NCBI GenBank assembly: GCA_902806565.1
Contig: CADCXA010000056.1
Span: forward strand, 682,001-746,000
Direction of reading: 5' to 3'
Origin: Hypoxylon rubiginosum
Lineage: Eukaryota > Ascomycota > Sordariomycetes > Xylariales > Hypoxylaceae
Length of the DNA: 64,000 bases
Every line of letters starts with the position of its first letter. The first letter of the stretch is position 1. The notes under the pieces are model-generated. The model did not search any database, had not been told where the DNA came from, and saw only the letters and a program-made list of their open reading frames with translations. The position numbers and the translations under genes are program-made. Shown one piece after another: positions 1-64,000 of this stretch.

Positions 1-1
1 C

Positions 2-910
2 CAGGAGTACAAGAAGACCAACGGCCGAAGCTCGGACAGCTTATGGGAGAGGATACCAGCGGATGCGCTATCGTTGTTAAGAGGGATGATGAACATCGAA
101 CCCAGTAAGCGGTTCTCATTCGCCCAGATACGGCAGCATCCTTGGTACACTCGACGCAACCGATTCCTCGCCGCCGACGGTCAGATCACCGACCCTATAA
201 ACCTAGCAACGAAGATGCTCGAGAATCTCCGAATAGACTTTAGTCAGCAGCCTCCTTCGTCACAGCGCCCGTCCCAGCAACACCAAGATGCCATGGATAT
301 AGACGGTCCTTCCCACAAGATATCCTCCACGCAGCCAGAGACACCCATTAACGACGTATTATTCGACTGGGAGCGGCCAGGTCTCCGCTCGTTGGCCATA
401 TCTTCCACGCAGCCTATCTCCAGATTGGACGCGACATTACCACCCCACGCCACACAGTCCACCAACTTCTTCGACGCGCTAGCCGAAGAACCTTCCATGA
501 GCCAGTTCTCGCAGACGCCGGGCGTGCCGCTGACGCTGACGCAGCGGGCCCAGCGCTTCAAGGACATCGTGCCGGCGCACTCGTTCACGCGCTTCTTCTC
601 GCACATGCCGCCGCAGCTCCTCGTCCAGATGCTCAGCGACGCCCTGCACAACCTCAGCGTGCCGCTGCCGTCGGCGCCGCCGTACGTCGGGCAGGGGGAC
701 CACGTGTCGACGATCAAGATCCGGACGGCGGACGAGCGCAAGCAGGGCCTGCACGGCGAGATCCTCGTCGACAAGTACTACCTGCCCGAGTCGCAGGAGC
801 TGCTCGAGGTGCGGTTCGTGAAGCTGAAGGGCGACCCGCTCGAGTGGCGCCGCTTCTTCAAGAAGGTGGTCCTGCTCTGCAAGGACGGCGTCTACAAACC
901 GGAGGCCTAG
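2..910 (+). CDS. chk1: Checkpoint kinase Chk1, C-terminal part (5'-truncated by window edge)
   Basis: The frame is open from base 2, so the gene enters from the left; about 302 residues are present. The first residues read as the end of a Ser/Thr kinase domain, with the subdomain XI pattern MNIEPSKRFSFAQIRQHPWY (the conserved Arg and the HPW). A low-complexity Ser/Gln/Pro linker follows. The C-terminal 120 residues fit the regulatory KA1-like region of fungal Chk1 (FTRFFSHMPPQLLVQMLSDAL, then EVRFVKLKGDPLEWRRFFKKVV). Chk1 is the nuclear effector kinase of the DNA-damage checkpoint and restrains Cdc25 and mitotic entry. The second half is noticeably GC-rich. No intron is needed in the visible part. 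Family assignment is from motif resemblance and is fairly secure; the ATP-binding half lies outside the window. Confidence 0.88.
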   Translation, partial: QEYKKTNGRSSDSLWERIPADALSLLRGMMNIEPSKRFSFAQIRQHPWYTRRNRFLAADGQITDPINLATKMLENLRIDFSQQPPSSQRPSQQHQDAMDIDGPSHKISSTQPETPINDVLFDWERPGLRSLAISSTQPISRLDATLPPHATQSTNFFDALAEEPSMSQFSQTPGVPLTLTQRAQRFKDIVPAHSFTRFFSHMPPQLLVQMLSDALHNLSVPLPSAPPYVGQGDHVSTIKIRTADERKQGLHGEILVDKYYLPESQELLEVRFVKLKGDPLEWRRFFKKVVLLCKDGVYKPEA

Positions 911-2472
911 AGGGACCGCCCGGCCGAAATACCCGGGCTTGCGCTTACGAGACCGGAATAAGCATAGCAAGACAAGCAAGCAAAGGCACAATTATTTGAT
1001 ATCGATGGCTTTTTTTTTTGTCTCTTCGCGTATGGGGTTATGGGAAAAGTGCATAGCAAGCTATTGCTTATGGGGAGGGAATTTTTTGCTTGATTATACG
1101 TATATAGGTAACCTGCTGTACCTAAACACTAGTACTCTCAGCTCAGAGTAGAGATTTTATCGTGGCTTTACGTAGCATAATACGATTGCATTCCTGTATA
1201 TTGTCCTTAATGGTGATGATGATCGCGATAGGATATTTAATATCCTAGGTGAAGTGGGAAGTTCCTAGTGCAGGTAGACCGAATGGGGCACATTGATATA
1301 CTAGTTGTACCCGTTTGCTCCTCTGTTTAAGCTCGTGTTCGGCCTACTGTCGTAACTCCTTAGTTGGTACGTTTCTCGCCAATATTGTTGTAATTATCGT
1401 CTTCCACGAGACCTGTCATTCTACGGTCGACCGGCAGATTCAGTGACCAGCCGCTCGCCCAACAATCCTTCAATATACGTAGCTCGGAGTCTCTTAATCT
1501 CTTTACTTGAACTCTCAAACGAATCGGCTTGGTCTTGGCACTCGAGCCTGGTAGCAGCAACGGTTGCTTTAAAGTACGAGACCTTTAGAGATGATTTTGG
1601 TCACTAAGTGACGAGCCCCAAAGAGCATGTGGTGTCTAGTATGAACACTTTACAATTCCTTGCTCTTAGCCGGGTGAATATATCGAACATAGCTATGTAC
1701 TTACTAGGGTTCGGTCCGTTGATCCGGATAGGGGTACACAGTTAGAGGTCTGGCGGGACTATCATATCCTAACTCAAACATGTGAGAAGAATTCTCGTGA
1801 ACTTCGATATAGAGGCAGCTGGGTCAATACAAACACTTCCTAACCTGAACTGCTTGACTAATATTCAGGCAGTCTGTTAGCTCATCAACACCTCGCGCGA
1901 AACTTCTATGTACAGATCCCCATAGTTATAGGCACATAGGGCATAGAGGGCACGCTTCTCCTTTGCGCTAGCCGGCAGCAGAAATAGGTACCCGAACTAT
2001 TGTTAGACCTAATCATGATCGTGGTTCGCGAACTAACGGCGGCAGTTAGGAGGCATCACGAAAGTCTCATCATATGATTCTCTTCTTACGCAATAACGGC
2101 ATTGCCTCTGTACCTTAGTCTTACATCGTGACACTAAGCATTTGCACAAGATCTTAGCCTTCATACGGCGAGTACGAAGAGCTCTAGACAGTATTCCATA
2201 ACTACTGAAATCCAGTTGCTACATCACTTCTAGTCAAGAGCGTAGTTGATGCCTTACAGGTCTCACTAATTCACGAGTGCTTCGGGCAGGCACTTAGTAG
2301 TCATGCGTTGAGGAGCGTCTTTCGTATTGAATCTAGCCGTCCTACTGATCGATTATTTGAATGCATCCCTTGCGGGCAGCCCCTTTAAGCAATCTACAAA
2401 CCCCAATTCCTTTCCATGCTCATGACACTGGATATACCAGGTTTCCAACCACCCAAGAGCCTGATAGACGCG
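911..2472. other. Intergenic, no gene seen
   Basis: About 1.56 kb without a supportable gene. It should contain the 3' UTR of the kinase gene; a run of nine or more T lies at 1,011-1,019. Short ORFs here show no recognisable motif or fungal-looking composition. No repeat or RNA gene was recognised. Confidence 0.6.
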
Positions 2473-2961
2473 CTACCACTCCCTGTAATAATAAGTGCCG
2501 TAATCCGAGGCATTCCAGACGATATTACCGCGGTCGTCGTACGTTAGCGAGCTAGGGTCGCGCGCCTCGCCCCAGCAGAAGATGTCTCCGGTGACGTGGT
2601 GCAGGAGGCCCACGTACAGCCCGCTCTGGCTGAAGACGACGCGGTCGCGGTGGGACGCGCGAGGGCCGGTCGCGCGGAGGGGGTACTGCCACAGCAGGCC
2701 GCGGGCGCGGCCCCGGCGAGCAACGGGCACCGTGTAGATGGGGATGGCCCGCGGCCAGCGCCGACCCAGCGAGCGGCGGGCGGACCAGCGGGGCCGTCGC
2801 AGATCCTGGAGCGCGGTGCGCATCGTCGACCAGATCTCGACGTCCGAGTACAGGCGGCCGCCGGTGTTGGCGCCCGCGTGTCGGCACATCACCATGCTGG
2901 GGATCAGGTACCGCGGGTGGAGATGGTTGTAATAGCCTACTGCCTCCTGGGTGAGGGGCAT
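2473..2961 (-). CDS. Hypothetical protein, 162 aa
   Basis: A single-exon ORF starting MPLTQEAVGYYNHLHPRYL and ending in a Tyr-rich tail (YGTYYYREW). The middle is rich in Arg and the DNA is GC-rich compared with its surroundings. That composition could mean either a real gene or the shadow frames that GC-rich DNA produces; overlapping ORFs of 126 and 111 residues exist on both strands. The aromatic-rich C-terminus and orderly N-terminus make this frame the best candidate. I do not recognise a family. The start could lie further upstream behind an intron. Confidence 0.35.
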   Translation of the reverse strand: MPLTQEAVGYYNHLHPRYLIPSMVMCRHAGANTGGRLYSDVEIWSTMRTALQDLRRPRWSARRSLGRRWPRAIPIYTVPVARRGRARGLLWQYPLRATGPRASHRDRVVFSQSGLYVGLLHHVTGDIFCWGEARDPSSLTYDDRGNIVWNASDYGTYYYREW

Positions 2962-4684
2962 GCTGACGGCGAGTAGTAAGAATACCGGCGGCGGGTGAGA
3001 GCAGGTTGAAGATGGTGTTTATACTGGGGAGGTTTGTGCCTTGGATCTAGATGGGTTGCGACTGTTAATATGAATACGGAAGAGGACAGGTGCCTGAGCT
3101 TAGGCTGGTTGAAAAAATAAAAATGTCTCCGTATGGGCAACACTGGAGCTTACCTTGAACTGCGACGACGACGGCGATGGTCTGGAGGTCTCAAATCGAG
3201 TTGCTGTTCTGAACTGCGAGCTGGGAGTTTGGTACACAAATTTGCAATGCGGATGGCGAGCAGAGAAAACTTGAAGGCCAGCAGGAGGACGAGAGAACAA
3301 AAATGCAACGAGTTATGAGTGCCGAGAAACTTGTTGCCAGGATAGATTCCTGGCAAGGGAAGAAAAAGAATCGAAAAATGGCACAAGAGAGGGAGGAAGC
3401 TTGAAGGAAGCTTGAGCTGCGAAGTACGATTAGAGGTGAGCGCGCCCTGGCGATGTGATGGATGTCCAATTATGTGATTTGGCTATGAATTCCAGCATCC
3501 CCCACCATTCTTTTGTACTTTGCAACGCGGTCAATGCTCTCCTAGTGCTCTATTAAGGTGTTGTGAGATTAGGGAATGACCATCCGGGGCGACGGAGAGA
3601 CCGGCCGAGATGCCGTCCCCTCCGGCCGTCCTACGGGGGCCGCCCAGCTCGGTCTCGGGGCCGCGTCCGGGAAATATGGGGCTACGTTCCGGCAGTAAGA
3701 CAGCTATGTGATTTTTTTTGACTGCACACTTGACAGCAAAGACGTTCTATTCACTAGCTTCCGGTGTATATATAGTCCATTAAGGACTTTGGAATCTTCA
3801 CCTGTCATAACATCTCTTTTAACGTCACAGCATTGATCATATTCACATTGCTCTACAGGGAAATTAGGAGCAAACATAGTACATTTTGTACACCGCAGTG
3901 TGAGCTCTGTGGCTATCTCGTTTATCGCATCTACGGATGTCAACTCGACAGAAATCAGGTCTACTTATTCAACTCCAACGCAATACTATAATGGCTGCCC
4001 TTTGGTTGATGTTCCTAGGTTAGATGGACTGGTTAATCGTTGCTGAATAGAAAGGAAAAGCAACAGACCGATCAACGCAAAAGACGGGAATCTGCAATCT
4101 ATATGTACTTAAGTAGGGCTAAGACTGCGCGCTACGGCATGCATGGAAATTTGCTGACGCCTCCCTTTCTCACTTCAGCTGGTGGCGTCTTCGGAACAGC
4201 CTTCGGGAAGAGGGGGTTATATGTCGAGACGAAGCCACCATTGCATAATTATCTTTTCAATATTAAGCTGCTGCATTGCATTTTCCCCATTTCTTCTTCT
4301 AAACAGGATTCTACCAGACGTAGTAATACGGTCGCCAACATTCATTTGAAATATGCAACTCCTGCTAAATCCTCGCTTGTCTAGTCCTCCTAGGAGCCCG
4401 TTGATATTTTCGAGCTAGATAGAATAGCTACTTCAAGGGATAAAATTCATACGGATCGCGCGGGTTTCTGTCTTGTCTAATTCCCGTGGCGGTGCTTGTT
4501 ATCTACGAAACTATGCCAAGTTCGTGCTAATAGACCTCTATTTAGGACACTAGCCAAGCCAAGCGGCATGAAGCTCTCTTTACGACTTGCTAACTAGGTA
4601 GGTGAGGACATTTATAAATATAATCCTGTTTGGGGCGCGTTATCGCGATTGACGATGAGCTAGCTACCACCGAGATAGCTAGTC
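2962..4684. other. Gene-poor spacer with a short GC-rich island
   Basis: No gene could be supported. A GC-rich patch at about 3,585-3,680 stands out from its AT-leaning surroundings and has small internal inverted stretches around CGGCCG, but it does not fit any RNA gene I know. Short ORFs on both strands are unconvincing. Confidence 0.5.
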
Positions 4685-4876
4685 TCAAGTCGCTTTGGAA
4701 ATTAGGACGGCGGCCTGCTCCGCGAGGGCATACGTGGCGGCCTGGATGTGCGCGCCGATGGACACCGAGAATACTGACGCGTCTACTATCCTCAGGTTCT
4801 GGACCCCTTTCACGCGCAACTCGGAGTCCACCACGGTGCCCATCGCGCAGCTGCCGGAGCCGTGGAACATGGATCT
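4685..4876 (-). pseudogene. GMC oxidoreductase C-terminal remnant
   Basis: The minus strand encodes about 61 residues that match the C-terminal signature of GMC flavoprotein oxidoreductases: MFHGSGSCAMG with the catalytic His, then the VVD-x-x-LRV element, NLRIVDASVF, and the closing AHIQAATYALAE. A plausible splice acceptor (TTACAG) lies just upstream at about 4,877 and a GTAAGT donor near 4,931. Reading through that junction meets an in-frame TGA, and no upstream exon with FAD-binding GxGxxG motifs was found in the next kilobase. VDASVFP is changed to VDASVFS. This is best read as the last exon of a gene whose 5' part has been lost. Confidence 0.65.
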
Positions 4877-4934
4877 GTAATAGAAAGCTGGTGTCAGTGG
4901 GTTCCGATTTAGATAGTCTGGTTGATCAACTTAC

Positions 4935-5833
4935 ATGGCCTGAAGTCACTGCTACAATGTAAGGGGGACTATTAGACAAGAATCCTCTAACGCCACTTCG
5001 ATTAAGCTGGGTGACTTGAATCGTGCTTATTCTTCCCGATCCGCATACTAGATACGATGCTTAAACTACAAAACCAAAGCTACACTGGTCTTCTTCATCC
5101 GTGGTTACAGTTACACTCAGTCTACATGAACCTCAGCTCAGTCACCGTCGGGAATCATCACTCACTATGAGAGGATAGGACTGCTTGTTGTTATGTCTCA
5201 AACTCGAGAGAAACAAGTCGAGTGGGTTGAACAGGCATTTAATCCACGGTCAGGGCCAGTAGACATAGTCACTCTTAAGTAGTGGTTAAGCGTATCGCAT
5301 TTAATATGATGTCTAATTCGTACTCTAAGTAGATTATTACAAATCTACCCCCTCGTGTCACATAGGCTAGCATTTCAATAAATAGAAATCGTGTTCATAA
5401 AAGTTGCGGTTTGATTCGACTGTCAATTGTTCGAATTAGCCCCTGAAACCTGTGAGACGGGTGATCGACAAGATCCCGGGGCTCACCACCAGGCTGGGAG
5501 TCAAAATAGGCTTTATGTGGGTCTAAATAGCCTCATTTTGCCCACGGCGCAATGAACCGCTATCACGATGTAAACTTAAAGGTGCGGAAACAGAAATCGA
5601 GATGTTAGGCAAGTAATTAATTGTTATACTAGGTACAGATATAAGCAATTGAAAGAAAAACCTTGATTCAACGATGCCGCTGATTTGATCGCCCCGAGTA
5701 CACCTAATAACAAATCCCCGAACGACGACAAGATCTCTAGTCTTAGATTCCTCGCTTTCCATAACTCCTTTTTAACCGGGTATTTAGATTACGCCCACAC
5801 CTATCCAAAAATTCCATTTAACAACATAAACCA
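4935..5833. other. Intergenic, no gene seen
   Basis: About 0.9 kb with AT-leaning, irregular sequence. It separates the GMC remnant from the 3' end of the next minus-strand gene. Short ORFs here are antisense to or overlap the neighbours and have no recognisable motifs. Confidence 0.5.
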
Positions 5834-7042
5834 TCACGACCGTACACCTTTCAGCGCGACTGCGCCGCCGCCGCTGCGTCTGTCATTCGCGTCGACCCGT
5901 CTATCCGGCGCAGACCCCGCCCAGACCCTGCGCATCCGGCTAACGATATGCCAAGCCCCCGGCCGCCTCAGGCGCGTCTTCTGCCTGGCTTCAAACAGCC
6001 CGCGCACGCTGTCGGGCTCGCGTTTCTGCACCGGCGCCACGTCTCCGTCTCCGTCCCGGCTGCAGCGATGATCCGCGGCGACGTGCGCCCGCCACGCCGG
6101 GTCCGTGGGCGGGCCCTCGGCGCCCATGTCCTGCCAGGCGCGCACCTCGATGTGATCTAAGGCCGCGCGCACCTCGAAGTCGGTGGGACACCAGGGGCAG
6201 CGCCCGCGCACGCCGTCGTTGTCCTTGAGCCGGTCGACCTGCGCGATCTCGAGGGCCTCGTCGACGGCGTCCTCGAGCATGGGATTGAAGGTGTGGCCGC
6301 CGTCGTCGCCGCCGTAGTACATACTACGGTACTCCTCATCGCAGAACTCGGTGTGAGGGCATATGGCGAGGTCGCCGAGGCATTCGCGAGACATCCGGCC
6401 GACGACGTTCTTGCACGTGTACCGGTACCGCCACGTCGACCGGAGCAGGAAGCGGAGCCGGCCGTCGGGTCCTTCGACGATCTTTGGGTGTGTCGAGTAC
6501 TCGACTTTCAGGTACGACGGCTCTTCGCTTAGACCCTCGAAGGGACGGAATTCCCGCTTTCGCTGCGGCTGCAGCAGCGCCCGCAGGTACCCTCGGTACT
6601 TAACGTCTTTCGTGCGCATATACTTTAGCGCTAGCTGGACATGTCTATGGTCGAGCGCTACGTGTCGGTGATCAAGCCGGGCGGGTCCTCCGTAAACTTC
6701 TCGGTTCCATTCCTTTAATATAAGGGGACAGGTTCTGATCCGGGGTGAGCGCGGTAAATCCCACTGATCGACGGCGTGTAAAGTAGCACAGGCTTCACAC
6801 ACCCAGAAGTCTGGTAGATCACTCGCAAGCAAGGCAAGGTGCTTGAAGCGCTCCTCGTGAGTTGGGACATGAATGGTTTGGGGAGTTGTAGGCTCTTCAT
6901 TGTCTGGCGTTGCGGATGGTGAATGAGCTGGTGGTGAATAGCATGATTGTTGTGATATTGGACTGCTACTCGTTGGTGACCGGCCTGCGAAGAGGTAGCT
7001 AAGTGCCTGTTTCTTTTCTTGGGGGTTCATCTCCATTTCCAT
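5834..7042 (-). CDS. Cys-rich hypothetical protein of a fungal F-box-neighbour type, 402 aa
   Basis: An uninterrupted ORF begins MEMEMNPQEKKQALSYLFAG. A Ser/Pro-rich N-terminal 60 residues precede a segment of the form LASDLPDFWVCEACATLH, the C-x2-C-x2-LH pattern common in large families of fungal hypothetical proteins often annotated next to F-box domains. Further Cys pairs (CPHTEFC, CPWCPTDF) and a WRYRYTCKNVV segment follow. The last 50 residues are Arg-rich and low in complexity. No F-box itself is visible. Function unknown; metal binding by the Cys pairs is only an inference. The start is the first Met of a clean frame, with MEM repeated. Confidence 0.65.
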   Translation of the reverse strand: MEMEMNPQEKKQALSYLFAGRSPTSSSPISQQSCYSPPAHSPSATPDNEEPTTPQTIHVPTHEERFKHLALLASDLPDFWVCEACATLHAVDQWDLPRSPRIRTCPLILKEWNREVYGGPARLDHRHVALDHRHVQLALKYMRTKDVKYRGYLRALLQPQRKREFRPFEGLSEEPSYLKVEYSTHPKIVEGPDGRLRFLLRSTWRYRYTCKNVVGRMSRECLGDLAICPHTEFCDEEYRSMYYGGDDGGHTFNPMLEDAVDEALEIAQVDRLKDNDGVRGRCPWCPTDFEVRAALDHIEVRAWQDMGAEGPPTDPAWRAHVAADHRCSRDGDGDVAPVQKREPDSVRGLFEARQKTRLRRPGAWHIVSRMRRVWAGSAPDRRVDANDRRSGGGAVALKGVRS

Positions 7043-7833
7043 GATGTCTGTTCTGAAGATGAGCGATTACAACGTGGGGAGCGTAAGTAATTCGATTTGG
7101 AAGACCATGACGGCAACTGGATGGCATTATATATCTCCAGCTTATACACATTGTTTAACGCCAAATCTATGTCTATAATAAGTTTCGAAGCTTAAGAATG
7201 CTAGGCGTTACAGACTGAATCCATCGGGGACGTGTAAACGCTTAAATATTGCCTAGTGATTAGTTAACCTTCGACTGTACTCTAAAGGGGTATACTGTAG
7301 AAACATTAGTCTACGAAGAGAGATTTTCTGCTTGAGTAGTCAAACAAGCAGCGGTAATCAACGTTCGAGATGACTACCCTTGTTATGTATCTAGTGCTAG
7401 AGCTCTAGCTGTCTGGCCTTCTACCTCCTGGAGGAGGGTGTTGGTCGCGGTTGGCCTGATGGCCCTAATAAGGGATTAAGTTGGACCTGCTGGGAGGCTT
7501 CAGTGCCCACCTACCTACCTACCTTGTATATATGTAGCCCTTCGTAGTTATGTTCGTAGCTCATCGCGCGAAAACGCCGTTGCTTTTGTGCTTTTTGGTT
7601 CTGCATCGTGACACTAGTCAAGTTTAAGACTGCACCACTGTCATGGGCTATGCATCTTCCACGCTAAATGAAGAGCTCAGATATCGAATTATTTTCATAA
7701 TCGGTCGAGCCACGAGGCTTACTCCATAATGAGTATCTAGATAACAAAGCAGTGATAGTCTATATGATAGCCCTAAACAATAGTTACCCGTGGTGCCTTC
7801 AGCTAGGGTTTCAAGTCCGACATAGTGTTGCAA
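7043..7833. other. Intergenic between two minus-strand genes
   Basis: It holds the promoter side of the 402-aa hypothetical gene and the 3' flank of the adenylosuccinate synthetase gene. A short run of CCTA repeats lies at about 7,506-7,524. No further gene, RNA or repeat was recognised. Confidence 0.5.
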
Positions 7834-10221
7834 TTATTGCTGGATGATCATATCATCTCGATCTTGGCCCGTTCCTACGTATGCCACCTACTAAAGGTTA
7901 GAAGGGATACACATGCTATTAGTAGACTTTCGACTGCTCACCTTGACACCGACTGCTGATTCTATGTACTCGATGTACTTCTGCGCTTGCGGCGGGAGCT
8001 CGTTCCATTGCCGCACTCCTTTAGTCGAACTTAGCCAGCCTTGGAAATCGACATACTCGACTTCGCAATTTTCGAGCTAAAATATGTGTTAGACGATAGG
8101 ACACAAGAAATCAAGTTGCACCTCTTACCAAGCTCAAATCCGCCGGAAAGCTTGTAAGTCTCTCTCCGCTAGGTGTGATATATGCGACGCCTACTCGAAT
8201 TGTTGGGAAGGTATCGAGTACATCGACTACAAAGTGGCATTAGCTAAAGCGCTTGCTAATGTTAGAGATATCGTATACTTACGCTTGGTTAAATTAAAGG
8301 ATGTATAGTCTGAATTTTATTTCTCTTAGCACCTAGATGAAAGATGAGAAGCACGGTCTTGATAACTTACGGTTCACCGTGGTGGAGTACTTGAGAACGA
8401 CAAGGTCAAGCCAGCCGCCTATTTCATAGTTAGTAGATGTGCTAAGGATCTAGGAAGGCCGGCATTATTAGCCATGGGATTCGAACATCTTCTCCTTCTG
8501 CCGGTAGAGACTCCCTGAGAAGATATTAGTTATCTATTTCCAGACCATAAAGAAGACTGTTGCGATTGCTTACAATCTCTCCGCCAATTTCTTGAAGCAT
8601 TGTCCCAATATCTCCAAGTTGTTCCGTGGGGAAAGGTCCCCCACCAACACGTGTTGTCTGTATAGTAAAGTTAACATCCATATAGTGAAACCTCCATCTC
8701 GTATTTTAGTAACAGAACTTACATAGGCCTTGACCACGCCGATGATGTTCCTATAATTTAAAATGTGAGCATATAGTTCGCGGTACGTAAACGACCCAAG
8801 ACCAGGGGCGGTGGGGGGGCTTACTTGATGTTGAAAGGATTGAGTGCTAAACCTTGGATACAGCCTCCAGTTGAGCAGTTCTTTAATATTCCCAGTTAGT
8901 GACATAGGAGATACAGCAATGAGTCCTGGTAAGTTCAACTGCTTACAGAGGACGTTACGAAGGGGTAGCTTCCGTAGTCAAGATCGAGCACTATGCGAGT
9001 CAGTGGATAGTCTTGTTCTTAGCGCGAGGTCCTAACATACTTAAAGCCTGCGATCCTTCTACAAGTACAGAAAGCCCCTTTTCTTGTACATTCCTGATGT
9101 ACTCCACAGCATCGACAATGTGTGGGCGTAGACGCTCCTTATACTCCTTGAATCTTTGGAGTTCCTCTTCGACGTCATACTTCAAGAGCTCGCCGTATCG
9201 CTTACGGTAGCCCTCTGCAAGCAAGCGAAGTCTCGGCTCGAAGGAATCCGAGTATACATCCACGATTCTTAGACCATCTCGGGCAGCCTTTTGCGAATAT
9301 GACGGGCCGATTCCTCGTTTGCTACAAGCTTCAGAGTCAGTTGTGAAGTTTTTAGCAACCAGGATAGGAGAAACGGAGGTAACATATTCCTATCTGACAT
9401 ATCTCAAAATCTCACCTGCTAGCAAGCGAATAGAGATGTGATGAGGCATGAGGTATGCCCGAATTAGGAGTATGCGAGGTTAGTGAGTCTTTGGAATCTG
9501 CTTACGTTGTTCCGATCTGGTTGACGCCTAGCTCAGCTTCGGAAAGCCCATCGACGGCGGCATGCAAGGCGAGGTTCACGTGGCATCGCGAGCTGACGTG
9601 AATGCGCTCATGCACCCGAGGCAGCCCCTTGGCCTCCAGCTGAGACAACTCCTAATGCGGAACTTAGCTATCACCGTCAAAATTTTGCAATTTTTAAATT
9701 TCGACTCACCTTGAAGAAGGCTTCGGCATTGAAGACCACACCGGATCCGATCAGGTTCTCAGTGCTGGGGTTCATCAAACCCGAAGGGAGGAGGTGGAAG
9801 CTATATGTCTGGCCCCCTGTCCTACAGATAGAGAAGGTCGTACTCAGCTCTTTGCCCTGACGACGGAGTATCGGCGCATATTCCCTCACCTGACAGAATG
9901 CCCCGCGTTATGTCCCCCTGCGGCGCGCGCGCAGACGTCGAACGCGTTGGTCGAGAGAAGATAGTCGGTCAATTTGCCTTTCTATTTGATCGCGTTAGAG
10001 CTCGTCAATACACGGACACTTTCGTATGGCAGGCATATCGAATCGAGAACCGAGGGACAAGGTAAACGTACCCCTTCGTCTCCTGTGCAAAAAATGGAAT
10101 TAGCTCAGCTGTACTTCGTAACCGTACGGATTCTAGCAGCACGTGGGACAGCGAAGCTGCTGCTCTCTCTTCGAAAGGAACATTACATACCCCATTGGGA
10201 GCCGAGAATGATTGTAGTCAT
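7834..10221 (-). CDS. ADE12: Adenylosuccinate synthetase, 424 aa, 16 exons
   Basis: Joins IMP and aspartate using GTP, the first step from IMP to AMP (cytosol, purine synthesis). Exons from the 5' end: 10221-10191, 10082-10072, 9981-9890, 9821-9710, 9651-9506, 9321-9041, 8990-8947, 8880-8825, 8750-8723, 8657-8574, 8514-8487, 8418-8371, 8309-8283, 8226-8129, 8076-7942, 7887-7834. The sum is 1,275 nt, in frame with no stop, and 424 residues is the usual family length. Key elements are all present: GDEGKGK at residues 11-17 with Asp12, NAGH with His42, IGTTKRGIG near 128-136, [40 protein letters not shown] near 299-307, LTKLDVLD near 327-334, and GTGQDR near the end. Exon 2 is only 11 nt. Intron 11 starts GTTCGA and intron 7 ends AAAG, both atypical. 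Whether this is the only copy cannot be told here. The symbol follows yeast usage. Confidence 0.9.
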
Positions 10222-10781
10222 GACTGCAACTGGTTCGCTAGCAGCTAGACAGTCGAAAGCAAGAGGAATCTTAGGAAACTTGTCGAATGGTTAACACAAG
10301 ATGGCGTAGTTTGCCATGATTTTAGCAATTTTTTAGTCTAGGTACGCATATGTAACACAGCACATGGCGGGGTAGTTTCAATGACGGGTATTTTGGAAAC
10401 CGATAAGAACTGATAGCGGAATAATGGAAGTTGGTATGAATCGGCAAATTGGCGCAGAATTAACGCGCACCTTTTTACAACAAAATGCATTTTAAAGTAT
10501 CATATAAGGGAACGTATTTAATATGATTTTTGAGATGGATATATTCTTGGATTAGCAGCAGTACAATGGCATAGGGAACTGATGAATACCTAGGTCTGAA
10601 AAAGCCAAGAGCCTGGTTGAACTATCAAATCTTTCCTTTTCAAAGAGAACATTGCATAGCACCGATTTAAGAAAACATTAATTCGTACAAAATCACGCAT
10701 TCATTACATGACCACACGTATAATCCAATGGCAATGACAATGGCAATGGCATTTTAAGTGCACCGTGATATGGCTTACATA
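10222..10781. other. Upstream region of adenylosuccinate synthetase
   Basis: This 560-bp stretch separates the start codon of the synthetase from the left target duplication of the MULE, so it holds all the native promoter left next to the gene. I see no clear TATA box or known regulator site. The small plus-strand ORF overlapping 9,974-10,294 is antisense to exons 1-3 and their introns and is not a gene. Confidence 0.5.
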
Positions 10782-10790
10782 ACACATACG
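10782..10790. repeat. Target-site duplication, left copy (ACACATACG)
   Basis: Nine bases directly outside the left inverted repeat are repeated exactly at 17,784-17,792 outside the right one. A 9-bp duplication is characteristic of Mutator-like elements, and the perfect match indicates a fairly recent insertion. Confidence 0.92.
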
Positions 10791-11003
10791 GGGGATACAG
10801 CTCAGCCGACCATTGACCCGCTTTGGACCTGACCATTGACCCGCTTATTTGTATGTGGCGGGGTGCCGACCACTGACCATTGGGATCTGACCTGACCATG
10901 GCCCCATGGTCAGTCTTGGCATTTATTAATAGAGTACTCAATAACCCCTCCATATCCTATTAACCACTTTCACTCTAGTGGCTCCATTTATATAAGCCAA
11001 TTA
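10791..11003 (+). repeat. MULE left terminal inverted repeat
   Basis: It matches the reverse complement of 17,571-17,783 with only scattered differences, concentrated near 10,845, where the left copy repeats GACCATTGACCCGC and the right copy reads differently. It contains several GACCATTG/TGGTCA motifs as internal subrepeats and one TGAGTACTC-type site at 10,932. The ORF at 10,693-10,953 is encoded by this repeat and is not a gene. Confidence 0.92.
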
Positions 11004-11194
11004 TACACAAGAAAAGCATAGACCAATAGTCAATAAAAGTAATTGCTATGCCCAAATTAAAATGATACCAAACTTTCCTTTACACATACTTTTACCATAA
11101 TTTGACTAACTACTCAATAAGTACTCATTGAGCATTTAATATAAAATTTATTCTATTGGGTAATTACTAAAGTTACACAGCCCTATTCACTAAT

Positions 11195-13254
11195 ATGGCA
11201 CCATTACCTTCTACATCCTACAAACACAAATCTGTAAGTTTTTATTCATTTCATAAGTACTATATGAGTACTCATTATGTTTTATAGGAAGGATACAAGT
11301 GGTATCAGGCTCACGAAACACGACCAGATAATGTATCGCCATTCGATATGATCGTAAGTTCTATATTTCTTTTTGATAACTCGATGAGTACTCATTATAT
11401 ATCAGGGTGCGGATCAAGTCGTTATTCCTAATGGTGAATGCTTCTGTCGATTCAACATGAATCACAACACCGACGCTGATATTCAGTTATGCTATCGCAC
11501 GGTGAGTCATATATGAACACTTATGGGGTACTCAATAAGTGCTCATTAACTTTGAACAGGACAAGATATTACATTGGAGTAACCTTAAGCGCCATGTTGA
11601 GTCACATCGTGTCATCGTCGACGGGAATGATGTGGAGATTCGACTGGCGAAGAATCGCAATGGCGGATTGACACTGCATGATCATGCTGTATTAATTAGT
11701 AAGTACTCATCGAGCAGTATAGAACTCGTATCAGCTAATGAACCAATATAGCATACTGGGACTCGGTGAAGAAGGACATCGACGAGTTCAACCCGAACAC
11801 CGCGGCTAGTTCGGTGGGAAAGACACCATTCCGGCCTGATACGCGGCCTCTCCAAGCCCCAAAGCAGAAGGATCTCAAGTCAGTTCCTTTCACGAAGGCT
11901 CGCAAAAACTGCGCAGCTCATGTAAGATATATCAAGGACTTTTCGAGTACAAATTGAGCTAATCTATTATAGCCTAACCTGAAATCTATGAAGCTTCTGG
12001 CGGGACAAAAGAAAAAGGCCTGCGAGGGCTGTATCGAGGCCGGAAGGAGTTGTAAGTGATCACTCGATAAGTACTCAATGAATAACTAACTGGTGTTTAG
12101 CTTGTCCAGAGGTACGCAAACCGGACTGCCATCTTTGGATGCAGTTCTTAGAGACGAGGCGAGAGAGACGTGCCCGCCCCGATGAAACCGACGTAAGCGA
12201 CGACGATTCAAATCATGCCCATACCATCGATAGCAAGGATGCGGAGAGTAAATCTATACCCGAGCACCAGCCAACTCTTCCAAGAGAGCCCTCAATGAGT
12301 GTCTCAATGAGTACTCAACAGGGTCACCAACGGGCTGGCAGCAAGACTGTCCTGCTGTCTGATGGTTCTGCCCGGATTTTTGACTCTATTGCGGATATCG
12401 AGGCCGCGGAACGTCAGCAAGCTACGGAAGCAGAGACTGAACGTCATGGAATGATGCAGCTGCAATCCTTCCAAGAGATGATATCCCATCCTGAGCTTCA
12501 AGATGAGGTAAATCAAGAGTTCCTATTTGAGGATGATCCCCTGCTGCAGCAGGAACGAGAGTTCCAGCAGCAGGAACAAGAGCGCCTGCAGCAGCAGCAG
12601 GAGCAGGAACGCCTGCTGCAGCAAGAACGAGAGTATCTGCTGCAGCAGGAGCAGCAGGAACAAGAGCGCCTGCAGCAGCAGCAGCAAGAGCAGGAACGCC
12701 TGCAGCGAGAGGAACAAACTCGCCTGCAACAAGAAGATCAAGAACGTCTGCAGCGAGAAGAGCACGAACGCCTGCAACGAGAAGAGAACGAACGCCTGCA
12801 ACGAGAAGAGAACGAACGCCTGCAACGAGAAGAGCAGGAGCGCTTACAACAAGAAGAGCAGGAGCGCTTACAACAAGAAGAGCAGGAGCGCCTGCGGCAA
12901 CAGCAAGAACAAGAGCGCTTACAACAAGAGCAGGAGCGCCTGCGGCAACAGCAAGAACAAGAGCGCTTACAACAAGAGCAGGAGCGCCTAAACGAGCAGG
13001 AGAATCGCGAGACTCACGAGAATAACGAGTTAAATGGAGAAAAACAACAGGAGCCCGATACGCGCCCAATGAAAATAAGACGTGTAGAGAAAAAAACGTT
13101 GTCCACTGAGCCGAGGAAAACTCGTTCTGCTACTAAGAGAGAACTTGAAGAGTCCTTATCAAATGCTTCACGGGAAACCACCGAGTGTTTCACGACGCCG
13201 GAGGGAGCTAACGATGACGATGCAGCCGCGCGACAGCTTCAGGATAACGTATAA
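11195..13254 (+). CDS. MULE companion protein, Cys/His-rich N-terminus plus Gln/Glu coiled coil, 580 aa
   Basis: Exons 11195-11233, 11288-11353, 11406-11501, 11560-11698, 11752-11921, 11973-12051 and 12101-13254 join into 1,743 nt with no stop. The start is the Met of MAPLPSTSYKHKS, directly before the first intron. Residues about 45-85 hold CFC and a later Cys followed by HWSNLKRHVESH, a possible zinc-finger DNA-binding unit. A second cluster (KKACEGC, then two more Cys, ending CHLW) lies near residues 185-205. Residues about 325-490 are a highly repetitive EQERLQQ-type segment with strong coiled-coil character and CAG-rich DNA. A basic tail with KIRRVEKK follows, resembling a nuclear signal. 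Being inside the element, it may bind element DNA or assist transposition; that is inference, and I do not recognise the family. Confidence 0.8.
12527..13000 (+). repeat. CAG-rich coding repeat (EQERLQQ units)
   Basis: In-frame degenerate repeats coding mainly for Glu, Gln, Arg and Leu with period about 7-12 residues, such as GAAGAGAACGAACGCCTG-type units near 12,780-12,840 and CAGGAGCGCC units near 12,870-12,990. The repeats lie inside the companion gene and also create long open frames on the other strand, which are artefacts. The heptad-like spacing of Leu fits a long coiled coil. Confidence 0.85.
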
Positions 13255-13738
13255 GTGGCTAGAATAGGGAGAGTGGGTTTTGAGTGCTCCATGTGCTAAT
13301 CATGGAGTATTCAATAAGTACTTAAAAGTGTTTATGTGGCGTTCTTTTCATTACGAGTAAACGGACGATATCCAGGTAGTAGGGCAGTTTTAACGCGTTC
13401 AACGATACCCATTGCTATGATAGTCTAATTTGACCAATACCTTTCGAGTACTTGATGAGTACTTGATGAGTACTCATGGAATATAAAACCAGTTTCCATA
13501 TGAAGCACTCTCATTTATCTTTGCTGACGCATTTACAATTGAATTACCATAATAATTAAGCAATAAAAGGGATTGCAATAAAATTCCAAATTCAACATAT
13601 ATAGTTAATTACTTCTATGCCTATTTGCAAAATGGAAGTTCACGGAATAAAGCATCCAATACATTATAACTAAATACTCGTTAAGTACTCATAGAGTACT
13701 CTATGAGTAGTTAATGAGTATTCTATAACAAAAAATAG

Positions 13739-16700
13739 TCAAATACCCTCCGCCCTCCGTCTCTGTTCAAGATCATACCTAGCCTGATCCAGCCGCAGTC
13801 TCCTCTCCTCAAGCTCAAGCTCCCGCTCTTGACGAGCAAGGACTTCATCATAGGCATTGCTTGTCGCGTCTCTTGCCATGGAACTGAGAGGTATCAGTAA
13901 GTGCTCGATATATACTCTTCGAGTACTCATTAAGTACTCATAATAACTTACCTGCGACTTCGACCTCCTCTACGCCCGGACCCAGGCGTGCTATGGACAG
14001 GACTCAATGTTCGACGTGGAGTGGGCGTCCTCGGGACACTAAGGGATCGTTGAGTACTCCCAGAGGCATCGGAAAGCGGCGAGGATCTAATTATTTGCTT
14101 CCTGGCTTTTCGTTCGTCACTTGATTGTCGCTGACGGGTAGTTCTTTTCACTGTACTGCAAATTAGTACTCTGCAAGTACTTATTCAATACTTATGGAGT
14201 ATTCCATCAAAATTAGGGGCACTTACTTTGCGCTTTAATGGCATTGCTCCATCGTGTATCCAATGAATGATTCCTTTGACCGTACCGAATGCCGTACCGC
14301 TGATATATATCGGCTTGTTGGATACGACGAGCATCATATTCGGCGTTAACCTGAACAACTACAAATACCGGCTTATACCTGCCACTAGCATGATAACTAG
14401 CATGATGGAGCGATTCTACCGCGTTCGTACTTCTAGACATCGCATGCCAGTCGGCTTCGTCGATATCGGAACAACACCTCGCGAGCCCTGATGCGATTTC
14501 AGGAATTCTCTTATGTTTAACCCAGGGGATTATCCCAGGGTAGTTACTGGTTAATGTGTCCTCAGCTGAAGTAGTATTAGTGTATGCTTAGTACTTATTA
14601 AGAACTCTATGAGTACTCACAAATTATCTTTTCGCAAGTACCGTGATAATCAGACTCCGTCTTGGCTTCAGGTAAGTGGATGAGGATATCGTATATGGAA
14701 TTCTGGAATCTCGGCGTATACTCCCCTAGCAGCTTTCTCACATTTCTCTCGTAATGAACTCTGCAGAAACGAACGGAGCGTTTGTGATGATAGAGCCATC
14801 CACGGCGTTCTGGGTCCAGATGCTGCGATACGAAGTGTCCCCATGCTATATACAATTAGTACTTATTAAGTACTCAATGAGTACTTATAGAGTAGCTAGT
14901 CGCAACTGACCTTGAAAAATGCCCCATTCCATATCGAACGTAAACCCGAGAATACCAGTTCCGTGGAGATGCTTTAATTGAATCTCTCTACCAGTGGCAG
15001 AGTGAACAGTTGAAAAGACATTCTGAAACATGAAGAAGTACATATCAGGGCTCTGCGAGTTTGTGATTACTCGGAGTGTTACCTCGGCTATAGAACGGTT
15101 AATCTTTGATAAGTACTCATTGAGTACTCAGAGACTACTCGTGGAGGGGCAAATGGGGAACTCACATCTTCGCGATACTTCATCGTAAAAAGCCCAAATT
15201 ATCTCGAACTGGCCACCTATGAGGTGCTTGAAATTCATATCTACTTGGAGTGAGATATCTGGAGTCTGAAACAAGAGTAAAAGTTGCTCGACATAGAACA
15301 AAATAACCATGAAATTCGTGTTATCATCGTGGAAGAATTGAATATACTGCGGAGCAAATAATCAACTTAGCAATAGAGTACTAACCGAGAGTTCATCGAG
15401 TACTTACCTTGTTTTCGCTGTCCTTGTGATTCAATTCCCATTCATACCGCAAGGCGAGGCGCGAAGAACCTAGAGGATAATGTATAGCCCGTTCCTGGCG
15501 AATGATACGACGTAAGGCATCATCGTTAGTAAAATAGGGGTGAATCTCGGCGAACGTTTGACTATTAAACTCTCTCAGGAACTCCTGACACGCCTCGCTC
15601 CTGAGAAAAGTCCCTAATACAATTAATATGTACTCAAAAAGTAGTTGTTTAGAGCTTCGTGACCTACCGAGGGATCCATCACGATCGCCCGACTTGCGAA
15701 TATACTGAATAAACCGCCGTACCAAGCTCTTAGGTTCACGATTTGGAGTGGGCGGGGGGTGTTTATGCTCACCATGGATCGAAAGAAAAAACCATGGGTA
15801 TTTCTTGCGGTCGCATGGGATATGCCATTTGAATATCACATCACATTTGAGAGGTATTAGTTGCGGAGGAGTATCAACGGTGTGAAATGTGTCTGACGAG
15901 ATGTTAGTGAGTCCTTAAAGAGTACTCATGAAGTACTCCCTAAACTTACTGCACAGTTTACCCCTCCCAGACGTCCCAGCAATTGTCCCACAATACTCAC
16001 CCATATCCCGAGCAAACTCTCGAAGTTCGGGATTATCTTGGATGATATCCTCCCAGTCCCATTGCTCAACTATGCGCTTAATCACAGTCCAGTGTTCCAT
16101 TAAACGGGCAGGGACATGTCGAGAAAAGTGCGCATACTCTTCCATCCCATGATTCGCGCATTGCAAGAATTTCCTCGGCGATCCGTCAGGATACTAGTGA
16201 AGAGGTTAATAAGTACTCAATAGGTAGTTTGCGAGTACTTACATTGTCGCCCGCCATTTGCCCGTGACCCAACACACACTCGACATACCCTTGCATTGTC
16301 ATTTCATTCCACCTGTCACCAGGAAAGAATTCAGGCTTCAAGGTCCTGTGACATGGCTTAGGCACATCGAAAGCTTTGAGTGCTCCCCGTGCAAAGGCAA
16401 CTGCCTCGAACAAAGCCGAGTGCTTCTCGCGTGCTCGATTAATCCTCGCAGGCATACTCCAAAAGGAGTCATCTTCGGGGATACGTGTGTGATGGAGATC
16501 GCGAATGTTTGGGTGTAGATGTGGACAGATCTTAATACCACTACATTGACGTGTATAACGTATCACGGCGGCATCGTTTAATAGGTCGGTTGTCCCAGCC
16601 TTCGCTGGGTGTTTCTGGTATGTCGAATATTGCATCTAGAAGACGGAAATTAGCTGAGTACTCAATGAGTACTTCTTAACCACTATACAGGATCACTTAC

Positions 16701-17205
16701 GTCCTCCCAGGGCGCATTTTGAACGGCTTCATTGAGTACTCCAATAGGGCATATATAAAGCACTCCATCTGGGTCAGTCCTTGGATAGGCCGGAAGCGTT
16801 GAAACTGCATAAACGTGACGAACGTAGGTGGCAGTATTTTGATGCACCAATGTACCGTCAATTAATCGTCTACCACTTGACACTAATCGCGGAGTGCTTA
16901 AGGAGAGCTCGATGGAATCGGGGTGCCCTATCGGGTTGTTCATATCCTCACTATTCGTCGGCATTGCTTGATTCCGAATAGTTGTTGAGTTAGTCATCGA
17001 GTACTCACGCCGACCAATATCAGCCCGAGTCGTGAGATCGAGTAAGGCATCTGTCCATGGTTTTGGGAGAGCAGGTGCCTCAACTCGATAATCTATAAAC
17101 AATTAATGAGTATACCTCAACTCGTCGCCAGTATCTAAGTTGAAGCTTACCATCTGGTATGTCTTCAGCATAGTTAGGTCGAATAATCTGGTGGGGTTGA
17201 GCCAT
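13739..17205 (-). CDS. MULE transposase, 926 aa, 12 exons
   Basis: Exons from the 5' end: 17205-17151, 17092-16701, 16635-16243, 16193-15950, 15892-15668, 15613-15408, 15346-15166, 15087-14911, 14845-14621, 14565-14227, 14150-13952, 13883-13739. They sum to 2,781 nt with no stop. Near residues 375-410 a Cys-Cys-His-His pattern ending HGEHKHPPP resembles the WRKY/GCM1-type finger of MULE transposases. The catalytic domain follows: LQVDMNFK (Asp near 541), FKHLHG-like KHLHGTGILGFTFDMEWG (Asp near 617), RFCRVHYERNV with the C-x2-H of MULEs, and STNAVESLHHASYHASGR, where the likely catalytic Glu is near 750. The tail is Arg/Ser-rich and ends in a charged helix. It should cut and join the 213-bp ends. 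The start codon (MAQPHQ) is the best Met, but an extra 5' exon cannot be excluded. Confidence 0.87.
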
Positions 17206-17570
17206 TGTTAGATTCTCGTATTGATGAGCGCGATGTATAGGTAAATGTGAGGACTCACGCTGGTTTAATAATTGATTGCTTATTGAGTACTCATTAACTA
17301 TTCCATAGTAAACTCCTGCGCTTTGGCGGTCAAATCGGCGGTCAAGTCGGCGGTCAATCGTACCCATCACTACATCTTACTTGGTCCTGCCATCGGTGAA
17401 CTCACCGCAAAGCCTAATAAGTAGTCGATGAGTGCTCATCAAGCAGATCGATATAAGCAAAACGTTTTGTTAAGTAGGTAGGTAAAAGGAGGTAAATTTC
17501 GTGATATGTGGTGGTGGTATTCTAATAGATTTGTGGTGGTGATATTCTAATAAATGCTCACCTAGCTACG

Positions 17571-17783
17571 TAATTGGCTTATATAAATGGAGCCACTAGA
17601 GTGAAAGTGGTTAATTGGATATGGAGGGGTTATTGAGTACTCTATTAATAAATGCCAAGATTGACCATGGGGCCATGGTCAGGTCAGATCCCAATGGTCA
17701 GTGGTCGGCACCCCGCCACATACAAATAAATGGGGCTATGGTCAGGTCCAAAGCGGGTCAATGGTCGGCTGAGCTGTATCCCC
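17571..17783 (-). repeat. MULE right terminal inverted repeat
   Basis: Reverse complement of 10,791-11,003 over the full 213 bp, ending CTGTATCCCC next to the target duplication. The inner boundary is TAATTGGCTT, after which the two ends differ. It includes one TGAGTACTC-type site near 17,636. Confidence 0.92.
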
Positions 17784-17792
17784 ACACATACG
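17784..17792. repeat. Target-site duplication, right copy (ACACATACG)
   Basis: Exact match to 10,782-10,790. Together the pair fixes the MULE ends to the base. Confidence 0.92.
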
Positions 17793-19561
17793 AAATCTGT
17801 AGCCCTAACTATTTGCTGACCTAACCACCAGCTAACTAAAAGGAATGTCGTCATATCCACTTTTCAAAAATCGTCTCGGCCGCATCTTGGTTCAAGCGGG
17901 CAAAGTGGATGCCTCCAAGAAACTCAAGAAGTCTTAAATTCTTGGCAAGTCGTGCTTCAGCTATTTACACAACCCACGTGCTATCAGATTGGACAACACG
18001 TGCTTCAATATTCCAACGAGGTTTCTTCTCTTCAACAAGTCGAACATCGAACCACATTGTCGGGAAGATTCGTATTCGTCACCGAATCTCTTTACAGTGG
18101 AGAGTATTAAGCAACTCGTAAAATTTTACATTTGCTTAGTTGTTGAAAAGAACTAACTAACTGTCTGACTGTCTACATTCAGCATAAGCCGAGCTGATTT
18201 GTCAACAAGTCAAATACACCTGTTCTTCAAAGAACCCCCACGTCCGCGAGTGACCGATGTCTCTTTCAAGTAAAACAAGTAAAATCGTGATAGTGGCTTT
18301 CTGTAAGTTATCCTACTTCACGTTCGAGTTTTCGAGAGCTATTTTCATTACTTTCTGGCGACGAGGTTCTAGCCCTCGGCGAATCGACTTGAGCTCACTG
18401 CCGGTATGTTGACAGATGACTCGAGCGGCGCTAGAACTACGAATGGAACGAAATTCTACACACTTAGTTCAAGCATGAAATAATTGGGCAGCTTAGCCTT
18501 TAAGCTACTAGATACCCGCAATTATGCTGTTATGCTAACGTATAGACTTTAAAGCATGTTCTACCTAGGCATGCTGGCATGTCTAGATGTCAGTTTACTT
18601 CGTCAGGAGGCCGCCTCGCGTGTGCTCTTGCGGTAGGGCTGTCCTGCAGATTATATATTTACCTTGATCATTGGACATATCACGACTGGTCGTCTCTTTT
18701 TCCAATCTTCTGGAAAGATTCCGTTGCAGGAAGGCAACCATAACTCTTCATCTCGAACCACCGGTTGGCCCAAATCCTGATTAGCTTCGAAAGTCCCCCT
18801 GTCCCTTGACGTCCCCCTTGCCACTAGGTTCCCGGGCGTCTGGGCACTTCAGGGTCCCAGTTCTCCATATCAAGCCCCTCAGAGCGGGAGAACCTCCCAC
18901 GTGGGGGACTATACGGATTCCTATTGGTCGACGCACATCTGGGGGTATGCTAGGATCCCGTCTCTTGCCAAGAGCCTCAGCCGCGAACACGCCGCGAACC
19001 AGAATCGACCATGGTTAAACCTTCACATATCATCGCGGATATTGAAATCCTATTCTATGCTGCCAAGCGACGCCAAGCTGTTTAAGTCTGCCTTGACAGT
19101 GGACAAGCGATACAAGCTTCCCAAGATGGTGGCCCGGACGGACACTCTAGCTATGGCTAGATCCTAGTGGGTGAAGGGAGAGTCGGAGCGAGTGGACACG
19201 CTTATGATAGTGGCTTGCCAGCAGAGCTACAAATCATACCTTGCAGAGTCTGAACGTTGGCTAGATTGCTAGCTCAACCCTTAACTTTAGGCCTTGCCGT
19301 TGGGTCTTGCTGCACTCCTACAGTCAGTAACTACACCCCAACACATGTTATTTTCCGCGCCCTTCGGTGAAGCCATATGAGGTAGGAGTCTTTAAGGTTA
19401 GGGAGGTAGGTAGCCGTAGGACGTATATATTCTCCCTATCGCCCTCTTCATCCTTTCTTCCTCTCCCTTTGTTCTTCGATAAGGTTACCAATAAACAATC
19501 ATCGAGACATCCCACCGCATCGACACCTCACCATCGAGTTTGTTATAACTCGCCCGCCAAA
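17793..19561. other. Intergenic between MULE and phosphate permease
   Basis: About 1.77 kb with no supportable gene. The last part is the 5' region and pyrimidine-rich leader of the phosphate permease. Short ORFs near 17,909 and 18,806 have no recognisable motif. Confidence 0.5.
18898..18905 (+). promoter_or_regulatory. Possible NUC-1/Pho4-type site CACGTGGG
   Basis: CACGTGGG lies about 660 bp upstream of the phosphate permease start. CACGTG with a GG flank is the preferred site of the bHLH factor Pho4 in yeast and of its Neurospora counterpart NUC-1, which induce phosphate uptake genes under phosphate limitation. A single match to an 8-mer is weak alone; the gene it faces is what makes it credible. 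Confidence 0.45.
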
Positions 19562-21361
19562 ATGGCTCTCGATCAGTACACCTACGTTTTTGTCATCGGC
19601 ACTTTGTTTGCCATGCTAGATGCCTTCAACAATGGTGCCAACGATGTCGCCAACGCCTGGGCTACCAGTGTCTCGTCCAGATCCATCTCTTACAGACAAG
19701 CCATGATATTCGGTACCGTATTCGAAATGCTCGGCGCCATTACCGTGGGCGCCCGCACGGCCGAGACCATCAAGAACGGCATCATCCCCAACGACGCCTT
19801 CCGGGGTGACGCCGGCGTGCAAATGCTTGCATTCACCTGTGCTCTCGCCGCTGCCTCCTCGTGGGTGATGTGGTGCACACGGCATTCTGCCCACGTTTCA
19901 TCTACATACTCGCTTATCTCGGCCGTTGCTGGTGTCGGTGTCGCAACTGTCGGCGCCTCTGGAGTCCAATGGGGCTGGAACGACGGCAAGGGCCTCGGCG
20001 CTATCTTCGCCGGCCTCGGAATGGCTCCCATCATCGCCGGGGGCTTCGGTGCTGCCATCTTCATGCTTATCAAAGTTGTCGTTCACCTCCGTAAGAACCC
20101 GGTGCCTTGGGCCGTCTACAGCTCGCCGTTCTTCTTCCTTATCGCCGGTACCATCTGCACTCTTTCCATTGTCTACAAGGGCTCACCCAACCTCGGCCTG
20201 AACAAGAAGCCCGGTTGGTACGTGGCTGCCGTCACCATGGGCTGTGGTGTTGGTCTCGCCGTCCTCTCAGGTCTTTTCTTTGTCCCCTTCGTGCACGCCA
20301 AGATCATTAAGAGGGATCACAGCGTCAAATGGTGGATGTTCCTTCAAGGCCCTCTACTTTTCAAGCGACCTGCCGTTCTGCCATCCGAGCGCGCCGCTGT
20401 TCCCAACTACGCCGTCGTTCAGGACGAGGAGGAGGAACACTCCTCTACCCGATCTCCCGAATCTATTACCGAAATCCATCCTTCCTCGACCCCCAGCCAG
20501 GACCAGGAGAAGAAATTCGATTCGATAGAGTCCCAACAAGCTACTACCTACAAGGAAATCGTTACGCAAGGCGAGGATAAGCTACACGCTAAACTCCTTG
20601 CGAAGCGCGGCCCTATGGGCTGGGCTATGCGCACACTCCGCGACAACCCTATCGGCGCCGGTGAGATATACGAGCTACACAACATCAAGATTCTCCTGAA
20701 GCGCATCCCCGCCACCATCGTCGCCGGCGCTCTCTACGGTCTCCACTACGACATCCACGCCGCGCAGTCCGGTATTGAGGGCACCCCCGAGGGGAAGCGC
20801 ATGCAGCGCGTCTACGCGAACGCGGAGAAGTACCCCAACGAGGTCGAACACACCTACAGCTTCATCCAGATCCTCACCGCCTGCACGGCCTCGTTCGCCC
20901 ACGGCGCCAACGACATCGGCAACTCGGTCGGCCCCTGGGCCGTCATCTACTCGGCCTGGTCGACGGGCAGCGCGGCCGCCTCCAAGGCGCCCGTGCCCGT
21001 GTGGCAGCTCGCCGTCCTGTCGGCCACCATCTCGCTCGGCCTCATCACCTACGGCTACAACATCATGAAGGTCATGGGCAACAAGATCACCTACCACTCC
21101 CCCAGCCGCGGCTGCTCCATGGAGATGGGCGCCGCCATCACCGTCCTCGTCTTCTCCCAGTACTCCCTGCCCGTCTCCACGTCCATGTGCATCACCGGCG
21201 CTACCGTCGGCGTCGGCCTGTGCAACGGCACCCTCAAGGCCGTCAACTTCCAGCGCGTCGGGCTCCTGCTCCTGTCCTGGATCGCTACCATCCCCATCGC
21301 CGGCACCCTCGGCGGCGTACTCATGGGCCTGTTCCTCAACGCGCCCCACTTTGGGTCTTAA
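19562..21361 (+). CDS. pho-4: Phosphate-repressible Na+/phosphate symporter, 599 aa
   Basis: A single-exon gene for a plasma-membrane phosphate permease of the PHO-4/PHO89 (SLC20, PiT) family, which takes up phosphate with sodium. Both inverted PiT signatures are present: FNNGANDVANAWATSVSSRS near residues 20-40 and AHGANDIGNSVGPWA near residues 445-460. Many hydrophobic helices flank a hydrophilic central loop (about residues 265-365) rich in Glu, Ser and Thr (EDEEEEHSSTRSPES-like), typical of this family and a likely site for phosphorylation. The Met at 19,562 (MALDQYTYVFVIG) is chosen over the longer in-frame extension from 19,367 because it matches the family start and follows a pyrimidine-rich leader with a CCAAA context. 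The length is normal. Expression under phosphate starvation is inferred from family knowledge and the upstream CACGTGGG. Confidence 0.93.
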   Translation: MALDQYTYVFVIGTLFAMLDAFNNGANDVANAWATSVSSRSISYRQAMIFGTVFEMLGAITVGARTAETIKNGIIPNDAFRGDAGVQMLAFTCALAAASSWVMWCTRHSAHVSSTYSLISAVAGVGVATVGASGVQWGWNDGKGLGAIFAGLGMAPIIAGGFGAAIFMLIKVVVHLRKNPVPWAVYSSPFFFLIAGTICTLSIVYKGSPNLGLNKKPGWYVAAVTMGCGVGLAVLSGLFFVPFVHAKIIKRDHSVKWWMFLQGPLLFKRPAVLPSERAAVPNYAVVQDEEEEHSSTRSPESITEIHPSSTPSQDQEKKFDSIESQQATTYKEIVTQGEDKLHAKLLAKRGPMGWAMRTLRDNPIGAGEIYELHNIKILLKRIPATIVAGALYGLHYDIHAAQSGIEGTPEGKRMQRVYANAEKYPNEVEHTYSFIQILTACTASFAHGANDIGNSVGPWAVIYSAWSTGSAAASKAPVPVWQLAVLSATISLGLITYGYNIMKVMGNKITYHSPSRGCSMEMGAAITVLVFSQYSLPVSTSMCITGATVGVGLCNGTLKAVNFQRVGLLLLSWIATIPIAGTLGGVLMGLFLNAPHFGS

Positions 21362-21816
21362 GTCTCGCGTCCGAACCACCGATTACAGTCAAGTCGTAAT
21401 GGGTTATTTTGGTTATTTTTTTTGCGCAGATGTTTTATAGTTTTAGATAATGTGTGTGAGGGCTGTACGGTTTTTTTGGCCAGCGGATACCAGGTTGAGC
21501 GCGGGGTTTTGGGAAAGATAAAAGGGACGTGTATGATTTTCTTACGTGGGTTCAGTCACGATATCAGCGAACACATAGCATATATCTCAATTCGACAGGC
21601 ACGAATTTGTACCTACGATCTTGAGCTTCTTTACATGACTGTCTAAGCTCTACTGTATGTGTATGGGAATGGGAAATGGCAGATCCACGCTTACATAAAA
21701 TCTAGCTGGGTAAAGCCTTCCTTGCCCCTATATACCTAGGACTTACAATACATCAGATCTTAACTCAGGTTCGAAGAAAACAACACTAGAGCAGATATCA
21801 ATACTGAATATTAAAT
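21362..21816. other. Convergent intergenic region
   Basis: 455 bp between the stop of the phosphate permease (plus) and the stop of the rhodopsin-domain gene (minus), so it holds two facing 3' UTRs. No further gene or repeat was seen. Confidence 0.6.
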
Positions 21817-23026
21817 TCAAACTTCGCGTGGGTTTGAATAGTCCACTTGATACGATTTAATTACCTGGATCGATGTCCTCTCGTCCTGTCCAGGCGTGAT
21901 AGATCTAGGGTTTTGAGTACACGCCGATCGGGAATCGATACTCTCATCGCCGAAGGCTTTGGCTCCCAAGGAGCTGACCAACGTGTCCGACCGTCCGACA
22001 GAACCCCTGAGCTCAGTAGTAAATTCGCGCCTCATGCATGTCGGTTTCCGGCACCTCTCCCGCGGAGCCTGGGTGCCGGAGGGCTGGGTCTTGGATATGA
22101 GGGAACGAAAGTTCCTCTCGAGCCGGTCCCATAACGGCATGAGCGTGGGGATGCACCCGCACAAGATAATGACGCAGATCTCGCAGCTGGCCCAGACGTA
22201 AAGGTCAAAGGTGCTCCTGGGTAGGTCGTCGTGGTGGCTCAGTGAAACCAGCGACCTCACCTTGAACGCGGAGCAGATTCCAGAGAAGAAGCCCCCGCCA
22301 AGAGACAGGATCAACCCGACCCTCTTTAGAAGGGGGAAGCGGAGCCGCCAGATGAAGGTGATGGGTATAATGGCCAGTATAAAGTCGAAGGAGCAGTTTA
22401 TGGACTGGACGGTGAGCATGGTGGCGTTCTGGAGATTGGCGTCCCAGCAATACGTCTTTTCCCGCACGGCGGGATCCCATAGCGCCGCGGGATCATCGCA
22501 TCTCACGTAGGTAAAGACAATCGTAAGGATACAATTGATGGAGTTGAGGATTAGCACAACCCATATCATGCCCTTTCTCCACCTCGATATCGCGCTGAAA
22601 AGTCGTAGGAGTAGGAAGCAGATGGCAACCTTTCCGGTACCCTGGGCGACGATGTCGTAGGGTTGCGATAGCCAATTGAGCCTCGTCACGTACATGAGCT
22701 GCTCCGGGTCGAGATAATACGCGTGACGGTACCCCCCGTTGGCGGATACGGCCCAAACGAAGGCTGTTGCTAAAGCATGGAAAAGCTGTTGCACCGCCAG
22801 ACGGTCAGAAAGAGCTACTCCTATTTCTTCTCAACTGGAGGAACGAACTTACCCCAGTAATGGTCATGAAGAGGTCATCCAAACCCAGCGTGTGGATGCT
22901 GAATCGAGCCCAGAGACGAAGAGCCAGGAATAGCAAGGCAAGACTGCATTGCACTATATATATAATAATTAGGACGGGCCCTCGATCGTCATCCGGCTCG
23001 GGGTATGCCTCGGTGGTAGATGCCAT
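21817..23026 (-). CDS. Rhodopsin-domain integral membrane protein (SAT4/PTH11-like), 380 aa
   Basis: Two exons, 23026-22853 and 22785-21817, join in phase after DDLFMTITG. The protein has a short acidic N-terminus (MASTTEAYPEPDDDRG) and about seven hydrophobic helices. It shows the fungal rhodopsin-domain pattern: LRLWARF...LGLDDLFM after helix 1, an aromatic YYLDPEQLMYVTRLNW loop, and FLLLRLFSA. Conserved Cys lie in the CDDPAALWDP and YCWDANLQNA loop, and helix 7 is followed by PLWDRLERNF. The cytosolic tail of about 110 residues is Ser/Arg-rich. This large family includes PTH11-like receptors, but no CFEM domain is present and the ligand is unknown. An upstream in-frame Met at 23,098 could extend the protein by 24 residues; the shorter start is preferred because it gives the usual short extracellular N-terminus. 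Confidence 0.82.
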
Positions 23027-25829
23027 AGTGTACGGAGCTTGCGGTGATCGGGTGTACAGAGATCGGAGACGTGAAGCGTAGGTACCATTCAAAACCAAGC
23101 TAGATGGTCTACATTGTTCCCAGTAGCGGCTACGAATTCATGAGGCTGAGAGATATAGCATTATCCATTGGTGACCCCAAGGTCCGTAGATGAATGATGC
23201 TCTGGGTAGGAGCGATTTCCGGGATGATTTCGAACAGAGCAAAAAGCTATTTCATTCCAAATTACCTCTCAATTGCTCCCATCGCAATGCGGCCTAGTCG
23301 AAGCACGTTGTAGCTATCTCCACGGGCTCACTTATCAAACAAAGGTCGCCCGACCCGGCTACATGGGATGCCAAGGCTCACGACAAAGGCGGCTACATGC
23401 CATCCGAGGAATTGGTATGCGGGATATCGACAAGCTGCTTTCGGTAGGACCGAATCGTATCAAGGACTTATTAAAATACTCAAGGTGCCATCTGGGAACC
23501 CCGCTCGTCATGACAGGACAACTAGACCGTATTCGATCATGACATAGGAGTCTAGCATGTCAATGGCATCCCATCCCTTTCGGTTCCGTTGCGTTGAGAT
23601 CGCGTATTGTGGGTACATGGAATGCATGCCCCCCTTTGCAGGTACTGTGCCTAGCTAATAGCATTAATATGTTTCTTCATAGGGCAATGCTTGTAATACG
23701 ATCAGACGATGCCTGGCTTCTTTGACGATTGAGCGACACCGCGCAACCTTCGGACAATTCGGTCACTGAACGACATCGCCATCTCGCTCTAGCTAACGAG
23801 CCAGAACACTCCATATCTAGGTCAAGATAAGCATATGCCATTTTCGATATTTCCTCATCGTGGTTGCAGATAGTTAGGGGGATATCAATCGTCGATCTTC
23901 ACGGGCCCTGATCTCCGTATATCGGCAGGTATCCCTCGGACCCGGCATTTCTTATTGCATGTCGAGGAAACTATAAGGAGCATGCAGCTCTAAAACCCGC
24001 CTGCTCTGGAATGCTTGGGACAACTGCCTTAGCGCCCCTGGCCTTCGAGAGTCTGGTTAGGCGAACGAGGACGTGAACAGAACTATCGGCACCGAAACTT
24101 CATGCAGGTCCCAACATGAAAAACGTGTTCGGCACGTTCCGGATCATGGCGCCGTCTCACACGAACCTCCTCGCCGCGACCGGCGGTAAGAGCGATATCT
24201 CCGCCGAGACGTACCCACGTGAAGGCCCGTTAGATACCTGTGCTAATTGTGTCTACGTCCTCGTTCGTCCCATCTTTCATACAGTGGATCCCTTATTGAC
24301 ATTCTCGATAACTATTGTGGCGTTAGAGCGCTTTGAAGTAGGTAATCGCCATCTGCTCCCACGGACTATTATTACGGCTGAGATTGAAGTCGACGTCGAG
24401 TTCTTTTGGTAGTCGAGAGGGAGTCAAATTTTTAGGCATGTTTGATGCTTGAGAGAGTAGGTTAGGTAGGTAGGCAGGTAGGTAGGTAGGTAGGCAGGTA
24501 GAAATAGCCACAGCCCATACGCGATCCCAGTACTTGAGAAAAGGGGCTATTTCATATACGTCCAAGAAATGACCCGCTAGAGTAGAACAAGCCACGTGAA
24601 GCTAGGATACGCCATTTACAGTAAGATACCTGGTGGCATCGTACAGACCTATTCAGCAAATCATTGGTGCGTAGCTCCCGCGCTATGCCATTCTCACCTT
24701 CCTGTGTGGGCAGTTCCCAACTATCGTCATCCTTTAGTATAGCGTTCCTTCTCCCTATCCATCAATAGTTCACCATCTGGAGCAATTTGTACCGCGAGAT
24801 CCTCTCGACGAATTGAATCGCCGACAGCTTAAACAGCTCTGGCAACATCCTCCCCTACTCGGCTGCATCATGGTTCAGCCAGCCATATGACGCAGTGATA
24901 TACAGATCCATCCAGCCCGCATGGTATGAGATCTCTCACCTGACGTGGCACTGAAACCGGTCCTATAAGTCTTTGGCGGTGTGTCGCTGGTGCCCCTCAA
25001 GTCGGGCTGAATAGGGTGGACCGCGTTATGTAATGGCGGACGCCCTACTTCAATTATTACGCATGTGGCTAGCGCCGGTGGCGTTGAAAATCGCCGACGC
25101 GATGTTTTTTGGAGTTCTTTAGCTGAGCTGTTGCATCTGAGCTTCCATTATGTCAACGGGTGGAAAAGTCACGGTATATGGTAACTAATTCTATTGAAAG
25201 TGCTCCTTGCTGAGCGCTGGTATTGAAATACTCTGACACTTGAGGCAAAAAGGTCTGCGCTTTCGTTTATAGCATATTCCTCGGTTCTAGCTGGATAGCT
25301 AATGTCGATAGCGGCAAGCACTGGAGTGGCCCAGATCAGGCTTCAACGTCTCAACAAAATCCGGCATCTTAACTACTATTTTATCAAGGCTCGCGTGATC
25401 TTGGATAGCATCGGATGTAATCAATACGGAAACAACCACATTATCACGCGGGGAGCTAGAGACGCTCCTGTCTCAGCCCCTATCCGGGCTAATGTGCCAA
25501 AGTGCAGAAACTGAGAGAAAAGGGGCTCAGTAATTGAATGGTGGAAGCAACTCTACCACAATTGCTTGTATGTAAGCGCAAAAAGTCAAGCTCGCTGAAC
25601 AAGATAACTTTCTAAGCGCGTGACCTTTATACATGCCTTACAAAAGGAGAGGGGAGCTGACGTTTAGTGGGGCTTCATCAACGTCCGTGGCTTGCGTGGA
25701 ATCCAATACATCTTCAGCCTCTGGCTTACTGGATGGCGTCCATATTTTAAGCTATCGTCTCTTATTACTCGGGATAGAAAAGCGCAGCTTCACGTGTGAA
25801 CTAACATTGAATCAGATCCGACAATAACG
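23027..25829. other. Gene-free stretch beside the AT-rich block
   Basis: About 2.8 kb of ordinary base composition with no supportable gene. A GGTA/GGCA microsatellite lies at about 24,462-24,501. Short ORFs, the longest about 98 residues, lack motifs. The stretch may hold decayed genes that I cannot recognise. Confidence 0.45.
24462..24501. repeat. GGTA/GGCA microsatellite
   Basis: Tandem four-base units of GGTA with occasional GGCA, about 40 bp. A shorter complementary-type run (CCTA) exists near 7,506. Confidence 0.85.
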
Positions 25830-28800
25830 TGGTAATAATAATAAAATTATTTATATCCGGTTATCTATTTAAAAATATATTTATTAATATAATAATATAT
25901 TATAATAACATATAAAATATTTAAAATATTTTAAAAAAATAAAGTTAAAATTTTATTTAATATAAAAAAAATAAAAATATAATAACTTTATAATAAAAGA
26001 AATTTCTTTTTATATTTTTAAATAACTTAATTATTTTTATATTAGTTTTTTTTTTTCTTTTTATAAAATTTCTAGTTATATATAAATATTATTTAATAAA
26101 AAGGTTATTTTTTTTTAATTTTTTATATATTAAGTAATAATTTAATTTTAAAAGTATTTATATAATTTAATTAATTATATTATATAATTATATTTTATAA
26201 ATAAAATATTTAAAATTTTAAAATTTTATAGGTTTTAAAAATTTATTTAAAAATTTTTTATTTAAAGATTTTTTTTATAATAATTTATTTTTTATTAATT
26301 TATATTTTATAAAATACTTTAAAATATAATTTTTATTATATTAATAAAACTAATTTTTTTTAAAATAATTAAATTTTTTATAATAAATTATAAAATTTTT
26401 ATATTTATATTTTTTAATTAATAAATAATATAAAATATAAAATAAAATATATTAAAATTAATTTTTTTAATAGTTTTTATATTAATTTTAAATTTTATTT
26501 ATAATATTTCTTAGAAATATTTTTTACTTATTAATTAATTTAAATATTTTTTTTTTATTTATTATTATATTAATATAAATATAAAAAAAATAAAAGTTTA
26601 TTAAAAATTTTTATATTTTTTTTAAATTTTATACTTTTTTTTATTTTTTTATTTATTATTTTATTTTTATAAATATTTATATATTTAAATAATTATTAAA
26701 TTAATTATTTATTTAATTTATTTATAATATTTTAAAAATTAAATATTATAACTTATATATTATTTAATAATAAATATATTATTAATATAAAAATAAAAGT
26801 TTTTTAGTAATTATTATATAATTTATTTTAACACTTTTTATATTATTTATATTTTTATATTAAATATTTTTATTTATTTTATAATATTATATATTTTACT
26901 TATTATTAGATTTTATAAAAAAATTATTTATTTTTAATTTACTTTTTAATTTTTTAATTTATTTAAATAAATAATTATATATTTTAAAAAAATAAAATTA
27001 AATTATATTAAATAATGGTTTTAATTAACTTTTTTTTATTAAATATTAAAAAAAGTTATAATTTTTTTTATTAATAAATAAAAAATTTAAATTTAAAACT
27101 AAATAAAATTAAAATTATTATTTATTATAAATAAATATATTATTATAAAATAAGTTTATTTATTAATTAATTAATTTTTTTTTAAATTATAAGTTATTTA
27201 GTTTTTTAAATAAAAAAATAAAATAAATTTAAAATATAAAATTAAAAAAATACTTATAAATATTTTTATTTTAAAATTATTTTTATTAATAAAAAACTAG
27301 CTTTTTTTATAAAATATTAAATTAAATATTATTTATTAAATTAATAAACCCGTTTTTATAATTATATAAATAATTTTATTTATTATATTAAAATATTTTT
27401 TTAAATAAATATTTTTTTTTTATTATATTTAGTATTTAATTTTACTTTTTTTAGTTATTAAATTTTAATTTTATATGTTATTATTAAAATAATATATATT
27501 ATAATAATTTTTATTATTATTATTAAAAAGTTTTTAAAATATATTTTATTTAAATTTTAAAAATATTATATTATTTTTAAAATTTTAACTTTTTATTTTT
27601 TAATATATAATTTAAAAAAAAATTTTAATTAAAAAATACTTTAAATTATTTAACGTTTTTTAAAGTTAAATTAACTTAGAAATTACTAATAATAATAAGG
27701 TTTTTTTATAATTTTTTTATTTTATTAAAATAAATTAACTTATATTTAATTAAATTAAAAAAAATAATATTAAATTTTTTTTTTTTAATGTATTTTCTAT
27801 ATTTTTTATAAAAAAAAATATAGTTTTTTTTATTATATTCTTAGTTTATAAAAAAGTTATATTATTAATATAATTAAAATAAATTATTTAGTTTTTTTAT
27901 TAAATAAAAGTTTTATATATAATATAAATAAAATTAATAATATTAAAAAGTTTTATAATATTTTATAAAAAAAAAAATTACTAGTAAAATAATATTTTTT
28001 ATTTTTATTAATATAAATTAATTTATTATAAAAATCTTTATTTATTTTATTAAAATAAATAATTATTTTTATTTATAAAATTAAAAAATAAACTAGTTTT
28101 TTAATATTATATTAAATATTTTTAAAATATTTATAATTAAAAAAAAGGTTTTTTAATTATTTAAAAAAACCTATTTAATATTATAAATAATATATATTAT
28201 TAAATTTATTATAAATTATTTAAATAATATTTTAAATTATTATATATTAAATATTTTTATTTTAATAATAAATATTAATATATAATAAATTATTAGTTAT
28301 TTTAATTTTTTATTAAAAATAAAAAGTAATAAAATAAGATATTAAAATTTAAAAGCTATAAAATTTATTTTTTTTACTTTTAAAAAAAAAATAATATTAA
28401 TTATTTAAAAAATTAATAAAAAATATTTTAAATATATATTAATTTTATAAAAAGTTTAAATTTTCTTTTTTATAATTATTTATAAAAAGTTTAAAAGTAA
28501 AATAATAAAGTTATTTTTATTTAAAATTATATTTATTATTTTAATATATAAAATTTTTATTTTATTTATAATATTATATTTATTTATAAAATTAATTTTA
28601 TTTTATTTAAAATTAAAAAAGTTTAAAAATTTATTATATTATTATTAATAATATTAAAAATAAAGATTTTATTTTTTAAAAAACTAACCTTATTTATTAT
28701 ATTAATAATTAAATTATTAAGTTTTATTAAAAAAAAAACATAAAATTTATTAATTAATTTATATTATTTTATTATTTTAAAAATCACTTTATTAAATTAA

Positions 28801-29524
28801 ATTAATTTATTTTATTTTTTTAATGGTTTTTTTTAACTATATAAATTATAACTTAAAATTTTCTTTAAATTTATTATTATTTATTTTTTAGTAAACTTAA
28901 TATAAAAAACTTATATATTTTTTTAAAAGTTTTATTATAATTATTTATTTATTAAGTTAAATTAAAGCTTAAATTTTATTTTATTATATTTACTTTTTTA
29001 AAATATAATTTTAAAACTTTTATTATTTTATTTGTTATTTTTTTTAATTTTTTTATAATATTAATATAATTTAAATATAAATTAATATATATAAATATTA
29101 ATTATATAAAATTAAAAATATCTTTTAAATTTATTTTTAATTTTTTAACGTTTATTTTTAAAAGTAATATAATAAAAATATAAAAAATTATTATTTAATA
29201 ATTAAACTTTAAATAAAAAATTTTATTAAAGTTATTAATTACTTTTATAATATTAATAAAAATAAAGTTTAAAATTTTTTATTTTTTTATTAATTAATTT
29301 ATAAAAACTAATTTTAATTTATATAATTTTATTTATTATATAACTTAATTTTCTAAGTTAAAATATTTAAAATATTTTAATTATTAAAATTAATATAATA
29401 TATTAAAATTTTTTATAATAATTATTTAAAATAATTATTATTATTTTTTTAATAATTTTAAAATTAAATTTAATTTATTAAAAACTTTATATATATTATA
29501 AAAAATAATATTATTAATTTTAAT

Positions 29525-29812
29525 TATATATTATAATAAAGCTTTATTTTTATATTAGTAATTTTTAGTTTAAATAGTAGTTATATTATTATTTATTTTA
29601 AATTATATTTAATTTAAAAAATAACTTAAAAAATGTTTTAATTAATATATTTAAGATATTTTATAAAAGAGTGTATATTTTTACGATATATAACTATCTA
29701 GTTATATAAAAAGCTTTATAAGTTTTTTAAAAAAAAAATAAAAGAAATCTAGTTATAAAGTAGTTATATAACTTTTTATAAGGTATTAATTATTATATCT
29801 TATTATAATCTT
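29525..29812 (+). repeat. Possible decayed LTR of an old outer element, left copy
   Basis: About 285 bp aligns in direct orientation with 52,925-53,212, sharing ordered landmarks such as ATATAACTAT, the A-run near 29,730 and the terminal ATATCTTATTATAAT. Differences are mostly C/T and G/A. The two copies enclose the Copia relic, as the LTRs of an older retroelement would. The exact ends cannot be set in such AT-rich DNA. Confidence 0.5.
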
Positions 29813-32800
29813 TTCTTAAATTTAAATAAGATTTTATTTTAATTTAAATTTATAAAAAAAAACCTTTTATTTACTTTTTTTTATATTAAACCGATTAATT
29901 TATTTTAAAACCTTTTTTATAAATTATATTATAAACTTGTTTTTATTATTTAACTTTATAAAATCACTAACTTTTTTTTGTTTTTTAATTAATATAAAAT
30001 ATATTTTTTTTATAAATGGTTTTTTAGTTTTAAATAATTTATTAACCGTATTAATTAAAATAATATATTATTTTTAATTTATTTAATCGTGGGAATTAAT
30101 AAATTATAATTTATTTACTGTAATTTTCTATATATTAATTATTTATTTACTAATTAATATAAATAATTTTTACTTATATTTAACCTTTTAAGCTAGATTT
30201 ATTTAAAAAATTAAATTACGATTAAAATTTAATAAATGTTTATATTATTTTTTAAAGTTAATTTTATTTTTAAAAAAATATTAAATTTTAATTTCTTATA
30301 TAATTTTATTAAAAATAATTATAACGGTAATATTCTTTTTTAAGTTATTTTTAGTTTTACTTTTCTTTTTTTTTATAAATTTAAGGTTTAGAAAATTATT
30401 TAAAAAATTAAATAAACTATTATTTAAAAAATTATTTTTAATATTTTTAACTATGTTAATTATTATAAATTATAATTTTGTTAAACCTGTTTTAAATATA
30501 AAATCACGTATTAGTTTAATTAATATTACAAGCCGTTTAATAAATAAAAGTTTTTTAATAATTATTTCGATTTTAATATATTTAAATATTATTTTTATAA
30601 AAATATTTAAAACTAAAATCTAATTAAAATTTTTATCTTTTAATAACTAAAATAAAATGGTTGGTTTTTTAAATAATAAATAAAAAATATATATTATTTA
30701 ATAACTATATATTTAATTATTATTTTAAAAAATAATTTAAATTTAATATAAGTTTTTAAAACCTTTAATTATTATTTTTTATTTATTATTATTATATATT
30801 TTATTTAAATTTACAAATAATATTTATACTTTAATAAAAAAAAAACCTACCTTATCTATAAAAATATTAAAAGTATATATTTATTTCTTTATTATATTAA
30901 TTAATATTACGTAAAAATAAAAAGTTATATAATTATTAAAATTCTTATTTAATATTATAAAATTATAATAAGTTATTAAAAAAATAAATTATAAGTTATA
31001 TTATTTAATTAAAGTAAATATAATATTATTAAAATTATTTATTTTATAGTTTTTTAAAGCTTATAATATTTTAATTTTATAAATTAGTTTAATAAGTGGT
31101 ATGTTTTTTATAATAAGTAATTAAAATCTTTTAATTCTTAATAATTTATTATATTTTTTATTTTTATATAAAACTAAAAAACTTATAATTATAAATATAA
31201 GTTCCTTATATTAAAGTTTAAAGTTTATTTTTAATAAAAATAAAATGTTTTATAATATAGTTATAATATATAAATTTAGCTTTAATTAAATAAAAAAAAA
31301 GAATATTATTATTATAAGTTTTAAAAATTTTAATTAATACTTTTATTAATTAATAATATTATTAATATAATAAATATCTTTTAAAAAATTTATAATATTA
31401 ATAGATATTATTTTTATTTTTTTATGTGTTATTATTATAATTATAAAGTATTATAATTCTAAATTTTTTAAAAGAAAAAAATAAAAAATATAAGGTAAAT
31501 TATATTAATTAAAGTAAAAAAAAAATATTAAATATCTTTTATATTTATATAGTTTTATATAAATATTTTATTAAATAACTTATTATATAAATAAACTTTT
31601 ATTAGTTTTAATTATAAGCTAATAAAATGTTAATATAATATATAAATTAACTTTTAATTAATAATACCTATTTTTTTTAAGGTAATAAGAAGTTAAAAAT
31701 TTTATAATAATTTTTATTTTTTATATTTCCTCTTTTTTTAAATTTTTTAATTTTTTTAAAATATTTTAAATTACTTTTTAAAATGGTAAAAAATATTTAA
31801 ATTATAATAATTATATTTATTTTTATTTATTTAAAAGGATTTAAAATACCTAATAATAATAATAATATTATAAGGTTTATTATTATATAATATATTTAAA
31901 AATATTATAAAAACCTTAAGTTTAATATATTATTTTTATTATTATTTTTTAATTTTAATGATATTATTTTTATACCTAGGTATATATTTTAAAAGAAATT
32001 TAATATAAATATTAAAACTTGTTTTTAAATTTAAAACATTTTTATAAATATATTATTTATTCTTTATAACTATAATTTTAATTTATTCTTTTAAAATTAA
32101 CTTAATATAAAATTTTTATTAAAATTATTTAAAAAATTATATCTTATTATAAATAAGATATATTATAATTAACCTTTTTAAAATCTTAATATTTAAATTA
32201 ATATTTAATAAATAAATTAAACTTTTAATATTATATTTACTTTTAACTAATTATCACTTTTAATATATAAATAATTATAAATAAATAAATAATTTATTAT
32301 TTTTAATTAAACTATTTTAAATATAAAAACTAATTTTAAATTTATATTATAACTTTTATTAATTAAAATAAATTTTAAGTTAAAAAAACTATTATAATTT
32401 ATATTTTTTTAAGTTATTAATTTTTATAACTTTTTAAAACTTTATATAATAATAAAACCTTTAATTTTATTATTTTTATTATTTTTAATAAATAACTTAA
32501 TAAACTTTTAATTAAAATTTTTATTTTTAACTTTTAAATTTTATATTAATAATAAACACCTATAAATTAATAAAATTTAATAACTTTATAAAAAAATTTA
32601 ATTAATATAATTTATTAAATAATTTATAATATAAATTTCTATATATTTAATAACTTTACTACCAGTTAATATATTTTTTAAAAAATATTTAATAAAGGTT
32701 TTTAATAAATAATTAACTTTTTATAAAATTACTACCTTTTTTTTAAACAACTACTTTTAAAATAATTATTATTTTTATTTATTAATATTAAATATATAAA

Positions 32801-34249
32801 TCCTTTAAATAATTATTTTAATAAACTTATATAAAATAATTACTATATTTTTAATCTTTTTATTTAAATATATAATCTTTTAAATAAAATAGTTTATTAA
32901 TATTATTAACGTTATATAAAAATATTTAATTTTATTAATTATATTAAAATATAACTTTTTTTTAACTATAAGTTTATTTTTAATATTATAAAAAGGTTTT
33001 ATAACATTTATATTATTTTAATATTTAATAAAAAATATAAATTTTAAAACTATTAATTTAAAAATTTTTAAACTTAAAAACATTAAAATCTTTTTTTAAT
33101 TAAAAATCTTATATTAAAAAATTTATTAATTTAGTTTTAATAATTTAATATTAAAATTCTAAATTAAGTAAAATAAAAAATAAAACTTTTATATTAAATA
33201 TTATATTTTTTTATTTTATTAATAAAACTAACTTGATTTTAAAATAAATAAAAAATAAAATAAAAATTAAATAAATAAATTAACTTTAAATAATAAAAAT
33301 TTAAAATTTATAAAAAAAAAAATAAATAAAATGTTTTAAATAAAATTTTTTAATTATATATTAACTATATATTATATATCTATAAATTCCTAATTATAAT
33401 ATTAAATATAAATATAGTTATTTTTTTTTATTTTTTTAAACTAATAATTATTTTACTTTTATATTAATTAATATAATTCGAAACTAATAAATATCTTAAA
33501 ATTTAATATAATAATATATTTTTTTTTTATTTTTTTAAGAAGATAAACCTTAATTTATTATAATTAAAAAGTTTTATTTTTAAAAATAATTTTATTTTTT
33601 AAAACAGTTTTAATAATTTATTACCTTATTTTATTATTAATTAAAATATATTTATTTTAATATAAATTATTTTAATAAATTCTTATATTATTATTTTTAA
33701 TAATTAAGCTTATTACTTTTTAACTTATAAAATAATTAAATATTTTAATATTTTTCTTTTTATTATAAAAAATAATATTTTTATTTTAATTAAATTATTT
33801 ATTATTTAGTTTTATAATCTAAGGATTATTAAAAAAATTATTAAATTCTTAATATTTTTACTTGTTTTTTATAAAAAACTTAAACTGGTTTTTTAAAAAT
33901 ATAATTCTTAAAATAATACCATTTAATTTATAAATACTATATTTATTTTTTTTATAAACTTAATTAATTAAATAAGATTTTAATTAATTATAATAAAACT
34001 TATTTTTATTTAAAATATTAATATAATAAAAAGTATTAAATAAAAATATAAAATTATTTTTTTATAATATTATATTTTTAATTTATTTTATATATTTTTT
34101 ATTTTTTTATTTAATTACTTTCTTTTTTTTTTTTTTTAAAAATAACAATTAGTTTTTAAAAATCTTTCTCCTTTTTTTATAAAAGTTTTATTTAAATTAT
34201 TAAAAACTTTTTATAATTTTTTATTTTATTTTATTTAAATACTTATTAT

Positions 34250-34431
34250 TGTTAAATAACGTATATATTTAATTAAAAAGTTAATTATATGTATTAAATA
34301 TGTGTCTTTTAATTATATATGTTCTTGTAATTTTTTAAAATAACCTTATAATAAGGTTATTACGGCTCCGGCTATTAACTTGTACGTAGGACTTAAATAA
34401 GTTTTTTAAAATAACCTCTTATTATTTAATA
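34250..34431 (-). repeat. Decayed Copia 3' LTR
   Basis: 182 bp in the minus direction, starting ATTAAATAATAAGAGG-like and ending GTTATTTAACA. It retains GGCTCCGGC-type residues that match the GCCGGAGCCG of the intact LTR. Flanked outside by the TSD ATTAT. Confidence 0.85.
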
Positions 34432-36489
34432 TACCCCCTTAAACTTATTTATCCTTAATAAAAAAGCTTAAATAATTAAGACTTATTTTTTAATATCTTT
34501 TAATTATTAATTATATATATATTATTTTCTCTGTTAAATAAAGAGTTTTTTATCCTATTAAAATCTTTTTTTATAAGCTTGTAAATTTATTTGGATTTGA
34601 TTTTCTTCTGTATATTTATTAAATTTAATTATCAAGTGAATACGGCGAATTTTTTTACAGTAAATACCTTAGTGAAACTATCTGCCATTATATCCTTTAT
34701 AAAAATATAGATAACTTTAATTTAATTTGCAAGTATTTTTTATTATAACCAGTGGTTGTAAATATTTATATGCCGCAGCTTAGTTTAAAGTAATATAATA
34801 TTTATATATATTAGTTTAATTGTTTATTTATTATCACAGTATATTATAATCTTTAAGTTATTTAAACTTACACCAAGCTTTATAATTAAACGCGATATAA
34901 ACATAGCTTTTTTTATAACCTATGTAAAAGATAATAACTTTGCTTTTATTGTAAAAATAGTTATTATATTTTACTTATTTACACGTTATTTAATTACTTT
35001 TTTAAATAGTTTCATTATATATATTTATAAACTTTTTTAATTAAAGGTGTTATTAGTAAATAAGGTGTTACTAGTTACTTTAAATATATTAGTATGTCCA
35101 TATTATAAAGATAAATATTAAGTAATAAGAAAATATTAAATTAGTTGGTTGGCTTTAAAATAATGTTTATTACTAGGATTTATATTAAATTTAGCTAGTT
35201 AAAAGGCTATAAAAACAATATTAAAACATATAATTATTATTATGTATAATATTAATTTAATCTTTTATTAATATTATTAAATAAACTATAAAAAAGCTAA
35301 TTTTAATAAAAATAACAGTTTTTTATTTCTCATAAAAATTAAAAGGATAATTTTTAATTTTTTATTTATTAATAATTTATTTAACTTATTTATGTATAAA
35401 AATTAAAAAAGCTAGATTAGTTTTTTATTTTAATTTTTAATTATTTTAATTTTAAGAAACTATTATAAGTTATTTTTACTTATAAGTTGGTACTTTTTTC
35501 ATAGTTATAATACCATTACATTTACTGCTTATTATTTATAGTTTTAATATATAAGGATAATATTATTAACATAAAAAAAGATTAGTATTCCATTTTTAAA
35601 AAAGCAGTAAAACTTATAAGAAACAGTTAAAAAGTTTAATTTTATAAATATTTTAATTAATTTTTTTTATTAAAATAAAAAAGATTTTTTTAATTTATAT
35701 AACGTTTTTAGTAGACGTAAAATGGTTTGGTATTTTTAGTACCTTAAAGGTATCTTTATATAGATTTCTTTATCTAAATTTACGTTCACGAATACGTTAA
35801 TTATATTGTATTAAATTAATTTAAGGTTGAATTTTACTATAATTGTAATAAGGGTTTAAAATAATTTTTTGGTTAATATTAAAGTGTAAATGTTTAAGTG
35901 TTTATCTTTAATCTACTAGTCTTTTTAAATTATTAACCTTACTTTACACTTTATAAACCATCTGTATTTATTGAATTTATACACGTATACTTACATACAG
36001 TTTAAAATTTATTTACCATTAATGGTTTATTGTTTATATTTAACCTAGGAGTTTATCTTTTTATAATTATCCAGGTGTAATTTCTCAGCTTCTTTAAATC
36101 CTTGCCTTAAAGTATGGTCCTGTAACTTTTTATAAGTTTTTAAGGGAGGTAATAAATCCCTTCTATGGATTTTTTGCTTTTTTTATAAGAGTTTTTACAG
36201 TTTTTTAGGTTTATATAATCCTAGGCGTGGTACTAAATTTGGATTTGCTTGGCTTATAAAATAACGTCGCAAATAATATATTATCCATGTTACTTATATT
36301 TTGCTTATTAGTTTTTTGTGTATTAATCTTATTATTGAGGTTAGGTGTTTTATATTAAATGTGGCCTTTTAACTTATTATGTAATCCGTGGCTTTGGAAT
36401 AAGAGGTAGGTAAATCCCTCTTAGTTTATTTTAAAAGCGTGTTAAAAGCTGCAACTTAATTTACTAGGATAACGTTTTTTATATTTTTA

Positions 36490-36690
36490 TTTTAAAAGGT
36501 GTGATTTATAACGTTTAATTTTATTTTTTTTATTTTATTATAAAAGGTGTAATTTACAGCGTTTAACTTTGGTTTTTTAATTATATTTAAAAAAATGTAA
36601 TTTACGGCGCTTAACCCTTTTTCTATGTTGGTATCTGGGAAGGTGTGATTTATAGCGCTTAATCTTTTTTTTATTGTTATAATGAATAAT
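36490..36690 (-). pseudogene. Decayed copy of the pol four-fold peptide repeat
   Basis: The minus strand encodes four degenerate units such as GLSAVNYIF and RLSAINHTF that align with GLSAVNHAS units of the intact pol at 41,971-42,150. The surrounding open stretch is a relic of pol, not a gene. It shows that the four-unit repeat existed before the relic decayed. Confidence 0.85.
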
Positions 36691-38581
36691 AAAACAGCCA
36701 GTAAAAAAGTAGTATTAGGAGTAAAATATAGTATAAATACAGTTTTAATGTAAAAATAATCAAGCTTTTTAACTTTTTCGTTATTATATTCTTTATTATT
36801 ACTATCCATTTCACAATCTTACTTACTTTTATCTTTTACTGGTATTTTTATTTTTATCTTATTTTTTTTAAAAGCCGATAGCCCTAAATTAGCCTCTTTT
36901 TTTGCGTTTTACAAAGTGGTAATCTGGTTAATTAAGTTTTAAATATTCTTTTTTATTATATATAATAAGTTATTCTTTAAAAATAAGATATCTTTATTAA
37001 ATATAATATTTTCATTAAATATAATATCTTGTGTTTTAATGACTTATTTTAATATAAGGACCTAGATATTATAAATATTTATGGAGTTGTAACCTACTAG
37101 GTAACCTATTTATACTTTTAAATTAAAATGTTAACGTTGGTTTTGTTTTCGCTTTACCTCTATAATAAACGTAAACGTTTTATATTTATACACCTTTAAA
37201 TAAGCTTAATATAATCTTTTATTAGTAATTATATTATCTTTAAAAGCTAAATAAATGTAAAAGCGCTTATATAAAAATTACTAGTTAAGGTTATATTTAA
37301 GAGTGTAATTATAAAGGTAGGTAGTAGCTTTAAAAATCTCTACTTATAAAAAACTTGGAAGCTTTAATTTTATTTTTATTGTTCGAGCTTTTTGTTTAAT
37401 TACACCTTTTAAGTGTTTAACGTTTTTATTTTAATCTTACGTATTTAATGCCAAGGGCTCGAGTTTAATATAATATATTTGTTAAATATGATCTCGTATA
37501 ACGTGCTTTTTTATTACTAGCTTATTATTACATTTAATAGCTTTAATATTAAGTTAATGTTGTTTTTAAATAATTTTAAATATCTAGTTTAAAACTTTAA
37601 TAATTAAGTTTAAAATATAATTTTTAAGATAAAAGTCCCAGGTTTATCCTGTATATTTATTAGTGATTAGTATTATATATTAATATCCTTAAGAATTTGT
37701 TTCTAAATCGTGGAAATTAATAACTAAACATTTATTTAACTTACTTAATTATTTGTAACACTTACGATAATTAAGCTTTTTAATCTTTTTATAGTTACAC
37801 GCGTTATATTTCACTGTAATAATTTAATTGGTTTTTTTAATTAAGCTAGACTTTTTAATTTTTACCTTTTAAGAGTAACCAATTATGTAATTAAAAGCTT
37901 TTGGTTCTAAGTAACCAAATTATAAATATTATAGTTTGTTAGTTGCTATGCTTAAAAATCGCTTCGTTTAATTATTAAATTTAACGCTTTTTATATGAAA
38001 TAAGTAATTAATAAAGTTCTTAGAAAGATCCTTTAAAACATATTAGTTTTATTTATTAATAATAATGTATAAAATAAAATTATTTTTTTTTTGTAAATAG
38101 TTATTTATATTTTTATAGTTTTACTAGTATCCCATTTTTTTTAAAAGCTTTAATAATATTACATTATATATAAATCTTTTATAATATATTACGTTTCGTA
38201 ATTATAAAAGCCTTACTTCTTCTAGACTTTTTAAACATATATTTATTTCTTTATATTTTTATATAAGTATAATTAAGTCTTTTATAAAAATTACGTTTCC
38301 AGTGTGTGCTATTTGGTATGATAAAAATCGGTTAAATTAATTAAAAATATGAATAATAATCCCTAAGTTTAAAATTACTAAGTTTTTTAAAGGATAAATA
38401 TTAACTTTAAATGCGGCCTGTAAAGTTAAAAACATTCCTTTTATTCTTTTAATTACTTAAACTAATTAATTCTTATTTTATGTAAATAACTTTTTTTTTA
38501 TTTTTTTGACTAGCTTAGTAAATGTATTATTTTTAGTTATCTTATATTTAATTATTTTTTTTACGGTGAAGTTTAGGGTTT

Positions 38582-38763
38582 TGTTAGATAATAAGAGGTT
38601 ATTCTGGAGGACCTATTCAGGTCCTGCGCACAGGCCAACGGCCGGAGCCGCAATAACCTTATTACGAGGCTATTCTAAGGAATCGCGAGAACACGTACAA
38701 TTAGGAGACACACACTTAATACACACAATTAACCCCCTAATTGAATACACACGTCATCTGACA
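38582..38763 (+). repeat. Copia 5' LTR, 182 bp
   Basis: Starts TGTTAG and ends CTGACA, with a short TGT/ACA terminal inversion. The length is confirmed by both decayed LTRs of the older copy, which are also 182 bp. It contains a GC-rich stem-like patch (CAACGGCCGGAGCCGCAA). It should drive transcription of the element. Confidence 0.9.
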
Positions 38764-38912
38764 ATTAAGAGTCTCATTCGCTCAAGAATCAAAGAGCTAT
38801 ATACGAATAACGATACGTGACCTTCAATTAGCCGAAAACCACAAAATTACGAAACGGTTACATCAACGAAACCTTCCACAACCCGAATCCGACCAATAGC
38901 AAAGAAGACGGC

Positions 38913-40172
38913 ATGTCGAAAGCAGTAGAAGAGAAGGTCTTTTACAACGGCCCAATTGACTGGGAACGATGGGATAGAGAGTTCCAAACAAAGGCTATTG
39001 ACCTAGAACTTTGGAAGTACATCAATCCTACAGAAACGTTAGAATGGCCAGAGGAGCCATTCCAGCCAGACGTTGGCGACTATCCAAAGAAAGCTCAACG
39101 GATAACGCGAAATTCATCGAACAACAGTTCCCAAACTGCGATAAATGAAAGTCAAGAGGAACAAGTCGAAATAGGTGGAAGACCTACAAGTCTAGTAGAG
39201 ATGACGAAGGAAGGCAGAGCCATCTACAAGGAAGATTGGACCTTCTATAGTCACGATCACAAGATCTATCAGACTCATCGACAAGCAGTCAAGGAACTGA
39301 GGAACTGGGTCACCAACTCTGTATCCTTGAATTACCGAGACACGTGCTTTGGCCCAACAGACACCTTGTACGAGTGGTACAAGAAACTGTCTGCCACTGG
39401 CAAAGTGTACAACAATCAATTGAAGCCACAGGCTCAAGAACGATATAAGAAAGCAGTGCAACGACTGACAAAGATGCCTAAGAACTTCGAGGCATGGATA
39501 ACTGAATGGGAATCAGCCATCGCAAATGCAAAGGCAAAGGGCCTTACAGATATCACCGACAGCCGACTACTAATGAAGGATCTTGAAGTTGCACTTGGCG
39601 GCATTCTAAGCAACTGGGTGACCAGTTATAGACTGCTGAGCACTGACAAGATCAGAAGCGACACGCTCAGCTACTTAGATGTAGCAGCTGCCTTACGCGA
39701 ACACACATCCTTACAACTAACTCTTGCACGGCCCCGCCCTGCGAAGGGAGCATTCGCTGCTCAATTCGGCAACACGGAATCTGATCACGACAGAGACTCA
39801 GATACCGAGCCGGGAAGAGAAAAGGACGCCACTCCTGGACCCTCTGATCGATCAAAACGAGGCAGAGGTGGTAGGAGCCGCGGCAGATCACGAGGCCGAA
39901 GCAGTCTAGATAGACGAGCTGAGTCAACCAAGAGAAAACGAGCCGACACATCTGCCGATCGCCCACGAGAAACCAACACTCCATGCCCAGCCTGCTACGG
40001 CTACCACGAGATTCTCGACTGCTGGTATATTGTTGAAGACAAGGCTCCAGAAGACTGGACCCCAAACTTCACCGCAAAGAGAATGATCGAACACAAGATA
40101 ACTGAAGACAATACGTTTGCTGAGCTAGTCAAGAAGACAAAGAAGAGGTCATCTGCGCAAAGTGGGGATTGA
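38913..40172 (+). CDS. Copia Gag, 419 aa up to an in-frame UGA
   Basis: Encodes the capsid-type protein. The middle has the helical pattern of copia Gag (TCFGPTDTLYEWYKKLSATG, then LKDLEVALGG-like text). A basic Arg/Ser-rich stretch (RGRGGRSRGRSRGRSS) precedes a zinc-knuckle-like C-x2-C-x3-H-x4-C at residues 358-370 (CPACYGYHEILDC), a slight variant of CCHC. Both should bind the RNA genome. The frame stops at UGA (40,170-40,172) but stays open after it straight into pol, so a Gag-Pol fusion could form by readthrough. The Met at 38,913 is the first in frame and follows an untranslated leader of about 150 nt after the LTR. Confidence 0.92.
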   Translation: MSKAVEEKVFYNGPIDWERWDREFQTKAIDLELWKYINPTETLEWPEEPFQPDVGDYPKKAQRITRNSSNNSSQTAINESQEEQVEIGGRPTSLVEMTKEGRAIYKEDWTFYSHDHKIYQTHRQAVKELRNWVTNSVSLNYRDTCFGPTDTLYEWYKKLSATGKVYNNQLKPQAQERYKKAVQRLTKMPKNFEAWITEWESAIANAKAKGLTDITDSRLLMKDLEVALGGILSNWVTSYRLLSTDKIRSDTLSYLDVAAALREHTSLQLTLARPRPAKGAFAAQFGNTESDHDRDSDTEPGREKDATPGPSDRSKRGRGGRSRGRSRGRSSLDRRAESTKRKRADTSADRPRETNTPCPACYGYHEILDCWYIVEDKAPEDWTPNFTAKRMIEHKITEDNTFAELVKKTKKRSSAQSGD

Positions 40173-40176
40173 CTAG
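40170..40176 (+). promoter_or_regulatory. Candidate stop-codon readthrough site UGA-CUA-G between gag and pol
   Basis: Gag ends in TGA followed directly by CTAG, and the same reading frame is open from 40,173 through the protease. UGA followed by CUA is the best known high-readthrough context in eukaryotes, used for example for peroxisomal enzyme isoforms in fungi. No ATG with the needed position opens pol before its DSG protease motif, and no frameshift is needed. Confidence 0.7.
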
Positions 40177-43100
40177 TTCGAGTAATTGGGAGAACAAAAG
40201 GAACGTTCTCAACTCTACAGGCCGCATTCGGAGTCAATACCTATCCCTTGAAGAACTCAGCAATTCTGGACTCAGGGACCACTATTCACATCTTCAATCG
40301 ACTCAGCCGATTCCTGTCATACCGAACAGCACACACTGGAGACGCGATCTTCGCAGGAGACTCAGTTGTGCCTGTACAAGGATATGGAGAAGTGGATGTA
40401 CGTCTAAAGAGTCCAGAAGGAGCAAGGCTCCTACGATTGCGAGACGTAGCATACTGTGAAGGATTCGCATGCAATGTGGTGTCATTGAGGCTCCTAAGAA
40501 GAATGGGATACTGGTGGGACCACAAAGGCACGAATAACTGCCTACGAAGAAAGGATGATTCCGTCCTGTGCACCATTATTGACAGACAGGACCAATACGT
40601 CTTGGAGGATCTTCCTGAGAACTTCACCAATTACTCATTCCACACAAGAAGCGTCAAGTTTAACAGCTGGACGGAGCGACCTCCAAGCACGGCAACTAGC
40701 GAACTATGGCACCTACGATTCGGCCACCCAGGACCAGAAGCCCTTAATCACGCGACTGGTCACTCTCGGGGGGTGAAGATTAAGGAGTCTGGCCCAACCA
40801 AGAAGACCGATCGAATCACTACAGTGAAGTGCGACGCGTGTGGCTGTGGAAAGGCCAAGAAGCTCAATTATCGCAAGCGTCGCGAACGACCAAGCAAGCC
40901 AGGTGAACGTTTAGCTATTGATTTCCACGACTTGGAAACAGACTCTCAAGGATATTGGTGTATAATGCTGATCACTGATAGATGTACGGGATGGGCCTGG
41001 GACTTCTATCTCAAAGATCGTACTTCAGACTCAATTATCGAAGTCCTAGACTGGATATTCGGAATCATTCGGAAACAGCACCAACTCAATATTGAAGCTA
41101 TCGAGTGTGACAACGAGCTAGTGACAAGAAAGCACGCCGTACGAGATCACATTCAACAGACACACCATATTAAACTCGAGCCCTCGGCACCAGATACGCA
41201 AGATCAGAATGGAGGCGCCGAACGCTCGGGGGGTGTAATTAAGCAGAAAGCTCGAACGATGAGAATAGGATCAAAGCTTCCGAGTTTCCTATGGGTAGAG
41301 GTTTTCAAAGCTGCTACCTACCTCTACAATCGCACTCCTAAGTATAACCTCAACTGGCAATCTCCATACGAGCGCTTCTACACTTATTTGGCTTTCAGAG
41401 ACGGTGTAGTCACCGACAAGAGACCACATCAAGCTCACCTAAGGGTGTATGGATGTAAGGCGTTTGCGCTCACTGCAGAGGCAAAGCGAAAACAGAACCG
41501 ACGCCAACGTCTCAATCCGAAAGCATGGATAGGCTACCTAGTAGGCTACAGCTCCACGAATATTTACAATATCTGGGTCCCTACGTTAGGACGAGTCATC
41601 AAAACACGAGACGTCACATTTGACGAAGACACTACGTTCAACGGAGATATCTCATCCTTGAAGGATGACCTGTTGCACACAACAGAGGAGAATATCCGAG
41701 ACCTAGTTAACCAGGTCGCCACCCTGCAAAACGCAGAAAGAGAGGCTGACCCAGGGCCATCGGCTCCTGAAGAAGACGAGACAGAGGCAGAAATGCCAGC
41801 AGAAGATGAAGGCGAGCAAGACCGTGAAGTGGATGGCGATAACGGAGAATGTGACAACGAAGAAGCTGAAGGGCTTGATCACCCCTACACTGAAGCTGTA
41901 TTCATGCCATACCCTACTCCCGATGCTACTCCTCCACCGGCTGCTTCGTTATTCACTGCAACAATAAGAGAAGGGTTGAGCGCCGTGAATCACGCCTCCC
42001 CGGATACCGACATAGAAGAAGGGTTGAGCGCCGTGAATCACGCCTCCCCGGATATGATCAAGAAACCAAGGTTGAGCGCCGTGAATCACGCCTCCCGCAA
42101 CAAAATAGAGAAAACAAGGTTGAGCGCCGTGAATCACGCCTCCCGAAACAAAAATATGAGAGACGCTGTCCCAGTAGGTCGAGCTGCAGCTCTCAGCGCG
42201 CTCCCGAAGCAGACCAAGAGGGATTCACCCACCTCTTATTCCGGAGCCACGGACCACGCAACGAGTTGGGAGGCCACGTTCAATGCAGGACGCCTAACCT
42301 CGGCGATGGGATCAATGCACGGAAAGCCAGTGAGCAAGGCACAAGTAGCACGGATGACACATCATCCGCGACGCTATCCTACAAGCCAAGCAAATCCAAA
42401 TTCAGTACCACGCCCGGGATCATATGAACCTGAGAGGCTGCAGAGACTCCTGCAAAGAAAGCAGAGAATCCATAGGAGGGATCTACCACCTCCCCCGAAA
42501 ACTCACAAGGAGTTACGGGACCATGCCCTAGGGCAAGGATTCAGAGAAGCTGAGAAATCACACCTGGATAGCCACAAGGAGATGAACTCCTGGGTTGAAT
42601 GTGAACAACAGACCGCTAATGGCAAGCAGATTCTAGACTGCATGTGGGTATACGTGTATAAATTCGATAAACACGGATGGTTTATAAAGTGCAAAGCAAG
42701 GCTGGTGGTCCGAGGAGACCAGCAGACCAAAGACGAGCACCTAAACACCTACGCCTCAACATTAGCCGGAAGATCATTCCGAACCCTTATTGCAATTGCA
42801 GCAAGATTCGACCTCGAGCTAATCCAGTACGATGCAGTTAACGCATTCGTGAACGCAAATCTAGACAAGGAAATCTATATGAGGATGCCTCCAGGGTACC
42901 GGAAACGCCAGACCATTCTACGTCTGCTGAAAGCGTTATACGGATTGAGAGAATCTCCCCTACTTTGGCAAAAGGAGCTGACCAAGACACTCACGGAATT
43001 AGGCTTCTCAGCCGTTCCCCACGAGCCTTGCTGCTTCTCCAAAGACGGAGTGCTAATCTTCTTCTATGTTGACGATATCGTCCTCGCATACCAAGGCCAC

Positions 43101-44138
43101 AGGCAACAAGCAGTAGACGCAGTGGTATCACAGCTACGAGAGAAGTACCAACTTACAGGCGGAGATGACTTGCAGTGGTTTCTCGGAATCGAAGTGATCA
43201 GAGACCGAGATAAGAGACTGATCTGGCTTTCTCAATCCTCATACGTGGACAAGTTAAGCAAACTGTTAACAAATGAGAAACCAGGAATTATCCCTTCAAC
43301 TCCTATGAGAAACAAGGAACTGTTACCTTCGTCAGAATTGGCTTCCCTACAGTCTATTCAACGATACCAACAAAAGATCGGATCGATACTGTACGCAGCA
43401 GTGATCACACGTCCCGATATTGCTTTCGCAGCCTCCCGACTGGCCAGATTCAATATGAATCCCAGCAACGAGCACCATTCTGAAGCCGACCGACTAATTC
43501 GATACCTCCTTGCCACCCAATACCTGTCCTTACAATACGGACATGCCGATACATTCGAAGTAGCCAGCGACGCCTCGTTTGCCGACAACACCCTCGATCG
43601 AAAGAGTTCACAAGCATACGTAATGAAGCTGTTTGGAGGAGTGATTGGATGGCGTGCGAACAAGCAAGACACAGTGACTACTTCTACAACAGAAGCGGAG
43701 TTGTTGTCTCTTGCGCAGGCTGCAAAGGAAGCCATGTTCGTATCGCGTCTAATCACAGAGCTCGGTGTGAGTCTGGATGACTCGAGGATTACAATACACT
43801 GTGACAATAAGCAAACGATCAGGCTGGTACACGCAGACATTGCGTTACTTCAAACCAAGCTGCGGCACGTGGATATTCACAACCACTGGCTACGGCAGGA
43901 GGCACTCGCAAATCGGATTAAAGTCACCTATGTCCCTACGAAGGATATGATGGCAGATGGTCTCACCAAGGCACTTGCTGCAAAGGAATTCGCCGCATTC
44001 ACTCGACAATTAAACCTAGTGGATGTACAGGAGAGAATCGAATCCAGACGGATTCGCGAGCTCACAGAGGAGGACTTCGACAGGATAGAGGACTCCTTGC
44101 CTGGCGGAGAAAGCGATACGTACATGATTGACAATTAA
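40173..44138 (+). CDS. Copia Pol polyprotein (protease, integrase, reverse transcriptase, RNase H)
   Basis: Open from the codon after the gag UGA to 44,138. Residue numbers here count from the Leu at 40,248. The order is protease (ILDSGTT, Asp near 8), then the integrase zinc finger (WHLRFGHPG near 154 and CDACGCGK near 195). The integrase core has Asp 225, Asp 288 and Glu 325, close to D,D-35-E. An acidic linker is followed by four GLSAVNHAS-type repeats (about 575-635). Reverse transcriptase has YDAVNAFVNANL and YVDD near 940. RNase H has VASDASFAD, TEAELLS and HCDNKQT. All catalytic residues are present and there is no frameshift. A Met start after 40,173 would cut into the protease, which supports readthrough from gag. 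Pol copies the RNA and inserts the cDNA. Confidence 0.92.
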   Translation, partial: LVRVIGRTKGTFSTLQAAFGVNTYPLKNSAILDSGTTIHIFNRLSRFLSYRTAHTGDAIFAGDSVVPVQGYGEVDVRLKSPEGARLLRLRDVAYCEGFACNVVSLRLLRRMGYWWDHKGTNNCLRRKDDSVLCTIIDRQDQYVLEDLPENFTNYSFHTRSVKFNSWTERPPSTATSELWHLRFGHPGPEALNHATGHSRGVKIKESGPTKKTDRITTVKCDACGCGKAKKLNYRKRRERPSKPGERLAIDFHDLETDSQGYWCIMLITDRCTGWAWDFYLKDRTSDSIIEVLDWIFGIIRKQHQLNIEAIECDNELVTRKHAVRDHIQQTHHIKLEPSAPDTQDQNGGAERSGGVIKQKARTMRIGSKLPSFLWVEVFKAATYLYNRTPKYNLNWQSPYERFYTYLAFRDGVVTDKRPHQAHLRVYGCKAFALTAEAKRKQNRRQRLNPKAWIGYLVGYSSTNIYNIWVPTLGRVIKTRDVTFDEDTTFNGDISSLKDDLLHTTEENIRDLVNQVATLQNAEREADPGPSAPEEDETEAEMPAEDEGEQDREVDGDNGECDNEEAEGLDHPYTEAVFMPYPTPDATPPPAASLFTATIREGLSAVNHASPDTDIEEGLSAVNHASPDMIKKPRLSAVNHASRNKIEKTRLSAVNHASRNKNMRDAVPVGRAAALSALPKQTKRDSPTSYSGATDHATSWEATFNAGRLTSAMGSMHGKPVSKAQVARMTHHPRRYPTSQANPNSVPRPGSYEPERLQRLLQRKQRIHRRDLPPPPKTHKELRDHALGQGFREAEKSHLDSHKEMNSWVECEQQTANGKQILDCMWVYVYKFDKHGWFIKCKARLVVRGDQQTKDEHLNTYASTLAGRSFRTLIAIAARFDLELIQYDAVNAFVNANLDKEIYMRMPPGYRKRQTILRLLKALYGLRESPLLWQKELTKTLTELGFSAVPHEPCCFSKDGVLIFFYVDDIVLAYQGHRQQAVDAVVSQLREKYQLTGGDDLQWFLGIEVIRDRDKRLIWLSQSSYVDKLSKLLTNEKPGIIPSTPMRNKELLPSSELASLQSIQRYQQKIGSILYAAVITRPDIAFAASRLARFNMNPSNEHHSEADRLIRYLLATQYLSLQYGHADTFEVASDASFADNTLDRKSSQAYVMKLFGGVIGWRANKQDTVTTSTTEAELLSLAQAAKEAMFVSRLITELGVSLDDSRITIHCDNKQTIRLVHADIALLQTKLRHVDIHNHWLRQEALANRIKVTYVPTKDMMADGLTKALAAKEFAAFTRQLNLVDVQERIESRRIRELTEEDFDRIEDSLPGGESDTYMIDN
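41971..42150 (+). repeat. Four tandem coding repeats in copia pol
   Basis: Four near-identical units of TTGAGCGCCGTGAATCACGC with spacers of about 20-30 bp code for G/R-LSAVNHAS. GTGAATCAC is close to a palindrome. The same four units, decayed, are present in the older copy. They lie in the linker between integrase and reverse transcriptase. Confidence 0.88.
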
Positions 44139-44197
44139 GAGACATCAGAGAATAAGTCCTAATTGCTCAGGCTTCTCTATTAAGGATAGACAAGCCT

Positions 44198-44206
44198 GGG
44201 GGGGTG
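44198..44206 (+). other. Copia polypurine tract
   Basis: Seven G followed by TG directly before the 3' LTR. This is the expected primer position for plus-strand DNA. The decayed copy keeps the same G-run plus two bases before its LTR. Confidence 0.75.
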
Positions 44207-44253
44207 TGTTAGATAATAAGAGGTTATTCTGGAGGACCTATTCAGGTCCTGCG
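44207..44253 (+). repeat. Copia 3' LTR fragment, 47 bp
   Basis: Identical to the first 47 bp of the 5' LTR, ending GGTCCTGCG, then joins the decayed host gag (TTAGTC). The remaining 135 bp of the LTR are absent. Confidence 0.88.
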
Positions 44254-45549
44254 TTAGTCTTTTGGAGCTTTGTTTTTAATAATATACCAGTAATTAAAAA
44301 TCTCGTGGTAGCTGTAGTAAGCTGGGTATAAAGTATTAGTTTCTTGTGGGTAATCGGCAGATATGTTAGCTTATTTTCTCTTGGTTAACTTAGCTTATTT
44401 ATTTAGACTGCTTCGGCCTCGTGATTTGCCGTAGCTCCTACCACCTTTGCCTTGTTTTAATTGATTAGAGGGTTTAAAAGTGGCGTTTTTTTTTTTTCCC
44501 GGCTTGGTATCTAAGTTTTTATCGTGATTAGATTCCGTGTTACCAAATTAAGTAGTAAATGCTTTTTTTGTAAGGCAAGGCTGTGTAAAAGTTAATTATA
44601 AAAATATATATTTGTGTAAGGTAGTTACTATATTTAAGTAGCTAAGCGTGTCGCTTTTAATTTTATTAGTGCTTAGCAGTTTATAATTAGTTACTTAATT
44701 ACTTAAAATATCGTTAAGTGTAACTTTAAAATTCTTTATTAATAGTTAACTGTTAGTGATATTTATAAGGCCTTTTACTTTTGTATTTACGATGGTTAAT
44801 TTTTATTTAATTATTTATATTTTGAAGTTTTTAAATATTTTTATTAATTGTTATATTACTTTTTTATATTATTCTTAAGTTTATGGTTTTAATTAATTAT
44901 TATACATTTTACCAGTGGCAGATAGTTTTTTATATTATTTATATAAAATATTTATTAAGTTAAAATATATGTTTTAATAATTTAAAAATACAAAGTTAAT
45001 AACCTAGTTTTTTAGTTTCTTAACTGCTTGTTAATAAGTTTAATAAATCTTATAATTATAATTATAAAAAGTCTAATCTTTTTTATAAATAGCTTTATCT
45101 TTTTTTGTTATTTTTATTAAACTTATAAATCTTCCATTTATTTTGATTTGTTTTTTTTAATTTTTATTTATTGCAATTTAAGAATTGTTATTTAATAAAT
45201 TTCATGTTATCCGTTAAAGTTTTTTTTAAATAGTTGTTAATGTCTAGTTGGAATAGCTTCTCTGGTTATTTTAATATTTCTATAGGATTAATATACTTTT
45301 AAAGTTTTAAATTAATAGTTTTTATTTAAAACTTTCTATCTTATTATTCCCAGTTAATTAAGTTATTATAAAAAACTTTTTTTTTTATTATTTTTAATAT
45401 ATTATTTTTTTTATTATTGGTTGGATTTAGGTTATAAAAGGTTTTATTAATATAATTATTTCGTAATTTTATGGTTTTTAACTAATTAAAAATCACGTAT
45501 TATTATTTATATATAGCTTTTTAATTTTTAAGCGAATAAAACTTTTAAT

Positions 45550-45731
45550 TGTTAAATAACATATATATTTAATTAAAGGGTTAATTATATATATTAAATG
45601 TGTGTTTCCTAATTATATATGTTTTCGTAATTCCTTAAAATAACCTTATAATAAAATTATTATAACTTCGGCTATTAACTTATACGTAGAACTTAAATAA
45701 GTTCTTTAAAATAACCTCTTATTATCTAACA
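45550..45731 (-). repeat. Decayed Copia 5' LTR
   Basis: 182 bp on minus, beginning TGTTAGATAATAAGAGG exactly as in the intact element, then diverging by C-to-T and G-to-A changes. Flanked by the TSD ATTAT at 45,732-45,736. Confidence 0.87.
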
Positions 45732-48700
45732 ATTATATAAAAATTATAATTTTAATAAATATTATAACTTTTTATTTATATATAATTTTATATAAAAAAA
45801 CTTTATTAAATTTAACTAACATTTAATTAATTTAAATAATCTTAAATAAGTATAATACTTAGTTTTTATTATCTTTATTTAAAATTTAAAAAAATCTTTT
45901 AATAATTTTTTTATAATTAACTTTTATTTAATTTTATACTTTAAAATAATAAAAAAAACCTATCCTTTTTTTTATTCTTATTTTTAAATAAGTATTTTTA
46001 AAAGCTTTTTTAAACTCCAGGCTTTTATTATATTTTATTAATAAAAAAATCTTATAATTAAAAACAATTTTTCTTTAAATAAAATTAATTATAATTTTTA
46101 TTTTAACATTAAAAATAACTTTTACTTTAAATTAATTATTAACCTTTTTTTTTACTTTTATAATAACTTTTTTCTTTTAATTATAAAATATATATTATAT
46201 ATTAATAATTTATATAATAAAAAAACCACTTAATTTATTATATAAACTTAACTTATAAAACTTAATAATTTAAAACTTTTAATAATTAAAATATATAAAA
46301 ATAACTTAAATTATATTTAAATTTATTTTTTTTTAATAATATATATTTTTTACTTTATTAATTATAAAATTATATATTTTATAATTATATTTAATATAAC
46401 GTTTCTAAATAATTAACTTTTTTTATAAAAATAAATTAATAATTTATTACTAATAAAACTTTTTTTTAGGTTTTTTTTATAAAACATTTTTAGTTATTAT
46501 ATATTAAAATATTTTATTTTAAAATCTCGTTTTAATATACTAATTTTTTATTATCTTTTTATTTTTTAAATAAAAAAAATAAATAAAAATACTTAAATAT
46601 TTTACGATCTTTTAAAATTTATTATTTTAGTTTTTTAATAATTATAATAAAAGATATTTAACATTAAAAAAAGCTAGAAAAATTAAAATAATTTAAATAA
46701 AATAAATTTAATTATTAACGTATTTATTAATATCGCTTTTTTATTAGTTATTTTTTTTATTTAAAAGATTTTTTTTTTTATAAAATAAAAAGTTAATTAT
46801 TATATTAAACTTACTAAATATATACTTAATCTTAAAATTAAACAATTTAATATAAATAATTTATTAAATTAACTTTATTTTTAATAAACTTATAAATTTA
46901 TTATTTAACTAAGTAATTAATATTTTTACGTTTATTTATAATAAAAAATAAATATTATAAAAATAAATTTATAACTAATAAAAAGATTTTATAACAGTTA
47001 AAACTTTAAGTTTTAAAATATTATAATTCTTTTTTATTTTATATTATATACTTAATTTATATTTTAAAAAATAAAAAATATTTTAATTATTAAACTATTT
47101 TAATATATAATTCCAACTATTTTTTAAGGTATTTATTTATAAGATAATTAACTTTTTATAAATATAGTTAAAATTAATAAAATATAAGATATTATTTAAT
47201 ATATTTTTTAATATTTATATAACTTGTTTTTAATTTTTTATTTATTTTTATAAGGTATTTTTTTAAAATAACTTTATTAAAAATATAATAATTAAAACGT
47301 ATAATTTAACTTAAAGTTTAAAATAAATAATAACGTTAATAAAAAACTTAATATTTTTTATATTTTTATAAAAACCTTATTTTTATATTTTAAAAGTTTT
47401 TAATAAAATTGGTTTTTTTTATAAATATTATAAATATATTTTATAATTTTTATTATTAAATAATAAAATTCTAACTTTTTTTTATTTATTATTATACCAG
47501 TAAATTTAAAATTTAATAAAATAATATTAATATTTTTTATATATTTAAAAATAAAACGTTATACTTTAAAATAAACTTTTTAATTTTTATATTAAATAAT
47601 TAATTTTTTAATTTTTATATTATTAAAAAAAGGTTTATATTTATTTAATATAAAGTTATAAAACATTTAAATAACTATTTTTAAAAAATAAGTAATTAAG
47701 TTTATTACTTTTTATAATAATATTATTATTTTTATTAATTTAATTAATATAATAAAAATTATTAACTATTTATTAAAAAGGTTTAATTTTACTTAATTAT
47801 ATTTTAAAAACCAATTTATTATAAATAAGATTTAATATATTATAAATTTTATAAAAAACTTCTTATAGTTTTTTAATAAAAAAATATCCCGGATTATCTT
47901 TTTATTAAATTTAATATAAAAATTAATTAATTTAAGAAATTTTTTTTTCTTTTTAATAATAAATTAAACATTTTAATATAAACTATGGTTTTTTTATAAA
48001 ATATTGTTTTTTAAGCGCTTTTTTAAAATTTAAATAACTTTATTTTTAAAAAAAGTAAAAATTAAAATACTTTTAATTTATTATATAAAATATAAAATAA
48101 TTTTAATTATATAATTAAACGTTATATTTTTTTTTATATAATTAATCTTATTAAAATCCTAAATTAAAGCCATTTCTTTTTTATAAAATACTTTAATAAA
48201 AATATTTTTTTTAATATTAATTATCTTAAAACTCTTTAACTTTTTTTTAATTACTTTAAATTTATTAAGTTTTAAATATTCACTATAAAACTAAATTATA
48301 AATTTAAAGTAAATATTTTTATAAAAACTTTTTTTATAAAACGTTAAAAGGTTTTTAACTTAATTTTATATTAATTAAAAAAACTCCTTTTTTTAATTAA
48401 ATAATTCTAATAATATAAATTTATTAATAAAAATATTATTAATAAAATTAACTTTTAAAACTTTAAACTTATATATAATATTAATAAAAATTAAGTTGAA
48501 ATTAACTTTTATTTTATATTAACTTTAATTCTTTTTTTTTTTACCTTTTTAATAACTTTTTAAATAGTAGTTTTTATAGTTTTAAAAAAATTATTATTTA
48601 TTAATATATAAAAAATTGTTTTGTTTTTATTAAAATTATATTTAAAAGTATTTATTAAACTAATTTATATATTATTATAAAAATTATTAAAAAAGTTAAA

Positions 48701-51700
48701 AAAATCCATTTTATTAATTAATATTAATAATATTTATAAATTTATTTTATAAAATAAAACGTTTTTTTTTATTATTATTTACTTTTTTTATTATAAGTTT
48801 TTTATAGTTATTAATATAATTTTAACTGTTAATAATTAATAGTTTTTTAAAATAAACTTTAATTATATTAATTCCTTTATTTATTTTTTACTTAATTAAT
48901 TAAATATTAATAGTATTTTTATTAATATTTTTTTAAAAGTTAAGTTATTTATTATTTTAAAGTTTTTATAATAAAAACTTATTTTTATAAAAAAAATAAA
49001 ATTTAATTTTAATAATAATTTAAATAATATAAAAATATTTTTTATAATATAAATTAAACATTATAAAAATTAGTTTTTAATTTAAATAAAACTTTTTATA
49101 ATTTTTATAATTTTTATAAAAATATAAAATCTAAATTTTAATTATATTAAATAAATCTTAAATATTAAAAACTTAAATTTTATTATATAAAACTTAATAA
49201 TTAAATTAGATTATACTTTTATATTAATTATTATAACTATTTTATTCTTATTTTTATATAATCTTATTTTAATTAAAAATTAAAATAAAAATTAAATATA
49301 TATAACTAGATTATAATAAATAAAATTCTTTTATATATAAAAAAAACTTATATAAAAAAATAATAATAAAAACTTTTTTTTATTAATTAAATTAGCTTAA
49401 ATAAAGTTTTTTTAAATTTTAAGTTTTAAGTTTATTTTATTTATATTAACAAGGTTTTTTTTATATTTTTTAATAATAAACTTAATAATATATATAAAAG
49501 TAAAATAAACTTATAATTTATTTAATATATTTTTAAATAAACTTATAAATTTTAATATTATTTAAATTATTTTTCTTTAAATAATTAAAAATTACTTATT
49601 TAAATTAATTATAATTTTTTTAAACTAGAATTTTTAAACTTTATAATTAAAAAAAGCGCTAGTTTTAATAAGCCTTAAATTTTTAATAAAATTAACAACT
49701 TTTAAAAACTTTTATAAAACTTTTTTAATATTATTATTTTTACTTTTAATATTAATATTAATAAAATCTTTTTTAAAATTTATCTTTTATTTAATACTAA
49801 AAATTTAATTAAAGTTTTTTATTTAAAAAATAATATATATTTTAATTTAATTAAAATTCTTTTATATTTATTTTTTATAATAATAAATATATATATTTAA
49901 ATTATTAAAAATTAAGTTATTATTTAAATTTAAAATAAAATTAATATTTAAATAAAAAATATTAACTTAATTTAATCTTTTTTATAAATAAAACTTTTAT
50001 AACTTTTTTTTTTTTTTATTTATTTACATTTTATAAAAAATTTTAATTTATATTTAATAATATTTTATATAACAAATAACTAAATTACTACTTAAATTAC
50101 ACTTTTTAATATAACTAAAAATATTTTTTTTAATAAAAACTTTTTAATAATATATTTTAATAATAATATATCTAAAAATTAAGATATTTATAAATTTTAT
50201 ATTCCTTATTATCTTTTTTAAAATATATTTTCTACTTATATAATTATAATATAAAATATTATTATTATTTAAATATTTAACTATTTTATAACTTATTATA
50301 AAATAAAAAATATCTTTATAAAAATAATAATTTTAAAAGTTATAATTTAACTTTAAATTTATATATTTTAAATTAAACGCTTATTAATAATTTAATAAGG
50401 TTTAACTAATTAATAATTTAATTTAATTAATTTATAAATTAAAAAAAAAACCTTTTATATTTAATATATTAATTAATATAATAACTTTAATTTAATATAA
50501 ACTTTAATTATTAAAATAAAAATTAAAATTATAAAACCTATTTTTTATACTTTTAATTTCTTTTTTTAAATTAACATTTTAAATTTTTATTTTAAAAAAC
50601 TATTTAATAAACTTATTAATTTTATTAATTAAAAATAATAAAAATAAACTTTTTTTTATAATAAACTTTAATAAAATTTAAATATTAATTTTAACTTTTT
50701 AAGTTTTTTAATTAATAATATTATTATTATTCTCATTATTTAAATTATATTTAATATAATTAATAATAATCTTATTTTTATTTATATTAAAAATTTATAA
50801 ATAAAAATTTATTTACTTAATTACTGTTTTTTTAAAATTCTTAAAATTTATAACTTTTAAATTATTAAAACTTTTTTTAATATAAATAACCAACTATTTT
50901 TTAATAATTAAAAATAAAAACTTTTATAATATATAAAAATAAATATTATTATTAATTAACTTATTTTATAATTTAACTTTAAATATAATAATTTTATAAT
51001 TAAAAATTAAACTATTAACTATTTTAAAAAAATTTATATCTTTTATTTTTTTTTTTAAAATATTAATTTAATCTTAAATTATTAAATATTATTTTAAGTT
51101 AATGATATTAAAAACTTTTTTAAACTTATTTTTTACCTTTTTTTAAGTAATATATTTAAAGATTAAGGTTTTAATTTTACACTTAATTTTTAAAAAAAAT
51201 ATAAATTTAAAAACTTTAAAAATTCTAAATTAATTAATATATTTAAGTTAAATAAAATACTAATTAAAACTAGATAATTATTAAAATATATAAAATTTAT
51301 TAAACTAAATATTTTTTTATTATTTTAAGTTTATAATAAAAAAAATAAATATAAATATATTTTTATATAATTTTTTTTTAACTTATAATTTCTAAGTTAT
51401 TAATAATTATATTAATAATTATAACTAAATTTATATTATTTAAAATAATAAAACTAAAAATTAATATAATTATTAAAATAAAGTTATTTTAAAATATAAT
51501 AAAAAAGAAAATATTAAATAAAAATTATTTTTAAATAAAATTAACATTATAACTAACTTTAATTAATTCTTTAAAAATATTTTTAAAACTTTAATTTTTT
51601 ATATTAATAATAATAAAGTTAATAAAACTTATATTTAATTTTAAAATATTTAATAAATATTTAAAAAAACTTTTTTTAAAAAAAGTAAATAAAAAAATAA

Positions 51701-52316
51701 ATAATAAATAATTTATTAATTATAAAAAAAAACTATTAAATAAAAAATCTTATTTTAAAAACATATATAAAATCTCTTAAGTAACTTTTTCTAATTTTAT
51801 TTTTACACTTTTTAATAAGCTTTTTTAAAAATATAATATATTATTTTTAAAATTTATATTTTTTAAGGTATTAATTAAGTTATTAATTAAATTATTAATA
51901 AATAATAATATTTTTTATAAAAATATTATTATTAGTTTAAATAAAAATCTTATTATTAAAATAATAAATTAAATTAATAAAATAAGCTTTATAAATATTT
52001 TTAAAAAATCTATTTTTTTAAAATATAAAATTTCTTTATTAACTTTACTTAATATTTAATTAAACTAAAAATAATTTAGTTTATAAAATTAAAATTCCTA
52101 ATATTTTAAATAAGTTTTTTTTTTTAAAATATACTAGTATATATTTTTATATTAATATTTATAATATTAACTAAAGTTTTTTAATTTTATATTTTATAAT
52201 ATATAATTATTTAAATAATTATTTTAAGCGTAAATTTAAATTTTTAAAGATTTTAATATTTTAATTTTATTGTTAAATATTTAAATCTTAATTTATTAAA
52301 TTTTTAAATTCTAAGT

Positions 52317-52475
52317 TTTATTATTAAATTTTATTACTAGGTTTTATTATTAAATCTTATTATTAAATCTTATTATTAAATTTTATTACTAGGTTTTATT
52401 ACTAGGTTTTAATATTTAATTTTATTATTAAATTTTATTACTAGGTTTTATTATTAAATTTTATTATTAAATCTT
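52317..52475 (+). repeat. AT-rich tandem repeat with 13-14 bp unit
   Basis: Units such as TTTTATTATTAAA and TTTTATTACTAGG recur about ten times in register. The alternating AAA/AGG ends show C/T and G/A decay within the array. It lies inside the outer decayed region, near the right candidate LTR. Confidence 0.7.
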
Positions 52476-52924
52476 ATAATTTTAATTTTTAAATTCTTAG
52501 TTTTTAAGTTTTTAATTATAATATTTTAACAATTAAAATAAATACTTTAATTTAAAATTCTCAATTATAATTTTATTTAAAATAACGTTTAATTAAGTTT
52601 TTTATATTTAATAAATCCTATAAATTTTAATTATTTTATAATATTAAAAATAACTTACTTATTAATTTAATAGTTTAATTAATATAAATTTACAGCGATT
52701 AATATAAAATAACTTAATTTACACTAAAATTTTAAATTTAAAGCTTTTTTTAAAATATTAAACTCTATTAAATATACAAGTTTTAATTTATAATAAAATT
52801 TTTTAAAATTAATAATAATCTTTTAATAAAATATAAAATAAAATTCTTAAAATTCTTTATTAATTAAATTAAAATTAATATAATCCTTTTAAAACTAAAA
52901 TTATAAGTTTAAATCTTATAATAA

Positions 52925-53212
52925 TCACTAATTATAATAAAACTTTACTTTTATATTAATAATTTTTAATTTAAATAATAATTATATTATTATTTATTTT
53001 AAATTATATTTAACTTAAAAAATAACTTAAAAAATATCTTAATTAACACATTTAAAATATCTTATAAAAAAATATATATTCTTATAATATATAACTATTT
53101 AATTATATAAAAAACTTTATAAACTTTTTAAAAAAAAAATAAAAAGAATTTAATTATAAAATAATTATATAACTTTTTATAAAACATTAATCACTATATC
53201 TTATTATAATAT
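52925..53212 (+). repeat. Possible decayed LTR of an old outer element, right copy
   Basis: Direct-repeat partner of 29,525-29,812. The two are separated by about 23.4 kb, of which about 11.5 kb is the Copia nest, leaving about 12 kb, plausible for an older retroelement or a nest of several. Confidence 0.5.
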
Positions 53213-55380
53213 ATATTAAAATAAATAAAAAAACTTAATTATAAACTTTTTATTATATTAAATTTCTTTATATATATTAATACTTATAATTTAAATATTT
53301 AATTTTTAATTAAAATAAATTTTTTATATTAAAAATTTAATTTAATTTATTATTTCCTTAATTTAATTAAATTAATATATAGTTTTTATAATAAAATAAT
53401 ATTTATTTAAATTTATTTTATTATTATAAAAACTATATTATAATAAAACTTTAATTATATTATATTAACTTATAAAACTATTAAAAATAATCTTTAAATA
53501 CTATTATATTAATTTTAATATAAGCAATAAAACATTGCTTTTTTATTATAAAAATTTAAAATTATACGTAATAATTTATATAAATAAATTTTAAAAAATA
53601 TTAATATTTTTTATTATTTTTTTAATATTATTATATAACTATTTAATTAATATAATAATTAAAATATTATATTAATTAAGTTTTTAAATAATATTTTTAA
53701 TTTTTTATTTATTAATATTTTTATATATAATTTAATATTATTATTTATTTATTTATTTAATAATAAATAATTATTTTTTATTAAAATATATTAAGATTTT
53801 ATTTATATATTTTAATTTAATTAAATATATTATAAAATTTATTAAATAAAAACTTTTATAATTTATATATTTTAATAATTTATTATATATTTTTTTATAA
53901 AACATATTATAATTTAAATATTTCTTTTTATAAAAATATAATTAAAAGTTATAAAAATTTTAATAATAAATATATTATATAATATAAAGTTTTTAATTAA
54001 AATATTAAATAAATTTTAAGTTAAATATTTTAAAACTTACTTTTATAAATTATATAAAAAAAATAATTTAATTTTAAATTAAAAGATATTTTATATTAAA
54101 ATATTATATAAATTTAAAAAAAATTTATTCTTTATTTATAATAATATAAATTTTTTATTTTATAAAAGTTTTTATTATTTTAATATTATTATAAATTTAA
54201 AACTTTTTAAAAACCTTAGTTATTATATAAATATATTATTTTATTACTTTTTTAATTAAACCTTTTTTTTTTTTTTAAAAAAAACTAAAATATTAAAAAT
54301 TAAATTTTAACTTTTTTATTTAAAAATTTAAAAACCTATTTAAATTAAATAAACTATATATTTTTAATATTATTAAATTTTAAATTAATATATTTAAATA
54401 AATTTAATTAAAATTTAATTAAATTAAAATCTTTTTAATTATAATTTTTTAAGATTTTAATAAAAAAATATTAATTTTTATTTTTTTAATTAATTTTAAT
54501 TTATTTATTAAAAAATTTAATTATTATATTAATTTATTAAAACTTATTAATTTAAAAAAAATTTTATATTTTATATAATTAAATTATTTTCTAATTATTT
54601 AAATTAATAAAAAAAGTTAATAAAATAATTTTAATAATTATTATATATATTTATATAAATAAAATATAAAATTTATATATTAAATTATTAATTATTATAA
54701 AAATTATTAAAATTATTATAAATATATATTATTATTATTTAAGTTTTAAAATTTTTAAAACTTTAATAATTATATTATTTATTATATTATTTTATTTATT
54801 AATTTTTTTATTTTTTTTATTTTTAAAAAAAATTAAAAAAAAAATTTATTTATTAATAATTTTTTAAAAATAATATAAATTATTATATAAGTTTTATTTA
54901 TTTATTAATAATATAAATTAATTTAATAATTAAATAAAATAATATTAATAATTTATATTATTTTTATTAATATATTATAATAAATAATATATTAAACCTT
55001 ATTTTAATTAAAATAATTAAAAATAAAAATTATAATATTATTATTAAATTAACTTTTTATAATATTAATAAAAAAATCAATAATTTTTAAATTTATAAAT
55101 AATATAATTATATATTTATATTTATAAATTTTTAAATTAAAAATTTTATTAATTATAATATTATTAATTATAAATATAATTTTATATATAATATAAAATA
55201 CGTAAAATATATATATTTTAAAAATATTAATAATAAGTTTTTTTAAATATTATTTATTATTAAAGTTCTTATTATTAAAAAAGTAAAATATAAAAGATTT
55301 TAAAGATTTTATTATTTTAAATAAGATATAAAAACTATAATTAGTTTTATTATAAACTGTAAACAGCTTTAAAAATAAAA

Positions 55381-55700
55381 AAAATGGGAAAATTCAATCA
55401 ATTACATGCTGTTTAAATCGAAAAATCAAATTTTACACCTTAGAGCAAGAAGTGTAAAAAGTTGTTATAGGAAGCTTAACAATGGCGCGGTAACTGTGTG
55501 GCTCAGGGCTGCGTATAGTACCAACATCGCCAGGAAGGATATCTTGCTTACGAGACCCTTTCTCAGGGCACAAATCTATATAAGGAGTAGAGGGGTGCGC
55601 TCTGGGCTTTGTATACTTCAATTCAGATACCGCTTAATCGGCGCCTCTTAGCCAAGTACCCAAACGGTGACGTAACCAACCCCTGAAAGGTCTAGGAACA
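55381..55700. other. Boundary sequence and SDR upstream region
   Basis: 320 bp of normal composition from the end of the AT-rich block to the SDR start codon. If the SDR has its own promoter, it must be here. A short open frame (55,406-55,651) has no recognisable features. Confidence 0.5.
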
Positions 55701-56698
55701 ATGATCGATACCACAGGCTACGCGTTTGTCACAGGCGGTGGTATATTCAACAGCAATTCATATTTCTTCCAGCTGCTGACATCATCTAGGAAGCGGGATC
55801 GGCAAGGCATGTTCTTTACTATTCGCCGAGCAGGGCGTCCGTGGCCTCCTGGTCGCGGACTTGAATCTCGAGACTGCCCGGAACACAGTCGCGGAAGCGA
55901 CCGCTGCCGCCACGAACCCGGCTTTTCGAGCAGAGGCGATCGAGATCGACGTCTCGCTCGAAGCGTCCGTCAAGCAAGGCGTTGAGCACATGGTCAAGTC
56001 TTTCGGGCGCATCGACTACTGCGTACACTCCGCGGGAGTATGTTTAGGCACGATCAAATTCTAATTAACAACCACCCTTTTACTCACGAGTCGCAAATTA
56101 GATACCGCTGCGATCCTACGCCCCGGTCGCAAGCGCTAGCCTCCTCGAGTTCCAAGACCTCAACAGGGTGCACGTTCAAGGGACCTTCCTCGTCACGGGC
56201 GCGGTGTCGGCGGCGATGGCCTCCCAGGAGCCGAAGCCGGTCGACGCCTCTTCCCCTGAGCGGGGCGTCGTCCGCGGTTCCATCGTCAACATGGCCTCCG
56301 CAGCGGCCTTGATTACGCCGCCTAACATGGTTCAGTACAGCGCGGCAAAGTTTGCCGTGCACGGAATCACCAAGACTGCTGGTATGTACCTACCCTTCTA
56401 ACAAGCGTTTCGGGTCATTTGGCCTTGCAGCCTGACGAATCTTGCAGCTATCGAGAATGCGCCCCTTGGTATCCGTGTGAACTGCTTGTGTCCCGCCTGG
56501 ACCGAGACACCGCTCTTGCGGCAGACGATGGATGCCATACCTCCGCTTAACGATCAGACACTGTTAAATGGCATACCAATGCAGCGTATAGGGACCGCTA
56601 AGGAGGTTGCCCAGTCTGCTATATTTCTATGCAGCACATGGTCTAGCTTCATCACGGGGCTTGCTCTTCCTATCGATGGAGGAATGACTATTTTCTAG
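55701..56698 (+). CDS. Short-chain dehydrogenase/reductase, 272 aa, 4 exons
   Basis: Exons 55701-55740, 55790-56037, 56102-56381 and 56448-56698 sum to 819 nt with no stop. The product is a classical NAD(P)-dependent SDR. TGGGSGIG at residues 11-18 binds the cofactor, LVADLN follows strand 2, HSAG replaces the usual NNAG, and Ser162 with YSAAK (Tyr175, Lys179) forms the catalytic set. The C-terminal LPIDGG loop is typical of the family. An Asp after strand 2 (VADLN) suggests NAD rather than NADP preference. The substrate is unknown. The gene starts only 320 bp from the AT-rich block yet shows no decay. The first intron falls inside the glycine-rich loop codon. Confidence 0.88.
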
Positions 56699-57339
56699 CT
56701 TAATACTCTTAGTAAAGGAGAGTGGTGTATCACTGGCTTTTTTTTCTTGTTAATACGAGTCGTTTGAGCTGATCAGGGCTGGCCGAGTACAGTGTCGAGT
56801 TAAACATCGTCAGGAGTCTGGGGAGGGCTCGGGAACCTGCGTTAATCGAAGGATGTGACCGGATAGATTAGGCAGCCATGGCCCATTCTAAATATCAGGC
56901 ATCCAATGGAGTTGGTAACACCTGCAGCCTCCATGGTTTCACGTATGATGTGAATAGCCGTTATTCACCGAAGCTACAACGGGTGAGTCATTCGAATAGA
57001 AACCGAGAGAACAACGGTGTTTGATGATTCATTCTCGCAGTGTAGAACTGATGGGAACTTTTCGATTGTAACATGTTGGAAAATTTTAATAGGCCATCAA
57101 TTTATCACGATGAAGCCGGTTACTTGCGCCGGCTATCGCCTCCCGCCCCCCTTAGGCGCCACGCATTGATTAGCAATGCCGTTTGTTTTGATGAAGTGGC
57201 TCAGAACCGGTCTGCTAGGCAGCTAGGAGAACCATTCAAGTATTAGCATATATCTTCGTTGTTAGACTTCGTTCTCATCATTCCCATCGATTCATTTACT
57301 ATCCTATTCCTACCGTCTACTCCCATAGCTTCTGTAGAA
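56699..57339. other. Intergenic, no gene seen
   Basis: About 640 bp between two plus-strand genes, with an early T-run at about 56,737 that may belong to the SDR 3' end. An open frame upstream of 57,340 could extend the next protein N-terminally by 27 residues. Confidence 0.5.
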
Positions 57340-59010
57340 ATGGACACTCCATCAGTTTCGGACATCACCCCTGATCAACAGGGAAAGGACAATACGTCCG
57401 AGTTGTTGGATGAACTCGGTGTATTGATGGAGAGAAGCCAAGGAGAGTTCGCCTTTGCCTGTGGAGGGTTTGTGGCCCTGCCTGGTCAAGAAGAACCTGG
57501 TAGCCAACATGGCTCAGGTTCGACTTCATCTTCCGAGACGATGGCCTCTGAGAAAACATCAAGCAGACCAATCACGTTGCGCTGGGACCCTGACGACTCT
57601 TCAACACCAGCCTCTCAGTGCAAGTTGGTTTTCCCCCTGGAACCATGCACGTCTGAGAACCTAGCACGTCTCACGGCTACTATGTCTCCTGCCACGTTCG
57701 GCTTCAACGGGGAAGACGTGTACGACGAGACTTACCGACGAGCTTTGAAACTCGACCCTTCGCAATTCTCGACAGATTTCTGCCCTTACGAGTTGGGGAT
57801 CATCGATATCATAGCACAAATTCTGCTTCCGACGACTCGAGTCCCGGACAACAATCTAACGGCTGTCCGAGCGGAGCTATATAATCTCAATGTCAGCCAC
57901 AGACAGGGCTCGTAGGAAGATAGGAGGTTCATGTCTAACACGGGGATATAGATATACGCCGGACCATCTGGCCACTTTCGCGCGCATGTCGACACTCCAC
58001 GGTCGAACTTGCAGATCGGATCTCTCGTCGTCTGTCTGCCCGCTACATTCGAAGGCGGGAACCTGTAAGCAGCGATTCCGGCCATTCCACCACCTTATTC
58101 CATCTCTAGGCTGTCAGGAAACAAGCGCTGACGATATTCTCTGCTGTAGCGAGGTCCGTCACCATGGCAAAACTGTGGTATACGACTGGACCGGGTCCAA
58201 GGGCTCCCAGCCTGCGATTCAATGGGCCGCCTTCTACTCCGACTGCGAACATGAGGTCCAGAAGGTACAGTCGGGGCATCGTGTCACGCTGACGTATAAC
58301 CTCTATGCCATGAGAGGGAACGGTCGCCTGGCGGAGTGTAGGACAGGTATCGACTATGCTAATCTCCCGCTCTATAAGCATGTGCGAGCCCTGATCGTGG
58401 ACGAATCTTTTATGCCGTCTGGTGAGTTATATCAAGTACTAAGTACACCCTCGACTTATCAGGTAGCTAACAGTCCGTACAGGTGGCCGCCTGGGTTTCT
58501 TTACCACTCACAGCTATCCTCACACCAGCAAGTCTTCTTTCCTTCCAGCGGCTCTCAAAGGGCTCGACATGGCAGTCTGGAACGTTTTCTTCTCCCTTCA
58601 CTGTAAAGTCGAGCTCAGGCCTGTGGCGCATATGGACGGGCGTGATTTCGGACAAGGATATTTCGATAGCCTCGGGGATTTCTTTCCCTTCGAGCCGAAC
58701 GCGTATATAAATTATATGGAGAGCCTCGAGGATTTCAATTGTGTAGTCGAATGTTGGAGTGGTCAGCGTGGTGGGTACTCCGATGACTTGGTTTGGTTGA
58801 ACAAGTCTGGGCATAAGGAGTATCAATTCTCCATGTCAGCTGTCAGTTTCACTCTAATTCGGCCGATTTTCGAAGACACTAACTAATATGAGCCTTTGTC
58901 AGTACGGTAATCATTCATGTACTGATACAGTCTACTCCTCGTGCGCTATCATTATCAAGATACCTCCTTACGACGAGCGAAAGTCCTATGTCAAGGACGA
59001 GTCAGATTAG
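57340..59010 (+). CDS. 2-oxoglutarate/Fe(II) oxygenase-like protein, 467 aa, 5 exons
   Basis: Exons 57340-57891, 57952-58064, 58150-58421, 58483-58841 and 58903-59010 join into 1,404 nt without a stop. The core fits the prolyl-4-hydroxylase-like double-stranded beta helix found in many fungal hypothetical proteins. HFRAHVDTPRS gives the iron ligands His196 and Asp198. LQIGSLVVCLPATFEGGNL and EVRHHGKT form the next strands, DCEHEV gives His256, and GHRVTLTYN gives the 2-oxoglutarate-binding Arg266. A C-terminal region starts with GGRLGFFTTHSYPHT and ends in KIPPYDERKSY. All four key residues are present, so catalysis is plausible; the substrate is unknown. The first intron has a GTCAGC donor, less common but consistent with the family sequence. 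An upstream in-frame extension to 57,259 is possible. Confidence 0.82.
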
Positions 59011-59512
59011 CAGCTCTACCATGTCGCCAAAGCCAACTGCGATATAACGGAAGAATGAGATATGATTGAAATTATGCACCAAATGGCGACTCTAGATGAG
59101 GTATGGGGTGATTGAAACTGGGCTAAGATGAATGCGGATATGAGATAGCGATCTGAAGCTCAATAGAGTAGGTAACTCATACGCTCCTTTCACCAATATT
59201 CCATGCTTTTCAAGGGTGCGAGTGACTACTGCAGCGACAAGATCAGCCAATCAATAAGGAAACAGCGACGTTGTTGCACGAAAATATATGAACTTAACAG
59301 ATACCAAGCTCCGGGTATATACAAGTGGCGACGACAAAGGGACCAAACCCCTGACAGGAACCAAGAGGCCTATCCCCAGGTGAGGGCAAAGAGGACCATC
59401 TCCCGTAATATTCATCTCTTGTATCAACTAACAGACCAGCTGTCCTACTCGGGCGGCAAGGGCTAAGACCCTGACAACTGCTTCGGATGTGAAAAAGGGG
59501 CCAAAAAGGATT
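59011..59512. other. Intergenic, no gene seen
   Basis: About 500 bp between the dioxygenase stop and the 3' end of the tRNA gene. The T-run complement at 59,503-59,507 is the tRNA terminator. Nothing else is recognised. Confidence 0.5.
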
Positions 59513-59593
59513 GACTGCTACGGGAATCGAACCCGCAATCTTCACCAAGCTCCTATGCCGGAAGGTGACGCGATTCCGTTTCGCCAAGCAGTC
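59513..59593 (-). tRNA. tRNA-Arg (anticodon CCG) with a likely 10-nt intron
   Basis: The minus strand folds into a complete cloverleaf. The acceptor stem GACTGCT pairs with AGCAGTC over 7 bp, the D stem is GCGA/TCGC, the anticodon stem TCACC/GGTGA, and the T arm GCGGG-TTCGATT-CCCGT. Between the anticodon stems lie 17 nt; with a 7-nt loop TTCCGGT this leaves a 10-nt intron after position 37, the standard place in nuclear tRNA genes. The anticodon would be CCG, reading the Arg codon CGG. A run of five T, the pol III terminator, follows the 3' end (59,503-59,507). The intron assignment fixes the anticodon and is the only uncertain point. Confidence 0.85.
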
Positions 59594-60363
59594 CTGTACG
59601 TTGTTGTTGGTGTAGTGTGAGTGTTTAGGTACTTTTCATTCAACCGATATTTACTTGAATCAAGATGCCACACACACCTTCCGCTCGTCGAGCCCGAGAC
59701 CCTGGGAAGTACACAAAGGACGGCAGGTACTTACCTAATGTACCCATTTATTCATTAACCATGTAGTTGGCATACGTTACTCGTTAGCATAGGAGGTAGG
59801 TTACAGTCTATTGTCGTACATATAAGGCGCTTGTACATTGCTCGTAGAAGCGGTATCGCTTTTGCGACATCTATGACTTACCTAAGTGATGGCTAGCTCG
59901 AGTTTCATGTTATGGATTTGTTATATGTGTAGAATCTTGTGAGAGGAATACTTCTGATAGTCTTGTGATTATATGTATTTATTGTTTAAGTTTATTATCC
60001 AAAAAAAAAACTATATACTCGTTCCCAACATCCTCAACGTCCTTCTGTCTCCATTAGATGCGGAGATGCTTGTAGGTATAACACTTCGGATCTAGACGTC
60101 CTCGGACGTGATAATCGAATCTCTCCTGTGTACCACTCGGGAAAGCTGAGGACTGGGTTGCTCGACAGAGGGATTTCCTCGTTCCCCACCAACATCGTCA
60201 GGCTGTGAATATATTGTAACCAGCTAGGCCCCCATGGCTTTCTCAGACCCGATGGCCTGCTCAGCCCCTATGCCCATCGTGTCCACAATGTGGTAGGGTG
60301 TAGCCAGTTCAGTTGTTGCAGGCGTAACAGGCACAGCCTCGACTTTTGCGGGCCCGTTTGCTC
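59594..60363. other. Intergenic upstream of tRNA and duplicated DNA
   Basis: No supportable gene. An ATG at 59,665 opens a short frame (MPHTPSARRARDPGKYTKDG) that ends at a GT donor-like site, but no matching downstream exon was found. A run of ten A occurs near 60,001. Confidence 0.4.
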
Positions 60364-60627
60364 GCTCGTCTGTAGAGATATGCCGCCGGCTTGCTAGCTT
60401 TCTAATGGGCTTCAGACCGGCTCGGCGTCCCTACCTCCTTTTCTGGAAAGACAGGGACGCCGCGCATGCGTTGAATACTCGGAGGCTCCTTGCTCGTCTG
60501 TCGAGATATGTCGCTGGCTTGCTGATTTTCCAGTGGGTCCCGGGCGGCTCGGCGTCCCTGCCTCCTTTTCGGAATCTTCTAGGAAGACAGGGACGCCGCG
60601 TATCCGCTGGATACTTCGAGGCTCCTT
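60364..60627 (+). repeat. Tandem duplication of a 128-136 bp unit
   Basis: Unit 1 (60,364-60,491) and unit 2 (60,492-60,627) share GCTCGTCTGT at the start, GGCTCGGCGTCCCT in the middle, GACAGGGACGCCGCG and GAGGCTCCTT at the end. Each unit contains GGCGTCCCT and AGGGACGCC, able to form a hairpin. The two copies differ at several sites, so the duplication is not very recent. Confidence 0.85.
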
Positions 60628-61324
60628 GCTTATCTTCAGCCCGACCCGCGACCGGCACTATTGGAGTTTGTATCCGGTCTAGGAGCCAAGAAGTTGGTTG
60701 GCTGAAATCCCTGCAGTGCGCAGGGCACCCTCGCAGAAGTGGTAGGGCCTTGATGAGGTCGAGGAAGCCTTGAAGGGGCAGCCCCCCAGACACGAGGGTC
60801 CGAAAGAAGGGAAGATTCCAGGGGGACTGCCCTCGGAGAGTAAAGATGGAACCTGTTAGGAGGTGGGAGGTTGTAAATGTAGGTGAGGTATGGTGAAAGG
60901 CGGGAGTGTTATTGCCTTTTCTTTGTTCCTTGTGTCGAATAGAACATAGTAGCCGTGTGGGCACCGCGCCGACCCAGTTGCGGTGGCCGCGGACCAACAC
61001 CTCCTGGGCCTTCTCAGCCCTAGCCTTGGCTTTCTCCTCCTTGGCCTTAGCTTTCTCGGCCTTGACCTTCGCTCTCTCGGCCTTAGCCTTGGCTCTCTCC
61101 TCCTTGGCCTCCGCCTTGGCAGCCTCTCTCGGTACCTTTGCCGCCTTTCGGGCAGCCCTGCGGTCCTCCACGGCTACGGCCTTCTCGGCCCTCGCCAAGC
61201 GCTTCTCCCAGTCATCTGCCAGGCGGGCCCACTCTCCAGATTCCATCTGCGATCGCGGCGGCCCAGTTAGCCCTGAGCTGCCGGAGGAAAATAAAACCCC
61301 GGGAGGCACCTTAGGCACTCCCAT
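60431..61324 (-). CDS. Hypothetical Ala/Lys/Glu-rich protein (uncertain 3' limit)
   Basis: An ORF of 297 residues on minus. After MGVPKVPPGVLFSSGSSG it has MESGEWARLADDWEKRLARAEK and then about 60 residues of repeated AKAE/KAKEE-type text, predicted as a long charged helix or coiled coil. After about residue 115 the composition becomes irregular, and the last part reads through the tandem duplication at 60,364-60,627, so the true coding part may end earlier or splice away. I do not recognise a family. The repeats make open frames on both strands here, which lowers confidence. Confidence 0.4.
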   Translation of the reverse strand: MGVPKVPPGVLFSSGSSGLTGPPRSQMESGEWARLADDWEKRLARAEKAVAVEDRRAARKAAKVPREAAKAEAKEERAKAKAERAKVKAEKAKAKEEKAKARAEKAQEVLVRGHRNWVGAVPTRLLCSIRHKEQRKGNNTPAFHHTSPTFTTSHLLTGSIFTLRGQSPWNLPFFRTLVSGGLPLQGFLDLIKALPLLRGCPAHCRDFSQPTSWLLDRIQTPIVPVAGRAEDKQGASKYPADTRRPCLPRRFRKGGRDAEPPGTHWKISKPATYLDRRARSLRVFNACAASLSFQKRR

Positions 61325-61563
61325 GGCCGATTGTGAAATAGGAGTGTGTAGCTATATAGTAAGACCCCCCTTTCCGTTTAGAGTGGCGGAATGATGATGG
61401 ATAATGTCAAAGAGGACAATTACTCGTAGCTCAGGCTGAAGGCTTAAAAAGGAAGCGAGTGGTAGTCGGGAGTCGGCCAGCACCGGCGACGCCGACATTC
61501 TCCATCACCATCTCGACATTGCCGCACTCGGCCATGGGACCGAAGCGAAGTGCGATTAAAGTG

Positions 61564-61635
61564 CCAGCCTGGATGTATTTCGTCACCCAAGCTTGGGTTC
61601 CAGCCTGGATGTACTTTGTTACCCAAGCTTGGGTG
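61564..61635 (+). repeat. 36-bp tandem repeat containing a 14-bp palindrome
   Basis: Two units (61,564-61,599 and 61,600-61,635) differ at three or four bases. Each contains ACCCAAGCTTGGGT, a perfect 14-bp palindrome, at 61,585-61,598 and 61,621-61,634. Confidence 0.9.
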
Positions 61636-61644
61636 ACGACCTCT

Positions 61645-61760
61645 GGTTTATGTAAATTATATGAGATTGGGGATCTGGTTCCTCGAGGTGGCGATTGTTG
61701 ATGTCGTTGTTGTTGTTGCTCACCGCCACCTCGAGAAGCCTCGGGCCGGGAGGCGATAGC
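61645..61760 (+). repeat. Diverged hairpin-bearing repeat, copy A
   Basis: Shares TTATGTAAATTATATGAG and the following GATTGG.GATCTGG with copy B at 62,632, and later AGAAGCCTCGGGC. Between them is a 12-bp stem, CTCGAGGTGGCG at 61,682-61,693 pairing with 61,724-61,735, with a 30-nt loop. Confidence 0.75.
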
Positions 61761-61932
61761 GGATCTTGGTGAACGATCGCCATCACCAGCCCTCCTGCGC
61801 TCTCGTGGTCCACTATGCGTGCCTCATAACTGGCGAGAGGCCAGGCCGGCATTCCGAACTGCTGTTGGCACAGCTGGCGCAATGCCAGGCTGAGACGCAG
61901 ACCGGGTGCTAGTAAAACTACCAAGCACGGGG

Positions 61933-62089
61933 CCATCGCCGCAACATCACCGCAACAGCAACTTTTTGCGTTAACACGCAGCAGCTTCTACTCGTCCAAG
62001 CACGTAAGATTCAGGAGAAGTAGAAAGAACAGTGGGATTTAACGAACATGCTTGGACGAGTAGAACCCGTGGTGGTGTTGCGGCGATGG
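61933..62089. repeat. Imperfect inverted repeat
   Basis: TTCTACTCGTCCAAGCA at 61,986-62,002 is exactly inverted at 62,049-62,065. Further out, 61,933-61,951 is inverted at 62,071-62,089 with one mismatch. The left arm has about 30 bp more between the two matching parts. It may be a small foldback element. Confidence 0.8.
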
Positions 62090-62631
62090 TCCCGGCGAAA
62101 CCGGGAATAACTCGTCGTTCATGGGTAGGTAGTTAGCCCAGGTGCCACATGGTTGGCCTCCGTGTGGTGGCTGGCCTTCTCGAGGTCTTGTTGAGGCGAG
62201 GGAGGAGCGTCTGTCGCATGTTAGCAGTTGCTCATTGTCGATGAAGGAAATCAAATGCAATATCATACCCCAACCTTCGCGGAGCTCGCTTGTGCACCCG
62301 CGTGACGAGGCGCCGGAGGAGGGCCCCGATCTTCAGGAGTAAACCCGAAGATGGGTGGAAGAGGGTGCCCGTAGCTCTTACCCCGTCGGGCGAGCTGCTC
62401 TCGGCCCCCGTCGCCGTCGTCGGCGATCTCGGCTGCCGGCTTGGTCTTCATGTTGGCAATGTCTGCTGTGAGAGAGATCACCGCCGGGTGTTCAATAGGT
62501 ACCCGGCAGCCGAAAGCTATGTCGTCAATCGGGATTGGTATATGCTTTTCGGAGCCGGTGCCCCGGTGGCATGTTGCGTTGGTCCCGGCGGACCGACCGT
62601 TGGCGGTTGGACCACCACACGACAAGTGGAG

Positions 62632-62755
62632 GGTTTATGTAAATTATATGAGATTGGAGATCTGGCTCTAGAGGCGGCGGTTGTTGTAGCGGTTTACCGC
62701 CGCCTCTAGCAGCATGAACTCGACACCGCCCGGAGAAGCCTCGGGCTGGGGAGGC
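62632..62755 (+). repeat. Diverged hairpin-bearing repeat, copy B
   Basis: Partner of copy A. The stem here is CTAGAGGCGGCGGT at 62,668-62,681 pairing with 62,696-62,709 (14 bp, 14-nt loop). Relative to copy A, two stem positions differ with matching changes on the opposite arm. Confidence 0.75.
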
Positions 62756-63339
62756 ACGCCGTTGGGGCCGGGGTTGTCGGACATAGTGATGGCAAGCAGT
62801 AAGAGAACTCGTGGCGGTTGGGTGGAGGTTAGAGATTATAGACCTGGTAGTCGAGTATGGTGCGGAGTCGACAGCCACAGCATCGGAGAACAGTGCGGGA
62901 TACGGAAGCTGTAGAGGTAGCTAGGCCGATCCTCCATGGGATCGAGACATGTCAAGGCGCAAGAAGCAATGAGACGGCAATATAGATCGCCATCTCTGCA
63001 CTTCTCACGCCGAGGCCGCTCGATCCCATCACTCCACGTCCGGCCGGCGACACCAAAGTAGAAGTAGAAGAGCTAGGGATGACAGCCAGCCCGTGTGTAG
63101 GAGGATGGTAGACTTCACTTGTAGTTATAAGTTAGCAATTCACGATTTGACAATTTCTAGATGATATTTTGATAGCAACTTACAAGGGCTTAGGGAGCCA
63201 ATAAAGGGTTTAGTTAAGAAGCCCGCTTCTCCTGCGCTGACTGTCGACGAGCCAGACTGGCTTGTTAGAGAGAATTGTGCGACTGTCAAGGAAGTGTCGT
63301 CGATGGGACGATCATAGCGCGGTATTGGCCTGATTCGAT

Positions 63340-63985
63340 TCATGAGTAAGAACCAAGAGCGAGCATCTCAGTGTAAGTGTTGAAATAACCGGCGTCAGCA
63401 CCAGAGATGTCCGCTGTGGGGCGCCACACCAGAAGACTGAACGGGATGGCTTTGGCGTTATTCATATGGTCTAACGAGGCAAATTCCTGCGTTGAGTTTC
63501 CCGACACTACCAGTATAGGACCTGGGTAGTCTATGAACCCACCATGGCTATGAGGTCCATAACTGATCTCCCTCCCCTGGGGTGTGTTGGTGAAGTAAGA
63601 TGTATGAAGAAGATTGGATGTGTGGAAGAGAGAGTTTGGAAGTAGTGTGTGTGGAAAGTAAGAACAATCTTGAATGCGATGATGGGAAAATTCAAAGGAA
63701 CCCAAGGGTAGTTTCAAGGTGTCGAGGTCAAGGAAGATATGACTCCATCTTGATAACCTTAGTCTTAAGGGAAGAGCCGATGTGTAGGTGCTGAGAGATA
63801 TAGGACAACATACCAAGCCGTGACGGCCATCGCTAGCCATGATGAATAGTGTTGTGCAATAGACAAGATGTTAATAGCATGGTAGGCCGCGCCCGCAGCG
63901 TACCATAGGAGATGGTGTTAGTTGATGCCAACCCAGAGAGACGCTCGGATGCTAGAAGTGCTGTGAGCTTCGACTTGGCTGTCAT
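63340..63985 (-). CDS. Tentative multi-exon gene, possible lipocalin-like protein
   Basis: The minus strand has a plausible first exon from 63,985 (MTAKSKLTALLASERLSG) ending at a GTACGC donor at 63,903, and a last exon ending at 63,340 with SYGPHSHGGFIDYPGPILVV and later PFSLLVWRPTADISGADAGY. The FGP-x-x-x-G-x-L-x-Y-like pattern resembles the lipocalin-like domain found near fungal and bacterial secondary-metabolism genes, but the match is weak. The middle splice sites could not be resolved in phase: a 19-nt internal exon from 63,832 does not keep frame with the acceptor near 63,561. A continuous 166-residue ORF (63,840-63,340) is an alternative reading. Either the gene has an exon I missed or it is damaged. 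Confidence 0.35.
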
Positions 63986-64000
63986 GACTCGGTATATGTT

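Follow-up and report, generated by a model that had tools for sequence, protein, structure and literature searches.

A MULE-like transposon of an ascomycete fungus carries 11-bp arrays of a palindromic motif in its introns and other non-coding DNA

Within the 64,000-nt window of Hypoxylon rubiginosum DNA analysed here (contig CADCXA010000056.1), positions 10791-17783 correspond to one transposon with 213-bp terminal inverted repeats (TIRs) and a 9-bp target-site duplication (TSD), in which a companion gene and a transposase-like gene converge (Table 1). The two TIRs are 97% complementary over 213 nt. TSDs measure 9 bp in five and 8 bp in two of seven full copies and 9 bp in all three non-autonomous elements examined, while two RIP-mutated full copies each retain an 8/9-bp match. 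Both the long TIRs and these TSDs, within the 8-11 bp expected of MULEs, support the MULE identity proposed by a sequence-only reading of this DNA, but no confirming profile match was obtained. The element is best read as a MULE-like DNA transposon that moved recently in its ascomycete host, assigned to MULEs from structure and not from profile matches.

Table 1. Coordinates of the element and its features in the window.
Feature	Position	Strand	Evidence or content
Target-site duplication, left copy (ACACATACG)	10782..10790	.	same 9 bp repeated at 17784-17792
Left terminal inverted repeat, 213 nt	10791..11003	+	one motif core at 10933
Companion gene, 7 exons and 6 introns, 580 aa	11195..13254	+	gene model and homolog P0001
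Companion introns	11234-11287, 11354-11405, 11502-11559, 11699-11751, 11922-11972, 12052-12100	+	
Tandem 24/48-bp repeat encoding a QEQERL-type peptide repeat	12540..12989	+	
Motif arrays in the stretch separating the 3' ends of the convergent companion and transposase-like genes	13281..13724	.	cores 13317, 13447/13458/13469, 13684/13695, and near matches
Transposase-like gene, 12 exons and 11 introns, 926 aa	13739..17205	-	gene model and P0002
Transposase introns	13884-13951, 14151-14226, 14566-14620, 14846-14910, 15088-15165, 15347-15407, 15614-15667, 15893-15949, 16194-16242, 16636-16700, 17093-17150	-	
Right terminal inverted repeat	17571..17783	-	one motif core at 17636
Target-site duplication, right copy	17784..17792	.	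matches left copy

The transposase-like protein is 51-53% identical to its one homolog, P0002 of Hypoxylon sp. FL0890. MULE transposases carry the catalytic signature D...D...CxxH...E, and residues picked by eye (D541, D617, C652-x2-H655 and E750) occur in this order in both known sequences. An earlier 912-aa model of the protein returned no Pfam match at E<=1, PF10551 included; P0002 returned none at E<=10 and the catalytic part only one unrelated sub-threshold name. Three PF10551 open reading frames of the same genome gave no alignment to the protein above shuffles (z<=1.9), nor any support from hhalign with profiles only 2-3 sequences deep. Its structure model is too weak to establish the fold (pLDDT 44). 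A gene model with 12 introns was also considered and rejected: its supposed intron 16967-17008 is coding by alignment with P0002 and was therefore dropped, leaving 17 introns in the element as a whole.

The companion protein comprises a C2H2-like cluster near the N terminus, with Cys/Cys/His/His invariant in all four sequences, a CxxC...C...C cluster and a tandem-peptide tail. P0001 of Rostrohypoxylon terebratum is 51% identical to it, in an alignment that covers 88% of the first 240 residues and spans exon junctions; the repeat-rich tail aligns poorly. In the three copies that were compared over their whole length, the peptide-repeat stretch is shorter than in the window copy, by 48 bp in C3 and by 96 bp in C8 and C18, which are both RIP-mutated, and the differences are in-frame. 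Pfam searches found no family for the companion at E<=1 and no match for its N-terminal part at E<=10, and P0001 gave two unrelated sub-threshold names. The structure model of this homolog is poor (pLDDT 50).

The whole window contains 45 AGTACT cores where 12.1 are expected (100 shuffles, largest 20), and 38 of them fall within the element, so that the abundance far above chance claimed by the sequence-only reading (about 38 in 7 kb) holds. Placement was scored on our own gene models, whose junctions are spanned by homolog alignments. The 17 introns hold 24 cores in 1,003 bp (shuffled mean 1.58, maximum 7 in 300 shuffles), in agreement with the 24 in about 1 kb noticed before; the other non-coding DNA of the element holds 8 in 1,037 bp (mean 0.41, maximum 3) and the TIRs 2 in 426 bp (mean 0.03, maximum 1). 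An exact core is present in 13 introns, four of six in the companion gene and nine of 11 in the transposase-like gene, the latter with 2-3 cores each at 11 or 22 bp, and the remaining four introns contain the decamer with 2-3 mismatches, again as previously described. Likewise, the recurrent 11-bp distance proved strict: each of the 14 pairs of neighbouring cores lying within 40 bp is spaced by 11 bp (11 cases) or 22 bp (3 cases). Exons, reported as nearly free of the core, are indeed motif-poor with 4 cores in 4,527 bp, but they show no depletion against a shuffled mean of 0.59 (maximum 3). Counting sites with up to two mismatches, start-to-start gaps do not exceed 392 bp except for a 973-bp stretch holding the peptide-repeat exon.

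In the 48.3-Mb genome, the decamer TGAGTACTCA occurs 76 times against 9 for its reversed control. Among the 50 matches listed, 36 lie in the transposon family (32 in four full copies and 4 in short relatives) and 14 outside; three further full copies with eight decamers each would explain 24 of the 26 decamers beyond those 50. The paired arrangement AGTACT-N5-AGTACT is found 91 times genome-wide (reversed control 2), and 48 of the 50 pairs listed belong to the family, with 2 outside. Two loci with divergent companion-like open frames, C50 and C53, were considered as second families with a motif of their own and discarded: they present no AGTACT arrays, only 0 and 3 scattered cores, adjoin genes that look ordinary by eye and have no long inverted repeats in the 5.5-6 kb examined per locus.

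Three non-autonomous elements (two identical ones of 979 bp and one of 1,017 bp) share only their ~120-bp ends with the full element, contain neither gene and have otherwise unrelated interiors; with motifs masked, one of them (L039) returned no BLASTN match at E<=0.01. Their counts of exact cores, arranged in 11-bp arrays, are nonetheless 5, 5 and 4; shuffling the interiors of L039 and L040 yields about 0.2 on average (maximum 3 in 500 shuffles). In a single comparison, L039 against L040, the arrays differ in length by one 11-bp unit exactly. The 11-bp peak is lacking at two (L047 and L051) of the 11 short-element loci scanned. The presence of these arrays in unrelated interiors argues against an explanation by intron origin or splicing alone and favours family-specific protein-binding sites, which supports the earlier suggestion of putative binding sites for an element-encoded protein, placed where coding constraint is low.

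Such a layout has a precedent, contrary to the sequence-only reading, which knew of no described MULE of this kind. In Arabidopsis VANDAL MULEs, tandem VANC-binding motifs are described in introns and other non-coding DNA (PMC5735166); VANC21 binds arrays situated within introns as well as in intergenic and terminal non-coding DNA, the arrays turn over, and VANC proteins, which have variable tandem-peptide regions, remove silencing (PMC5735166, PMC10398659). As far as these accounts go, the element resembles VANDAL21 and VANDAL6 in being a DNA transposon with a transposase and a companion gene, in carrying tandem arrays of one short family-specific motif in intronic, intergenic and terminal non-coding DNA, in array turnover, seen here in the one L039/L040 comparison, and in a companion that combines a conserved portion with a variable one of tandem peptides. 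It differs in its fungal host, 213-bp TIRs and 17 introns, and in its motif, a perfect 10-bp palindrome within an 11-bp unit, compared with YAGTATTAY or AGTTGTCC/AGTTGTAC as given for VANDAL. The companion further differs by its C2H2-like cluster and by matching no Pfam family, and binding or anti-silencing by it would be putative. Pfam profiles did not find homology to VANC (DUF1985/DUF287), although homology beyond the reach of profiles is possible.

Other systems compare less closely. Mutyl of Yarrowia lipolytica, with MutB, is also an ascomycete MULE with a second ORF of described DNA-binding role and a 9-10 bp TSD, but its TIRs are 22 bp and the description on which we compared it makes no mention of motif arrays (PMC6446971). 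For fungal transposons with TET/JBP dioxygenases an element-encoded protein has similarly been proposed to act against methylation-based silencing (PMC12730594); a dioxygenase, however, is an enzyme and not a motif-binding protein, and neither protein of our element matches Pfam at E<=1. No fungal motif-array transposon was present among the literature matches listed, as judged by titles and abstract openings.

We propose that the TGAGTACTCA palindromes would constitute tandem 11-bp-unit arrays of putative binding sites for an element-encoded protein, recurring every few hundred bp across the introns, the intergenic DNA at the 3' ends, the upstream regions and the TIRs. That the arrays are protein-binding sites seems highly probable to us, and the binder is probably the companion, given its C2H2-like cluster and expandable peptide-repeat tail. 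Its likeliest role would be VANC-like, with the protein coating copies of its own family, non-autonomous ones included, and so keeping them accessible or unsilenced; anti-silencing as the main role of the arrays can be put forward tentatively, by analogy, at somewhat short of an even chance. The overall picture of an independently evolved, VANC-like docking-site system appears to us evenly balanced. A stronger version is doubtful, namely a fungal VANC-type system whose zinc-finger protein shields the family from heterochromatin or RIP and for which 17 introns are kept as docking platforms distributed across the coding sequence.

If the sites are bound, the protein may be another or the purpose different. 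Sub-terminal repeats of CACTA-type elements serve end synapsis or cutting, and a transposase or transposase-companion complex using the arrays in this way would account for their retention, along with the ends, in non-autonomous elements, one L039 array ending ~45 bp inside the right-hand shared end. We consider this unlikely, since sites occur throughout the element body and not just near the ends, the arrays of L039 and L040 are confined to the right-hand half, and the ~120-bp shared ends do not extend as far as the TIR core at 10933. An autoregulatory companion, acting as transcription factor for the genes of the element, would agree with its C2H2-like cluster and with sites found upstream of each gene (cores at 11120 and 17286, and a one-mismatch decamer at 17429); it is nevertheless quite unlikely, as most cores are intronic or lie between the two 3' ends rather than upstream, and elements without either gene carry arrays.

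Arrays of 11 bp can also arise by slippage with no function, and tandem units with array-specific linkers, which look locally duplicated, together with the one-unit change between L039 and L040, are what neutral minisatellites spreading by slippage and recombination in unconstrained DNA would produce. Such an origin is improbable, considering that isolated cores are mostly still preceded by TG/TA and followed by CA/TA (flanking bases played no part in their selection), that all four exonic cores lie within decamers of at most one mismatch (0.13 expected), and that the unit recurs in unrelated interiors while its pairs, among the matches listed, are found almost nowhere else in 48 Mb. Most improbable, and largely refuted, are a shared origin of the introns and a splicing signal, both raised in the sequence-only reading. 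Introner-like (stw)introns that contain a 10-nt palindrome do multiply in Hypoxylaceae, probably the same fungal family, but they are described as similar among themselves, with another palindrome, one or two per intron and no 11-bp arrays (PMC8469720, PMC12403724); the published WTTCTAGAAA is absent from our element, and the window as a whole offers a single site, at 60440, when up to one mismatch is allowed. The 17 introns, once motif-masked, gave no cross-match, and arrays also lie outside introns. As four of the 17 introns start with GTRAGTACTC, the motif can overlap the 5' splice site, a point in favour of a splicing contribution; splicing is not the whole story, because the ~1-kb relatives carry arrays without either gene.

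Should a protein of the element bind the arrays, one and the same uncommon solution (numerous short sites in intronic and other non-coding DNA, family-specific recognition and a companion with a fast-changing tail) would have arisen in fungal and plant transposons whose companions have no detectable homology. Sequence-specific counter-defence would then be a general strategy of transposons, the element would offer a second system for protein-motif co-evolution, in a host whose RIP leaves a permanent mutational record, and transposon introns kept as regulatory DNA are suggested.

That record is visible in the copies of the family. Seven are identical at every place sampled, and two further full-length copies are RIP-mutated, down to 5% GC, differing from the window copy almost only by C>T/G>A. 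Full-length copies are too recent to serve as evidence of long-term motif conservation, and the identical ones may just postdate the latest round of RIP. The sequence-only reading had proposed a check for homologous copies without the motif, and no refutation came of it: the two RIP-mutated copies keep 0 and 1 of the 38 exact cores, a loss due to RIP. Homology recognition in RIP reportedly has an 11-12 bp periodicity, from which an anti-RIP role of the arrays might be speculated. Since at least two full copies and several short ones have been destroyed by RIP, any protection is incomplete. At RIP-tolerant sites, the spacing peak at 11/22 bp is kept.

The motif-rich stretch lies within an element whose terminal inverted repeats (TIRs), 213 nt each, are 97% complementary and which is bordered on both sides by the 9-bp duplication ACACATACG. 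It carries two convergent genes, for a companion protein and for a transposase-like one, whose models followed GT...AG borders until alignment with database homologs removed one false intron. Protein database searches returned one homolog each: a Rostrohypoxylon terebratum protein for the companion (51% identity across 88% of the N-terminal 240 residues) and a Hypoxylon sp. FL0890 protein for the transposase (51% identity over 98%). By these homologs, the host probably belongs to the Hypoxylaceae or stands close to that family. From its TIRs and flanking duplications, and from the residues D541, D617, C652-x2-H655 and E750 in that order, the element is likely a MULE, an assignment for which profile tests gave no support.

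Features of the element, with positions in the window
Feature	Position	Strand	Introns	Protein	Remark
DNA transposon	10791-17783				motif-rich stretch coincides exactly with it
Companion gene	11195-13254	+	6	580 aa	model from GT...AG borders
Transposase-like gene	17205-13739	-	11	926 aa	model from GT...AG borders

The 38 AGTACT cores of the element are divided among introns (24 in 1,003 bp), other non-coding DNA (8 in 1,037 bp), TIRs (2) and exons (4 in 4,527 bp), against means of 1.58, 0.41, 0.03 and 0.59, respectively, in dinucleotide shuffles of each sequence class (300 each). An exact core is present in 13 of the 17 introns, and the remaining four have the decamer, the 10-bp palindrome around the core, at 2-3 mismatches. 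Cores are more crowded in introns than in the other non-coding DNA: introns hold 24 of the 32 while making up half of the combined length (binomial p = 0.004). Of the 14 neighbouring pairs no more than 40 bp apart, 11 are spaced by 11 bp and the other three by 22 bp. A sequence-only reading had reported about 38 cores with some 24 in about 1 kb of intron, 17 introns of which 13 had an exact core and the rest near matches, and an 11-bp spacing, all of which these counts reproduce; its description of exons as nearly free of the motif holds only in part, since they are motif-poor yet without depletion. Each of the four exonic cores belongs to a decamer that deviates at one position or none, where chance would give 0.13 such cases.

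As motif units were selected by AGTACT, constancy of the core within them is by construction and the flanks, TR...YA, are the independent evidence. Where the flanks depart from TG...CA, most changes are G>A or C>T, the type that repeat-induced point mutation (RIP) makes; because the usual indices, at their customary thresholds, give no sign of RIP in the element as a whole (TA/AT 0.89; (CA+TG)/(AC+GT) 1.12), we read this variation as tolerated degeneracy. Four of the 17 introns (11699-11751, 14566-14620, 15347-15407 and 16194-16242) start GTRAGTACTC, which places the motif across the 5′ splice site; the palindrome may in part be adapted to serve also as a splice donor.

Searching the host genome (48.3 Mb, 70 contigs), we found zero differences between the window copy and six others over 5,567 bp sampled per copy; these seven unmutated copies sit between differing 8-9 bp duplications. 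The copy on contig C3, compared in full, shows zero substitutions and a single 48-bp deletion. Full-length copies on C8 and C18 have 2,751 and 2,766 substitutions, 2,738 and 2,755 of them C>T or G>A, and are the outcome of RIP on a practically identical starting sequence. Of exact cores, C8 has none left and C18 one; in a RIP-tolerant scan the spacings that stand out are 11 bp (20 and 22 pairs) and 22 bp (10 and 11 pairs), with at most 4 pairs at every other spacing between 8 and 25 bp. The sequence-only reading had named, among the evidence that would count against it, homologous copies lacking the motif in the same introns; these two do not refute it, because their cores were lost through RIP and the spacing peaks still stand at 11 and 22 bp. 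Given so close an origin, long-term motif conservation is not inferable from full copies. RIP at these loci (L035, C8:453310-460207; L036, C18:65648-72544) is extreme, taking GC from 45% to the remaining 5% and, on the plus strand, C to T in 96-98% of CA, 91-93% of CG, 87-88% of CT and 82-88% of CC, and both coexist with the seven copies unchanged in the stretches sampled. Further RIP-mutated transposase fragments are found on C19, C25, C6 and C31.

Three non-autonomous relatives of about 1 kb (L039, L046 and L040) share ends of 116-123 bp with the element at 97-99% identity and are flanked by duplications of 9 bp. With motifs masked, the interior of L039 matches nothing in the autonomous element at E ≤ 0.01. 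Exact cores number 5, 5 and 4, respectively (L039 and L046 are identical), arranged as two 11-bp arrays, against a mean of about 0.2 and a maximum of 3 in 500 shuffles of the L039 and L040 interiors; one array differs between L039 and L040 by precisely one 11-bp unit. Among nine further loci with an element end (L041-L045, L047, L049-L051), the RIP-tolerant scan finds 5-6 pairs at 11 bp in seven, one in L047 and none in L051. Genome-wide, AGTACT-N5-AGTACT occurs 91 times versus 2 for the reversed control, with 48 of the 50 places listed in full copies or short relatives and two outside (C32, C34); single decamers occur 76 times versus 9, 14 of the 50 listed being outside the transposon family. 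Six PF10551 loci of the genome (L067-L072) hold 5 AGTACT in a combined 19.5 kb. With those 48 listed pairs and with arrays that recur in unrelated interiors, what the paired motif marks, among the places listed, is the transposon family and not introns, the host genome or one DNA stretch. At L041:925-1149 (C66), two element ends adjoin head to tail, which suggests nested or tandem insertion of short elements.

When up to two mismatches are allowed, sites are found throughout the element at start-to-start gaps of up to 392 bp, with one exception of 973 bp that contains the peptide-repeat exon. This pattern is better matched by an element-encoded protein that would coat the element body than by control of a promoter or recognition of the ends alone. 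Among predicted binders of the arrays the companion ranks first, although the transposase could take that place. With no Pfam match at E ≤ 1 for either protein, and structure models of their homologs too weak for use, DNA binding by the companion is argued from its residues: C, C and H-x3-H, with NL-x-RH, are invariant in its N-terminal region in all four sequences aligned (two being divergent open frames from elsewhere in the same genome), and a CxxC...C...C cluster is shared with the Rostrohypoxylon homolog. The tail of the companion repeats an 8-residue unit in tandem, and the only length difference above one base among three copies fully compared with the window copy falls there, in frame. 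Slippage as the source of the arrays accounts for their tandem form but leaves the 11-bp motif unit in unrelated interiors unexplained.

VANDAL MULEs of Arabidopsis encode VANC proteins, and VANC21 binds YAGTATTAY within its own family, both in introns and in non-coding DNA that is intergenic or terminal (PMC5735166, PMC10398659). The two papers also describe different motifs in VANC6 target regions, the rapidly changing tandem repeats that the motifs form, tandem peptide motifs in variable regions of VANC proteins and an element that loses DNA methylation through VANC; a report of a 2025 meeting refers to unpublished studies of VANC structure and of motif co-evolution (PMC12859917). Our element agrees with this layout in the sequence features tested, whereas its proteins are without VANC homology by Pfam; the likeness does not establish VANDAL/VANC membership. 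By analogy, we tentatively propose that the bound protein would act like VANC, countering silencing of its family. Against such shielding, at least two copies of full length, and several of the short elements too, were destroyed by RIP; any shield would therefore be leaky or active outside the RIP stage, and the unmutated copies may merely be young. No fungal counterpart of a motif-array transposon appeared among the literature matches listed, whose coverage mostly excludes subscription papers.

PF10551 MULE frames of the same genome at C60:138304, C10:218242 and C60:94012 (L067-L069) run uninterrupted for 498-751 codons, in contrast to the 17-intron element. Divergent relatives of the companion N-terminal region lie outside any visible transposon at L073:2391-2783 (C50), a 130-codon open frame beside ordinary-looking genes, and L074:2997-3368 (C53); both are possibly domesticated or stranded copies.
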